A stretch of 52,362 nucleotides of DNA from an uncultured Anaeromyxobacter sp. (GTDB lineage Bacteria; Myxococcota; Myxococcia; Myxococcales; Anaeromyxobacteraceae), in the NCBI GenBank assembly GCA_903904005.1, contig CAIVAR010000142.1, positions 1 through 52,362 of the forward strand, in the 5' to 3' direction. Position numbers and translations under genes: made by a program. The notes under the pieces were generated by a model, which saw nothing but the letters and a program-made list of their open reading frames with translations, was not told where the DNA came from and searched no databases. This document shows positions 1 to 52,362 of the stretch, piece after piece. How positions within the stretch are numbered: position 1 is the first letter of the stretch; each line of letters opens with the position of its first letter.

Positions 1-2
1 AG

Positions 3-587
3 TCGGGCTCGGAATTCGTCTTCCCGACGGAGGACGGCAAGCGGCATCCCGCCTCTACGAACCTTGCGGTGCTAACCCGCAGAATCCTGGCGCGGGCCGG
101 CATCGTCGAGGGCTACGACCACGTCTGCCGCCGCTGCAAGGCGAAGGGTAGGGAAGACCACACCGAACGCTTCCCGGACGACGCCGAGCGCCACTGCAAG
201 CGCTGCAAGATGAGGTTGTGGCCGAAGGCCATCCCGAGGCCGATGCGGTTCCACGACACCCGCCACACCTTCGGGACGCTGCTCGCCCAGGGCGGCTTCG
301 ACGGCGTCCGGTTGCAGAGGGCGATGCGCCACCGCGACTTCAAGATGACCGCCCGCTACGTGCACACGAACGTCGACGACCTTCGCGCGGTCACGAACAT
401 CCTTCCGCGCACCGGGCCGGTTCCGTTTGCTGGATCCTTGCTGGACGGCGCGAAAAGCACGAAAAACGAAGGGCCGGGCTCCCGGGAAATCTCCAAGGAA
501 AACCCGGCCCTTCAACTGGCGCGCCCTAGAGGATTTGAACCTCTGGCCTTCGGATTCGTAGTCCGACGCTCTATCCAACTGAGCTAA
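3..587 (+). CDS. Tyrosine recombinase (integrase), C-terminal part; 5' end outside window
   Basis: The frame is already open at the left edge, so this is the C-terminal part of a site-specific recombinase. The catalytic C-terminal residues are visible: an HxxR motif (HDTRH, about 255-270), a later histidine (MRHRD) and a tyrosine nucleophile candidate in ARYVH. Between the early catalytic part and HxxR lies a Cys-rich insert with two CxxC pairs (CRRC near 125, CKRC near 195), like a zinc ribbon. The frame passes through the tRNA-Arg terminator and antisense through most of tRNA-Arg before stopping at 587, so the last roughly 45 residues are probably a by-product of integration at the tRNA and not folded protein. 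An integrase beside the 3' end of a tRNA gene is the usual layout of an integrated element. The rest of that element lies to the left. Confidence 0.85.
   Translation, partial: SGSEFVFPTEDGKRHPASTNLAVLTRRILARAGIVEGYDHVCRRCKAKGREDHTERFPDDAERHCKRCKMRLWPKAIPRPMRFHDTRHTFGTLLAQGGFDGVRLQRAMRHRDFKMTARYVHTNVDDLRAVTNILPRTGPVPFAGSLLDGAKSTKNEGPGSREISKENPALQLARPRGFEPLAFGFVVRRSIQLS
462..513 (-). terminator. Intrinsic terminator of the tRNA operon
   Basis: An 11-bp perfect inverted repeat, GAAGGGCCGGG (468-478) and CCCGGCCCTTC (503-513), is followed on the minus strand by GTTTTT and another T run near 453-456. It sits 3 nt past the CCA end of tRNA-Arg, as expected for a Rho-independent terminator of the minus-strand tRNA genes. 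It also lies inside the open frame of the integrase on the other strand. Confidence 0.85.
517..565 (-). other. Probable attachment site in the 3' half of tRNA-Arg
   Basis: Tyrosine recombinases commonly use the anticodon-to-CCA half of a tRNA gene as attachment core. Here the integrase reads toward and into the 3' half of tRNA-Arg. The second copy of the core would be at the far end of the element, outside the window, so the boundaries are an inference. Confidence 0.35.
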
Positions 588-593
588 GGGCGC
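517..593 (-). tRNA. tRNA-Arg (ACG)
   Basis: On the minus strand the gene begins GCGCCCTTAGCTC, has the anticodon arm TCGGA-CTACGAA-TCCGA (anticodon ACG) and a T arm with GGTTCAAATCC. The 7-bp acceptor stem GCGCCCT/AGGGCGC is perfect, followed by discriminator G and an encoded CCA. The length is 77 nt. It is the last of three tRNA genes on this strand, and its 3' end faces the integrase gene, making it a likely integration target. Confidence 0.97.
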
Positions 594-634
594 TAACTCT
601 CGCCTTCCAACTGTCCTACAAAATTCCGCCGTAC

Positions 635-726
635 TGGCGGAGAGGGAGGGATTCGAACCCTCGAATCAGGTTACCCCGATTACTGGTTTAGCAAACCAGC
701 GCCTTCGGCCTCTCGGCCACCTCTCC
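635..726 (-). tRNA. tRNA-Ser (GCT)
   Basis: Class II tRNA on the minus strand. Its acceptor stem is GGAGAGG/CCTCTCC, with discriminator G and encoded CCA. The anticodon arm CTGGTTTGCTAAACCAG has anticodon GCT (serine AGC/AGU codons). A long variable arm and the T arm GGTTCGAATCC are present. It lies 41 nt upstream of tRNA-Arg and 28 nt downstream of the next tRNA-Ser, so the three are probably cotranscribed. Confidence 0.97.
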
Positions 727-754
727 AGAATCGTCCCGATGATGTCGGTCATGC

Positions 755-844
755 TGGCGGAGGAGGAAGGATTCGAACCTTCGGAGGGGTTGCCCCCTCA
801 GCGGTTTTCAAGACCGCCGCCTTAGGCCGCTCGGCCACTCCTCC
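755..844 (-). tRNA. tRNA-Ser (TGA)
   Basis: Class II tRNA on the minus strand. Its acceptor stem is GGAGGAG/CTCCTCC, with G plus an encoded CCA. The anticodon arm GCGGTCTTGAAAACCGC has anticodon TGA, reading UCA. The long variable arm GAGGGGGCAACCCCCTC and T arm GGTTCGAATCC are clear. It is the first gene of the three-tRNA minus-strand set. The seryl-tRNA synthetase gene lies about 6.3 kb to the right. Confidence 0.97.
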
Positions 845-895
845 CGAGCCTCTTCCGCGATACGCCCCGGGCCCAACCCGGCGCGGGGACCGCCC

Positions 896-924
896 TTTTA
901 AGGCACGATGCCCTTCCGGATCAA
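896..924 (-). promoter_or_regulatory. Candidate sigma-70 promoter of the tRNA operon
   Basis: On the minus strand TTGATC (919-924) is followed after 17 nt by TTAAAA (896-901), placing transcription start about 45 nt before tRNA-Ser(TGA). The T/A-rich -10 stands out in this GC-rich context. Confidence 0.5.
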
Positions 925-1038
925 GCGTTTCCGCGTATGAGCGGGATCTCACGGGGGTACCGGTTATCCCCCTGCCTGGCCACCCCCTACGTCCCTCTGC
1001 ATCATCCGGACCACGGGTGATAAGGTTCAGAACTCCTC

Positions 1039-2328
1039 ATGAACACATCCTTCCTCGCCGCCGGGCTCCTCGCCCTGGGCCTGTCGGCACCCCAGCCCCC
1101 CCCGAAACCGGACGTCCAGGTCACGGCGGCCATCCCCCATGCCGCCGGGGAGCCGATCACCTTCGATCAGGCCCTCGGTCTCGCCGCCCGGGCCCCCGCC
1201 GTCGCCGGCTACGAGTCGGCCGTCGCCGCCCAGCGCAAGGCCGCCGACGCGGTCTCGTCGATGGTCGCGAACCCCACCCTCACGGTCCAGCCCGGCGCCG
1301 CCAAGGACCCCCTCACCGAGGACTGGGCCTACATGGGCGAGGCCACGCTGCTGCAGGGCTGGAACCTCTCCGGACTGCCGGGGAACCGGCAGTCCGCCGT
1401 CCGCGCCGAGGGGGACCAGCTCACCGCCGAGGCCCGCGCCGCCGCGCTCTCCCACCGGCTCGGCGCCGCCCAGGCCTGGACCGACCTCTGGGCCGCCCAG
1501 CAGTCGCTCGCCGACGGCCTTCAAGAATACGAGCTGGCCCGCGAGTTCTCCGCCAAGATGGCCCGCGCCGCCGCGGCCGCCGCCTTCACCAAGGCCGAGG
1601 CCGCCGACGCCGCGACCTACGCCGCCGAGGCCCACGTCACCGCGCTCGCCGCCGAGGGGGAGGTCGTCGACCGCGGCTTCCAGCTCGCGGTCGCCATGGG
1701 GCAGCCGGCCGAGAGGCCGCTCCAGGCCGCCGGCCCGCTCCCCGCGCCGCCGGCTCCCACCCGCACGAGCTGGCCGGCGCTCCTCGACGCCGCCGAGAAG
1801 CTCCCCGCCGTCGCCTCCCGCAACCTCGCCGCCGACGCCAGCCGCGCCCGGGAGGCCGAGGCCCGCTCCGCCAAGGGCTGGCTGCTCGGCACCGGTGTGA
1901 AGGGCACCCGCGACTACCTCGGGACCTGGGGCGCCCAGGCCGTCCTCGAGGTCTCCTTCCCGCTCTTCGATCGCGGCGAGCGCGAGGGCGCCCCCGAGGC
2001 TGCCGCCGCCGCCCGGGCCCGCGGCGACTTCGAGGAGCAGCGCGCCGTGGCCGCCACCGAGCTCGCCCGCGCCCTGCACGAGATGGAGCACACCGGCGAG
2101 GTCCTCGCCGCCGTCGAGACGGAGCTGCTCCCCGCCGCCGAGGGTAACGTCCGGGCCCGCGAGGCCTCCCTCTCCGCCGGCGACACCACGGTGCTGGAAG
2201 TCCTGGTGGCCCGCCGGGTCTGGGCCTCCGCCCGTCAGAAGTACACCCGCGCGAAGGCCGGCCACGCCTGGGCCCGCGTGAAGGTCTGGATGCTGCTCGC
2301 CGACGCGACGCCGGGAGGCGCCAAGTGA
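1039..2328 (+). CDS. TolC-like outer-membrane efflux protein (CzcC type)
   Basis: 429 residues beginning with an apparent signal peptide (about 1-20). The rest is rich in alanine-heavy long helices, as in the outer membrane efflux protein family, whose trimer forms a channel across the outer membrane and periplasm. The N-terminal part (PITFDQALGLAARAPAVAGY) resembles the start of the first OEP repeat, and a second helical repeat covers about 240-420. The stop overlaps the next gene start by 4 nt, so it is translationally linked to the adaptor and the RND pump. It should be the outer-membrane component of the metal efflux complex. No strong ribosome-binding site is visible before the ATG. Confidence 0.85.
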   Translation: MNTSFLAAGLLALGLSAPQPPPKPDVQVTAAIPHAAGEPITFDQALGLAARAPAVAGYESAVAAQRKAADAVSSMVANPTLTVQPGAAKDPLTEDWAYMGEATLLQGWNLSGLPGNRQSAVRAEGDQLTAEARAAALSHRLGAAQAWTDLWAAQQSLADGLQEYELAREFSAKMARAAAAAAFTKAEAADAATYAAEAHVTALAAEGEVVDRGFQLAVAMGQPAERPLQAAGPLPAPPAPTRTSWPALLDAAEKLPAVASRNLAADASRAREAEARSAKGWLLGTGVKGTRDYLGTWGAQAVLEVSFPLFDRGEREGAPEAAAAARARGDFEEQRAVAATELARALHEMEHTGEVLAAVETELLPAAEGNVRAREASLSAGDTTVLEVLVARRVWASARQKYTRAKAGHAWARVKVWMLLADATPGGAK

Positions 2329-3389
2329 AGATCCACCGCAACCCCTGGCTCGTCCTCGCCGCCGCCCTCGTCCTCGCCGCCTGCGGCAAGAAGGGGCCCG
2401 CCCCCGAGGAGGAGCCGCCCGCCCCCAGCTCCCGTACACCCTGGGTGAAGGCCCGCTCCAGCGAGGGGGTGCCGCTCCTGGAGGCCCCCGCCCAGGTGCT
2501 GCCCTCGCCCGAGGGGCAGGCCGGCGTCGTCCCGCCCTACCGGGCCCGCGTCGTGAAGGTCCTGGTCCGCCCCGGCCAGAAGGTCGCGAAGGGGCAGCCG
2601 CTCCTGGAAGTGGTCATGCCCGAGGTCTCCACCGCCGCCGGCGCCTACAACGCCGCCACCACCCGCGTGGACGCCTACGGCCGGCGCAAGGCCCAGCTCG
2701 ATGCGCTCAAGGCCGACGGGCTCGTCCGCCTCACCGACGTGCTCGAGGCCGAGACCAAGCTCGCCGAGGCGAAAGCCGACCAGCAGTCGGCCGCCGCGGC
2801 GCTGCGTGCCTCCCAGATCGACCCCTCCGAGGCCGCCGACATCGTCGCCGGCAAGAAGCCCGTGGTGCTCCGCAGCCCCATCCCCGGCGTCGTCGTCGCC
2901 GTCAGCGTGGGCGTGGGCGACAGCCGCGATCCCGGCGGCGAGCCGGTGGTGCGCGTGGCCGGGGAGGGGGACTCGCGGGTCGAGGCCCGCTTCGCCCGCT
3001 CCATCGACACCCGCAGCGCCTCCTACGAGCTCGTCACCGCCGGCGGGGTCCGCCACAAGCTCACCTTCGTGGCCCGCGCCCCGGTGGTCGACCCGCGCGA
3101 CGGCACCATCGCCGTCTGGTTCCAGCCCGAGGCCGGAGCGAAACTCCAGTCCGGCATCACCGGCCGGGTGGTGGTCACCATCCCCGCCGCCTCCGGCGCC
3201 GCGGTGGTCCCGGCCCGTGCGGTCGGGCTCGCCGAGGGCAAGCCCTACGTCGTCGTCCGCAAGGACGGCAAGCCCGAGCGGGTGCAGGTCGACGTCTTCG
3301 CCTCCTCCGGCGCCGAGGCGCTCGTCACCGGCATCACCACCGGTGACGAGGTGGCCGCCGACGCCGCGCTCGCGGAGGCCGCGCCTTGA
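2325..3389 (+). CDS. RND efflux periplasmic adaptor lipoprotein (CzcB/MFP type)
   Basis: 354 residues. The N-terminus is a lipoprotein signal with a lipobox near VLAACGKK (Cys near residue 20), so it is probably anchored in the inner membrane by lipid. A split biotinyl-lipoyl-like domain is visible: VPPYRARVVKVLVRPGQKVAKGQPLLEV, residues about 65-95, and its second half RSPIPGVVVAVSVGVGDS, about 183-203. A helical hairpin lies between them, and beta-barrel and membrane-proximal domains follow. Membrane fusion proteins of this type connect the RND pump to the outer-membrane channel. It overlaps both neighbours by 4 nt in an ATGA arrangement. Confidence 0.88.
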   Translation: MKIHRNPWLVLAAALVLAACGKKGPAPEEEPPAPSSRTPWVKARSSEGVPLLEAPAQVLPSPEGQAGVVPPYRARVVKVLVRPGQKVAKGQPLLEVVMPEVSTAAGAYNAATTRVDAYGRRKAQLDALKADGLVRLTDVLEAETKLAEAKADQQSAAAALRASQIDPSEAADIVAGKKPVVLRSPIPGVVVAVSVGVGDSRDPGGEPVVRVAGEGDSRVEARFARSIDTRSASYELVTAGGVRHKLTFVARAPVVDPRDGTIAVWFQPEAGAKLQSGITGRVVVTIPAASGAAVVPARAVGLAEGKPYVVVRKDGKPERVQVDVFASSGAEALVTGITTGDEVAADAALAEAAP

Positions 3390-6300
3390 TCCAGGGAATC
3401 GTCCGCTGGTCGGTCCAGCACCGCGTGCTGGTCGTCGCCACCACCCTCGCCCTCATGGTGGTGGGCGCCATGGTCGGCGTCTTCCTCAAGTTCGACGCGC
3501 TCCCCGACACCACCAACAACCAGGTCCTGGTCCTCACCCGCGCCCCCGGCCTCACGCCCGAGGAGGTGGAGCGGCTCGTCACCCGCCCCATCGAGGTGGG
3601 GCTGGGCGGCCTGCCGGGGCTCATCGAGCAGCGCAGCCTCTCCCGCTACGGCATCTCGTCGGTCACCGCCGTCTTCGAGGACGGCGTCGACACCTACCGC
3701 GCCCGCCAGATGGTCCAGGAGCGGCTCACCGGCCTCTCCTTCCCGCCGGGCGTCTCCGCGCCCGAGCTCGGGCCGGTCACCGGCGGCCTGGGCGAGATCT
3801 TCCACTTCACCCTCGATTCACCGCGCCGCAGCCCCTCCGAGCTGCTCGAGATCGCCCAGTTCAAGGTCGCCCCCATGATCCGCAGCGTGCCGGGCATCGT
3901 GGAGGTGAACACCTGGGGCGGCGATCAGCGCGTCCTCGAGGTGAAGGCCGACCCCATGCGCATGGCCGCCCGGGGCGTCTCCCTCGACGACGTGCGCGAC
4001 GCGCTCGAGAAGTCCACCGGGACCGCCCCCGGCGCCTCGCTGCCGGCCGGCTCGGGACAGACCCTGCTGCGCGCCGTGGCGCTTCCCAAGAACGCCGGCG
4101 ACCTTGGCTACGCGCTGGTCTTCCGGCACGGCTCCGAGGTGAACCCGGTCCGCCTCGCCGAGGTGGCCGAGATCTCCATGGGGTCGTCCACCCGCATCGG
4201 CGCCGCCACCGAGAACGGCAAGGGCGAGACCGTCTACGTGATGGCGCAGATGCTCCGCGGCGAGAACGCCCTCGACGTGATGAAGCGCCTGAAGAAGCAG
4301 ATGGTCGAGGTGAAGAAGGCCGTTCCCGAGGACGTCTACGTCGACGTCGTCTACGACCGCTCCAAGCTCGTCGAGGGCACCCTCCTCACCGTCTTCAAGA
4401 ACCTGCTCGAGGGCGGTCTGCTCGTCATCGCCGTCCTCTTCCTCATGCTGGGCAGCTGGCGGGCCGGGCTCCTCGTGGCGAGCGCCATCCCGCTCTCCAT
4501 GCTGGGCGCCACCGCAGCCATGGTGGCCCTCGACATCCCCGGGAATCTCATGTCCCTCGGCGCCCTCGACTTCGGCCTCATCGTCGACGGCGCGGTGGTG
4601 ATGGTGGAGGCGGTCTTCCACGGGGTGAACCGCTCCGCCTATCCGGTGGGCGACAAGAAGCGCAGCCGCGCCATGTGGGTGAGCCACGTCGAGAAGGTCA
4701 CCGGCACGGTGGCCCAGCCGGTCTTCTTCTCGGTGCTCATCATCCTGCTCGTCTACGTCCCGGTCCTCTCCCTCACCGGCGTGGACGGCAAGATGTTCCG
4801 CCCCATGGCGCTCACCGTGGTCTTCGCGCTGGCCGCCTCGCTCGTCCTCTCGCTCACCTTCATCCCCGCCGCGACGGCCCTCTTCCTCCGGCCGAAGGAC
4901 GTCCCGGAGCGGGCCCCGTTCCTGGTCCGCTGGATCGAGAAGGGCTACCTGCCGCTGCTGCGCTCCTCGGCGGCCCGCCCCTGGCTGGTGGCCGTGGGAT
5001 CGATCGTGCTCCTCGCCGTGGGCGGCGTCTTCTTCGCCCGCGCCGGCAGCGAGTTCGTGCCTCAGCTCGACGAGGGGGACCTGGTGCTCCAGACCACCCG
5101 CGCCGCCGACATCTCCCTCGAGACCGCCATCTCCGAGGCCGGCAAGCTCGAGGCGGTGATGATGGAGAAGGTGCCGGAGGTGAAGGAGGTCGTCTCCCGC
5201 ATCGGCAGCCCCGCGGTGGCCACCGACATCATGGGGCTCGAGCAGGCCGACGTCTTCGTGCTCCTGAAGCCCAAGGACAGGTGGCGCCCGGGCGTCGACA
5301 AGGAACGGATCATCGCCGACATCGAGAAGGCGGCGAAGACGGTGAACGCCTCGGCCGAGCTCTCCTTCACCCAGCCCATCCAGATGCGCTTCAACGAGCT
5401 GCTGGGCGGCTCGGTGGCCGACGTCACCATCTCCATCTACGGGGAGGAGCTCGGCGAACTCGATCGCCTGGGCGCCCGCATCGCCGAGGTGGCCGGCAAG
5501 GTACCCGGCGCCGCCGACACGCGCGTCATGGCGCCGCCGGTCGTGTCGCTCCTCGAGGTGCGCCCCCGGCCCCTGGAGGCCTCGCGCGCCGGCTTCACCG
5601 TGAAGGGGCTCCTCGAGGCGGTGCAGTCGATCCGGACCGGGCTCGAGGTGGGCGCCACCTACGACGGGGCGCTGCGCGTGCCCATCCTGCTGCGGCTGGG
5701 CGGGGGCGCGAACGCCTTCACCCTCTCCGACTTCACCGTTCCCGGCGCCAACGGCGGCCTCGTCCCGCTCGGCCGGGTCGCCGACGTGGAGATGACCACC
5801 TCGCCATCGCTCGTCTCCCGGCAGAACGGGGAGCGGCGCATCGTGGTCGGCTTCAACGTCCGCGGCGCCGACCTGGGCACGGTGGTCGAGCAGGCCGAGA
5901 AGGCGGTGGCCGCCGAGGTGAAGATGCCCCGCGGCTACCGGGTGGAGTGGGGCGGGCAGTACGAGACGCTCGTCGCCGCCAAGCGGAGGCTCGCCATCGT
6001 CATCCCGGCGGTGCTCGCCCTCATCGTGGCGGTGCTCCTCCTCGCCTTCCGCCGGCTCAAGCCGGCCCTCCTCATCTTCTTGAACGTCCCCTTCGCGTCG
6101 GTCGGCGGCATGATCGTCCTCGCCATGCGCGGAATGCCGGTCTCCATCTCGGCGGCGGTCGGCTTCATCGCCCTTTCGGGTATCGCCGTCCTGAATGGGG
6201 TGGTCCTCATGTCCCGCCTGCTCTCCCTCGAGGAGGAGGGGAAGGGGCCCGCCGAGGCGGCCCTGGGGGCGGCCCGGGAACGCGCCAGGCCCGTGCTCAT

Positions 6301-6508
6301 GACGGCTTTGGTGGCCGCCCTGGGGTTCGTCCCGATGATGCTCGCGAGCGGGGTGGGGGCCGAGGTCCAGCGCCCGCTGGCCACCGTCGTTGTGGGTGGC
6401 TTGTTTACATCTACCATCTTGACTTTGCTGGTACTTCCGAGCCTTTATCCTAGTCTTATAAGAGTAGGACCCCGGGGGGAGTCCGACGATCGGGAGAGTC
6501 CATCTTGA
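3386..6508 (+). CDS. Heavy-metal RND efflux pump (CzcA family)
   Basis: 1,040 residues, the usual length for an RND permease, with two repeats of one plus five membrane helices and large periplasmic loops. It starts at a TTG that overlaps the adaptor stop. The fourth membrane helix has DFGLIVDGAVVMVE, the signature of the heavy-metal efflux class that exports divalent cations such as Zn, Co, Cd or Ni. The copper/silver class carries a different signature there. The residue after the final E is Ala, where the family usually has Asn. It uses the proton gradient to export metal from periplasm or cytoplasm through the CzcC-like channel. The last 100 bases are conspicuously A/T-rich compared with the rest of the gene. 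Confidence 0.93.
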   Translation: MIQGIVRWSVQHRVLVVATTLALMVVGAMVGVFLKFDALPDTTNNQVLVLTRAPGLTPEEVERLVTRPIEVGLGGLPGLIEQRSLSRYGISSVTAVFEDGVDTYRARQMVQERLTGLSFPPGVSAPELGPVTGGLGEIFHFTLDSPRRSPSELLEIAQFKVAPMIRSVPGIVEVNTWGGDQRVLEVKADPMRMAARGVSLDDVRDALEKSTGTAPGASLPAGSGQTLLRAVALPKNAGDLGYALVFRHGSEVNPVRLAEVAEISMGSSTRIGAATENGKGETVYVMAQMLRGENALDVMKRLKKQMVEVKKAVPEDVYVDVVYDRSKLVEGTLLTVFKNLLEGGLLVIAVLFLMLGSWRAGLLVASAIPLSMLGATAAMVALDIPGNLMSLGALDFGLIVDGAVVMVEAVFHGVNRSAYPVGDKKRSRAMWVSHVEKVTGTVAQPVFFSVLIILLVYVPVLSLTGVDGKMFRPMALTVVFALAASLVLSLTFIPAATALFLRPKDVPERAPFLVRWIEKGYLPLLRSSAARPWLVAVGSIVLLAVGGVFFARAGSEFVPQLDEGDLVLQTTRAADISLETAISEAGKLEAVMMEKVPEVKEVVSRIGSPAVATDIMGLEQADVFVLLKPKDRWRPGVDKERIIADIEKAAKTVNASAELSFTQPIQMRFNELLGGSVADVTISIYGEELGELDRLGARIAEVAGKVPGAADTRVMAPPVVSLLEVRPRPLEASRAGFTVKGLLEAVQSIRTGLEVGATYDGALRVPILLRLGGGANAFTLSDFTVPGANGGLVPLGRVADVEMTTSPSLVSRQNGERRIVVGFNVRGADLGTVVEQAEKAVAAEVKMPRGYRVEWGGQYETLVAAKRRLAIVIPAVLALIVAVLLLAFRRLKPALLIFLNVPFASVGGMIVLAMRGMPVSISAAVGFIALSGIAVLNGVVLMSRLLSLEEEGKGPAEAALGAARERARPVLMTALVAALGFVPMMLASGVGAEVQRPLATVVVGGLFTSTILTLLVLPSLYPSLIRVGPRGESDDRESPS
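6450..6467 (+). promoter_or_regulatory. A/T-rich inverted repeat before the response regulator
   Basis: CTAGTCTTATAAGAGTAG is an 18-bp inverted repeat with one mismatched pair and a perfect 10-bp core TCTTATAAGA. It contains TATAAG, which could be a -10 element for separate transcription of the response regulator 38 nt further on. It lies inside the end of the RND pump gene. It could be an operator or an internal promoter, but no good -35 is seen. Confidence 0.35.
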
Positions 6509-7173
6509 GGGTATTGCTCGTAGAGGATGATGCGAACCTGGCGAGGATCATCACGCGCGGCCTGTTCGAGCGCGGCCACGCTGTGAAGGTCTCGGAGACG
6601 GGAGGCGACGCCGTCCAGCAGGCGGTCAGCGGCCGCTTCGACGTCTCCATCCTCGACTGGGAGCTGCCGGACCTGGACGGCATCGGCGTCCTGCGCGCCT
6701 GGCGGAGCGCCGGCATCGGCATGCCGGTCATCATGCTCACCGGCCGCGGCGACACCGACGACAAGGTGACCGGGCTCCGCGCCGGCGCCGACGACTACCT
6801 CGCCAAGCCCTTCGAGTTCGAGGAGCTGCTCGCCCGGCTCGAGGCCCTCTTCCGGCGCGGCGCGCTCGAGGGGCCGATCCAGGTCGGGCGCGTCGTGGTC
6901 GACCCGCGCAAGCGCACCGTCGCCGCTGCCGACACCACCGAGAAGCTCACCGAGCGGGAGGCGGCGCTGCTCATCGAGCTCGTCCGCCACCTGGGCGAGC
7001 CGCTCTCGCGGGCCCAGCTCGTGGAGAAGGTGTGGCGGGGCGAGCCGGTGAACCCGAACGTGGTCGACGTGTACGTCGGCTACGTGCGCGCCAAGCTCGA
7101 GAAGCTCCCCTCGCCCGGCATCGCCATCACGTCGGTGCGCAAGGTGGGCTTCCGGCTCGACGTCATCGAGTAG
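6505..7173 (+). CDS. OmpR-family response regulator
   Basis: 222 residues. The receiver domain (1-115) has the acidic pair D8-D9, phosphoacceptor D51, T79 and K101 in the expected places. The C-terminal winged helix (about 130-220) has the OmpR/PhoB pattern ending in a TSVRKVGFRL wing. The start is TTG, overlapping the RND pump stop by 4 nt, so it is the last gene of the efflux operon. It most likely controls the efflux genes in response to metal, as CzcR or CusR do. No partner histidine kinase is adjacent, and the kinase at 48.3 kb is too far away to assume pairing. Confidence 0.92.
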   Translation: MRVLLVEDDANLARIITRGLFERGHAVKVSETGGDAVQQAVSGRFDVSILDWELPDLDGIGVLRAWRSAGIGMPVIMLTGRGDTDDKVTGLRAGADDYLAKPFEFEELLARLEALFRRGALEGPIQVGRVVVDPRKRTVAAADTTEKLTEREAALLIELVRHLGEPLSRAQLVEKVWRGEPVNPNVVDVYVGYVRAKLEKLPSPGIAITSVRKVGFRLDVIE

Positions 7174-7191
7174 CGCCCGGCGGCGCGGGGC

Positions 7192-8499
7192 TCACCGCTC
7201 CACGCCGCGCGGGAACTTCTCCGGCACGATCCGCTCGAGGCCGCCCATGTACGGGCGCAGCACCTCGGGCACGAGCACCGTCCCGTCGGCCTGCTGGCAC
7301 TGCTCCAGGATGGCCACCACGGTGCGGCCGATGGCCACGCCGCTGCCGTTCAGGGTGTGGGCGAGCCGGGGCTTGCCCCCCTCGCCGCGGTAGCGCACGC
7401 GGATGCGCCGGGCCTGGAAGTCGTCGCACGACGAGCAGGAGCTGATCTCCCGGTAGGCCTCCTGCCCCGGCAGCCACACCTCCAGGTCGTAGGTCTTGGT
7501 CGCCGAGAAGCCCATGTCGCCGGCGCAGAGCTGGATCACCCGGTGGTGGAGCCCGAGCCGCTTGAGCACCTCCTGCGCGTCGTCGACCATCTTCTCGAGC
7601 TCGGAGAGGCTCTCCTCGGCCCGGGCGAACTTCACCAGCTCCACCTTGTGGAACTGGTGCTGCCGGATGAGGCCGCGGGTGTCCTTGCCGGCGGCGCCGG
7701 CCTCGGCCCGGAAGCACGGGGTCCACGCGCAGTACGAGATGGGCAGGTCGCTCCCCTCGAAGATCTCGTCCCGGTGCATGTTGGTGACCGGCACCTCGGC
7801 GGTGGGGATGAGGTAGAGCGGCGTCTCCCCCTGGGTCCGGAACAGGTCCTCCTCGAACTTGGGCAGCTGCCCCGTGCCGGTCATGGTCTCGGCGGTGACC
7901 AGGTACGGCGGCAGCACCTCGCGGTAGCCGCGGGAGGTGTGGACGTCGACGAAGAAGGCGGCCAGCGCCCGTTCCATCCGGGCCGCCGCCCCCTTCGAGA
8001 TGGTGAAGCGGGCCCCGGAGATCTTGGCCGCCTGGGGCCATTCCAGGATGCCGAGCGCCTCGCCCAGTTCCCAGTGGGGCTTGGGGACGAAGTCGAGCCG
8101 GGGCTTCTCGCCCCAGGTACGGACCACCACGTTGTCCTTCTCGTCCTTGCCGTCCGGCACCGACTCGTGGGGGAGGTTGGGCACCACGAGCAGCACCTTC
8201 TCGATGGCCGCCTCCACCTGGCGGAGCTCCTCGTCGGAGCCCTTCACCTGGTCGGAGAGGACGCGGGCCTCGGCACGGGCCGCCTCGCCGGCGGCCTTGT
8301 CGGTGCGCATGAGCTGGCCGACGCGGGCGTTGGCCTCCGACTGGCGCTTCTTCATCCCCTCGAGCGCCACGTTGAGCTCGCGGCGCCGGGCGGCGAGCTC
8401 CCGCACCGGGCGGAGCGTGGCCACCGCACCCTCGCCGCGCCGGGAGAGCCTGCGCTCCACGCCGTCGAAATCCTGGATCACCGACTTGAGATCGAGCAT
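7192..8499 (-). CDS. serS: Serine-tRNA ligase
   Basis: 435 residues, full length for bacterial SerRS. The N-terminal part (1-110) is the long antiparallel coiled-coil arm that recognises the variable arm of tRNA-Ser. The class II catalytic domain follows, with motif 2 ([22 protein letters not shown]) and motif 3 ([17 protein letters not shown]) clearly present. It charges tRNA-Ser with serine using ATP in the cytoplasm. It is convergent with the response regulator (18 nt between stops) and divergent from the ECF sigma gene. Confidence 0.98.
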
Positions 8500-8551
8500 G
8501 GAATGGGCATGTAGCCTTTAACCTCGGGGTGGGCAAGGGGTAGGGACGAGG

Positions 8552-9187
8552 ATGCACGGGAGGGCCATGGCCGATCGGAGCGAAGGAACGGGTCCGGCGC
8601 TGCGCGTCCTCGAGGGCGGACGCTCCGCCGCGACCGACGGCGACCTGCTCCGCGACTTCCTCGGCGGCGACGACGCGGCCTTCGCCGAGCTCTGGCGCCG
8701 CCACCACGCCACCGTCCACGCGCTCACCCGCCGCTACGCCCGCACCCCCGACGACGCCCGCGACCTCACCCAGCGCGCCTTCCTCCGGGCCGTGGGCGCC
8801 GCCCGCCGCGCCCTGCGCGCCACCCCGGGCGAGTTCCCCTTCCGCCCCTGGCTGCTGCGCATCGCCGCCAACCTGGGCAAGAACCACCTGCGCGACGAGG
8901 CCCGCTGGCGCCGCGCCCCGGTCCATGCGCTCGACGAGGCCTCCGACGGCACCGTACCCGCCGACGAGCTGCTCATCCGGCGCGAACGGGAGCGGGCCGT
9001 GCGGGCGGCGGTGCTCGGCCTCCCCCGGCGGCAGCGCGAGGTGCTCACGCTGCGCATCGACGCCGGCCTCTCCTTCGCCGAGGTGGCGGCCACGCTCGGC
9101 ATCGCCGAGGGGAACGCCCGCGTCCACTTCCACCACGCCGCGCGCCGCCTCGCCGAGGTGGTCCGCGCCGGGGAGGTCGAGCCATGA
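8552..9187 (+). CDS. ECF-type RNA polymerase sigma factor
   Basis: 211 residues with sigma region 2 (about 30-100, including DDARDLTQRAFLRAV) and region 4 (about 145-205, LPRRQREVLTLRIDAGLSFAEVA), and no region 3, as in extracytoplasmic-function sigma factors. It directs RNA polymerase to a specific stress regulon. The start at 8552 follows AGGGACGAGG. An ATG at 8567 is a plausible alternative that removes five residues. It overlaps the downstream anti-sigma gene by 4 nt (ATGA), the standard arrangement of an ECF factor with its cognate anti-sigma. The subgroup and signal cannot be assigned from sequence alone. Confidence 0.93.
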   Translation: MHGRAMADRSEGTGPALRVLEGGRSAATDGDLLRDFLGGDDAAFAELWRRHHATVHALTRRYARTPDDARDLTQRAFLRAVGAARRALRATPGEFPFRPWLLRIAANLGKNHLRDEARWRRAPVHALDEASDGTVPADELLIRRERERAVRAAVLGLPRRQREVLTLRIDAGLSFAEVAATLGIAEGNARVHFHHAARRLAEVVRAGEVEP

Positions 9188-9672
9188 ACCGCGCCTGCCC
9201 CGACTTCGAGCCGCTGCTCCTCGACCGCGCCGCCGGCGCCATCGAGCCCGCCGAGCGGGCGCGCCTCGAGCGCCACATGGAGGGCTGCCCGGCCTGCCGC
9301 GCCGAGGCCGACTCCGTGGCCCGGGCCCTCTCCCTCGCCGCGCTGCCGCCCCCCTCCGCCGAGGAGCGGGAGGCCGTGGCCCGCGGGGGGAGGGAGGCGC
9401 TCCTCCGCCACCGGTCGGGGCGCCGTCGCCGCGCCGGCGGGCTCGTCGTCGCCATCGCCGCGTCGGCCGCCTTCGCGCTCTTCGTGCCCTGGGTCCTCCT
9501 CTCCCGCCAGTCGGTCCCCGTGCCCCCGGGGGCCACCGCCGGCGTGACCTGGGAGCTGCCCGACATGGACGCGGTCTGGGCCGCGACCGATCTCGCCGAC
9601 CCCGACGCCGCCGCCGAGCCGTCCGAGGTCCTCTTCGCCGAGCTCCAGGAGGTCGACCTTGACCCGCAGTGA
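9184..9672 (+). CDS. Zinc-finger (ZAS) transmembrane anti-sigma factor
   Basis: 162 residues. The N-terminal anti-sigma domain carries the ZAS metal motif C5, H31, C35, C38 (Cys-x25-His-x3-Cys-x2-Cys). A basic stretch (RSGRRRR, about 76-82) precedes a single membrane segment at about 84-108, and the acidic C-terminus would be periplasmic. It should hold the sigma factor encoded upstream at the membrane and release it on a periplasmic or redox signal. It overlaps the sigma gene by 4 nt and the next gene by 14 nt. Confidence 0.88.
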   Translation: MNRACPDFEPLLLDRAAGAIEPAERARLERHMEGCPACRAEADSVARALSLAALPPPSAEEREAVARGGREALLRHRSGRRRRAGGLVVAIAASAAFALFVPWVLLSRQSVPVPPGATAGVTWELPDMDAVWAATDLADPDAAAEPSEVLFAELQEVDLDPQ

Positions 9673-10162
9673 CCCCCGCCCGCGCCTCGCGCTGCTCCTC
9701 GCCGTGGCCCTCCTCTCCCCGTCCGCCGTCCGGGCCCAGGACGAGGCCGCCCCCCCGGCCCAGGCCCAGGAGCGCATCGAGCGCCGGCTGCGCATGGCCC
9801 GCTCCCTCGGGCTCGCCGAGGCCCTCGACCTCGACGAGGCCGCCACGGCCCGGCTGAACGCCGTCATGGCGCCCTACGACGCGCGCCGCAAGGCGCTCCT
9901 CGACGGCATCCGCGGGGACCTCCGGACCCTTCGCCAGGCGGCCCGGCGGGGCGGTCCGAAGGCGCTCGCCGGCGTCGACGCCGCCGTCCAGCGGGTCTTC
10001 GACGCCCGGCAGGTCGCGCTCTCCCTCGACCGGGAGATGTTCGCCGCCCTTTCCACGGGGATGCCGCCCGGGCAGGTGGCGCGCATGGCCCTCTTCTTCG
10101 CCAGGTTCCGGCAGCGCTTCGGCATGGAGATGCCGGAGCCGCCGGGTGGCCCCCCGCGCTGA
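9659..10162 (+). CDS. Spy/CpxP-like periplasmic protein, probable sensor partner of the ECF system
   Basis: 167 residues from a TTG start preceded by AGGAGG. A signal peptide ends near AVRAQ (about residue 26). The mature part is entirely helical and rich in Arg, Ala and Leu, with an LDLDEAATARLNAVMAPYDARRKALLDGIR segment that resembles the LTxxQ-type repeats of Spy/CpxP/ZraP periplasmic chaperones and metal sensors. Being third in an ECF sigma / anti-sigma operon, it probably senses or buffers the stress that the sigma responds to. The family call rests on shape, composition and context more than on a diagnostic motif. Confidence 0.65.
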   Translation: MTRSDPRPRLALLLAVALLSPSAVRAQDEAAPPAQAQERIERRLRMARSLGLAEALDLDEAATARLNAVMAPYDARRKALLDGIRGDLRTLRQAARRGGPKALAGVDAAVQRVFDARQVALSLDREMFAALSTGMPPGQVARMALFFARFRQRFGMEMPEPPGGPPR

Positions 10163-10186
10163 CGCCGTCCACCGCCGCGCTATACT
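10159..10186 (+). promoter_or_regulatory. Candidate promoter of the gene at 10210
   Basis: CTGACG (10159-10164), a 16-nt spacer, then TATACT (10181-10186), a strong -10 in this context. Start of transcription would fall near 10193, and a GGGGAGAG ribosome-binding site precedes the ATG at 10210. Confidence 0.5.
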
Positions 10187-10209
10187 CTCCGTCCACGACG
10201 GGGAGAGCC

Positions 10210-10980
10210 ATGGCGAGCCGCAAGCGCAACAGGGAGAGGGCCGAGCCGGCGCTGGGCGGCTACGAGGGACCCGAGGTCCTCACGGCGCTCCTCGCCCGGG
10301 CCGGGTCGCCGCACGAGGCCAGCGAGGTGGCCGAGCACTTCCGCGTCGCCAGCGCCGCTGGCGAGCCCCGCGGCGACGTCATCCCGTCGCTCTTCCCCGA
10401 GGAGCCCCGCTTCGAGTCGCCCGAGGCGGCGCGAAGGCTCTACGCCAACCTCTTCGGCCTCTGGGACCGGGTGGCTGCCGGGCTCGGCGTCGACGCCGAC
10501 GAGCCGGCGGTGGTCGAGCCGGCGGTGGCGCCGGAGCGCGGCTCGGTCGACGGGCGCGTCCTCCCCCCCGCCTTCGTGGAGGGCTGCTGGCGCCACCTGG
10601 CCTCGCTGCCCGAGCGGGAGGTGTCGCGGCTGCGCGACCGGTTCCAGAACCTGCAGCCCGACCTCGACGCCTGGCTCTCCGAGGTGGAGCTTCCCGAGGC
10701 CGGCGGCCTCGCCGCCCACGACCTGGCCTTCGAGACCTGGGCCATGTTCGACCGGGGCTTCGACGAACGGCTGGGCGACCTCGAGTGGAAGGAGCTGCGC
10801 GAGCTCGAGGCCGAGCCGCCGGCGCTCGAGAGCGTGCAGCCGGCGCTCGCCGCCTACGTCGCCGAGCAGCTCGAGAACCTCGAGGACGAGGAGCCCGGGT
10901 TCGGGCCGCCGGAGCGGGCGCAGGTGGAGCGGGTCATCGCCACGGTGGGCGCGGCGCTCACGAGGGCGATCGCCGAGTAA
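10210..10980 (+). CDS. Protein of unknown function
   Basis: 256 residues, soluble, with no signal peptide or membrane segment. The N-terminus is basic (MASRKRNRERAE) and the rest acidic and helical, with a centre rich in Trp/Phe/Leu (CWRHLASLPEREVSRLRDRFQNLQPDLDAW) and several acidic Leu-rich helices toward the C-terminus. I recognise no catalytic motif. It has its own promoter-like sequence and is convergent with the alpha/beta hydrolase gene (3 nt between stops). Codon use matches the neighbours and the start has a good ribosome-binding site, so it is very likely a real gene, possibly lineage specific. Confidence 0.75.
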   Translation: MASRKRNRERAEPALGGYEGPEVLTALLARAGSPHEASEVAEHFRVASAAGEPRGDVIPSLFPEEPRFESPEAARRLYANLFGLWDRVAAGLGVDADEPAVVEPAVAPERGSVDGRVLPPAFVEGCWRHLASLPEREVSRLRDRFQNLQPDLDAWLSEVELPEAGGLAAHDLAFETWAMFDRGFDERLGDLEWKELRELEAEPPALESVQPALAAYVAEQLENLEDEEPGFGPPERAQVERVIATVGAALTRAIAE

Positions 10981-10983
10981 CCG

Positions 10984-11775
10984 CTACTTCGGCAGCCCCG
11001 CCGCGAAGTCGAGCAGCACCCGGTCGAACTCCGCCGTGGCCTCGAGGTTGGGCATGTGCCCGGCCCCGGCGATCTTCGCGAGCCTCGCCCCCTTGATCCC
11101 GGCCACCATCTTCTCGGCCTCGGACGGTGGCGTGAGCGTGTCCTCCGCGCCCACCACGACGAGCGTGGGGCAGGTGATGGTCGCGAGCGTCGGCGTCGAG
11201 TCGGGGCGGCGGGCCATGCCCCGCTGGGCCGAGCCCACCCCGGCGGGCGTTCCCTGGCCGATGAGGTGGCGCACCTCGCGCACCGCAGCCGGATCGGGCT
11301 GGGGCCGGAGCAGCTTCGGGGTCATCTCGTCGGCCACCCAGTGGAGCCCCTTCTCGATGGCGTTCTTCGCGAAGGCCTCCCGGTTGGCGGCTCCCTCGGG
11401 CGTGTCGGCGCCGGGCTTCGTGTCGCAGAGGGCGAGGCCGCGGAAGAGGCCGGGGCGCCTGCGGTAGAGCTCGAAGCAGAGGTAGCCGCCCATGGAGAGG
11501 CCGACCACGATGGCCCGGTCGATCTGGAGGCTGCCCAGCACGCCCAGCACCTGCTCGGCGAGCGCCTCCATGGTGGAGGGTTCCGGACGCGGCGTGCTCT
11601 TGCCGAGCCCCGGGTAGTCGGGCGCGATGACGCGGTACTTCGGGGAGAGGGCCGCCACCTGGCGCGACCACATCCCCGAGTGGAGCGGGAAGGCGTGCAG
11701 GAGCAGGAAGACGTCCTTCCCGCTGCCCGTGTCGAGGTAGTGGATCTTCGCTCCGGCGAGGTCGGTCGTGGGCAT
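10984..11775 (-). CDS. Alpha/beta hydrolase
   Basis: 263 residues with the complete alpha/beta-hydrolase pattern: oxyanion region HAFPLHSGMW (about 27-36), nucleophile elbow GLSMGG (Ser near 93), an acid after VVVGAEDTLTP (about 210-215) and the catalytic His in AGAGHMPN (about 238). It resembles 3-oxoadipate enol-lactonase and general esterases. The substrate cannot be told from sequence, and no aromatic degradation genes are near. It follows the S9 peptidase genes on the same strand by 89 nt. Its start codon and ribosome-binding site are enclosed in a strong hairpin (11774-11809). Confidence 0.88.
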   Translation of the reverse strand: MPTTDLAGAKIHYLDTGSGKDVFLLLHAFPLHSGMWSRQVAALSPKYRVIAPDYPGLGKSTPRPEPSTMEALAEQVLGVLGSLQIDRAIVVGLSMGGYLCFELYRRRPGLFRGLALCDTKPGADTPEGAANREAFAKNAIEKGLHWVADEMTPKLLRPQPDPAAVREVRHLIGQGTPAGVGSAQRGMARRPDSTPTLATITCPTLVVVGAEDTLTPPSEAEKMVAGIKGARLAKIAGAGHMPNLEATAEFDRVLLDFAAGLPK

Positions 11776-11809
11776 GATGGGGGGGTCCTCCGTCGGACCC
11801 CCGCATCAT
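11774..11809 (-). promoter_or_regulatory. Hairpin enclosing the ribosome-binding site and start codon of the hydrolase
   Basis: ATGATG (11774-11779) pairs with CATCAT (11804-11809), and GGGGGTCC (11781-11788) pairs with GGACCCCC (11795-11802), separated by one G/G mismatch and closing a 6-nt loop. On the minus-strand mRNA the GGAGG sits at the loop edge, and the start ATG overlaps the 3' arm. It could mask translation, or act as a terminator-like element after the S9 genes, although no T run follows. Confidence 0.55.
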
Positions 11810-11864
11810 GGCCACGCCGTGCTCCGCGGAGCAAACCGCGGGCGCGACTTTCGACGCTGCCTCG

Positions 11865-13856
<1,992 letters not shown>

Positions 13857-13857
13857 G

Positions 13858-15849
<1,992 letters not shown>

Positions 15850-15890
15850 GGATCCTCCTCCGAAATGTCAGGTCTTACGCGTGGGCGCTT

Positions 15891-15918
15891 CATATATTTC
15901 GGATTCAGGTCGAGGCAA
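15891..15918 (-). promoter_or_regulatory. Candidate promoter of the S9 peptidase pair
   Basis: On the minus strand TTGCCT (15913-15918), a 16-nt spacer, then TATATG (15891-15896). It lies in the 94-bp divergent gap shared with tldD, about 40 nt before the start codon of the first S9 gene. Confidence 0.45.
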
Positions 15919-15943
15919 GCCCCAGGCGGAGAACGGAGCAGGG

Positions 15944-17395
15944 ATGACCACGGACGGGGGCGCAGCGCGCCCCGGCATCGGCTGGTTCGAACGATTTGGC
16001 GTGACCGAGCGGACGCTCCGCGAGGGGCTCTCGGCGGCCCTGTCGCGCGGTGGAGACTTCGCCGACCTCTTCTTCCAGCACCGGGTCGAGACCGACCTGG
16101 CGCTCGAGGACGGCGCGGTGAACCGCGGCTTCGCCTCGATAGAGCTGGGCGTGGGGGTCCGGGTCGTGAAGGGGGACCAGACCGGCTACGGCTACACCGA
16201 GGACCTCTCGCTCCCGGCCATCCTGGAGGCGGCGCGCACCGCGGCTGCCATCGCCGACGGCGCCTCCCGCGACGCCCCGGTCCGGATGCACCTCGCCTCC
16301 CGCCCGGGAGGGCGCTACCCCTCGCTCGCGCCGGGGGAGGGGGAGGGCGCTGCCGCCCGGCTCCCCGTCCTCGAGGCCGTGAACGCGCGCCTCCTCGCCG
16401 CCGACCCCTCGGTACGCAAGGTGAACGTCCACCTCCACGACGAGACCAGCGCCGTGCTCATCGCCGACTCGAGCGGCCGCGTGGTCGAGGACATGCAGCC
16501 GATGGCGCTCCTCTCGGCCTCGGTGCTCGCCGAGCGGGACGGGCGGCGCGAGCAGAACGGCTACAACGTCGCCGGCCGCGCCGGCGGAAACTTCTACTCG
16601 AAGGACCGCATCGACCGGCTGGTGAAGGAGGCCTGGGCGCGCACCGCCATCCTCTTCGAGTCGGGGCAGCCCCCCGCCGGGGAGATGCCGGTGGTGCTCG
16701 CCGCCGGCTCGTCCGGCATCCTGCTCCACGAGGCCATCGGGCACGGCATGGAGGCCGACTTCAACCGCAAGGGCACCTCCATCTACGCCGACAAGATGGG
16801 CAAGCGCATCGCCGCCCCCTTCGTCTCCATCGTCGACGACGGCACGGCGCCCGGCGCGCGCGGCTCGATCCACGTCGACGACGAGGGGAACCCGGCCGGA
16901 CGCACCGTGCTCGTCGAGAACGGCGTGCTCGTCTCCTACCTCCACGACGCGATCTCGGCGCGCCACTACGGCGTCACGCCCACCGGCAACGGCCGGCGCG
17001 AGAGCTACCGCAGCCCGCCCTTGCCGCGCATGCGCTCCACCTACATGCTGCCCGGCCCGCACGACCGGGAGGAGATCATCCGCTCGGTGAAGCGGGGCAT
17101 CTACTGCCAGACCTTCTCGAACGGGCAGGTGCAGATCGGCGCCGGCGACTTCACCTTCTTCGTGAAGAACGGATGGCTCATCGAGGACGGCAAGCTCACC
17201 CGGCCCGTCAAGGACGTGAACCTGATCGGCAACGGGCCGAAGGCGCTCGAGCAGGTCGACATGGTGGCGGGCGACCTGGCCGTCGACGAGGGGGGCTGGA
17301 CCTGCGGCAAGGACGGCCAGAGCGTGCCGGTGTCGCAGGGGCTGCCCACCGTGCGCGTCGCCTCCATGACCGTGGGTGGAAGGGGGACGCCGTGA
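15944..17395 (+). CDS. tldD: Metalloprotease TldD
   Basis: 483 residues. The zinc-binding HEAIGH motif (262-267) followed by GMEADFNRKG is the signature of the TldD subunit. The C-terminal half shows the conserved GNGRRESYRSPPLPRMRSTYM and GAGDFTFFVKNG segments. TldD with TldE forms a heterodimeric protease that degrades unfolded peptides and, in E. coli, processes microcin B17 and CcdA. The start at 15944 was chosen because AACGGAGCAGGG precedes it and upstream codons in the same open frame look non-coding. It overlaps tldE by 4 nt (GTGA). Confidence 0.96.
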   Translation: MTTDGGAARPGIGWFERFGVTERTLREGLSAALSRGGDFADLFFQHRVETDLALEDGAVNRGFASIELGVGVRVVKGDQTGYGYTEDLSLPAILEAARTAAAIADGASRDAPVRMHLASRPGGRYPSLAPGEGEGAAARLPVLEAVNARLLAADPSVRKVNVHLHDETSAVLIADSSGRVVEDMQPMALLSASVLAERDGRREQNGYNVAGRAGGNFYSKDRIDRLVKEAWARTAILFESGQPPAGEMPVVLAAGSSGILLHEAIGHGMEADFNRKGTSIYADKMGKRIAAPFVSIVDDGTAPGARGSIHVDDEGNPAGRTVLVENGVLVSYLHDAISARHYGVTPTGNGRRESYRSPPLPRMRSTYMLPGPHDREEIIRSVKRGIYCQTFSNGQVQIGAGDFTFFVKNGWLIEDGKLTRPVKDVNLIGNGPKALEQVDMVAGDLAVDEGGWTCGKDGQSVPVSQGLPTVRVASMTVGGRGTP

Positions 17396-18717
17396 GCGAG
17401 GAACTGCGCGAGGCCGCACGCGAGGCGGTGCGGCTGGCGATCCGGGGCGGGGCGAACGAGGCCGCCGCGGCGGCCAGCCGGGCGCGCCACGTCGAGCTCT
17501 CCTGGCGCGACGGGCGGGTGGAGACCGCCAGCGAGTCCACCACCCGCGGCCTGGGCATCGACCTCTACGTCGACGGGCGCCACGCGTCGGTCTCCACGAG
17601 CGATCTGCGCCCGGAGGCCATCGAGCGGCTGGTGCAGGACGGCGTGGCGCTCACCCGCGCGCTGGCGCCCGACCCGTTCCGGAAGCTTCCCGACCCGGCC
17701 CTCTACGAGGGGCGGGCCAGCGTGGATCTCGAGCTCTTCGACCCGGCCCACGACCGGCTCGACGCCACCGCGCGCAGGCAGGCCGCCGCCGCCATCGAGG
17801 AGGCGGCACGCTCCGTCCCCGGCGCCGACCGCATCCTCTCGGTCTCGGCGAGCGTGGGGGACACCTCCGCCGAGCGGGTCTTCGTCACCTCGAACGGCTT
17901 CGAGGGGGCGCGTCGCGGCACCGACCACGGCATGTCCGCCGAGGTGAGCGTCGGGGACCCCGACGGCCGCCGCCCGGAGGACTGGGACGCGGCGAGCGCC
18001 CGGTTCCTCGCCGACCTGCCTCCCCCGGGCGAGATCGGGCGCGGGGCCGCCCTGCGTGCCCTCTCCCGCATCGGTTCCGAGAAGGGCGACTCGGCGGTGA
18101 CGCCGGTGGTGGTCGACGCGCGCGCCGCGGGCCGGCTGGTGGGCGCCCTCTTCGGCGGCCTCTCCGGCTCCTCGCTGCAGCAGAAGCGGTCGTTCCTGGA
18201 GGGGATGCTCGGCAAGCCCATCGGCAGCGACTGGCTCGACGTGAAGGACGACCCGCTCGTCGTGCGCGGCCACGGCTCGCGCCTCTGGGACGGGGAGGGG
18301 ATCGCGGCGCGCCCCTTCCCGGTGATCGAGAAGGGCGTGCTCGCGAGCTACTACGTCGACACCTACTACGGCCGGAAGCTCGGGATGGCGCCGACGACCT
18401 CGCGGGTCTCGAACCTCGCCTGGCGGCTCGGTCCCGGGGGGCGCGACGGGTTGCTCTCCGAGATGGGCGACGGGCTGCTCGTCACCGGGTTCCTGGGGGG
18501 CAACTCCAACTCGACGACGGGTGATTTCTCGCTCGGGGTGCAGGGCTTCCGGGTCCGGGGAGGCAAGCTCGCCGGACCGGTCGGGGAGATGAACGCCTCC
18601 GGCAACCACAAGGACCTCTGGTCCCGCCTCTCCGGCGCGGGGAACGACCCCTACGCCTACTCGGCGATGCGGACCCCGAGTCTCCTGTTCGCGGGAATCC
18701 AGATCGCGGGACGGTAG
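17392..18717 (+). CDS. pmbA: Metalloprotease subunit TldE (PmbA)
   Basis: 441 residues from a GTG start that overlaps the tldD stop, with GGAAGGGGG before it. It belongs to the same fold family as TldD but lacks the HExxxH motif, as expected for the TldE/PmbA partner. Conserved parts are LFGGLSGSSLQQKRSFLEGMLGKPI and GNSNSTTGDFSLGVQGF. The active site of the complex is in TldD, and this subunit helps build the substrate chamber. It is convergent with the COG2945 hydrolase (4 nt between stops). The location next to secreted S9 peptidases may be coincidental, since TldDE is cytoplasmic. Confidence 0.95.
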   Translation: MSEELREAAREAVRLAIRGGANEAAAAASRARHVELSWRDGRVETASESTTRGLGIDLYVDGRHASVSTSDLRPEAIERLVQDGVALTRALAPDPFRKLPDPALYEGRASVDLELFDPAHDRLDATARRQAAAAIEEAARSVPGADRILSVSASVGDTSAERVFVTSNGFEGARRGTDHGMSAEVSVGDPDGRRPEDWDAASARFLADLPPPGEIGRGAALRALSRIGSEKGDSAVTPVVVDARAAGRLVGALFGGLSGSSLQQKRSFLEGMLGKPIGSDWLDVKDDPLVVRGHGSRLWDGEGIAARPFPVIEKGVLASYYVDTYYGRKLGMAPTTSRVSNLAWRLGPGGRDGLLSEMGDGLLVTGFLGGNSNSTTGDFSLGVQGFRVRGGKLAGPVGEMNASGNHKDLWSRLSGAGNDPYAYSAMRTPSLLFAGIQIAGR

Positions 18718-18721
18718 CTGG

Positions 18722-19345
18722 TCAGCGCGGCTCGGCCAGCCACTCCCAGGCCACCCGCGATTCGCGCCGCAGCGCGCCGAGGTCCTCGAGGAAGAGGTGG
18801 GTCGCTCCCTCGACCACGGCGAGACGCCGGAGGTCGGCGGGGCCTTCCATGAGGGCCCGCACCTCGTCGACCGACCCGAACTCGTCCGCCGCGGCCTGGA
18901 TCGCCGCCACGCGCCGCGGGCACTCGGGGAGGAAGCCGAGCGAGAGGGTGCGCGACGCCAGGCCGGCGGCGAGGACCCCCTGCACCTCCGGGTCGCCGCA
19001 GCCGAGCTGGAGCGCGATCCAGGAGCCGAAGGACATGCCGCCCACGAGGAGCGGGAGCGCGGGGAACCGCCCCGCCAGCCAGAGCCGCGCCGCCCGCGCG
19101 TCGGCGAGCTCGCCGGGGCCGCCGGAGTGGGTCCCCTCCGAGAGCCCGACGCCCCGGAACTGGATGCGCAGCGTGGCGCCGCCGGCCAGGACCGCCCCCT
19201 TCGCGATCTGGTAGGCGGCGTGGCTGTGCATCGTCCCGCCGAGGAGCGGGTGGGGGTGGAGCACCAGCGCCGCGAAGCGGGGCGCGTCGGGGGTCTCGAG
19301 CAGGGCCTCGATGCGGCCGGCTGGGCCGAGCAGGTCGACGTGCAT
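18722..19345 (-). CDS. COG2945-type alpha/beta hydrolase
   Basis: 207 residues. The N-terminal LHPHPLLGGTMHSHAAYQI and IQFRGVGLSEG segments are typical of the predicted hydrolase group COG2945. The nucleophile elbow is GMSFGS (Ser near 107) and a late His in EGATHLFLEDL completes the likely triad. The start at 19345 (MHVDLLGPAGRIEALL) was chosen because longer reading into the divergent gene has no support. The natural substrate is unknown, and members are described as possible esterases or dienelactone-like hydrolases. It diverges from the CorC-type gene with only 28 nt between the chosen starts. Confidence 0.85.
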   Translation of the reverse strand: MHVDLLGPAGRIEALLETPDAPRFAALVLHPHPLLGGTMHSHAAYQIAKGAVLAGGATLRIQFRGVGLSEGTHSGGPGELADARAARLWLAGRFPALPLLVGGMSFGSWIALQLGCGDPEVQGVLAAGLASRTLSLGFLPECPRRVAAIQAAADEFGSVDEVRALMEGPADLRRLAVVEGATHLFLEDLGALRRESRVAWEWLAEPR

Positions 19346-19373
19346 GGTCGACCGGTATGCTATGCCATCCGGC

Positions 19374-20654
19374 ATGGAGGAATCCCTCGGACCGGCTCTG
19401 CCGCTCGCGGCGACCGCCGTCCTGCTCGTGAGCCTGCGGGCGCTGGGGGCCGCCTTCGAGGCGGCCCTCACCGCGCTCGGCGTGCCCCGGGCCGAGGCCC
19501 TCGCCGCCGACCCCGACGCCGGGGCGCGGGCCAGCGCGCTCGGGAAGGTGGTGGCCCGTCCGGAGAGCGCCGCCTCGGCCATGCGCCTCTTCGTCGCCCT
19601 CTGCTCCCTGTCGGCCGGGGCGCTCTTCGCGGCCGCCGCGGCGCAGCTGCCGGTGGGGGCGATCGCGCTTCCCATGGCGGGTGCGGTGGTGCTCGGGGCG
19701 CTCCTCACGGTGGGGCTCGCGTCGGCCGGGCGGCGCGCCGGTGCCTCGCGTCCGGAGCAGGTGGCGCTCGCGCTCGCGCCGCTCGTCCTGGGGCTCACCA
19801 CCGTGCTCGCGCCGGTGGCACGGCTGGTCGGGATCGCCGTGTCGCCGCTCGTGGGCGGCCCGGGGCGCTTCACCCTGCCGTTGCCACCCGTCGAGGAGGT
19901 GGAGCGGGCGCTCGCCGCCCACGCCCGGTCGAAGGACCCGGCCGACCACACGAGCGAGCTCATCCACCGGGTGCTCCAGTTCCGGGCCAAGGTGGCGCGC
20001 GACATCATGGTGCCGCGCACCGAGGTGATGGCCATCGACGTGGAGACGCCGGTGACCGAGATCATCCTGAAGCTGGCCGAGGAGGGGCACTCGCGCGTGC
20101 CGGTCTTCGAGGGGAGCCTCGACAAGGTGGTGGGCATCCTCCACGCCCGCGACCTCGTGCCGCTGCTCGCCAACCCCGAGCTCATCGTGCTGCACGACCT
20201 GCTGCGCCGCCCCACCTTCGTGCCCTGGTCGACGCCGGTGCAGGTGCTGCTCCGCTCCATGCAGCGCAAGCACCAGCACATGATGATCGTCGTCGACGAG
20301 TACGGCGGGGTGATGGGGGCGGTGACCCTCGAGGACGTGCTCGAGGAGATCGTCGGCGAGATCCAGGACGAGTGGGACGCCGAGGAGGGGGGCGCGGTCG
20401 AGGCGCTCCCCGACGGGAGCTTCCAGGTGCGCGGCGACGCCGCGGTGGCCGAGTTCAACGAGGTGACCGGTGCGGGCATCCCGGCCCAGGGGCCCTACGA
20501 GACGGTGGCCGGATTCCTGGTGGCGCAGGCCGGCGCCATCCCGGCCCGCGGCGACCGGCTGCGCTGGCGGGACTGGTCCTTCACGGTCAGCGAAACGGAC
20601 GGGCGCCGGATCGGCCGGGTGCGCGTGCTGCGCGAGGAGCGGCCGCCGGCGTGA
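19374..20654 (+). CDS. CNNM/CorC-type CBS-domain membrane protein
   Basis: About 426 residues. An N-terminal membrane region (about 1-150) has four hydrophobic segments, as in the DUF21/CNNM transmembrane domain. A CBS pair follows (about 200-320; RDIMVPRTEVMAIDVETPVTEI and HMMIVVDEYGGVMGAVTLEDVLEEIVGEI). A C-terminal CorC_HlyC domain covers about 335-415. Members act in Mg/Co efflux or in ion homeostasis. The start is uncertain: 19374 has no clear ribosome-binding site, and ATG at 19362 is an alternative. The first membrane domain is shorter and more Ala-rich than usual. Confidence 0.87.
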   Translation: MEESLGPALPLAATAVLLVSLRALGAAFEAALTALGVPRAEALAADPDAGARASALGKVVARPESAASAMRLFVALCSLSAGALFAAAAAQLPVGAIALPMAGAVVLGALLTVGLASAGRRAGASRPEQVALALAPLVLGLTTVLAPVARLVGIAVSPLVGGPGRFTLPLPPVEEVERALAAHARSKDPADHTSELIHRVLQFRAKVARDIMVPRTEVMAIDVETPVTEIILKLAEEGHSRVPVFEGSLDKVVGILHARDLVPLLANPELIVLHDLLRRPTFVPWSTPVQVLLRSMQRKHQHMMIVVDEYGGVMGAVTLEDVLEEIVGEIQDEWDAEEGGAVEALPDGSFQVRGDAAVAEFNEVTGAGIPAQGPYETVAGFLVAQAGAIPARGDRLRWRDWSFTVSETDGRRIGRVRVLREERPPA

Positions 20655-20710
20655 CGCCGCCCCGCGCCCCGTGGTAGGACCGGCCCTTTCCCGCCGCGGG
20701 GAGGTCCGCC

Positions 20711-21004
20711 ATGTACGTCATCGCCATCGTCCGTTACCGCAAGCCCGTCGAGGAGGTCCAGAAGCACCAGGACGCCCACCGGGCCTTCGCCGCCTCGCTG
20801 CGCGAGCGGGGGATCATCGTGGCCTCCGGGCCGCTCGAGCCCCGATTCGGCGGCGCCGTCCTGTTGCGCCTTCCCGACGGCACGTCCGACGCCGAGCTGC
20901 TCGCGATCCGCGACCAGGATCCCTACGTGAAGGGCGGCGTGGCCCAGTGGGAGCTGCTCCCCTGGACCCCGGTGAACGGCAAGGAGAACCTCGACCGGGC
21001 CTGA
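20711..21004 (+). CDS. YciI family protein
   Basis: 97 residues, the usual single-domain YciI length. Conserved features are the His in HQDAHRAF (about 20-27), ASGPLEPRFGGAVLLRLPDG (about 38-57) and the DPYVKGGVAQWELLPW end of the ferredoxin-like fold. The ATG is preceded by GGGGAGG. The biochemical role of most stand-alone YciI proteins is unknown. It is 23 nt upstream of the MFS transporter gene and probably cotranscribed with it. Confidence 0.88.
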   Translation: MYVIAIVRYRKPVEEVQKHQDAHRAFAASLRERGIIVASGPLEPRFGGAVLLRLPDGTSDAELLAIRDQDPYVKGGVAQWELLPWTPVNGKENLDRA

Positions 21005-21027
21005 GGGCCCGCGAGGGAGGGGGGACG

Positions 21028-22311
21028 ATGACCGCGACCGACGCCGCGCCCGCCGCGGAGCGTCCGCGCCCGCCCCCCTTCGATCGCTGGGTGGCGCTGG
21101 TGCTGCTCAGCGTGGCGATGTTCGGCAACTACTACGTCTACGACACCATCGCGCCGGTCGCCGATCTGCTCACGAGCCAGCTCGGCTTCAACGACGAGCA
21201 GATCGGGCTGCTCTACTCCACCTACAGCTGGGCCGCGGTGATCGTGCTGCTCGCCGGGGGCGTGGTCATCGACCGCTTCGGCACCGCCCGCTCGATCCTG
21301 GTCTTCGGGGCCATCTGCACGGTGGCCGGCGTCGTGACCGCGGTCTCCCCCGACTTCCGGGTGATGGCGGCGGGGCGCTTCCTCCTCGGCATCGGGGCCG
21401 AGCCGCTCATCGTCGCGGTGACCACCGCCATCGCCAAGTGGTTCAAGGGCAAGGAGCTCAGCTTCGCCTTCGGCCTGAACCTCACCATCGCCCGGCTCGG
21501 CTCGGTGGCGGCCGACAACTCCCCCACCTGGGCCCACCGCTTCTACACCGGCTGGCAGCCGCCCCTTCAAGTGGGAGCGGTGCTCGGCGCCACCTGCATC
21601 GTGTCGGGCGTCCTCTACTGGATGCTCGAGGGGCGGGTGTCCCGGCGCTACCAGCTCGGCGCCGCGGGCGGCACCGACAAGCTCGTCTTCCGCGACCTCT
21701 TCGACTTCGGAAAGTCCTACTGGTACGTCGTCGCGCTGTGCCTCGCCTTCTACTCGGCGATCTTCCCGTTCCGCTCCTTCGCCATCAAGTTCTTCATGGA
21801 CGCACGCGGGGTGACCCGCGAGGGGGCCGGGGCGCTGAACAGCGTGCTGCCGCTCGCCGCCATGTTCGCGACCCCGCTCTTCGGGCTGCTCGCCGATCGC
21901 ATCGGCCACCGGGCGCGGCTGATGGCCATCGGCTCGGCCACGCTCATCCCGGTCTACCTCCTCATGGTCTACACGGCGATCCCGCTCTGGATCGTCATCG
22001 CCTTCATGGGGATCGCCTTCTCGCTCATCCCGGCGGTGATGTGGCCGTCGGTCGCCTACCTGGTCCCGGAGCGGCGCCTCGGGACCGCCTACGCCCTCAT
22101 GACGCTCGTGCAGCAGGTGGGGCTCGCCGGCATGAACTGGCTCGTCGGCTTCACCAACGACGCGGCCCACGCGAGTGGCGCGAACCCCGCCGGCTACCGG
22201 CCCGGGATGTGGATCTTCACGACCCTCGGCTTCCTCGGGCTCCTCTTCTCCTGGCTCCTCTACCGCAGCGAGCGGGGACCCTCCGGACACGGCCTCGAGG
22301 CGGTTCGCTAG
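21028..22311 (+). CDS. MFS transporter resembling MFSD1
   Basis: 427 residues with about 12 hydrophobic segments. The first half contains FGNYYVYDTIAPV, LLYSTYSWAAVIVLLAGG and AIAKWFKGKELSFAFGLN. The last matches the WFKGKELN..FGL segment I know from the animal lysosomal transporter MFSD1, followed by the similar IARLGS. MFSD1 carries dipeptides, so peptide or amino-acid transport is a reasonable inference but not shown by the sequence. GAGGGAGGGGGG precedes the ATG. The gene sits downstream of yciI and about 10 kb from secreted peptidases. Confidence 0.88.
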   Translation: MTATDAAPAAERPRPPPFDRWVALVLLSVAMFGNYYVYDTIAPVADLLTSQLGFNDEQIGLLYSTYSWAAVIVLLAGGVVIDRFGTARSILVFGAICTVAGVVTAVSPDFRVMAAGRFLLGIGAEPLIVAVTTAIAKWFKGKELSFAFGLNLTIARLGSVAADNSPTWAHRFYTGWQPPLQVGAVLGATCIVSGVLYWMLEGRVSRRYQLGAAGGTDKLVFRDLFDFGKSYWYVVALCLAFYSAIFPFRSFAIKFFMDARGVTREGAGALNSVLPLAAMFATPLFGLLADRIGHRARLMAIGSATLIPVYLLMVYTAIPLWIVIAFMGIAFSLIPAVMWPSVAYLVPERRLGTAYALMTLVQQVGLAGMNWLVGFTNDAAHASGANPAGYRPGMWIFTTLGFLGLLFSWLLYRSERGPSGHGLEAVR

Positions 22312-22359
22312 CGGGGCGATCCCCCTCCGGGGCGCATCCCCTGCCCCTGCGGTTGCCGT

Positions 22360-22388
22360 TTGCCTTTTCGATATCGGTTCCCTACACT
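22360..22388 (+). promoter_or_regulatory. Candidate promoter of the pom operon
   Basis: TTGCCT (22360-22365), a 17-nt spacer, then TACACT (22383-22388). Transcription would start near 22395, giving a leader of about 50 nt before the TTG start of pomY. Confidence 0.5.
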
Positions 22389-22445
22389 CGGCCCGATGCA
22401 AGTCCTCGGAATCCGTTGGGGTTCCGACAGGTGGGTGGAGGCGGG

Positions 22446-24041
22446 TTGAGCGGAAATCCGGAAGCGCTCCTGCGCGGAGCGCTCGAGAAGATCGTGTACT
22501 TCGAGTGCCGGCTCTCGCAGCTGGAGAGCGAGCTCTCCGCCGCGCGCGAGGTCGCGTCGCGTGAGAAGGAGTCCGCGGCCGGCGCGCGCGCCCGGGAGAC
22601 CACCGCCGCCGCCGAGCTGGCCCGGGTCCGCAGCGAGATGGAGATCGCCCGCCACCGCGAGACGGAGCTCGCCGAGCGGGTCCGCCTCCTCGAGGGGGAG
22701 CGGGAGCGATTCCTCTCCGGGCTCATCGACCAGGCCCGCATCGCCGGCGCTCCCTCCGACGGGCAGGCCGCCGGCGAGGAGGCCGACCTGGCCGGCTTCA
22801 TCGCCGAGCTCCGCGCCGAGATCGAGCGGCTGCGCCCATGGAAGATCGCCGCCGAGGCCGCCGGGCTCCGGCTCGACGAGCGGGCCCCGCTGGCGGTGCC
22901 CGCCGGCGCCGCGTCGGTCGACGATCTGGCCCGGTCGTTCCAGCACTCCGGCCGGCTCGGCATGAACCGCGCCGACTCCATCCGCATGGAGACCGGGATG
23001 GAGAGCCGGGCCGAGCGCTCGCTCTACGAATCGTCCATGGAGGACCTGGCCTCGATCGACCGCCACTCCCGCCGCCGGGCCGCCGACGCGCTGCGCGTCA
23101 TGGGCTCCCGCGCCGCGGCGCCGCTCGTGGCCGCCGCGGTGGGGCGCGAGCGGGACGAGGAGGTGAAGGTGGCGCTCCTCTCGGCGCTCGCCGCGCTCGG
23201 CGAGGCGGCCACCGTCGACGTGGCGGCACGCGAGCTGCTCGATCCGCGGCCGGCCGTGCGGGCCGCGGCCCTCGACGCGGTGGCGGCCCTCGGCGGCGAG
23301 TCGGCCGAGCCGCGCCTGCTCGGGGGGCTCGCCGACGGGAGCCCGCTCGTGCGGCGGCGCGCCGTGCTGCTCCTCGGATTCGCCCGCGGTCCGCAGGTCG
23401 AGGAGGCGCTGCGGGTCGCGCTCGCCGATCGCGACCCTGGTGTGGGTCGCGCCGCGGCCCTCGCCCTCTCCGGACGCCCCACCGCCTCCGCCCAGGCGGC
23501 GCTCACCCGTGCCCTCGACCACGGCGACGAGTCGGTCCGCCGCGTGGCCGCGAAGGCCGTGGCCCGCTGGTCGGGCGAGTCGGTGGCTGCCGCCGCGCCC
23601 GCCGAGGACCGGCGGCGCGCCGCACGCCGCATCTCCGAGAAGCTCTCCGCCGTGGGGGCGACGGCGCTCCGCGACGCGGTGACGGCCGACCCGGTCGCCG
23701 TGCCGCGCGCCGCACCGGCTCCCGCGCGCGTGGCCGCGACGACCCGCCCGGCCGCACCGTTGCCGGTCGCCACCGTGGCCCGTCCGGCCGCGCAGGTGGC
23801 CGCGCGCCCCGCCTCGCCCACCGCGCTCCTGGCCAGGGCCGCCGTGGCCGTCATCGACGTCCCGTCCGGCGACCTCTCGCCCGTGGAGGCTGCCGTCCTC
23901 CTCGAGCTCCGCTCGGCGCTGCGCGGACGCTCGCCGGAGGAGATCGCCCGTGTGGTCCCGGGCGGCGCCGACCGGGCACTCGCCGCGCTCGTCGCCCGCG
24001 GCGCGGCCGTGCAGCGCGGCGCGCGGTACTTCCCGGCCTAG
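22446..24041 (+). CDS. pomY: PomY-like protein: coiled coil, HEAT repeats, Pro/Ala linker
   Basis: 531 residues from a TTG start preceded by GGAGG. Layout: N-terminal coiled coil (about 5-145, many heptads of E/R/L/A), a linker, HEAT-like alpha-helical repeats (about 198-388, repeating helix pairs such as RRAADALRVMG and RRRAVLLLGFA), a Pro/Ala/Val linker (about 418-460), and a compact C-terminal region (475-531) that looks like a winged helix. The order coiled coil, HEAT, Pro-rich matches PomY of M. xanthus, which with PomX stimulates PomZ and helps place the division ring at midcell. The ParA gene starts 11 nt downstream. The identification rests on architecture plus synteny. Confidence 0.78.
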   Translation: MSGNPEALLRGALEKIVYFECRLSQLESELSAAREVASREKESAAGARARETTAAAELARVRSEMEIARHRETELAERVRLLEGERERFLSGLIDQARIAGAPSDGQAAGEEADLAGFIAELRAEIERLRPWKIAAEAAGLRLDERAPLAVPAGAASVDDLARSFQHSGRLGMNRADSIRMETGMESRAERSLYESSMEDLASIDRHSRRRAADALRVMGSRAAAPLVAAAVGRERDEEVKVALLSALAALGEAATVDVAARELLDPRPAVRAAALDAVAALGGESAEPRLLGGLADGSPLVRRRAVLLLGFARGPQVEEALRVALADRDPGVGRAAALALSGRPTASAQAALTRALDHGDESVRRVAAKAVARWSGESVAAAAPAEDRRRAARRISEKLSAVGATALRDAVTADPVAVPRAAPAPARVAATTRPAAPLPVATVARPAAQVAARPASPTALLARAAVAVIDVPSGDLSPVEAAVLLELRSALRGRSPEEIARVVPGGADRALAALVARGAAVQRGARYFPA

Positions 24042-24052
24042 GAGCGAGACGC

Positions 24053-25012
24053 ATGGACAACGTGAAATACACGTCGAGGCGCCTCGCCGAGCTCTTCGGG
24101 CTCACGCCCAAGCAGGTCCACGAGATCATCGGGCGCCGCGACGGGTTCGGTCCGCGCGACCTCGCCACGCTGCGCAAGTCGGTGCGCCGGCCGCCCCCCC
24201 CCTTCCCGCACCGCAAGCAGCTGTTCCTCAACTTCAAGGGGGGCACCGGCAAGACCTCGCTCTCCACCTCCTACGCCTACCGGCTCGCCGAGCGCGGCTA
24301 CAAGGTGCTCGTCATCGATCTCGACAGCCAGGGGCACGCCACCCGCTGCCTGGGCGAGGAGGGGTCGAGCTTCACGAAGACCCTCTACGACGTGCTGGTG
24401 CGCAAGACCCCGCTCGCCGAGGTCACGGTCGAGACCAAGATGCCCGGGCTCTTCCTCGTCCCGGCCAACCTGGCCATGAGCACCGTCGACCTGGCGCTCA
24501 TGCCCATGGCCGGGCGCGAGTTCAAGCTGCGCAACGCCCTGCGCGAGTCGGAGAAGGTCTACGACTTCGTGGTGATGGACGCCCCGCCGTCGTTCGGGCT
24601 GCTCAACCTGAACGCCCTCATGGCGGCCAACGACCTGGTCACGCCGGTGCTCGCCGACTTCCTCTCCTACGACGGCCTGCGCCTCCTCTTCGAGACCATC
24701 CAGGGGCTCGAGGAGGACCTGTCGCACCAGCTCGAGAACATCTTCATCTGCGTGAACGCCTTCAACCAGACGTTCCGCATCGCCCGCGAGGCCGTCGACG
24801 CCCTGCGCGAGCACTATTCCGAGTACCTGCTGCACAGCGTGGTGCGGCAGTGCACCAAGTTCGCCCAGGCCTCCAGCGAGGGATGCCCGGTGTTCGGCTA
24901 CGACCCCGATTCCAAGGGGGCGATGGACATCGAGGCCATGCAGCTCGAGGTGCTGGGGCGGATCAAGGACGGGCTGGCCGCACGGCCCGACGCCGCGAGG
25001 AGCGTGAGATGA
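24053..25012 (+). CDS. pomZ: PomZ-like ParA/MinD ATPase for division-site positioning
   Basis: 319 residues. A short N-terminal HTH-like segment (YTSRRLAELFGLTPKQVHEII) precedes a deviant Walker A motif KGGTGKT (62-68, signature Lys62, Lys67) and a Walker A' motif with D89/D91 (IDLDSQGH). Walker B is near VVMDAPPSFG. These residues lie one position from those reported for M. xanthus PomZ (G62, K66, D90), from memory. PomZ dimers bind DNA non-specifically and move the PomXY cluster across the nucleoid to midcell, where it promotes FtsZ ring formation. The start has GGAGCGAGACGC before it, and the stop overlaps the next start (ATGA). Confidence 0.87.
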   Translation: MDNVKYTSRRLAELFGLTPKQVHEIIGRRDGFGPRDLATLRKSVRRPPPPFPHRKQLFLNFKGGTGKTSLSTSYAYRLAERGYKVLVIDLDSQGHATRCLGEEGSSFTKTLYDVLVRKTPLAEVTVETKMPGLFLVPANLAMSTVDLALMPMAGREFKLRNALRESEKVYDFVVMDAPPSFGLLNLNALMAANDLVTPVLADFLSYDGLRLLFETIQGLEEDLSHQLENIFICVNAFNQTFRIAREAVDALREHYSEYLLHSVVRQCTKFAQASSEGCPVFGYDPDSKGAMDIEAMQLEVLGRIKDGLAARPDAARSVR

Positions 25013-25995
25013 GGAAGGCCTTCGACACGAACGTCCCGAAGCTGAAGCCCCGGCTGCGCCCGGCAGGCGTGGCCACGCTCGACCCGGAGCCGTCCGCGGA
25101 GGCGGAGGCCCTGGCCGGGGAGCCCGTCGCCGCCGAGGCGTTCGCGCCGGAGCCCGAGGAGGCATTCTTCGAGCCGGCGGTCGAGCCGGTCGTCGAGGCG
25201 AGGCCCGAGGAGCGCGCGGTCGTGGAGCGCCCGGTCGCCGCCGCGCCTCCCCCGCCGGCGACCCGTTCGGCCCGGGCCGCGGCCCGCGCCGCCGCCGTGA
25301 CCGCACCGCCCCCGACGCCGCAGGGCGACCTCGCCGAGCGCAAGGAGCGGCTCGAGAAGATCAAGCGCAAGGTGGCCGAGGCGGCACGCCGGGGCACGCC
25401 GGCCGCGGCGCCGCGCGAGCCGGCCCGCGCCGCCGAGAGCGCGCTCTCGCTCGTGGGCGATCTCGACCGGCAGCTGGCCCGCTCCCGCGAGCTGGAGGAG
25501 GCGCTCCGCGCCGACGTCCACCAGGCCCGCACCGAGCTGGCCCGCGCCGCCGGCGACGCCGAGGCCTCCCGGGGCCGGCTGGCCGGCCTCGAGAAGGAGC
25601 TGGAGGAGCGGCGCGGCATGATGGCCGAGATGCTCGCCGAGATGACCGCGCTCGAGGAGGAGCGCGACCAGTCGGTGCGGCGGGCCCAGGCGCTCGCCGC
25701 CCTCGACGAGGATCGGCAGCGGGTCGCCGACGACCTCTCCCGCCGGGGAGACGAGCTGGAGGCGGCCCTCCAGGCCGCGCGCGGCGAGGGGGAGCGGCTC
25801 ACCGCCGAGCTCGACGAGCGCACCGCCGACGGCGCCCGTCTGCGGGCCGGCCTCTCCGAGACGGTGCGGGAACGGGACGCCCTGTCCCGCGAGCTCGTCG
25901 CCATCCGCGTCGAGCGGGACGAGCTGCTCGAGGCCCGCCGGGCGCTCGAGAAGGTGCACGAGGCGCTCTCGCAGGCCCGTTCGCGCCTCGGGTAG
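25009..25995 (+). CDS. pomX: PomX-like coiled-coil scaffold with N-terminal activating peptide
   Basis: 328 residues. The N-terminus MRKAFDTNVPKLKPRLRP is basic, with Lys13 and Arg15 at the positions known (from memory) to be needed for M. xanthus PomX to stimulate PomZ ATPase. A long acidic, Pro/Ala-rich disordered region follows (about 25-100). The rest (about 105-328) is almost entirely coiled coil. PomX forms the scaffold of the PomXYZ cluster. Overlap with pomZ and the same gene order as in M. xanthus (pomY-pomZ-pomX) support the assignment. It is shorter than the roughly 400-residue M. xanthus protein, mostly in the linker or coil. Confidence 0.82.
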   Translation: MRKAFDTNVPKLKPRLRPAGVATLDPEPSAEAEALAGEPVAAEAFAPEPEEAFFEPAVEPVVEARPEERAVVERPVAAAPPPPATRSARAAARAAAVTAPPPTPQGDLAERKERLEKIKRKVAEAARRGTPAAAPREPARAAESALSLVGDLDRQLARSRELEEALRADVHQARTELARAAGDAEASRGRLAGLEKELEERRGMMAEMLAEMTALEEERDQSVRRAQALAALDEDRQRVADDLSRRGDELEAALQAARGEGERLTAELDERTADGARLRAGLSETVRERDALSRELVAIRVERDELLEARRALEKVHEALSQARSRLG

Positions 25996-26013
25996 CGGAC
26001 CGGACCGCCCGGG

Positions 26014-26493
26014 ATGTCGCGCGAGCGGGACGAGGCCTTCATGCGGCTCGCCATCGCGCGGGCCCGGCGTGCCGGCGTGGTGGATCGAAGCGGCGGCCCC
26101 TTCGGCGCCGTGATCGTCCGCGGGGGGGAAGTCCTCGCCGACGAGGGCAACACGGTGACCCGCGACCGGGACCCCACCGCCCACGCCGAGGTGAACGCGA
26201 TCCGGGCCGCCTGCCGGCGCCTCGGCACCCATGAGCTCGCCGGCGCCACGCTCTACGCGTCGAGCGAGTGCTGCCCGATGTGCTACGCGGCGGCCCGCTG
26301 GGCCCGCATCGGCAAGATCTTCTACGCCGCAGCCTGGACCGACTACGGCGACCTCTTCGACGACCTCGACATCCACGCCGACATCGTCCGCTCCCACCCG
26401 GAGCGGCGGCTCGCGCCGGAGCGGATCCTGGCCGACGAGGCGCGCGTGGTGTGGGAGGAGTTCCGCCTCCTCCCCGGCGGCGCCCGGTACTGA
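26014..26493 (+). CDS. Nucleoside/guanine deaminase-like protein (CDA fold)
   Basis: 159 residues. The zinc site of the cytidine-deaminase fold is complete: HAEVNAIR (His and catalytic Glu, about 51-58) and the Cys pair in CCPMC (about 85-91). The pattern SSECCPMCYAAARWARIGKIFYAA resembles guanine deaminase (GuaD) of the CDA type, which converts guanine to xanthine. tRNA adenosine deaminase TadA differs in this part. It follows pomX by 18 nt on the same strand and may be transcribed with it, with no evident functional link. Confidence 0.87.
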   Translation: MSRERDEAFMRLAIARARRAGVVDRSGGPFGAVIVRGGEVLADEGNTVTRDRDPTAHAEVNAIRAACRRLGTHELAGATLYASSECCPMCYAAARWARIGKIFYAAAWTDYGDLFDDLDIHADIVRSHPERRLAPERILADEARVVWEEFRLLPGGARY

Positions 26494-26578
26494 GAACGTC
26501 TCAGGGACGTCGGCCGATCCGGAACGTGACCTCCCCGGAGGGTCGGGCCCCGTCAGGTTCACAGAAACATAAGTAATT

Positions 26579-26658
26579 CCGGGGTATTGAACACCCGGGG
26601 TGCGCCCGCCATGAAGGCGGATGTGCGCCTCGGGACGTGGAGGGCCCTTCTCAAGGGC
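26579..26658 (+). other. Hairpin-rich intergenic stretch, possible structured RNA
   Basis: The 298-bp gap 26494-26791 has no gene, but holds three consecutive hairpins. The first pairs 26579-26585 with 26591-26598 (one bulged A, 5-nt loop). The second pairs CCGCC (26606-26610) with GGCGG (26616-26620), plus an outer GCGC/GCGC extension. The third pairs GCCCTT (26644-26649) with AAGGGC (26653-26658). A weaker inverted repeat follows near 26683-26693. The flanks are unusually A/T-rich around 26560-26592. No T run follows any stem, so a plain terminator is unlikely. I match no known riboswitch. Confidence 0.35.
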
Positions 26659-26791
26659 ATGAGAACAGGCGCCTTCAAGTTTGCGCGACGCGCGAATGCG
26701 GGACGGGGAGTGGCTGGTCCGGGCCTTGCTCGAGTCCTGTGGGTGTCACAACGGCGGACGGCGTGCCTCCAGAAGGAAAGAGGAGAACGAC

Positions 26792-26986
26792 ATGAAAACC
26801 TTCCTGATCGCAGCGGGCATCGTCCTCGGCTTCCTGGCGGTGGCCGACTTCAGCAGCAGCCAGGCGAACGACGCCCGGACCCACGAGCGCTGGGCCGCCC
26901 AGAACCGTTGCCTCGACACCAACACCGCGGCCCTCCCCGAGGTGCAGCGGATGTGCGAGGCGCAGGCGAAGCGCGAGGTGCCGTAG
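26792..26986 (+). CDS. Small exported or membrane-anchored protein of unknown function
   Basis: 64 residues with an N-terminal hydrophobic segment (about 3-20, a signal peptide or anchor) and a short polar tail with two Cys (CLDTNTAALPEVQRMC) that could form a disulfide outside the cytoplasm. AGAGGAGA lies 5 nt before the ATG, an excellent ribosome-binding site. It stands alone between a long hairpin-rich leader region and the convergent sthA gene. I know no family for it. Spacing, start signal and composition support a real gene. Confidence 0.6.
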   Translation: MKTFLIAAGIVLGFLAVADFSSSQANDARTHERWAAQNRCLDTNTAALPEVQRMCEAQAKREVP

Positions 26987-27005
26987 CCGGACGCGGCGCC
27001 CGGTG

Positions 27006-28427
27006 CTAATCCGGCGGCTTCGAGCCGTCGGTCATCGCGCCGAGCTTCTTGCGCGCGTCGTAGGCGGCCACCTTGTACGTGTCGCCGAGCGTCGGGTAGT
27101 TGAAGACCGCCTCGATGAAGTAGCGGTAGGTCCCGCCGAGCGCCATCACCGCCGCACCCAGGTGGACGAGCTCGGCGGCGTTCGGGCCGATGACGTGGAT
27201 GCCCAGGATCTTGAGCGTCTCCCGCGACACGAGCAGCTTCACCCAGCCCACCGCCTCGCCGATGAGGTTGGCGCGGGCGTTCTCGACGAAGCTGCCCTTT
27301 CCGACCACGTAGTCGATGCCCTTGGCCTGGAGCGACTCCTCGGTCTCGCCGACCGAGGAGAGCTCGGGGATGGTGTAGATGCCGGTGGGCAGCACCTCGC
27401 CGGAGAGCTGGGTGCGGAAGTCGGTGCCCTCGCAGGCGTAGGTCATGGCCACGCGCCCCTGCTCCATGGAGGTGGAGGCGAGGCCGGGGAAGCCCACCAC
27501 GTCGCCGGCGGCGTAGATGTGCGGCACCGACGTCTGGAAGTGGTCGTTCACCTTGAGGTAGCCGCGCTCGTCGGCCTGGAGGCCGGCGTTGGCCAGGTCG
27601 AGGGCATCGGTGTTCCCGATGCGGCCGGCGGCGACCAGCACCTTCTCGGCCACGAGCCGCGAGCCGTCGGAGAGGTTGACGAGCACGTCCCGCTCGCCCG
27701 GCTCCACCTTGGTGACCCGGGTGCGGTGCTTGATCTCCACCCCGAACTCGGTCCAGAGCCGCTCCAGCTCGTGCGACAGCTCGGCGTCGAGGAAGGGCAT
27801 CACCCGGTCGCGCGAGTCGGCCATGGTGACGTGGACGCCCAGCGCCGCGAAGGCGGAGGTGTACTCGGAGCCGGCCACGCCGCCCCCCAGCACCGCCAGC
27901 GACCGGGGGATCCGGTCGAGCATGAGGATGGAGTCGGAGTCGTAGACCCGGCTGTGGTCGATGGGGATGTTGGGCGGGTGGAAGGGGCGGGTGCCGGGTG
28001 CGAGCAGGATGACGTCGGCCCGGATCTCCTGGGAGGTTCCGTCCGGGACCGAGACCCGCAGCGTGTGGGGGTCGACGAAGCTGGCCGTGCCGCGGAAGGT
28101 CTCGATGGCGTACTGGGAGAAGCGGCCGCGGATGCGGGTGTGTTCACGTGCGGTGACGAGGCCGCGGCGCCCCATGAGGGCGGCCACGGTCATGGTGTCG
28201 GCGACCTGCAGGATGAAGCCGTGCACGTCGCGCCGCTTGGACTGGAGGAGGGCGAGGGCCGTCTCGCGCAGCGCCTTGGAGGGGATGGTGCCGGTGTTGG
28301 CGCACGCCCCGCCCGGGACCGCCTCCTTCTCGATGACGGCGACCTTCTTGCCGAGGAAGGCGGCGCGGGTGGCGCCACGCTCGCCGGCCGGCCCGCTGCC
28401 GACGATGGCGACGTCGTAGTGGAGCAT
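27006..28427 (-). CDS. sthA: Soluble pyridine nucleotide transhydrogenase
   Basis: About 473 residues. It has an N-terminal FAD-binding GSGPAGERGA motif, a second dinucleotide-binding GGGVAGSEYTSAF (about 180-192) and the C-terminal dimerisation domain (HVIGPNAAELVHLG). Around the usual redox site the sequence is C42-A-N-T-G-T47-IPSKALRE. The second Cys of disulfide reductases is Thr, which separates SthA from dihydrolipoamide dehydrogenase. It exchanges hydride between NADPH and NAD in the cytoplasm. The start MLHYDV was chosen by family fit. A GTG at 28445 is an alternative. It diverges from dapC. Confidence 0.92.
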   Translation of the reverse strand: MLHYDVAIVGSGPAGERGATRAAFLGKKVAVIEKEAVPGGACANTGTIPSKALRETALALLQSKRRDVHGFILQVADTMTVAALMGRRGLVTAREHTRIRGRFSQYAIETFRGTASFVDPHTLRVSVPDGTSQEIRADVILLAPGTRPFHPPNIPIDHSRVYDSDSILMLDRIPRSLAVLGGGVAGSEYTSAFAALGVHVTMADSRDRVMPFLDAELSHELERLWTEFGVEIKHRTRVTKVEPGERDVLVNLSDGSRLVAEKVLVAAGRIGNTDALDLANAGLQADERGYLKVNDHFQTSVPHIYAAGDVVGFPGLASTSMEQGRVAMTYACEGTDFRTQLSGEVLPTGIYTIPELSSVGETEESLQAKGIDYVVGKGSFVENARANLIGEAVGWVKLLVSRETLKILGIHVIGPNAAELVHLGAAVMALGGTYRYFIEAVFNYPTLGDTYKVAAYDARKKLGAMTDGSKPPD

Positions 28428-28435
28428 GGTGCGCT

Positions 28436-28441
28436 TATAAT
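28436..28441 (+). promoter_or_regulatory. Perfect -10 element before dapC
   Basis: TATAAT in very GC-rich DNA, about 36 nt before the dapC start, with GGAGGAG (28460-28466) as ribosome-binding site. The -35 region is weak. The sequence TTATAA is symmetric, so it could also serve the divergent sthA gene, in which case that transcript would begin almost at its start codon. Confidence 0.5.
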
Positions 28442-28477
28442 GCACGCCCCCGCGCCGTTGGAGGAGTTTTCGAACCG

Positions 28478-29626
28478 TTGAGGAATCCGCCCCGAAATCC
28501 CGCGCTCGACGCCATCCCCCGGAACCTCATGGTCGAGCTCGACGAGAGGAAGGCCGCGCTGCGCCGGGCGGGGCGGAAGCTCCACGACTTCGGACTGGGG
28601 GACCCCCTCGAGCCCACCCCGCCCTTCCTGCGGGAGGCGCTCCGGGCGGCCGTCCCCGAGGTCTCGCAGTATCCGAGCCCGCTCGGGACGCCGGCGCTCC
28701 GCGGGGCGGCGGCGGCCTACCTGGCTCGCCGCTTCGGGGTGGCCGTAGACCCCGACCGGCAGGTGGTCCCCGCCACCGGGGCGAAGGAGGCCATCTTCCA
28801 CCTGCCGCTGGCCTTCCGGGGCGGGGCCCGCCGGAAGGTGATCCTGCCCGACCCGGGGTACCCCACCTACGAGGCCGGGGCCCGGATGGCGGGGCTCGAG
28901 CCGGTGAAGGTGCCGCTCCGGGCCGGAAACGGCTTCCTGCTCGAGCCGGGAGACCTGCCCGCCTCGCTCCTCGACGAGACCCTTCTCCTCTGGGTGAACT
29001 ATCCGCACAACCCCACCGGCGCGGTGGCGCCGCGCGCCTACCTGGAGCGGGTGGGGAAGGCCGCCCTCGACCACGGCTTCGTGCTCGTCGCCGACGAGTG
29101 CTACGCCGACATCTGGTTCGACGAGCCGCCGCTCTCCATGCTTCAAATCCAGGTCGAGAACGTGCTCGCCATCCACTCCTGCTCGAAGCGCAGCGGGATG
29201 ACCGGGTACCGCAGCGGCTTCGTGGCCGGCGACGCCGACCTGGTGGCCCAGGTGAAGCGGATGCGCTCCCACCCCGGCGTGGCCTCGCCCGACTTCGTGT
29301 CGGCGGCGGCGGTGGCCGCCTGGGGCGACGACGCCCACGTGGCCGCGCGGCGCGAGGTCTTCCGCCAGAAGCGCGACCGGCTCGTCGCCTTCTTCCGGGA
29401 GCACGGGCTGAAGGTGCAGGGCTCCGACGCCACGCTCTACCTCTGGGTGGAGGTGCCGGCCGGACAGTCGTCGGCGGGCTACGCGTCGCGGCTGCTCGAC
29501 GAGGCCATCGTGGTCTCGCCGGGCACGGCCTTCGGGGCGGCCGGCGAGGGGTTCGTGCGGGTCAGCCTGGTCCCCACGTTGCAGGACATCGAGGAGGCGG
29601 TTCAGCGATGGCGAACGGTACGGTGA
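28478..29626 (+). CDS. dapC: Succinyldiaminopimelate transaminase
   Basis: 382 residues from a TTG start with GGAGGAG 11 nt upstream. Fold type I aminotransferase: YPSPLGTPALRGAAAAYLARRFG near the N-terminus, NYPHNPTG (about 170-177), DECYADIWF and the PLP Lys in CSKRSGMTGYRSGF (about 233-246). Class assignment to DapC rests on the directly following dapD and dapE. Without that context it would be called a LL-DAP or aspartate-type aminotransferase. It makes N-succinyl-LL-2,6-diaminopimelate from the keto acid and glutamate in lysine and peptidoglycan precursor synthesis. It overlaps dapD by 19 nt. Confidence 0.9.
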   Translation: MRNPPRNPALDAIPRNLMVELDERKAALRRAGRKLHDFGLGDPLEPTPPFLREALRAAVPEVSQYPSPLGTPALRGAAAAYLARRFGVAVDPDRQVVPATGAKEAIFHLPLAFRGGARRKVILPDPGYPTYEAGARMAGLEPVKVPLRAGNGFLLEPGDLPASLLDETLLLWVNYPHNPTGAVAPRAYLERVGKAALDHGFVLVADECYADIWFDEPPLSMLQIQVENVLAIHSCSKRSGMTGYRSGFVAGDADLVAQVKRMRSHPGVASPDFVSAAAVAAWGDDAHVAARREVFRQKRDRLVAFFREHGLKVQGSDATLYLWVEVPAGQSSAGYASRLLDEAIVVSPGTAFGAAGEGFVRVSLVPTLQDIEEAVQRWRTVR

Positions 29627-30447
29627 TGGCGGTGGACGACGTCCGGCGCAGGGTGGAGGCGGCCTGGGTGGACCGGTCGAGGCTCACCGACCCGTCCCAC
29701 CGCGAGGCGATCCTCGCCGCGGTGGCCGGGCTCGACCGGGGCACGCTGCGGGTGGCCGAGAAGGCGGCGGGCGAGTGGACGGTGAACGCCTGGCTCATGC
29801 AGGCCGTGAACCTCTACTTCGCCGTCACCGGCATGGAGACGCAGGACTACGGCCCCTTCCAGATCCGCGACAAGATCCCGCTCAAGAAGGACCTGGAGGC
29901 CGCCGGCATCCGCGTCGTGCCGGGCGGCATCGTCCGCTACGGCGCCTACGTGGCGCCCGGCGCGGTGGTCCTGCCCGGCTTCGTGAACATCGGGGCCCGG
30001 GTGGGCAGGGGGACCATGGTCGACACCTGGGCCACGGTGGGTTCCTGCGCGCAGGTGGGGGACAACGTCCACCTGGCCGGCGGCGTGGGAATCGGCGGCG
30101 TGCTCGAGCCGCCCGGAGCCCGCCCCAACATCATCGAGGACGACTGCTTCATCGGGAGCCGCTGCATCCTCGTCGAGGGGGTGCTGGTGGAGGAGGGGGC
30201 GGTGCTCGGCGCCAACGTCGTCATCACCGGGTCCACCCCCATCATCGACGTCACCGGACCCGAGGAGGTGGTGCTGAAGAAGCGGGTCCCGGCCCGTTCG
30301 GTGGTGATCCCGGGGACGCGGCCGAAGAAGTACCCGGCCGGTACCTACCAGATCCCCTGCGCACTCATCGTGGGGCGGCGCAGCGCGGCCACCGACAAGA
30401 AGGTCTCGCTCAACGACGCACTCCGGGAGTTCGAGGTCTCGGTGTGA
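29608..30447 (+). CDS. dapD: Tetrahydrodipicolinate N-succinyltransferase
   Basis: 279 residues. An N-terminal helical domain (about 1-100) is followed by a left-handed parallel beta helix with hexapeptide repeats (VAPGAVVLPGFVNIGARVGRG, VGSCAQVGDNVHLAGGVGIGGVLEP) as in DapD. It transfers succinyl from succinyl-CoA to tetrahydrodipicolinate. The start at 29608 has GAGGAGG 10 nt upstream. ATG at 29626, exactly at the dapC stop, is an alternative. It overlaps dapE by 4 nt. Confidence 0.97.
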   Translation: MANGTVMAVDDVRRRVEAAWVDRSRLTDPSHREAILAAVAGLDRGTLRVAEKAAGEWTVNAWLMQAVNLYFAVTGMETQDYGPFQIRDKIPLKKDLEAAGIRVVPGGIVRYGAYVAPGAVVLPGFVNIGARVGRGTMVDTWATVGSCAQVGDNVHLAGGVGIGGVLEPPGARPNIIEDDCFIGSRCILVEGVLVEEGAVLGANVVITGSTPIIDVTGPEEVVLKKRVPARSVVIPGTRPKKYPAGTYQIPCALIVGRRSAATDKKVSLNDALREFEVSV

Positions 30448-31547
30448 CCACGCCGCCCGCCGGGATCGCGCCCCTCGCCGAGGCGCTCGCTGCGCGAACC
30501 GAGGCGCTCTGCGCCGTGCCCTCGCCCATCGGCGAGGAGAAGGCGCTCTGCGACGCGCTGGAGGGCTGGGCGCGCGGGCGGGGCTTCCGGGTGCGGCGGG
30601 TGGAGAACTCGCTCGTGGTCCGGGTCGACCCCGAGGCGGGCGCGCAGGGGCGGCCGCTCGTGGCCCTGTGCGGCCACCTCGACACCGTCCCGGTCCACGA
30701 GGGTGACCGGGGGGCGCCGCGCCGGGAGGGCGGGCGCATCGTCGCGCCCGGCGCCTCCGACATGAAGTCGGGGGTGGCGGTGGCGCTCGAGCTTGCCGAT
30801 CGGGTTCCCCGCGCGGCCCGCTTCGCCGACCTGGCGCTCGTCCTCTACTCCCGCGAGGAGGGGCCCTACCTCGAGAACGAGCTCGGGCCGGTACTCGACG
30901 CGTCGCCCGAGCTCCGGGGCGCGGCGCTCGCGGTGTGCCTCGAGCCCACCGACGGTCGCCTCGCCCTGGGGTGCGTGGGCTCCCTCCACGCCACCCTCAC
31001 GTTCACCGGGCGTGCGGCCCACTCGGCCCGCCCCTGGCAGGGGGAGAACGCCGTGCACCGGGCCGGGGGGCTGCTCGCCGAGCTGGCCGGGCGCGCCCCC
31101 CGCGACGTGCTCTCCGGGGGGCTGCCGTTCCGGGAGGTGACGAGCGTCACGCGCATCGAGGGAGGCCGGGCCCGAAACGTCGTCCCCGACCACTGCACGC
31201 TCAACCTGAACTTCCGCTTCGCGCCCGACCGGTCGGCCGAGGACGCCGCCGGCGAGGTGGAGGCGCTGGCGAGCCGCTTCGGCGCCACGGTCGAGGTGAC
31301 CGATCGGGCCCCGTCCTGCCCGGCCTTCGCCGAGAACGCGCTGGTGGCGCGGCTGCGTGAACGTGCCGGCCTCGAGGTGGAGCCCAAGCAGGCCTGGACC
31401 GACGTGGCGCGCCTCGCCGCCGCCGGGATCCCGGCGGTGAATTTCGGGCCGGGCGCGACCGCCCAGGCCCACCAGCGCGGGGAGTGGGTGGAGGTGGCCG
31501 CCATCGAGTCCGCCTACCGCGCCCTGGAACGGTTTTTGACACCCTGA
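30444..31547 (+). CDS. dapE: Succinyl-diaminopimelate desuccinylase
   Basis: 367 residues, GTG start overlapping dapD. M20 metallopeptidase with the conserved CGHLDTVP (about 72-79, metal His and Asp), GASDMKSGVAV (about 108-118), the catalytic Glu pair in SREEGPY and a dimerisation domain with AHSARPWQGENA. The actinobacterial-type DapE resembles it more than the E. coli one. It completes the succinylase route: with dapC and dapD it forms a three-gene operon giving LL-diaminopimelate. Confidence 0.93.
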   Translation: MTTPPAGIAPLAEALAARTEALCAVPSPIGEEKALCDALEGWARGRGFRVRRVENSLVVRVDPEAGAQGRPLVALCGHLDTVPVHEGDRGAPRREGGRIVAPGASDMKSGVAVALELADRVPRAARFADLALVLYSREEGPYLENELGPVLDASPELRGAALAVCLEPTDGRLALGCVGSLHATLTFTGRAAHSARPWQGENAVHRAGGLLAELAGRAPRDVLSGGLPFREVTSVTRIEGGRARNVVPDHCTLNLNFRFAPDRSAEDAAGEVEALASRFGATVEVTDRAPSCPAFAENALVARLRERAGLEVEPKQAWTDVARLAAAGIPAVNFGPGATAQAHQRGEWVEVAAIESAYRALERFLTP

Positions 31548-31569
31548 TCGAGGTTTCCCGCCGATCCGC

Positions 31570-31596
31570 TTGACGGCGCGCGGCGCCGCGTTACAT
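31570..31596 (+). promoter_or_regulatory. Candidate promoter of the arsR-yceI unit
   Basis: TTGACG (31570-31575) and TTACAT (31591-31596) are separated by 15 nt. Transcription would start around 31603, inside the palindrome at 31601-31614 and 8 nt or less before the ATG, so the transcript may be leaderless or nearly so. Confidence 0.45.
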
Positions 31597-31600
31597 CGAC

Positions 31601-31614
31601 ACATATCGATATGT
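31601..31614 (+). promoter_or_regulatory. Palindromic operator at the arsR start codon
   Basis: ACATATCGATATGT is a perfect 14-bp palindrome, A/T-rich in GC-rich DNA, covering the predicted transcription start and the ATG of the ArsR-type gene. ArsR-family regulators usually bind such palindromes over their own promoter. Confidence 0.6.
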
Positions 31615-31922
31615 CGATGGATCGGGCGGGCGACAGGCTGGTCAAGGTGGCGAAGGCGCTGGGGGACCCCACCCGGCTCGAGCTCCTGCGCCGCATCTCG
31701 GCGGCCGGGGAGATCTGCTGCAAGGATCTGGTGACCCTCTTCCCGGTCTCCCAGGCCACGGTCTCGCACCACCTCAAGATCCTCGTCGACGCCGGGCTGG
31801 TGGCGGTGCGGCGGCAGGGGCAGTTCGGCTGGTACAGCCTGCGCCCGCTGGCCGTCGCGCAGCACGCCGCGCTCCTCGGCAAGACCCTCTCGCCCCGGCG
31901 CCGGAAGCCCGCGCCGCGGTGA
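31611..31922 (+). CDS. ArsR-family transcriptional regulator
   Basis: 103 residues, a single winged-helix domain (about 10-85): KALGDPTRLELLRRI, CCKDLVTLFPVSQATVSHHLKILVDAGLV and a wing ending in WYSLRPLA. A Cys pair, C35-C36 (EICCKD), sits where the metal-binding CxCxxC of classical ArsR would be, but the full motif is absent, so the signal may be something other than arsenite. It is 86 nt upstream of yceI on the same strand and probably represses it together with itself. The ATG at 31614 or 31617 cannot be fully excluded as start, but 31611 overlaps the operator neatly. Confidence 0.88.
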   Translation: MSMDRAGDRLVKVAKALGDPTRLELLRRISAAGEICCKDLVTLFPVSQATVSHHLKILVDAGLVAVRRQGQFGWYSLRPLAVAQHAALLGKTLSPRRRKPAPR

Positions 31923-31949
31923 ACCCCGATGACCCTTTTCCCGACCCCT

Positions 31950-31972
31950 GGGTGTCTCCACCGGAGACACCC
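31950..31972 (+). promoter_or_regulatory. Perfect 10-bp hairpin between arsR and yceI
   Basis: GGGTGTCTCC (31950-31959) and GGAGACACCC (31963-31972) with the 3-nt loop ACC. It lies 36 nt before the yceI start. It may be an operator for another regulator, an mRNA processing or stabilising stem, or an attenuator. There is no T run. Confidence 0.5.
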
Positions 31973-32008
31973 CCCAACGCAGCAAGACCCGCACAGGAGA
32001 AGCCTCAC

Positions 32009-32596
32009 ATGAACCGCATGACCCGCATCGCCGCGGTGGCCCTCGCCATCGCCCCCGCCCTGGCCTTCGGCCAGGCGGCCACCTGGAACATCGACAGCTC
32101 GCACTCCCGCACCGGTTTCAGCGTGAAGCACCTCGTCATCTCCGACGTGAAGGGGGACTTCTCGAAGACCTCCGGCTCCGCCCAGGTCGACGAGGCCGAC
32201 CTCTCGAAGTCGAGCGTCACCGTGACCATCGACGCCGCCTCGGTCGACACCCGCGACGAGAAGCGCGACGGCCACCTCAAGTCTGCCGACTTCTTCGACG
32301 TGGCCAAGTTCCCGACCATCACCTTCAAGTCCACCAAGGTCGAGGCCGGCAAGGACGGCGCCCTCACCGTGACCGGCGACCTCACCCTGCACGGGGTCAC
32401 CAAGCCCGTCGCCCTCGAGGGTTCGATCACGGCCGCCATCCAGGATCCGAAGGGCAACGCGCGCCGCGGCGTCTCCTTCTCCGGCAAGCTCAACCGGCGC
32501 GACTTCGGCATCGCCTACGGACCCGCCGCGGTGATCGGCGACGAGGTGAAGCTCGACATCCAGGCCGAGATCGTGAAGGAGCAGCCCAAGAAGTAG
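32009..32596 (+). CDS. YceI family periplasmic lipid-binding protein
   Basis: 195 residues with a signal peptide (about 1-22, cleavage at AFG-QA). The mature part is one YceI lipocalin-like beta barrel: TWNIDSSHSRTGFSVKHLVISDVKGDF at the start, DGHLKSADFFDVAKFPTITFKST in the middle and RDFGI near the end. YceI proteins bind isoprenoid or polyprenyl lipids in the periplasm. AGGAGA precedes the ATG. It probably belongs to one unit with the ArsR-type gene upstream. Confidence 0.94.
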   Translation: MNRMTRIAAVALAIAPALAFGQAATWNIDSSHSRTGFSVKHLVISDVKGDFSKTSGSAQVDEADLSKSSVTVTIDAASVDTRDEKRDGHLKSADFFDVAKFPTITFKSTKVEAGKDGALTVTGDLTLHGVTKPVALEGSITAAIQDPKGNARRGVSFSGKLNRRDFGIAYGPAAVIGDEVKLDIQAEIVKEQPKK

Positions 32597-32601
32597 CGGG
32601 A

Positions 32602-32618
32602 ACGGACCGAGGGTCCGT
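32602..32618 (+). terminator. Terminator-like hairpin after yceI
   Basis: ACGGACC (32602-32608) and GGTCCGT (32612-32618) with loop GAG, followed by a second GC-rich inverted repeat at about 32619-32639. There is no T run, so termination is only suggested by position right after the yceI stop. Confidence 0.35.
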
Positions 32619-32699
32619 GCCGCGCCCGGTCCGGGCGGCGCGATCGCCCGGGATCCCATCGCGGCGGCGGGCACGGAGGTTGCTCCGGCTCGCCGCCAC

Positions 32700-33371
32700 A
32701 TGCATTCCGGAACCTGGAAGGTGGACGGCCCGCGCGAGCGCATGCTCGCATCCGGCCCCGCGGCGCTCTCCGACGCGGAGCTCCTGGCGCTCGTGATCGG
32801 TTCCGGCTCCGGCCGGATGTCGGCACGGGCCGCCGCGCTCGCACTGGCAGAGAGGGCACCGCTCTCCGAGCTCGCCTGGGCCCATCCCGGAATGCTCGCC
32901 GGGCGCCCTGGTGTCGGTCCGGCCCGGGCGGCCGCACTGGCGGCAGCCTTCGAGCTCGGTCGCCGGGGGGCCTGGTCGCCGCCGCGGCGGGGGGACCGCA
33001 TCCTCGAGCCGGCCCGCGTGGCCGAGCTGATGCGCGCGGCCGCCCACGGCGACCGGGAGTGCTTCCACGTGGTGATGCTCGACGTGCGCGGCCGGCTGCT
33101 CCGGGCCGAGCGGGTGGCCGAGGGATCGCTCACCCAGTGCCCGGTCTCGCCGCGCGACGCGCTGCGCCCGGCGGTGCGGGACGGGGCGCACGGGGTGATC
33201 TTCGTCCACAACCACCCCTCGGGCGACCCATCCCCCTCCGCCGAGGACGCCGACCTGACCGAGCGGCTGCGCGCCGCCGCCGAGCTCGTGGGGGTGCTGG
33301 CTCGCGACCACGTCATCGTCGCGACCGGTGGCTACTTCAGCTTCGTCGAGGCGGGGAGGTGGAGGAGGTGA
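32700..33371 (+). CDS. RadC family JAB/MPN-domain protein
   Basis: 223 residues. An N-terminal helix-hairpin-helix-like region (about 10-85; LLALVIGSGSGRMS, RPGVGPARAAALAAAFELGRR) precedes the RadC/MPN+ domain with the zinc motif HNHPSGDPSPSAED (about 168-181) and a Glu near 118. The family was once linked to recombination repair, but its function is unclear. It lies between yceI and the VapBC-like pair on the same strand. The ribosome-binding site before the ATG is weak. Confidence 0.9.
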   Translation: MHSGTWKVDGPRERMLASGPAALSDAELLALVIGSGSGRMSARAAALALAERAPLSELAWAHPGMLAGRPGVGPARAAALAAAFELGRRGAWSPPRRGDRILEPARVAELMRAAAHGDRECFHVVMLDVRGRLLRAERVAEGSLTQCPVSPRDALRPAVRDGAHGVIFVHNHPSGDPSPSAEDADLTERLRAAAELVGVLARDHVIVATGGYFSFVEAGRWRR

Positions 33372-33385
33372 GGGGGATGAAGGAG

Positions 33386-33414
33386 TTGATGGCCGGCTCC
33401 GTAAGTAATACTCT
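33386..33414 (+). promoter_or_regulatory. Promoter of the VapBC-like pair
   Basis: TTGATG (33386-33391), a 17-nt spacer, then TACTCT (33409-33414). The -10 is the left arm of the 20-bp palindrome, so a regulator bound there would block RNA polymerase. Confidence 0.55.
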
Positions 33415-33428
33415 TACCGGTAAGAGTA
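33409..33428 (+). promoter_or_regulatory. 20-bp perfect palindrome, operator of the toxin-antitoxin pair
   Basis: TACTCTTACCGGTAAGAGTA is perfectly symmetric. It overlaps the -10 and transcription start and lies 14 nt before the antitoxin ATG. Antitoxins of the AbrB/MazE fold typically bind such a site as dimers and repress their own operon. Confidence 0.75.
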
Positions 33429-33442
33429 AGAGGAGGCCGGAC

Positions 33443-33679
33443 ATGCGCATCACCAGCAAGGGACAGGTCACCATTCCGCAGGCGTTCCGCGAGAAGGCGG
33501 GGCTCCTGCCGGGGACCGAGGTGGAGTTCGACTTCGACGGGGGAGCGGTCCTGATCCGGCGAGCGCAGGACCCGGCAACGCCCGGCCGCGGCGCGCGCAT
33601 CGTGGAACTCCTCCGGGGTTCGGCGACGATCCGGATGAGCACCGACGAGATCATGGCGCTCACGCGCGGTGAAGATTGA
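33443..33679 (+). CDS. AbrB/MazE-fold antitoxin
   Basis: 78 residues. The N-terminal swapped-hairpin domain is plain: MRITSKGQVTIPQAFREKAGLLPGTEVEF (about 1-29), the SpoVT/AbrB pattern. The C-terminal tail (about 45-78, ARIVELLRGSATIRMSTDEIMALTRGED) is the usual toxin-binding part. GAGGAGG precedes the ATG. It overlaps the PIN toxin gene by 4 nt and should neutralise it and autoregulate through the palindrome upstream. Confidence 0.92.
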   Translation: MRITSKGQVTIPQAFREKAGLLPGTEVEFDFDGGAVLIRRAQDPATPGRGARIVELLRGSATIRMSTDEIMALTRGED

Positions 33680-34086
33680 GCGTCCTCGTCGACAGCAACG
33701 TGCTCATCGACGTCGCCGAGGACGACCCCGTCTGGGGGGCATGGTCCAGGGGCGCACTCGAGCGGCTTGCCGACTCCTCCCCGCTCGTCCTGAACCCCCT
33801 CGTCTACGCCGAGGTGTCGGTGAGCTACGCCCGCATCGAGGAGGTGGAGCGGTTCCTTCCCGCCACCGTGTACCGCAGGGAAGCCCTGCCGTACGAGGCG
33901 GCGTTCCTGGCCGGGAAGGTCTTCCTCGAGTACCGGCGGCGCGGCGGCCGAAGCCGCTCCCCGCTCCCCGACTTCTACATCGGCGCCCACGCCGCGGTGT
34001 GCGGCCACCGGCTCCTCACCCGCGACGCGACCCGCTACCGGACCTACTTTCCGCGCCTGGACATCATCGCGCCCGACGCCGCCTGA
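33676..34086 (+). CDS. PIN-domain ribonuclease toxin (VapC-like)
   Basis: 136 residues from a TTG start overlapping the antitoxin stop. The acidic PIN residues are in place: D6 in VLVDSNVLID, E46 in YAEVS, D99 in LPDFYIGAHA and D117 in LTRDATRY. VapC toxins cleave specific RNAs, often tRNA or rRNA loops. The target here is unknown. All four acidic residues are intact, so the toxin is likely active. It is convergent with ssb, 37 nt away. Confidence 0.92.
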   Translation: MSVLVDSNVLIDVAEDDPVWGAWSRGALERLADSSPLVLNPLVYAEVSVSYARIEEVERFLPATVYRREALPYEAAFLAGKVFLEYRRRGGRSRSPLPDFYIGAHAAVCGHRLLTRDATRYRTYFPRLDIIAPDAA

Positions 34087-34123
34087 GGGCGACGCCGGGC
34101 GCTGGACAATCCGAGACCGTTCC

Positions 34124-34612
34124 CTAGAAGGGGATGTCGTCGCCGCCGGAGCCGCCGCCCGGCCCGTCCTCGAACCCGGCCGGAGGACCGCTGCCCTCGT
34201 CGGGTGCGCTGGGGCCGCGCTGTCCGCCACCCGCGCCACCCGCGCCACCAGGGCCGCCCGCGCCGCGGGCGCCACCAGCGGCGCCGCCGCCGAGGAAGCG
34301 AACCGAGTCGGCCACGATCTTCACGCGCGACCGCTCCTGCCCCGACGTCTTGTCCTGCCACTTGTCGGTCTTGAGCCGCCCCTCGACGTAGACCTGGCGA
34401 CCCTTGGCCAGGTACTCGCCGACCTGCTCGGCCTGCTTGCCCCAGACCTCGACGTCGTGCCACTCGGTCTCCTCCTTCTTCTGGCCCGACGCCTTGTCGG
34501 TCCAGGAGCGGGAGGTGGCGATGCGGAGGTTGGCGACCGCCTGGCCGCCGGCGGTGTAGCGGACCTCGGGATCCTTCCCGAGGTTTCCGATGAGGATGAC
34601 CTTGTTGACCAT
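34124..34612 (-). CDS. ssb: Single-stranded DNA-binding protein
   Basis: 162 residues. An N-terminal OB fold (1-108: [63 protein letters not shown]) is followed by a Gly-rich disordered linker (about 110-156) and the conserved acidic tip DDIPF that recruits repair and replication proteins. It is divergent from the modA-like gene. It is probably the housekeeping copy, given full length and intact tip. Confidence 0.98.
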
Positions 34613-34712
34613 GGCGAAACCCTTCCTGTTCGTCGCCTGGCTGCGAGCGAATCGTTCGAGCGGGACGATGCGGAAAGGACCCTAGCAACGGGATCTGACA
34701 GAATCGGTGGGC

Positions 34713-35498
34713 ATGCGCCTGCCCGCGATGCTCCTCCTCGTCGCCGCGATCCTGCCAACCCGGGCCGGGCATGCGTTCGAGCCCGGGTCGATCTCCGTGG
34801 CGGTCGCGGCCAACCTGAAGCCCGCCTTCGAGGAGCTCGCGGCGCGGTTCCAGGCGGCGAACCCGGGCGTCCAGGTGAAGGCGACCTACGGGGCGTCGGG
34901 GATCTTCTTCGCCCAGATCGCGAACGGCGCGCCCTTCGACCTGTTCCTGTCGGCAGACGCCGGGCTCCCGGCCCGCGTCGTCGCCGATGGCCTCGCCGAC
35001 GGGAAGGCCTTCACCTACGCCATCGGGAGGCTCGTGGTCTGGGTGGCGAAGGACGCGCGGGTGGACCTCGAAGGGAAGGGGCTCCAGGCCCTCGCCGATC
35101 CGTCGATCCGACGGATCGCCATCGCCAACCCCGAGATGGCGCCGTACGGGCGCGCGGCACGGACGGCGCTCGAGCGGGCCGGGCTCCTGCCGGCGCTCCA
35201 GGCACGGATCGTCACCGGCCAGAGCGTCGCGCAGGCCGCGCAGTTCGCCGAGAGCGGGAACGCCCAGGCGGCCTTCCTGCCGCTGTCGCTCACGCTCGCC
35301 CCCCCGCTCTCCACGGCCGGGCGAACCTGGGCCGTCCCGTCCACGAGCCACGAGCCCATCGAGCAGGCGGGCGTGGTGCTGCGGGGGGGGCGTCAGCCGG
35401 CGAGGGCCCGGGAACTGGCGGTGTTCCTCGTCGGCGACGTCGCCCGGGGCGTGCTCGCGCGACACGGCTACGACCTGCCGGCGCCTCCGCCGCCGTGA
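34713..35498 (+). CDS. ModA-like molybdate/extracytoplasmic substrate-binding protein
   Basis: About 261 residues with a signal peptide (about 1-21). The mature part has the type II periplasmic-binding fold of ModA: ISVAVAANLKPAFEELAARFQ, KATYGASGIFFAQIANGAPFDLFLSADAG, then IAIANPEMAPYGRAA and IVTGQSVAQAAQFAESGNAQAAFLP. These match the ModA sites that grip the oxyanion, so molybdate or tungstate binding is likely. No permease or ATPase genes (modB, modC) follow; the next gene is on the opposite strand. The ATG at 34713 was preferred over a GTG at 34707. Confidence 0.88.
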   Translation: MRLPAMLLLVAAILPTRAGHAFEPGSISVAVAANLKPAFEELAARFQAANPGVQVKATYGASGIFFAQIANGAPFDLFLSADAGLPARVVADGLADGKAFTYAIGRLVVWVAKDARVDLEGKGLQALADPSIRRIAIANPEMAPYGRAARTALERAGLLPALQARIVTGQSVAQAAQFAESGNAQAAFLPLSLTLAPPLSTAGRTWAVPSTSHEPIEQAGVVLRGGRQPARARELAVFLVGDVARGVLARHGYDLPAPPPP

Positions 35499-35518
35499 AG
35501 CTGGGATTCTAGGCGCCC

Positions 35519-37408
35519 TCAGGCGACGGAGCGCGCGATGGCGCGCCGCACCTGTGCCGCACGCCCCAGCCGCTCGGCGCTGTGGCGCAACAGCTCGCGC
35601 CGCTCCCGCTCGACCGCCGCCGGCGACATCCCGAGCGCCGCGCCCACCGCGAGGTCGAGCTCCCGCTGGGCCGGCCGGGCCAGCATGGCGGCGAGGTCGG
35701 TGGTCACCGGATCGGACGCCAGCGCCCGGTGGAGATCCCGAAACGTCGCCTCGCGCTCCCGGAGCGCCGCCGGGTCGGGGAAGGGGGCGGCGGCGAGCAC
35801 CCCGCAGTCGATGTCGGCGATGGCCTGCGCCCCGGTGAGCTGCCTGGCGCCCCGCTCCACCGCGAGCCGGATGGGCGTGGACGAGAGCGCCAGCGCGAGC
35901 AGCCACGGCTCGACCCCGCGCGGGAAGAGGGCGTGCCACTTCTTGTCCTCGAGGAGCCCGTCCCGGTTGTGGAAGGCGAAGGCGCGTGTCCCCACCTTGG
36001 CCGGGTAGAGCACCGGCGCCGCCGCACGTCCCGGCGCCACCCGCCACCAGGTCGGGCGGGAGGCGCAGGTGGCCCGCAGATCGACGCCGAGGGCCTCGCC
36101 GCGGGCCACGTAGGCGAGCGCGGCGGGGGAGGGGGAGCCGGGGCGGAAGAGCACCCGGGAGGTCCGCGCAAGCTCCGGCGCCACCGCGTCCCGGAGGCCG
36201 GAGAGGAGCGGCGCCACGTCTCCCGGCTCGAGCCGCACCTCCCCGCCGAGGGGGCTCCGGTAGCGTCCGCCGCCGAGCGGGCGGAGGTGGAAGAAGCCGT
36301 TCGCGCCCGTCTTCATCCCGAACCGGACGTCGCAGAAGGTGGAGAGGGGACGGGCCGGGTTCGCCGTGGCGCGGCCGGGCCGGAGGATGCGGAGCCGTCG
36401 ACCGCCCCGCCCCGCCGCGAGGCCGGAGAGCTCGGTGGCGGTGAGGCGCGCGATGGGAACGGTGGCCTCGGAGGCCGGCGACACCGGTGCCCCCTCCACC
36501 CAGACCGCGAGCGAGGTGTCGACCGACGCGGCGAAGCTCCCCGCGGCCCGCGACCGCAGCGCCAGCCGGAACCCGCCCCGCGCGGCGGCCTCGGCCCGGA
36601 GCGGCGCAGCCGAGCGCGAGGTCTCGAGCGCACGGGGGAGCACGAGGCCGCAGACCGGCGCGTGGCGGAGCGCCAGGAGCACGAGGTGGGCCGAGAGGTC
36701 GGCCTGCCGGGGGAGGCCGCTGCGCCGCACCGCCCGGTCCTTCCAGGCGGGCGGCAGGGCCTCGTGCCGGAGGAAGGGCGGGTTCATGAGCAACAGGTCG
36801 CAGGCGGGCCAGGCGCGCGAGAGGGCGTCGCCGCGCCGGATGGAAGGCTCCGCGCCGAGGAGGAGAAGCCGGAGACGCGTCGCCCGCGCCGCGAGCGGGG
36901 AGAGCTCGATCCCGGAGAGCGCCAGGCGCGCCCCGGCGCGCATGGCGAGGAGCCAGGCGGCGACGAGAAGCGACCCGCCCCCGCAGGCCGGGTCGAGCAC
37001 GGCGGCGCCGTCGAGTGCCCGCCGGAGCGGCGCCGAGGGATGGGAGGCCCCGAGCAGCATCGCCACCCCGTCGGGCAGGGCCGGTCCGCCCCGGCGCTCC
37101 GCCGCGGCGGCCAGCGCGAAGGCGGCGAGCACGCGCCCCTCGTCACCGGAGGTGAAGACCGCGCCGCGGGCCCCGCGCAGCGACCTCCCGGCGATGGCCT
37201 CGAGGAGCCGGCCGTCGAGCACCCTGGCGTCCGGCCGGACCTCGCTGCCCGCCTCCATCCCGGCGAGGAGCGCCGACCGGGAACCCTCGAGGTGGGCCAC
37301 CGCCTCGGCGAGGGCGCGCGGCGCGGAAAGCCCCTCGAGCCGCGCGAGGGCGGCGTCGATCGCGCCGTCGGGCGCGGCGTTCGGGGTGGGAGATCCCAGG
37401 CGCGCCAT
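35519..37408 (-). CDS. Solitary N6-adenine DNA methyltransferase
   Basis: 629 residues. Motif I DPACGGG (from D139) binds S-adenosylmethionine and motif IV NPPF (209-212) is the N6-adenine signature. The order and spacing resemble type IIG and type I-like methylases. The C-terminal half (about 330-560; DVRFGMKTGANGFF, VGTRAFAFHNRDGLLEDKKWHALFP) resembles a TaqI/Eco57I-type recognition domain. No nuclease motif is visible and no restriction gene is adjacent, so it may be an orphan methylase with a regulatory role, or part of a degenerate system. Nearby stop-to-start gaps are short but on mixed strands. Confidence 0.83.
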   Translation of the reverse strand: MARLGSPTPNAAPDGAIDAALARLEGLSAPRALAEAVAHLEGSRSALLAGMEAGSEVRPDARVLDGRLLEAIAGRSLRGARGAVFTSGDEGRVLAAFALAAAAERRGGPALPDGVAMLLGASHPSAPLRRALDGAAVLDPACGGGSLLVAAWLLAMRAGARLALSGIELSPLAARATRLRLLLLGAEPSIRRGDALSRAWPACDLLLMNPPFLRHEALPPAWKDRAVRRSGLPRQADLSAHLVLLALRHAPVCGLVLPRALETSRSAAPLRAEAAARGGFRLALRSRAAGSFAASVDTSLAVWVEGAPVSPASEATVPIARLTATELSGLAAGRGGRRLRILRPGRATANPARPLSTFCDVRFGMKTGANGFFHLRPLGGGRYRSPLGGEVRLEPGDVAPLLSGLRDAVAPELARTSRVLFRPGSPSPAALAYVARGEALGVDLRATCASRPTWWRVAPGRAAAPVLYPAKVGTRAFAFHNRDGLLEDKKWHALFPRGVEPWLLALALSSTPIRLAVERGARQLTGAQAIADIDCGVLAAAPFPDPAALREREATFRDLHRALASDPVTTDLAAMLARPAQRELDLAVGAALGMSPAAVERERRELLRHSAERLGRAAQVRRAIARSVA

Positions 37409-37518
37409 TCTACGCCGGCACGGGGCGCGCGATCGCGGCCGCTATCGCCCGCCATCGCGGCGAACTGGCGGGACGGCGTGGGGCGGGTACGCTCGGTGAA
37501 GGACGGGAGAAGGACCGA

Positions 37519-37785
37519 ATGACTCACTCCGACGAGCGCGTGGCGAACGAGATGGGGCGAGCCCTCATGGCGATCTATCGCGCCGGGCTGCGCGTGCAGC
37601 TGTGGCCCGACCCGCTCCACGGGAAGGCCGGCGCCCGCATCGTCTCCGTCGCCAGCGCACGCCGTCGGCGCGTCGGGGCGCCGCGATCGGCGAGCGGCAG
37701 GGGGGACTCTCCACTCGCCGCCATCTACGCCGCGGTCCACCGGCTGAACGAGCGGAGCGGCGCCGTCGTGGTCCGGCTGGAGTGA
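37519..37785 (+). CDS. Small protein of unknown function
   Basis: 88 residues, no signal peptide or membrane segment, basic in the middle (SARRRRVGAPR). The N-terminal part (DERVANEMGRALMAIYRAGLRVQLWPDPLHGKAG) looks folded, with Trp and hydrophobic residues. It lies between the methylase and the PHA-region protein and is divergent from the methylase. Codon use is normal for the region, but I know no family. The start could be internal. Confidence 0.5.
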   Translation: MTHSDERVANEMGRALMAIYRAGLRVQLWPDPLHGKAGARIVSVASARRRRVGAPRSASGRGDSPLAAIYAAVHRLNERSGAVVVRLE

Positions 37786-37792
37786 CGTCCGC

Positions 37793-38074
37793 TCAGCTGA
37801 AGAGCCCGTCGAGCTTGCGCTCGATGTGCCCCTCGATCTTCTGCCGCATCGATCCGGGCACGAGCATCGGGTACTTCATGTCCACCACCACCTCGCCCGA
37901 CTTCACCGAGAACTTCCCGGTGATCCCCATCTTCGACACCTCGCCGGTGCGCTGCTTGCCGTCCTGCCGGTAGTCGAGCTTGAACTCCTCGGCGATCTTC
38001 TCCATCACCGTGTGGAGCTTCTCGAAGATCACGTCGTCCTTGTGGCCGGCGAACTTCCGGGCGATGCGGGCCAT
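37793..38074 (-). CDS. Polyhydroxyalkanoic acid system (PHA granule region) protein
   Basis: 93 residues matching the PHA_gran_rgn family: an N-terminal helix (ARKFAGHKDDVIFEKLHTVMEKIAEEF) and a beta-rich end (ITGKFSVKSGEVVVDMKYPMLVPGSMRQKIEGHIERKLDGLF). Members are found beside PHA synthesis genes in some bacteria, but also elsewhere, with unclear role. Here no PHA synthase is near. The ATG overlaps the queC stop (TGATG) and GGAGA precedes it, so it is the last gene of the long minus-strand operon. Confidence 0.75.
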   Translation of the reverse strand: MARIARKFAGHKDDVIFEKLHTVMEKIAEEFKLDYRQDGKQRTGEVSKMGITGKFSVKSGEVVVDMKYPMLVPGSMRQKIEGHIERKLDGLFS

Positions 38075-38802
38075 CAATTCTCCTTCCGGGGGCGGTGGTA
38101 GCGGGTCGGATCCGGGACGCCGGCCTCCTCGAAGCCCTTGCGCCGGAGCGTGCAGGCGTCGCAGCGGCCGCAGGCGCGGTTGCGCACCGGGTCGTAGCAG
38201 GTGAGGGTCAGCTCGTAGGGCACGCCGAGCCGCGTGCCCAGCCGGACGATGCCCGCCTTGGAGAGCCGGAGCAGCGGGGCATGGATGCGCAGGCGACTCC
38301 CCTCCACGCCGGCGCGGGTGGCCACGCGGGCCAGCCGCTCGAAGGCGCGCAGGAAGGCCGGGCGGCAGTCGGGGTAGCCCGAGTAGTCGACGGCGTTCAC
38401 CCCGAGGAAGAGATGGTCGGCGCCGAGCACCTCGGCCCAGGCGAGCGCCACCGAGAGGAGGACGGTGTTGCGGGCCGGCACGTAGGTGACCGGGATGTCC
38501 GTGCCCATGGCGGCCTCGCTGCGCCCCTTGGGCACCGCGATCCGCGGGTCGGTGAGGGCCGACCCGCCGAAGAGCGAGAGGCTCACCCGGGCCGAGCGGT
38601 GGCTGGCGGCCCCGAGCGCCCGGGCCACCCGTCGGGCCGCGGCGAGTTCCCCCTTGTGGCGCTGTCCGTAGTCGACCGACAGGCAGTGGGCCTCGAAGCC
38701 ATCGCGTCGCACCACGGCGAGGACCGTGGAGGAGTCGAGTCCGCCGGAGAGGAGGACGACCGCGCGGCGGGGGCGGGGAGGGCTGCGCCTTCGGTTCGGC
38801 AT
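38074..38802 (-). CDS. queC: 7-cyano-7-deazaguanine synthase
   Basis: 242 residues. The ATP-pyrophosphatase P-loop SGGLDSS (19-25) is followed by [32 protein letters not shown] and a C-terminal zinc site with several Cys ([23 protein letters not shown]). QueC turns 7-carboxy-7-deazaguanine into preQ0 on the way to queuosine in tRNA. It is embedded in the operon behind the Cys-rich lipoprotein (11 nt) and overlaps the PHA-region gene. No other queuosine genes are in the window. Confidence 0.96.
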
Positions 38803-38813
38803 CGCGGGAAAGC

Positions 38814-39470
38814 CTAACGGGCCCCGACGGCCGTCGCCGTGAGGGTGTAGGAGTAGGAGCAGGTGGCCTGGCACGGGCAGAGCTGGGGCGGGATCGGGAG
38901 CACGGAAACCGGCGGGTTGACCGTCACCACCTGCTTGCCGTCGACGAAGCGGGCCGGAACATCCTTCGTCGCGGGGAAGAACGACCCGTCGATCTCCTCC
39001 TCGACGACCACCGGGCAGGAGCACCCCGAGAGCGGGGTGTTGGACGGGCAGACGCACCCGGCGACCCTCCTCGCATCCTCGCTCGGGCAGGTGCAGCCGG
39101 CAACGCTGGACAGGCTCTCGTACCAGACGCGGACCCAGCTCCCGCCGCCGGGCGTGGCGGTCTCGCGGAAGCCCTCCCGGGGGACCGCGTGGGCGTTCGA
39201 GATGCAGATGGCGGCATAGCCCGCGAGCCCCGTGGCAGGGTCGAAGTTGATGGTGCCCTGGAACCCGATGGTCGCGTTCACCTGGTAGGAGGGGTTCCCG
39301 GGCTGCGCGAAGGTGCAACTGGGCGGCGGGGTGAGGATCTGGCTTCCCGAGAAGTCGAACACGCCCTGCTGGATGCCGGGGCACTCGATCGGTTCCGGAA
39401 CCGCGTACACCTCGCACCCCGAGAGGAGGAGGGCCGCCGCGGCGGCGAACGGCGCCAGCCAACGACTCAC
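38814..39470 (-). CDS. Cys-rich lipoprotein of unknown function
   Basis: 218 residues, GTG start overlapping the TPR gene stop (GTGA). A lipobox LLSGC with lipid Cys19 marks it as a lipoprotein. The mature part has a beta-rich half with Trp, Tyr and [12 protein letters not shown] segments, and a striking run of three GC-x-CP motifs (GCTCP, GCVCP, GCSCP) plus LCPCQATC, which could form disulfides or bind metal. I know no family. The tight coupling with a TPR protein and a protease suggests a cell-envelope role. Confidence 0.7.
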
Positions 39471-42400
39471 GCCCACCCCAGGAGCGACCCGCGCAGATCG
39501 AGGTACGCGTCGGAGAGGGCGAAGCGGGCCAGGTCGGCCAGGTCGGCGCGCTCCAGCGCGGCGAGCGCGTCGGCGGGAGCGACCACGCCCGGACGGCGCA
39601 TCCGCACGAGCACCGAGAGCCCTCCGTGGAGGTCGCCCGTGTGCAGGAGCGCGAGCCGGGCGGCCGTTCCCTCGACGGCGGCCGCGAAGGCCACCGCGTC
39701 GAGCGCGCCGAGCTCCTCGGCCGAGGACGGACCGAGGGCGGCGACGGCCTCCCGGGTGGACGCCGGGACCGACCGCTCGAGCGCCGCCAGGAATGCCGAC
39801 GCCGGACCGGCCGGGAGGCCACGCGGCGGCGGCGACCCGCCCGCGAAGCGGGACGAGAGCTCGCAGAGGATGAGGACGTCGCGCGGCGCGAACCGCCCGA
39901 CGAGCGCCCAGCCGGACGAGGCCAGCGCCACCGACCGGGCCGCCAGGAAGGCGAGCGCGCCCGGCGGCAGGGAGGCCGTGTCGATGCCGAGGACGACGGA
40001 CGGCGGGCGGGTGTTCTCGACCGTGGCGAGGAGGCCGGGGCGCCGGCTCGCGAAGAGCGCCAGCTGCCGGCCGGAGAGGGCCCGGGAGGCGGCATCGAAG
40101 GCCTGCTGGACGCCAGGGGCCGAGGAGGGGGCGAGCCGGTCGCCGGGGGCAACCCCGTGGCGGGCCAGGTCGACGGGGAAGAGGGGCTCGAGGAACGGCG
40201 CGAGCGCCGTGAGGAGCCGCGCCATCGGGCCGTCGGCGCCGGGAAGGGCCACCCGGCGCCGCACATCCAGCGTGATGCCGAAGGCCGGCTCGAGGGCGCG
40301 CGCCGCCGGGCCGAGCTGCTGGCCGAAGCGGACGAGGTCGTCGGCCACGGCCGCCCGCGCGGCACGCGCGCCGCGATCCCTGGGCTCGGGCTCGCCGGCC
40401 CCGAGCTCGCGGGAGAGGACGGCCACCGCCCTGGCGGCGGCCAGGCTCGAGGGGCGTTCCCGCAGGGTGACGACGTGGGTGTCGAGGACCTCTATCGCCT
40501 GACCGCGGCGGCTCGACCGGAGCTCGGCGAGCGCTGCCGCCGTGGCGGGGTCGTCGGGCTCGAGCGCGACGGCCTTCTCGAGGAGCATCGCGGCCCGGTC
40601 GGGATCGGCGAGACGGGTGCGGGCGATGGCGGCGAGCTCGCGGTACCGCGCCGCGGCGCTCCCGGCGTCGGATCGGGCCGCGGCGTCGGCCCAGGCCTCG
40701 CCGAGCGACACCGCCTCCTCGACGTGGCCGAGCTTCTCGGCCACCCGGGCCAGCATCAGGGTGAGATCGAGGTGGTCGGGGTCGATCTCGCGGGCCAGCT
40801 TCAGCCGGGCGTAGGCGGCCCCGAGCTCGCCCGAGTCGGCGAGCGCGCGGGCCGAGGCGAGCAACGGCCGGAGCAGCTCGGCGATGTTCGCGCCGGCCGG
40901 TGTCTGTCCCGCGTCGGGGAGTTCGAGGGGCGCCCGCTCGGGCGCCGGGACGGCGATGCCGGCCCGCGACCGAAGGGAAGCGCCCCGCAGCTCCTCGCCG
41001 GCGGCGTCGAGCGCGGCGGCGGCACGGGAGACGATCGCTGTCGCGTCGGGATCGGAGGTCGGCCCGTCGGCCACGAGCAAGAGGGCCAGCGACTCGAGCA
41101 CCACGAGGGCGTCGTCGCCACGGTCGTCCATCCCGACGGCCAGGCGCACGCCGCGCTCCAGGACCCGGCGCCGATCGGTGCTCCGTCCCTCGCCCGCCGC
41201 CACCTCGGCGGCCCGGCGCGCTGCAGCGACGGCCCCGGGGGAATCGCCGTCGGCGGCGCGGGCCTCGGCGAGCCCCTCGAGCGCCGCTCCGTCGGAGGGG
41301 CTGGATGCCAGGCAGGATTCGTAGGCGCGGGCCGCCGGTCCGGGGCGCCCCGCGGAGAGGAGCAGGTCGGCCCGGGCGCGGTGGCAGGCGGGCGCCTCGG
41401 CGGGAACCGCCACGGCGCGAAGCGCCAGGATGGCGTCGGAGGCGTCGGTGTCCCCCTCGGCCCAGGCGAGCGCGCCCCGGAAGGTGGCGTCGCCGGCCGG
41501 CCACGCCTCGAACGCGGCGCGCACGGTCTCGCGGTGCTGGATGGCGTCACCCGCCTCGGCGAGCGCGGAGGCGGCGAGGACCAGGTGGCCGGCACGGACC
41601 TCGCCCGGGGGCGCGGCCTCGGCGATCGAGAGCAGGGCCTCGGCGCGGGCCCGCGCATCGCCCACCAGCGCCCGCTCGAGCACCGCGGCGGCGTCCCGGT
41701 CGGTCGGGTGGAGTCGGCAGAAGGCGAGGAGGTGGGCTGCCACCTCCCGCTCGGCGTCGGGCGTGCCGCTCGCCGCCTCGGCGGCGAGCCCGAGCAGCTC
41801 CCGCTGCCGGACCGCATCGGCGCCGTCGTCCCGGGCGCGGGAGGCGGCGCGGGTGAGCAGCCTGGCCCGGCGGACGCGGGAGTGGAGCCCGGCGGCGCTG
41901 GCGAGGAGCCGGTCGAGGGCGCCGGTGCGGTCGGGGTCGACGCGGAAGCGCGCCTCGAGCAGGTCGGCGTCGTGCGGCCGCAGCTCGAGCAGCCGGTCGA
42001 GGGACTGGACGGAGAGGGGCCGGTCACCCGCTTCCTCGGCGAGCTCGGCGAGCGCCGCCAGCCGGTCGGCGAGGGCGTCCGGATCGAGCGCGGGGGCGCC
42101 CTCGGCCAGGAGTTCGCGGTGGAGCGCGAGGGCCTCGACCACCGAGCCGCCGGCGTGCAGGAGGCCGGCGAGCAGGTTGCCCGCGAAGGAGAGGTCGCCC
42201 GCGAGTGCGTGGGCGCGGCGGGCGGCGCGGAGCGCGGAGGCCCGATCGCCCTGATCCCCGGCCAGCCGGGCAGCGTCGCGGAAGGCGAGCGCCGCCTCGG
42301 CGGGGCCCCCGGCGCGGGCGGCGAAGGTCTCGAGGGGCTCTCCCCAGGGGAGGCGGCCCACCGGCGCCGGGGCGGCGCGGCGAAGCGCCGTGTGCTCGTC

Positions 42401-43384
42401 GGCCAGCGCGCGGTCGGGCGGCAGCCGGCCGAGGGCGTCGCGGAAGCCGGCGTCGGCCTCGACCGGTTTGCCCGAGGCGGCGAGCCGCCGGGCCCGATCG
42501 AGCAGCCGCTCGCCGGCGCGGGACGGGTCGATCACGGCAAGCTTGTCGAGCAGGTCGATCACCGCGGCGGCGTCGGCCGCGCGGAGCGCCGCCTCGAGGC
42601 AGGCCTCGGTGGCGGTGCGGTCGCGGGGCGCCAGCGTGCGCCCCTCCTCGGCGTGGACGCGCGCGGCGGCGGCGTCGCCCGCGGCGAGGTCGAGGGCGGA
42701 GAGGCGGAGCAGCAGCGCCGGGCGCTCACCGGTGGGCGCCGCAGGCACCAGCCCGGCGAGCGCGGCACGCTCGGCCGCCTCGTCGCCGCCGGCGCGGGCC
42801 GAGGCGACGAGCGCCCTCCAGGCCTCGCGGGCGTCGTCCCGTCCCAGGCCGGCCTCGAGCGCGGCGCGCAGCGCAGCTTGCCCCTCGGCGGCGAGCCCGG
42901 CAGCCAGGGCGGCGTGGCCGGCCTCCTCGAGGCGGAGCGCCGCGTCGGGCTCCCCGCGATCGACGGCCGTCCGCGCCAGCGCGAGCAGCGTCCGGGCCGC
43001 GTCGCCGGGGCGCAGCCAGGAGGCGCCCGAGGCGCCCCCGTCGCTCCAGGTGGCGTGGACGAGGCCGGCGGTGTCGGGCGAGGGCCAGCCGGAGGCGGCC
43101 AGCGCCGCGGCGAGGACCTCGGCGAGGGCGTCCGGTCCGGGCGGCGTCCCGTCGGTGGCCACGACCAGGCGCCGGAGCGTGCAGGGAAGCAGGCGGAAAG
43201 GGGCCGTGCCCGCGCCCGGATCGAAGGGCTCGGGAAGGGCGCCGGCCTCCAGTTCCAGGTCGACGAGGGAGAGGCCACCGCCGATCCCTCCGGGACCGAG
43301 GCCAACCGAGGCACGCCCGCGCTCGAGCCGGAGCTCGAGGCGGGGAGGGGACGCAGCGCTGTCTGTGGGGCGGGGCTCGGTCAC
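39467..43384 (-). CDS. Giant TPR-repeat protein
   Basis: 1,305 residues with no signal peptide or membrane segment. From about residue 130 to 1,000 it is built of Ala/Leu/Arg helix pairs that recur like TPR or related solenoid units (for example [26 protein letters not shown] and [31 protein letters not shown]). The first 120 residues look beta-rich. The last 250 look like a distinct globular domain ([30 protein letters not shown]). GTG start with TAGGA before it. Probably a scaffold in a cell-envelope or motility-related complex of Myxococcota. It is between the S41 protease (45 nt) and the lipoprotein (4-nt overlap). Confidence 0.72.
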
Positions 43385-43429
43385 GGGTGCGCAATCCTAC
43401 CGCGGATCGCGCCCCCAAGGGGGGACGCG

Positions 43430-46400
43430 CTACTTCTTCTGGGCGACCTCGGCCGGCTGGGTCCTGTGCACGATGAGTGAACGGCGGGTCTGGAACTCCT
43501 CGTCCTCCCGCGCCACCACCGTGACCGTGTTGTTTCCCTCCTTCAGCTTCACGTCGACCTCGAAGGCGATGTCCCCGGTCTTGCCCTCCGGGACCACCTT
43601 GAAGAAGACCTTCTGGTCGTTCACGAAGACGAAGACGTCGCGCAGCCGGGTGGACGGGGTCCCCGGTGGGAGGCTGGCCGTTCCGGAGAGGTGGAGCTTC
43701 TCCCCCTCGATCCGGGCCGGGCCGCGGGAGGGATCGGGCGAGACCGCGATGCGGGGCGGCTCGCGCTGCCAGACCCGGGTGACGGCCCCCTCGCGCTTGC
43801 CCCTGGCCGGCTGGACGTCGGCGGCCGCGACGAAGCCGAAGCGCCCCTTCTCCCACTCCACCCTGTAGAGGTCGCCGAACCGCGCGCTGACCGGGAGGAC
43901 CGCGCCCCGGGCCGCCTCGGCGAGCGGTGCCGAGCCGGGGGAGGCGCCGGAGCGCACCGGGGTGGAGGCCGCGGTGACCTTCACCGAGCCGGTGGCCGCC
44001 TGGCGGGCCGGCGGCTGGGTCACGAGCGGGATCTCGACCTTCTCGGAGACGTACTCCTCGAGCTTCTCGTCGACGACCGTGAAGCGCAGCGGGATCTGGT
44101 CGAGCTTGATGCCCTTCTTCACCTCGAGCTCCAGGACCGCCGCGCGGGTCTCCCCGGGCGGGATCGAGCCCAGCACGGCCCGTCCCTTCTTGATGAAGAC
44201 CTTGTCGTCCCCCAGGTTCTTCACGGAGACGTAGGTCTTGTCGCCGCTGGCCCCGCCGCCGACGTTCTTCACGTCGACCCGGAGCTGGATCTCCTCGCCG
44301 CGCGAGAGCAGGCCGTCGCCGTCCCCCTTGGCCTCGTCGTCCACCTGCCAGGTGAAGGCGAAGAGCGGGTGGGGAATCTCCACCACCTCGACGCGGGTGC
44401 GGGTGTCGGGCCAGACGTGGCCGGCGTCGTCCTCGAGCTGCAGGGAGACCACGTCGAGCCGGCTGTCCATGCTCCGCGGCACGCGCAGCGGGACGGTCCA
44501 GCTTCGCTGCTGCCCCGGCTGGATGGCGCCGAAGACGAACTCGCGCCGGTCGAGGAAGGGGGCGTTCTCGGTCTTGCTCCAGCCGCGCAGCCGCTGGACG
44601 GGCGCATCGCCCTCGTTCTTCACGGTGACGGTCCAGGGGACGGTCTCGCCGGCCTTGACGGGCTTGCCATCGGCCGGGGCGAAGGAGACCACCGGGCGGG
44701 GCGTGCCGGGCGCGGCGGTGCCGGCGCTCCAGTCGACGCCCATCTGGGCCAGGCGGGCCTGCAGGCGCCCCTGCTCCTCGGCGCGCCGCTCCCCCACGAG
44801 GACGCGGGCCGCCTCGAGCTGGCGGGCGCGATCGGGATACGGGGCCCGCGCGAGCAGGTCCTTCGCGAATCGGATCTGGTAGTCCTCGACGACCTCGTCG
44901 GGATTGGCGTCGGCCTCCTCGTCCTCCTGCTGGGCCGGGGTGAGCTCGGGGTCCTCGGAGCGGGCACGCGCCTCCTCCCGGGCCTCCTTCTTCAGGGCCT
45001 TCGCGACCAGGTCCTCCTTCTCGTCGAGGAGGTAGCGCAGCTCGAGGAGCGGCTTCTCGGCCACCTTGCGCTTCTCCTCGCCGCGCCGGGCGTCGCCGCC
45101 GAGCAGCGGGTTCTTGAAGTGGTGGTCGAGGTCGGCCTCCCCCATGGAGCGGGGCGGCGCGAACCAGTTCACCGCGTCGGGCAGGGCCCGGCCGGGCTGC
45201 AGGAGCACGTCGGGGGTGATGCCCACCTCCTGGATGGAGATGTCACCCGGGGTGAGGTACTGGGCGATGGTGAGCTTGAGCGCGGCCTCCTGGCCGCCGT
45301 GGGCCGGGTCGCTGAAGTCGTAGAGTACCTGGACCGAGCCCTTGCCGAAGGTCTGCCGCCCGGCCACCAGCGCGCGGCCGTTGTTCTTCAGGGCGCCGGC
45401 CACGATCTCGCTGGCCGAGGCCGAGGCGTTGTTCAGGAGCACGACCACGGGCAGCTGCGCGTAGTCGTTCCGGTCGGCGCGGGCCTCCTTCACCTCGTGG
45501 ATCTGCTTGCGGTCCCCCTCGCCGACGGTCTTCACGATGACCCCCTCGGAGAGGAAGAGGTCGGAGACCGAGATGGCCTGCTCGAGCAGGCCGCCCGGGT
45601 TGCCGCGCAGGTCGAGGATGAGGCCGGCGAGCTTGCCGCCCGCGGCGACCGCCTCGGCCTTCTGCTGCTCGATGGCGCGGGTCAGGTCCCGGGTGGTGTT
45701 GGCCGAGAACTGGGCCACCTTCACGTACCCCACGTTCTTGTCGAGGAGCTTCGCGAACGGCACGGTCTCGACGTTGATGACCTCGCGGACGATGGCGAGC
45801 TTCTTCGGCTCGGCGCCGGGCTTGCTCACCGTGACGTTGACGCGCGTGCCGGGCTTCCCGCGCAGGCGATCGACCGCGTCCTGCACGTCCATGTTGATGG
45901 TGGACTGCTCCTCGATGCGCGAGATGACGTCCTTGGCGCGGATGCCGGAACGCTGCGCCGGCGTGCCCTTCAGGACCTTCATCACGGTGAGGTTGCCGTC
46001 CCGCATCCCGATGACGAAGCCCAGCCCCCCGAACTCGCCGCGGGTCTGCAGCCGCATCTCCTTGAAGTGCTTGGGCTCGAGCAGCACGGAGTGCGGGTCG
46101 AGGGTCTGGAGCATGCCGTTGGCTGCGGCGTACTCCACGTCGCCCAGGTTCTTGTGGGCCACCAGGTTGTCCTGCACGAAGTCCATGATCTCGGCGAGCT
46201 TCTGGCGGAAGCTGAAGATGCTGCCCACGCCGGAGACGTCGAACTCCCGGGAGGCTTCACCCACCGTGACCTTCACCTTGCCGGCCGAGACGTCGCCCTC
46301 CACCATGACCTCGGCGACGGTCTTCTCGACGGCGCCGAGCGAGCCGGCCAGCATCGACTTGGGGTCCACCCGGCGCGGGTCGACGTAGTTCTCCTGCACC

Positions 46401-46630
46401 GCGAGCACGACCTTCGTGACCACCGGCAGGGTCTTCAGCCGGTAGCCGGGTTCCGCGTCGCGCGAGCCGTCGTCGCCCGACGTCGAGCCGGCGTGGTTGC
46501 CCATCGAGGCGACGGCCGACGGTCCGGTGGGGCGCTCCGGAGAGGGGCGGTTCGCGAGGGCGAAGGAGAGCCCGGCGGCGAGCGCGAGCGCGACCGCCGA
46601 CGCGGCGGCGAAGCGAAGGAGACTCTTCAT
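43430..46630 (-). CDS. Large S41 C-terminal processing peptidase with C-terminal extension
   Basis: 1,066 residues, about twice a usual CtpA. A signal peptide or anchor (1-27) leads to an N-terminal region, a PDZ domain (about 205-285; GEFGGLGFVIGMRDGNLTVMKVL) and the S41 core with catalytic Ser405 in NNASASASE and Lys430 in FGKGSVQ. A highly charged coiled region follows (about 560-650). Then come two immunoglobulin-like/CARDB-type modules (about 670-900), an SH3-like module (about 945-985, LAEAARGAVLPVSARFGDLYRVEW) and a final beta domain. It probably cuts periplasmic or outer-envelope proteins at their C-termini. First gene of a five-gene operon. Confidence 0.88.
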   Translation of the reverse strand: MKSLLRFAAASAVALALAAGLSFALANRPSPERPTGPSAVASMGNHAGSTSGDDGSRDAEPGYRLKTLPVVTKVVLAVQENYVDPRRVDPKSMLAGSLGAVEKTVAEVMVEGDVSAGKVKVTVGEASREFDVSGVGSIFSFRQKLAEIMDFVQDNLVAHKNLGDVEYAAANGMLQTLDPHSVLLEPKHFKEMRLQTRGEFGGLGFVIGMRDGNLTVMKVLKGTPAQRSGIRAKDVISRIEEQSTINMDVQDAVDRLRGKPGTRVNVTVSKPGAEPKKLAIVREVINVETVPFAKLLDKNVGYVKVAQFSANTTRDLTRAIEQQKAEAVAAGGKLAGLILDLRGNPGGLLEQAISVSDLFLSEGVIVKTVGEGDRKQIHEVKEARADRNDYAQLPVVVLLNNASASASEIVAGALKNNGRALVAGRQTFGKGSVQVLYDFSDPAHGGQEAALKLTIAQYLTPGDISIQEVGITPDVLLQPGRALPDAVNWFAPPRSMGEADLDHHFKNPLLGGDARRGEEKRKVAEKPLLELRYLLDEKEDLVAKALKKEAREEARARSEDPELTPAQQEDEEADANPDEVVEDYQIRFAKDLLARAPYPDRARQLEAARVLVGERRAEEQGRLQARLAQMGVDWSAGTAAPGTPRPVVSFAPADGKPVKAGETVPWTVTVKNEGDAPVQRLRGWSKTENAPFLDRREFVFGAIQPGQQRSWTVPLRVPRSMDSRLDVVSLQLEDDAGHVWPDTRTRVEVVEIPHPLFAFTWQVDDEAKGDGDGLLSRGEEIQLRVDVKNVGGGASGDKTYVSVKNLGDDKVFIKKGRAVLGSIPPGETRAAVLELEVKKGIKLDQIPLRFTVVDEKLEEYVSEKVEIPLVTQPPARQAATGSVKVTAASTPVRSGASPGSAPLAEAARGAVLPVSARFGDLYRVEWEKGRFGFVAAADVQPARGKREGAVTRVWQREPPRIAVSPDPSRGPARIEGEKLHLSGTASLPPGTPSTRLRDVFVFVNDQKVFFKVVPEGKTGDIAFEVDVKLKEGNNTVTVVAREDEEFQTRRSLIVHRTQPAEVAQKK

Positions 46631-46857
46631 GTGGGGACGAATCCTCGGCGGATCGAAAAACGCCGCCCTTTTCAGGAGGATAGGAGCATGGAAGCGGTGG
46701 TGCAAGGGGATCGTCCTCCGGTAGGCGCGGTGCAGGTTCGTGCGTCGTGGGGGAACGGGTCCGGGGGCCTCGCCATTCCCCTCGGGGCACGTACCCGAAG
46801 GGCCGGACGCGTTCGTCGCGGTGGCGCCACCCGGTCCGCGTCGGTACAGTCCCGCCC

Positions 46858-48225
46858 ATGTCGCTCGACCGGAAGATCGCCGAGAGTCCACCCGTCCGGG
46901 GCGTCGAGGACCTCGTGGCGTGGTTCCGCGAGCGGGAGCACCCCCCGGCGGCCTGGAAGGTCGGGATCGAGTTCGAGGCGCTCGCCCAGGTCACCGGCAC
47001 CACCGACCCGGTTGCCTACGGGGGACCGAGGGGGATCGAGGCGGTCCTCCGCGCCTACTCGCGGTTCGGCTACGAGCCCTTCGAGGAGAACGGGCGGGCC
47101 ATCGCGGCCCAGAAGGGCGGCCTCACCGTCTCGATCGAGCCCGGAGGGCAGGTGGAGCTGTCGGGCCGCCCCTTCGTCGACGTGCACGCGGTCGCCGAGG
47201 AGCTCGACCGGCACCTCGAGATCGGCCGGGCCATCGGCCCGGAACTGGGCGTCGAGTTCCTGGCCTGCGGCTACCGCCCCTGGGGAACCCCGGGGACGGC
47301 GCAGTGGGTGCCCAAGGAGCGCTACGGGGTGATGCGCCCCTTCCTCGCGGCCCGGGGGCGGCTCGCGCCGGACATGATGTCGATGACCGGGTCGGCCCAG
47401 GCCTCCTTCGACTTCGGGGGCGAGCGGGACGCCGGCGAGAAGCTCCGGGTGGCGCTCGGGGCGCAGCCGGCCGTCGTGGCCCTGTTCGCGAACTCCCCGG
47501 TGGTGCGAGGTGCGGAGTCGGGGTGGCAGAGCTACCGCACCGAGGTCTGGAACCACACCGACCCGGCTCGCTGCGGTGTGCTGCCCTTCGCCTTCGACCC
47601 CGGGTTCGAGGAGGAGACCTACCGGCGCTACGCGGACTGGGTGCTCGACGTCCCCATGGTGTTCCTGCGGAGGGACGGGCGCTACCTCGACACCGGGGGC
47701 GCGACCTTCCGCCGGTTCCTCGCCGAGGGGCTCCACGGACACCGCCCCACGCTCGCCGACTGGGAGGACCAGCTGTCGGTGGTCTTTCCGGAGGTCCGCA
47801 TGAAGGGGGTCATCGAGCTGCGCGGCGCCGACGGGGTCGCTCCGGCGATGGTGAAGGCGCTGGCCGCCTTCTGGAAGGGGATCCTCTACTCCCGGGAGTC
47901 GCGGGACTGGGCCTGGGACCTGGTGCGCCGCTGGTCGGTCGCCGAGCGGATCGCGCTCCGGGACGCCGCGGGGCACGACGGGCTCCGGGCCCGGACCCCG
48001 GACGGACGCACGCTCGCCGCGCTGGCCGTCGACCTCGTGGAGGCGGCGCGGCTGGGGCTCTGCCGGCAGGGGGCCTGCGGGGACCGGGGGGAGGACGAGC
48101 GGATCTGGCTCGCGCCGCTGGTCGAGCGGGCTGCCGAGGCACGCTCCCCCGCCGACGAGGCGCTGGCCGCGTTCCGGGCCGGCGGGGACCACGGGCTCTC
48201 GGCCCACCTCCGCATCGCCGGGTAG
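46858..48225 (+). CDS. gshA: Glutamate-cysteine ligase, plant type (GCS2)
   Basis: 455 residues. The ATP-grasp-like glutamine synthetase fold of the plant-type GshA is recognised from KVGIEFEAL, PKERYGVMRPFLAARG and DMMSMTGSAQASFDFGGERDAGEKLRVALGAQPAVVALFANSP, the last matching the plant GSH1 pattern. It joins glutamate and cysteine, the first step of glutathione synthesis. No gshB is in the window. The start at 46858 was chosen by family fit, with TACAGT just upstream a possible -10 that would give an almost leaderless transcript. It is divergent from the S41 gene, with 227 nt between the starts. Confidence 0.92.
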   Translation: MSLDRKIAESPPVRGVEDLVAWFREREHPPAAWKVGIEFEALAQVTGTTDPVAYGGPRGIEAVLRAYSRFGYEPFEENGRAIAAQKGGLTVSIEPGGQVELSGRPFVDVHAVAEELDRHLEIGRAIGPELGVEFLACGYRPWGTPGTAQWVPKERYGVMRPFLAARGRLAPDMMSMTGSAQASFDFGGERDAGEKLRVALGAQPAVVALFANSPVVRGAESGWQSYRTEVWNHTDPARCGVLPFAFDPGFEEETYRRYADWVLDVPMVFLRRDGRYLDTGGATFRRFLAEGLHGHRPTLADWEDQLSVVFPEVRMKGVIELRGADGVAPAMVKALAAFWKGILYSRESRDWAWDLVRRWSVAERIALRDAAGHDGLRARTPDGRTLAALAVDLVEAARLGLCRQGACGDRGEDERIWLAPLVERAAEARSPADEALAAFRAGGDHGLSAHLRIAG

Positions 48226-48270
48226 CACTCCCCCGGAAGCGGGCTTTGCCGCGCACGGTGGGTGCGTGGG

Positions 48271-50382
48271 ATGATGCGCAGCCTGAAGCGCGAACCGCAA
48301 AAGAGGCGACCGGGGGGCGCCGCGCGCTCCCGCGCTCCCGCCACCGATCCGCTCCTCGGGGCCATCGGCAAGGACGCCCCGTTCGGCTTCGCCGTGGCCG
48401 ATCCCGAGTTGCGCTGCGAGGCCATGAACCCGGCCTTCGCGCGGATGGTGGGGGCCGACCCCGGCGAGGTGACCGGCCGGCCGTTGCCCGAGGTGATGCG
48501 CGGGGCGTCGCCGGCCCTCTTCGAGGGCATGCGCGGGGTGCTCGCCGACGGCCGCCCGCGCTACCGCATCCCGGTGGTGCTCGAGGTGGGCGGGGAGACC
48601 CGGCGCGCCGACTTCACCCTCTATCATACCGAGAGTGAAGTGGGCGGAGCCCGGGTGGTGGCGCTGGCCCGCGACCTGGGCACGCTGCCGCCGGCGCTCG
48701 GGCCCGAGCGCTCGGCGCGCCTGCGCCCCGAGGCGGTGGCCGAGCGGATGGCCCGCCTCCAGGAGGTGACGGCGGCCCTCTCGGCGGCGGTCGGCGAGGA
48801 GGAGGTGGCGCAGGTGATCCTGGGCGTGGGGCTCCACGTCCTCGGCGCCAGCGGCGGGAGCCTCTGCTTCCCGGTGAACGGCGTGCTCGAGGTGGCCCAC
48901 GCCGCCGGGTCGATGGCGACGCGGGACGGCACCCCCGGCCCGCTGCGCGCCCCGCTCGAGGAGGCCTTCCTGCGCGAGGAGCCGGTCTGGATCGGATCCG
49001 CCGACGATCTCCGCGCCCGCTACCCGGGGCTCGTCCCCGCCGGCGCCGCGGTGAGCGAGGCGGCCTGGGCGGCCCTGCCGCTCAAGGTCCGCGGCCGCAC
49101 CGGCGGGGTGCTCGGCATCGGCTTCGCCGGCACCCACGCCTTCGGCGAGGAGGCGCGGAGCTTCGTCGAGGCGCTCGCCCACCACTGCGCGCAGGCCGTC
49201 GACCGGTCCAGGCTCTACGAGACGCAGCGCCAGCTCCGCGCCCAGGCCGAGGAGGCCGCCGAGACCCGCGAGCTGCTGGTCCGGGAGCTGCGCCGGACGC
49301 TCCGCGAGCGCGACGAGTCGGCCGCCGTCCTCGACGCCCTCTTCGGCAACGCACCGGTGGGGCTCGCGCTGCTCGACGGGGAGATGCGCTACCTCCGGGT
49401 GAACGCCTTCCTGGCCGCCCTGCAAGGCCGGCCGGCGGAGCAGCTCCTCGGGAAGACGCTCCCGGAGACCGCGCCGCGGGTCGCGCGCGCCGACCTCGTC
49501 CACGACTTCCACGAGGTGGCCGAGGGTCGGGTGCCGCTCGTCGAGCGGACTGTGGTGGCCCCGCCGCGGGTGCCGGGCGACACACAGCGGACCATCGTGG
49601 TCACGCTCTTCCCGGTGGCCGTGGAGGGGCGCCTCATCGGGGTCGGTGCGCTCGCGCACGAGGTCACCGGGCAGCGGGTCGCCGAGCAGGCCCGCCGGCA
49701 CGTGCTCGGGGTGGTGGGTCACGACCTGCGCAGCCCGCTCATGGCCATCACCGCGTCGGCCGAGCTCCTCGCCAGCGGACCCCTCGACGAGCGGGCGAGC
49801 CGCTCGGTGGGTCGCATCCAGCGGGCCTCCGGGCGCATGGAGGGGATCATCCGGGCGCTGGTGGACTACACCGCGGTGCAGGGCGGACCGGGCATCACCC
49901 TCCATCCCCGCCCGACCGAGCTCTCCTCGCTCTTGCGCACCGTGGCCGAGGAGTGCGAGGCGGCCCACGCCGGCCGTGCGGTGCGGGTCATCGCCCCCGA
50001 GCCGGTGCAGGGCGAGTGGGACGGGGACCGGCTCGGCCAGGCGCTCGCCAACCTGGTGGGGAACGCGATCCAGTACAGCCCCGAGGACACCCCGGTGGAG
50101 GCGGCCTGCTGGTGCGACGGCGACGACGCCGTCGTCGAGGTCACCAACGCCGGCGCCCCCATCCCCCCCGAGCAGGTGGCCCACCTCTTCGAGCCCTTCC
50201 GGCGGGGGGACGACGAGCGCACCCAGCGGCGCCGCGGGCTCGGCCTCGGCCTCTACATCGCCGTGCAGATCGCCGCCGCCCACGGCGGGGCGATCCGCGT
50301 GCGCTCCACGGCCGAGCGGGGGACGACCTTCTCGGTCCGGCTGCCCCGCACGGTCACCCGTGGGCGTGCCCCAGCGTCCTGA
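48271..50382 (+). CDS. PAS-GAF-PAS sensor histidine kinase
   Basis: About 703 residues, no clear membrane segment, so probably cytoplasmic. An N-terminal PAS (about 30-135), a GAF domain (about 160-320; LGVGLHVLGASGGSLCF), a second PAS (about 345-465; FGNAPVGLALLDGEMRYLRVN), HisKA with H484 in VVGHDLRSPL, and a HATPase domain with N, G1 and G2 boxes (NLVGNAIQYS, RGLGLGLYIA). It autophosphorylates and passes phosphate to an unknown response regulator, none of which is adjacent. Its 3' end overlaps the ZIP gene on the other strand by 29 nt. GTG at 48262 is an alternative start. Confidence 0.92.
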   Translation: MMRSLKREPQKRRPGGAARSRAPATDPLLGAIGKDAPFGFAVADPELRCEAMNPAFARMVGADPGEVTGRPLPEVMRGASPALFEGMRGVLADGRPRYRIPVVLEVGGETRRADFTLYHTESEVGGARVVALARDLGTLPPALGPERSARLRPEAVAERMARLQEVTAALSAAVGEEEVAQVILGVGLHVLGASGGSLCFPVNGVLEVAHAAGSMATRDGTPGPLRAPLEEAFLREEPVWIGSADDLRARYPGLVPAGAAVSEAAWAALPLKVRGRTGGVLGIGFAGTHAFGEEARSFVEALAHHCAQAVDRSRLYETQRQLRAQAEEAAETRELLVRELRRTLRERDESAAVLDALFGNAPVGLALLDGEMRYLRVNAFLAALQGRPAEQLLGKTLPETAPRVARADLVHDFHEVAEGRVPLVERTVVAPPRVPGDTQRTIVVTLFPVAVEGRLIGVGALAHEVTGQRVAEQARRHVLGVVGHDLRSPLMAITASAELLASGPLDERASRSVGRIQRASGRMEGIIRALVDYTAVQGGPGITLHPRPTELSSLLRTVAEECEAAHAGRAVRVIAPEPVQGEWDGDRLGQALANLVGNAIQYSPEDTPVEAACWCDGDDAVVEVTNAGAPIPPEQVAHLFEPFRRGDDERTQRRRGLGLGLYIAVQIAAAHGGAIRVRSTAERGTTFSVRLPRTVTRGRAPAS

Positions 50383-51178
50383 GCAGCCACATCGCCGCCA
50401 GCCCCGCGACCAGCGCGAGCGAGATCTTCCAGCGGTCCCCGCCGCGCCGGTGCAGGTCGGGGAGGATGTCGGAGAGGGAGAGCTGCAGGAAGGAGCCGGC
50501 GCTCGCCGCCAGCGCCACCGCGGTGAAGGAGCGGGCCGCCACCAGCCGGTCGAGGACGAGGAAGAGGGCGGCGCCGAGCGGCACCATGAGCGCGAAGCTG
50601 GCGTTCATGAGGAGGGCCTGCTTCTTCCCGTAGCCCTCGGCCCGCAGGATGGCGGTGAGCGACACCGACGAGGGGATCTTGTGGGCCAGGATGGCCACGA
50701 AGACGAGCAGCCCGAGCGCCGGGTCGCTCTGCGCCGCGCCCAGCGCGAACCCGTCCACCAGCGTGTGGAGCGAGAGGCCGACGAAGGCGGCCAGGCCCAG
50801 GGTGTGGACGTCGCAGCCGGTGGCCTCGTGGGCGTGGTCGTGCCCGGCGTGCTCGCGCAGCCCGTGGGGCGGGGGCGCCGGGTGGCCGAGGAGCCGCTCG
50901 GAGGGGCCGGGCTCGGCGCAGACGTGGACGAGCACGAAGCGCTCGAGCAGGAAGAGGAAGAGGAAGCCGGCCACCGCCCAGGGGATGACGTCCGGGCCCC
51001 CCAGGTGCACCGCCTCCGGCAGCATGTGGAAGAAGGCCGCGCCCAGCATGACACCGGCCGAGAAGGAGAGCAGGGCGTCGCTGCGGGTGCGCTTGCCGAG
51101 GAGCGGCAGCACGCCGCCGGCCAGCGAGCCGGTCAGGATGGCGCCGGAGTAGACGGCGAGCGTCAGGGTCTCGTTCAC
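50354..51178 (-). CDS. ZIP family metal transporter
   Basis: 274 residues with about eight membrane helices. The cytoplasmic loop is His-rich (GHDHAHE), helix 4 has HTLVDGFALG and helix 5 HKIPSS, the metal-pathway residues of ZIP proteins. It carries zinc or other divalent metals toward the cytoplasm. It is transcribed after dusB (7-nt gap) on the minus strand and is convergent with the histidine kinase, overlapping its end by 29 nt. Confidence 0.92.
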   Translation of the reverse strand: MNETLTLAVYSGAILTGSLAGGVLPLLGKRTRSDALLSFSAGVMLGAAFFHMLPEAVHLGGPDVIPWAVAGFLFLFLLERFVLVHVCAEPGPSERLLGHPAPPPHGLREHAGHDHAHEATGCDVHTLGLAAFVGLSLHTLVDGFALGAAQSDPALGLLVFVAILAHKIPSSVSLTAILRAEGYGKKQALLMNASFALMVPLGAALFLVLDRLVAARSFTAVALAASAGSFLQLSLSDILPDLHRRGGDRWKISLALVAGLAAMWLLRTLGHAHG

Positions 51179-51185
51179 GGTCGGT

Positions 51186-52232
51186 TCACTCGGCGATGGC
51201 CTCGCGTGCCGCGAGGGAAGGGTCGAAGGCGAAGGGGGCCCCGGGCGGGAAGTGCCGCTCGAGGAGGGCCTCCACCCCGGCGGCGGTGTCGGCCACGGTG
51301 GCGTCGCGGCGGAAGTGGACCCCGCCCTTCAGCCCACGGGTGTACCAGAGCAGGTGCTTGCGCAACTCGCGCACCGCGTGCCCCTCGGCGGCGGTCCGGG
51401 TCTCGCCGTCGCGCTGCCGGGTGCGGTGGGCGATCTGGAGCTCCACGTGGCGCAGGACCGTGCCCACCCACTCGTCGCGGGTGGGCGCGCCGGGCATCTC
51501 CCGCCCCGCCTCGCTCGCCTTCAGGTCCCGGAAGATCCAGGGATTGCCGCAGGCGCCCCGGGCCACCAGCACCGCGTCGCAGCCGGTCTCGCGCCGCATG
51601 CGCAGCGCGTCGGCCGCCGACCAGACGTCGCCCGACCCGAGCACCGGGATCGAGACCGCCTCCTTCACGGCGCGGATGAGCGACCAGTCGGCGAGCCCCG
51701 AGTAGCCCTGCGCACGGGTCCGGCCGTGCAGGGCCACGGCCGAGGCGCCGCCGGCCTCGGCGGCCCGGGCCACCTCGACGCAGTTCACGCTGCCGTCGTC
51801 CCAGCCGGCGCGGATCTTGACGGTGACCGGGACCCCGGCGGCGCGGACCACCTCCCGCACCGCCGCCTCCACCGCAGATGGTTCGCGCGCCAGCGCCGCC
51901 CCGGCCCCGGTCCCGCAGACCTTCCGGACCGGGCAGGCCATGTTGATGTCGACGATGCCGGCGCCGGCCCCGACCGCCGCAGCGGCGCCGCGGGCCAGCA
52001 CCTCGGGCTCGGCGGCGAAGATCTGCACGGCGAAGGGCACCTCGTCCGGATCCCGGTCGAGGTAGGCGAGCGTCTGGGACGTTCCGTGAATGAGCCCGTG
52101 GGCGCTCACCATCTCGGTGTAGGCGAAGGCCGCCCCCATCTCCCGGCAGATGGCGCGGAAGGGGCGGTCGGACACGCCGGCGAGCGGCGCCAGGAAGAAG
52201 CGTCCCGAGAAGGTGTGCGGGCCGATGTGCAT
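51186..52232 (-). CDS. dusB: tRNA-dihydrouridine synthase
   Basis: 348 residues. The FMN-dependent TIM barrel shows LAPLAGVSDRPFR at the start, the catalytic Cys in NMACPVRKVCGTGAGAAL (about 98-115), KIRAGWDDG, HGRTRAQGYSG and a GSGDVWS segment. It reduces uridines in the D loop of tRNA. AGGAGGGG precedes the ATG. Its upstream leader is only about 45 nt long before an apparent foreign gene end begins. The DusB subtype is by general resemblance. Confidence 0.93.
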   Translation of the reverse strand: MHIGPHTFSGRFFLAPLAGVSDRPFRAICREMGAAFAYTEMVSAHGLIHGTSQTLAYLDRDPDEVPFAVQIFAAEPEVLARGAAAAVGAGAGIVDINMACPVRKVCGTGAGAALAREPSAVEAAVREVVRAAGVPVTVKIRAGWDDGSVNCVEVARAAEAGGASAVALHGRTRAQGYSGLADWSLIRAVKEAVSIPVLGSGDVWSAADALRMRRETGCDAVLVARGACGNPWIFRDLKASEAGREMPGAPTRDEWVGTVLRHVELQIAHRTRQRDGETRTAAEGHAVRELRKHLLWYTRGLKGGVHFRRDATVADTAAGVEALLERHFPPGAPFAFDPSLAAREAIAE

Positions 52233-52276
52233 CGGAAGCCCCTCCTAGGGCACCGAACAGCTTGAAAGTGATCTCA

Positions 52277-52362
52277 TTACGCGGCCTTCCTCTGGATCGT
52301 CTCGAAGTTCTGGATAGCGCAGGCGCGGCGCAGATCGAAGAGGTTCTTGCGGACGCCGCGAT
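52277..52362 (-). CDS. End of an incomplete gene, possibly a transposase
   Basis: The minus-strand frame reads to a TAA at 52277-52279 and ends RRACAIQNFETIQRKAA. The 5' part is outside the window. The basic, helical C-terminal end resembles the ends of some DDE transposases, and the flanking bases (52250-52280) are less GC-rich than the region. The reading frame could be accidental, because only 28 codons are visible. Confidence 0.3.
   Translation of the reverse strand, partial: RGVRKNLFDLRRACAIQNFETIQRKAA

Follow-up and report, generated by a model that had tools for sequence, protein, structure and literature searches.

The window, by which is meant the whole stretch of 52,362 nucleotides analysed here, corresponds to contig C142 in an Anaeromyxobacteraceae MAG of 4.56 Mb and 98% completeness. 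Three genes, established by ORF calls and translation and all on the + strand, occupy positions 22446-25995 in the order pomY-pomZ-pomX. The genes and the parts of their products are the following:

pomY, 22446..24041, + strand: TTG start at 22446, TAG stop, 531 aa
PomY N-terminal coiled coil, aa 5-101, + strand: AlphaFold2 model
PomY HEAT repeats, about aa 188-413, + strand: Pfam HEAT_2 (E 4e-15) and model
PomY disordered Ala/Pro-rich linker, aa 418-474, + strand: AlphaFold2 model
PomY linker segment SPTALLARAAVAVID, aa 457-471, 23814..23858, + strand: contains RAAVAVID, a candidate alternative interaction motif
PomY C-terminal winged-helix domain gD, aa 479-530, 23880..24035, + strand: three helices and two strands in the model
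pomZ, 24053..25012, + strand: ATG at 24053, TGA stop, 319 aa
pomX, 25009..25995, + strand: ATG at 25009, TAG stop, 328 aa
PomX N-terminal peptide (NPEP), 25009..25074, + strand: MRKAFDTNVPKLKPRLRPAGVA, with Lys13 and Arg15 present

A Shine-Dalgarno-like GGAGG lies 4 nt before the TTG start of pomY. The gap between pomY and pomZ is 11 nt, with AGGAG upstream of pomZ, and the start of pomX overlaps the end of pomZ through ATGA; from this spacing and the Shine-Dalgarno-like sequences the three genes look like a single transcription unit. Their dN/dS, calculated against three close relatives, is 0.13-0.31. The initial annotation had described three overlapping or closely spaced genes encoding a coiled-coil, HEAT and Pro-rich protein, a ParA/MinD ATPase and a coiled-coil protein, with the order and architecture of the PomYZX system of M. 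xanthus. The spacing and the protein types were as described, the third protein being Pro-rich as well, and the protein matches and gene order given below bear out the likeness to M. xanthus.

The Pom system moves over the chromosome and marks mid-cell for division, and was first studied in Myxococcus xanthus. All three window proteins matched their counterparts in M. xanthus AM003 (L062): PomZ with 66% identity over 304 aa (E 8e-151), PomY with 33% over 426 aa (E 2e-27), its C-terminal gD matching separately, and PomX with 32% over 316 aa (E 3e-22). When the whole AM003 genome was searched, in one direction, the best match of PomY was pomY (2e-30, the next being 7e-6) and the sole match of PomX was pomX. 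PomX aligns with M. xanthus PomX over most of its length and its other matches are coiled-coil families only. Outside the key regions PomX and PomY are divergent (32-33% to M. xanthus), and their matches rest in part on coiled-coil and low-complexity sequence, whereas gene order, NPEP and gD do not. Gene order and strand are those of the M. xanthus locus and of the other loci compared. Of 80 named loci with long enough flanks, essentially all show the arrangement pomY-pomZ-pomX, which is maintained across Myxococcia. Both comparisons proposed by the initial annotation, with the M. xanthus proteins and with gene order elsewhere, agree with a Pom locus, and a match of three proteins in identical order is, judged by sequence, not a matter of chance.

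The window and M. xanthus (PomX, PomY and PomZ being MXAN_0636, MXAN_0634 and MXAN_0635) have in common the gene set, its order, the ATPase motifs, the DNA-binding lysine, an NPEP with K13 and R15, and a PomY formed by coiled coil, HEAT repeats, disordered linker and gD. The differences are a shorter PomX (328 vs 404 aa), a shorter PomY (531 vs 682 aa) and a short PomY linker without the helix alpha5, where RAAVAVID precedes gD instead.

PomZ is a ParA/MinD ATPase (PF13614, E 4e-44) with the Walker A motif KGGTGKT. By residue mapping K67 corresponds to M. xanthus K66, D91 to D90 and the DNA-binding K269 to K268. A conserved N-terminal extension of ~50 residues (aa 1-56, 24053-24220) stands before the ATPase domain; it is weakly HTH-like (PF13518, E 0.13) and goes without discussion in the available text of the Pom papers cited here.

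Membership of the ParA/MinD superfamily, with ParA/Soj proteins as the closest solved relatives by sequence, is also what the ParA of a chromosome or plasmid partition locus (ParABS) with unrelated coiled-coil neighbours would present. However, PomZ is only 32% identical to the host's own ParA but 66% to M. xanthus PomZ, and it is flanked by orthologs of PomX and PomY instead of ParB; a partition locus has next to no probability here. Such an origin was rejected on the NPEP and PomY matches and on a separate rsmG-parA-parB cluster (L001) on contig C96, in which rsmG and parB were recognised by reading the translated sequence. The contrary outcome named beforehand, namely ParA proteins as best hits, a parB neighbour and unrelated coiled coils, was checked and fails, the canonical ParA lying on another contig. 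ParABS, MinCDE and McdAB have the ParA/MinD ATPase fold in common with the window PomZ, and in ParABS and MinCDE, as in Pom, the activating protein carries a basic peptide at its N-terminus; the three systems differ from Pom in their partners, cargo and neighbouring genes, the window presenting no ParB neighbour and the genome no MinC. An orphan ParA-like ATPase was also identified at G000:C21:34241-34987 (L003), beside ArsA/MinD-like ATPases and with no ParB seen within 3.5 kb.

PomX comprises an N-terminal PomZ-activating peptide (by homology with M. xanthus), an Ala/Pro-rich disordered part and a C-terminal coiled coil. The M. xanthus counterpart of the NPEP is MKKAFEQNVSRAKPRLRLGALT; in that species the peptide activates PomZ, and a role of K13 and R15 is described (PMC7993993). 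When the sequence immediately downstream of pomZ was scanned with a profile, the NPEP was recognised in 80 of 83 loci; of the exceptions, two out of three are at contig ends. Position 13 is basic in all 80 recognised loci and position 15 in 78. The peptide looks like the ancestral PomZ activator.

PomY was modelled with AlphaFold2 from a 25-row alignment (mean pLDDT 82), and a fold search of the PDB with it matched HEAT-type alphaRep proteins. The modelled domain order agrees with the one published for M. xanthus, where gD is part of the PomZ-activating segment (PMC13170346). The window PomY lacks the canonical helix alpha5 (PVQAALVAM).

FtsZ was found in the host genome; for MinC no PF03775 match was obtained there, and control genomes did match. 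Because of the orthology, the intact genes, the key residues and domains kept, the purifying selection, the presence of FtsZ and the absence of MinC, the locus is read as a complete, functional pomY-pomZ-pomX operon positioning the FtsZ ring (probability about 0.95). All the cell biology of the Anaeromyxobacteraceae host is inferred by orthology from M. xanthus, the steps being taken from the available text of PMC7993993, PMC10307791 and PMC13170346. The PomX coiled coil would drive polymerisation into one scaffold per cell, to which PomY would bind, condensing via its own coiled coil and recruiting and bundling FtsZ. ATP-bound PomZ dimers, held on the nucleoid via K269, would tether this cluster; hydrolysis of ATP by PomZ, and its release, would be triggered jointly by the N-terminal peptide of PomX (K13, R15) and the C-terminal segment of PomY. 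The resulting PomZ flux would carry the cluster to mid-nucleoid and mid-cell, where PomY would start the Z-ring.

ParA-type ATPases position many cargoes, and with alpha5 absent and PomX and PomY divergent, a Pom-derived system could have been re-purposed for a cargo other than the Z-ring. This is very improbable: all three proteins, gD, the operon and the PomY coiled coil, which is linked to condensation in M. xanthus (PMC10307791), are kept, and without MinC there is no Min system to take over division positioning.

Within the reading as a Z-ring positioner, the manner in which PomY would act on PomZ deserves separate treatment. In M. xanthus the nine-residue alpha5 was proposed, by modelling, to contact a hydrophobic pocket of PomZ, the conservation of this pocket being taken as support (PMC13170346). 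As alpha5 is reported in only nine orthologs in the available text of that paper, it is not a family-defining element of PomY. Among 56 gD-bearing PomYs an alpha5-like motif was identified in 21 (0.02 expected in shuffled linkers), from Myxococcus, Corallococcus, Citreicoccus, Hyalangium and near kin. The pattern R-x-AVAV-x-[ED] and close variants were identified in 19 of the 56, located 16-28 residues before gD (0.6 expected), and none of the 56 contains both motifs; as the sequences are related and had been inspected before the pattern was drawn up, these motif counts are descriptive. Its bearers are the window PomY and PomY linkers within L039-L118, and include Archangium-like MAGs. A gD seems to be missing from the PomY of L077, L088, L113, L114, G055 (L130) and G057 (L131), which ends after the HEAT repeats or in a short tail.

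Of the 8 pocket positions of PomZ, 7 (L139, L146, F180, L182, L185, L210 and D221) do not vary across the 61 loci that fall beyond the core alpha5 group, a set that includes alpha5-like variants (L066, L069) and some loci with PomY cut by a contig end. Since the pocket is kept in these loci, its conservation does not by itself support alpha5 as the pocket ligand: either other linker motifs use the pocket, or its conservation has a different cause. Without alpha5, the second activator, PomY, may act differently in the window lineage. A refinement of the main reading goes further and makes PomX the sole PomZ activator in the lineage, with PomY as a condensate and FtsZ factor that does not activate the ATPase. 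Consistent with it are the lack of alpha5 in the window PomY and in most orthologs beyond Myxococcus, Corallococcus and Hyalangium, and an NPEP that is near universal, other classes included. The refinement is nevertheless rather unlikely, as the predicted alpha5 pocket is invariant in the way just given, gD is kept in the window PomY, and the alpha5-containing segment 496-623 of M. xanthus PomY is insufficient without gD (PMC13170346).

The nearest relatives of the window PomZ are in MAGs titled Anaeromyxobacteraceae or Anaeromyxobacter (94-95% and 86%), followed by Anaeromyxobacter species (75-77%). The rpoB gene groups the host with other genomes of Anaeromyxobacteraceae, inside Myxococcota. 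The Pom loci of A. oryzae (L042) and A. soli (L045) belong to the same family and have the same order, with PomZ at 75-77%, and differ from the window by ordinary sequence divergence only (PomY about 50%). The window locus is an ordinary member, and the Pom system was already known in Anaeromyxobacteraceae, since PMC7993993 lists the A. dehalogenans PomX (Adeh_3834). Two expectations of the initial annotation held in part. The Myxococcota origin stands for the host, although the locus alone is no proof of it, being present in Fibrobacterota too; and the divergent system offered for comparison is not new for the family, given Adeh_3834. A Myxococcus-type pom locus (71% GC) was also identified in a 9-Mb genome titled Comamonas sp. 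KCTC 72670 (L063, BNCN01000008.1), a title that looks wrong.

With a strict cut-off, 133 of the 195 Myxococcota genomes searched had a PomZ. Three hits were outside the class of the window, G046 (L129), G055 (L130) and G057 (L131), from two classes where PomZ was identified in 1 of 9 and 2 of 4 genomes examined. In these loci a HEAT-containing or weakly PomY-like gene lies upstream of pomZ and a coiled-coil gene downstream, the latter with NPEP-like starts (MKNAFDQNVPRLRP, MKSGFEGALPRRKPRTR and MKSAFSKNVSKKKPRTR). By these sequence features, divergent pomYZX cassettes occur in Myxococcota classes other than that of the window.

Complete pomY-Z-X loci were also identified in two Fibrobacterota MAGs, one titled Chitinispirillaceae (L049, G195) and the other Fibrobacter sp. 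(L051, G196). The cassettes occupy the following positions and their flanks:

L049, 5001-5927
L051, 5001-5945

The cassettes are interior on contigs of 93 kb and 122 kb. PomZ was identified in only these 2 of 168 Fibrobacterota genomes, and the two hosts are taxonomic relatives of each other. In the literature searched no mention was found of PomZ together with Fibrobacter. The gene order is that of the window, with the NPEP MRKAFDANVPKLKPRLRPA, a PomY gD and PomZ at 68-69%; the differences are the host phylum, a GC of 43-45%, unrelated flanking genes and a PomY with neither alpha5 nor the R-x-AVAV motif. Within 34-36 kb the pom genes alone are common to L049 and L051 (67, 89 and 53% identical). 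They contain no stops and present a dN/dS of about 0.19 (pomY), 0.04 (pomZ) and 0.15 (pomX), with dS near saturation; the cassettes are, as estimated from these ratios, under purifying selection.

By rpoB both hosts fall with other Fibrobacterota genomes, far from Myxococcota (100/100), whereas their PomZ groups with Anaeromyxobacteraceae (100/99), as does the concatenation of the three proteins (100/100). The pom genes of the two hosts have a GC of 45-50%, vs about 73% in Anaeromyxobacteraceae loci. The AU comparison of cassettes nested in vs sister to Anaeromyxobacteraceae gave p 0.398, so both placements fit. Contamination or mis-titled bins are unlikely in view of the rpoB placement, a GC matching that of the rpoB contigs, and mid-contig positions with unrelated flanks in two separately titled MAGs. 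Flank proteins, compared with sampled relatives, were mildly in favour (best 64.5% to a Fibrobacterota relative, with few hits overall); one L051 flank gene matched only Myxococcota among these relatives. The mid-contig position, the purifying selection and the grouping with Anaeromyxobacteraceae indicate a cross-phylum transfer, read most simply as an old event in which an Anaeromyxobacteraceae-like donor passed on the cassette as a whole. A fuller proposal, for and against which the balance is even, is that the pom genes are a self-contained transferable module that entered Chitinispirillia, was kept intact amid changed surroundings and works there, and that in the absence of alpha5, as in the window, another linker motif or gD contacts PomZ.

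The window locus itself is of low novelty, and the parts worth a second look are the cross-phylum cassettes and the distribution of alpha5. The limited spread of this helix, the 19 PomYs with the other motif and the invariant PomZ pocket call into question alpha5 as a general route of PomZ activation. If true, the block transfer between phyla would mean that portability is possible for a Z-ring positioner, and the Fibrobacterota cassettes would constitute a natural heterologous experiment.
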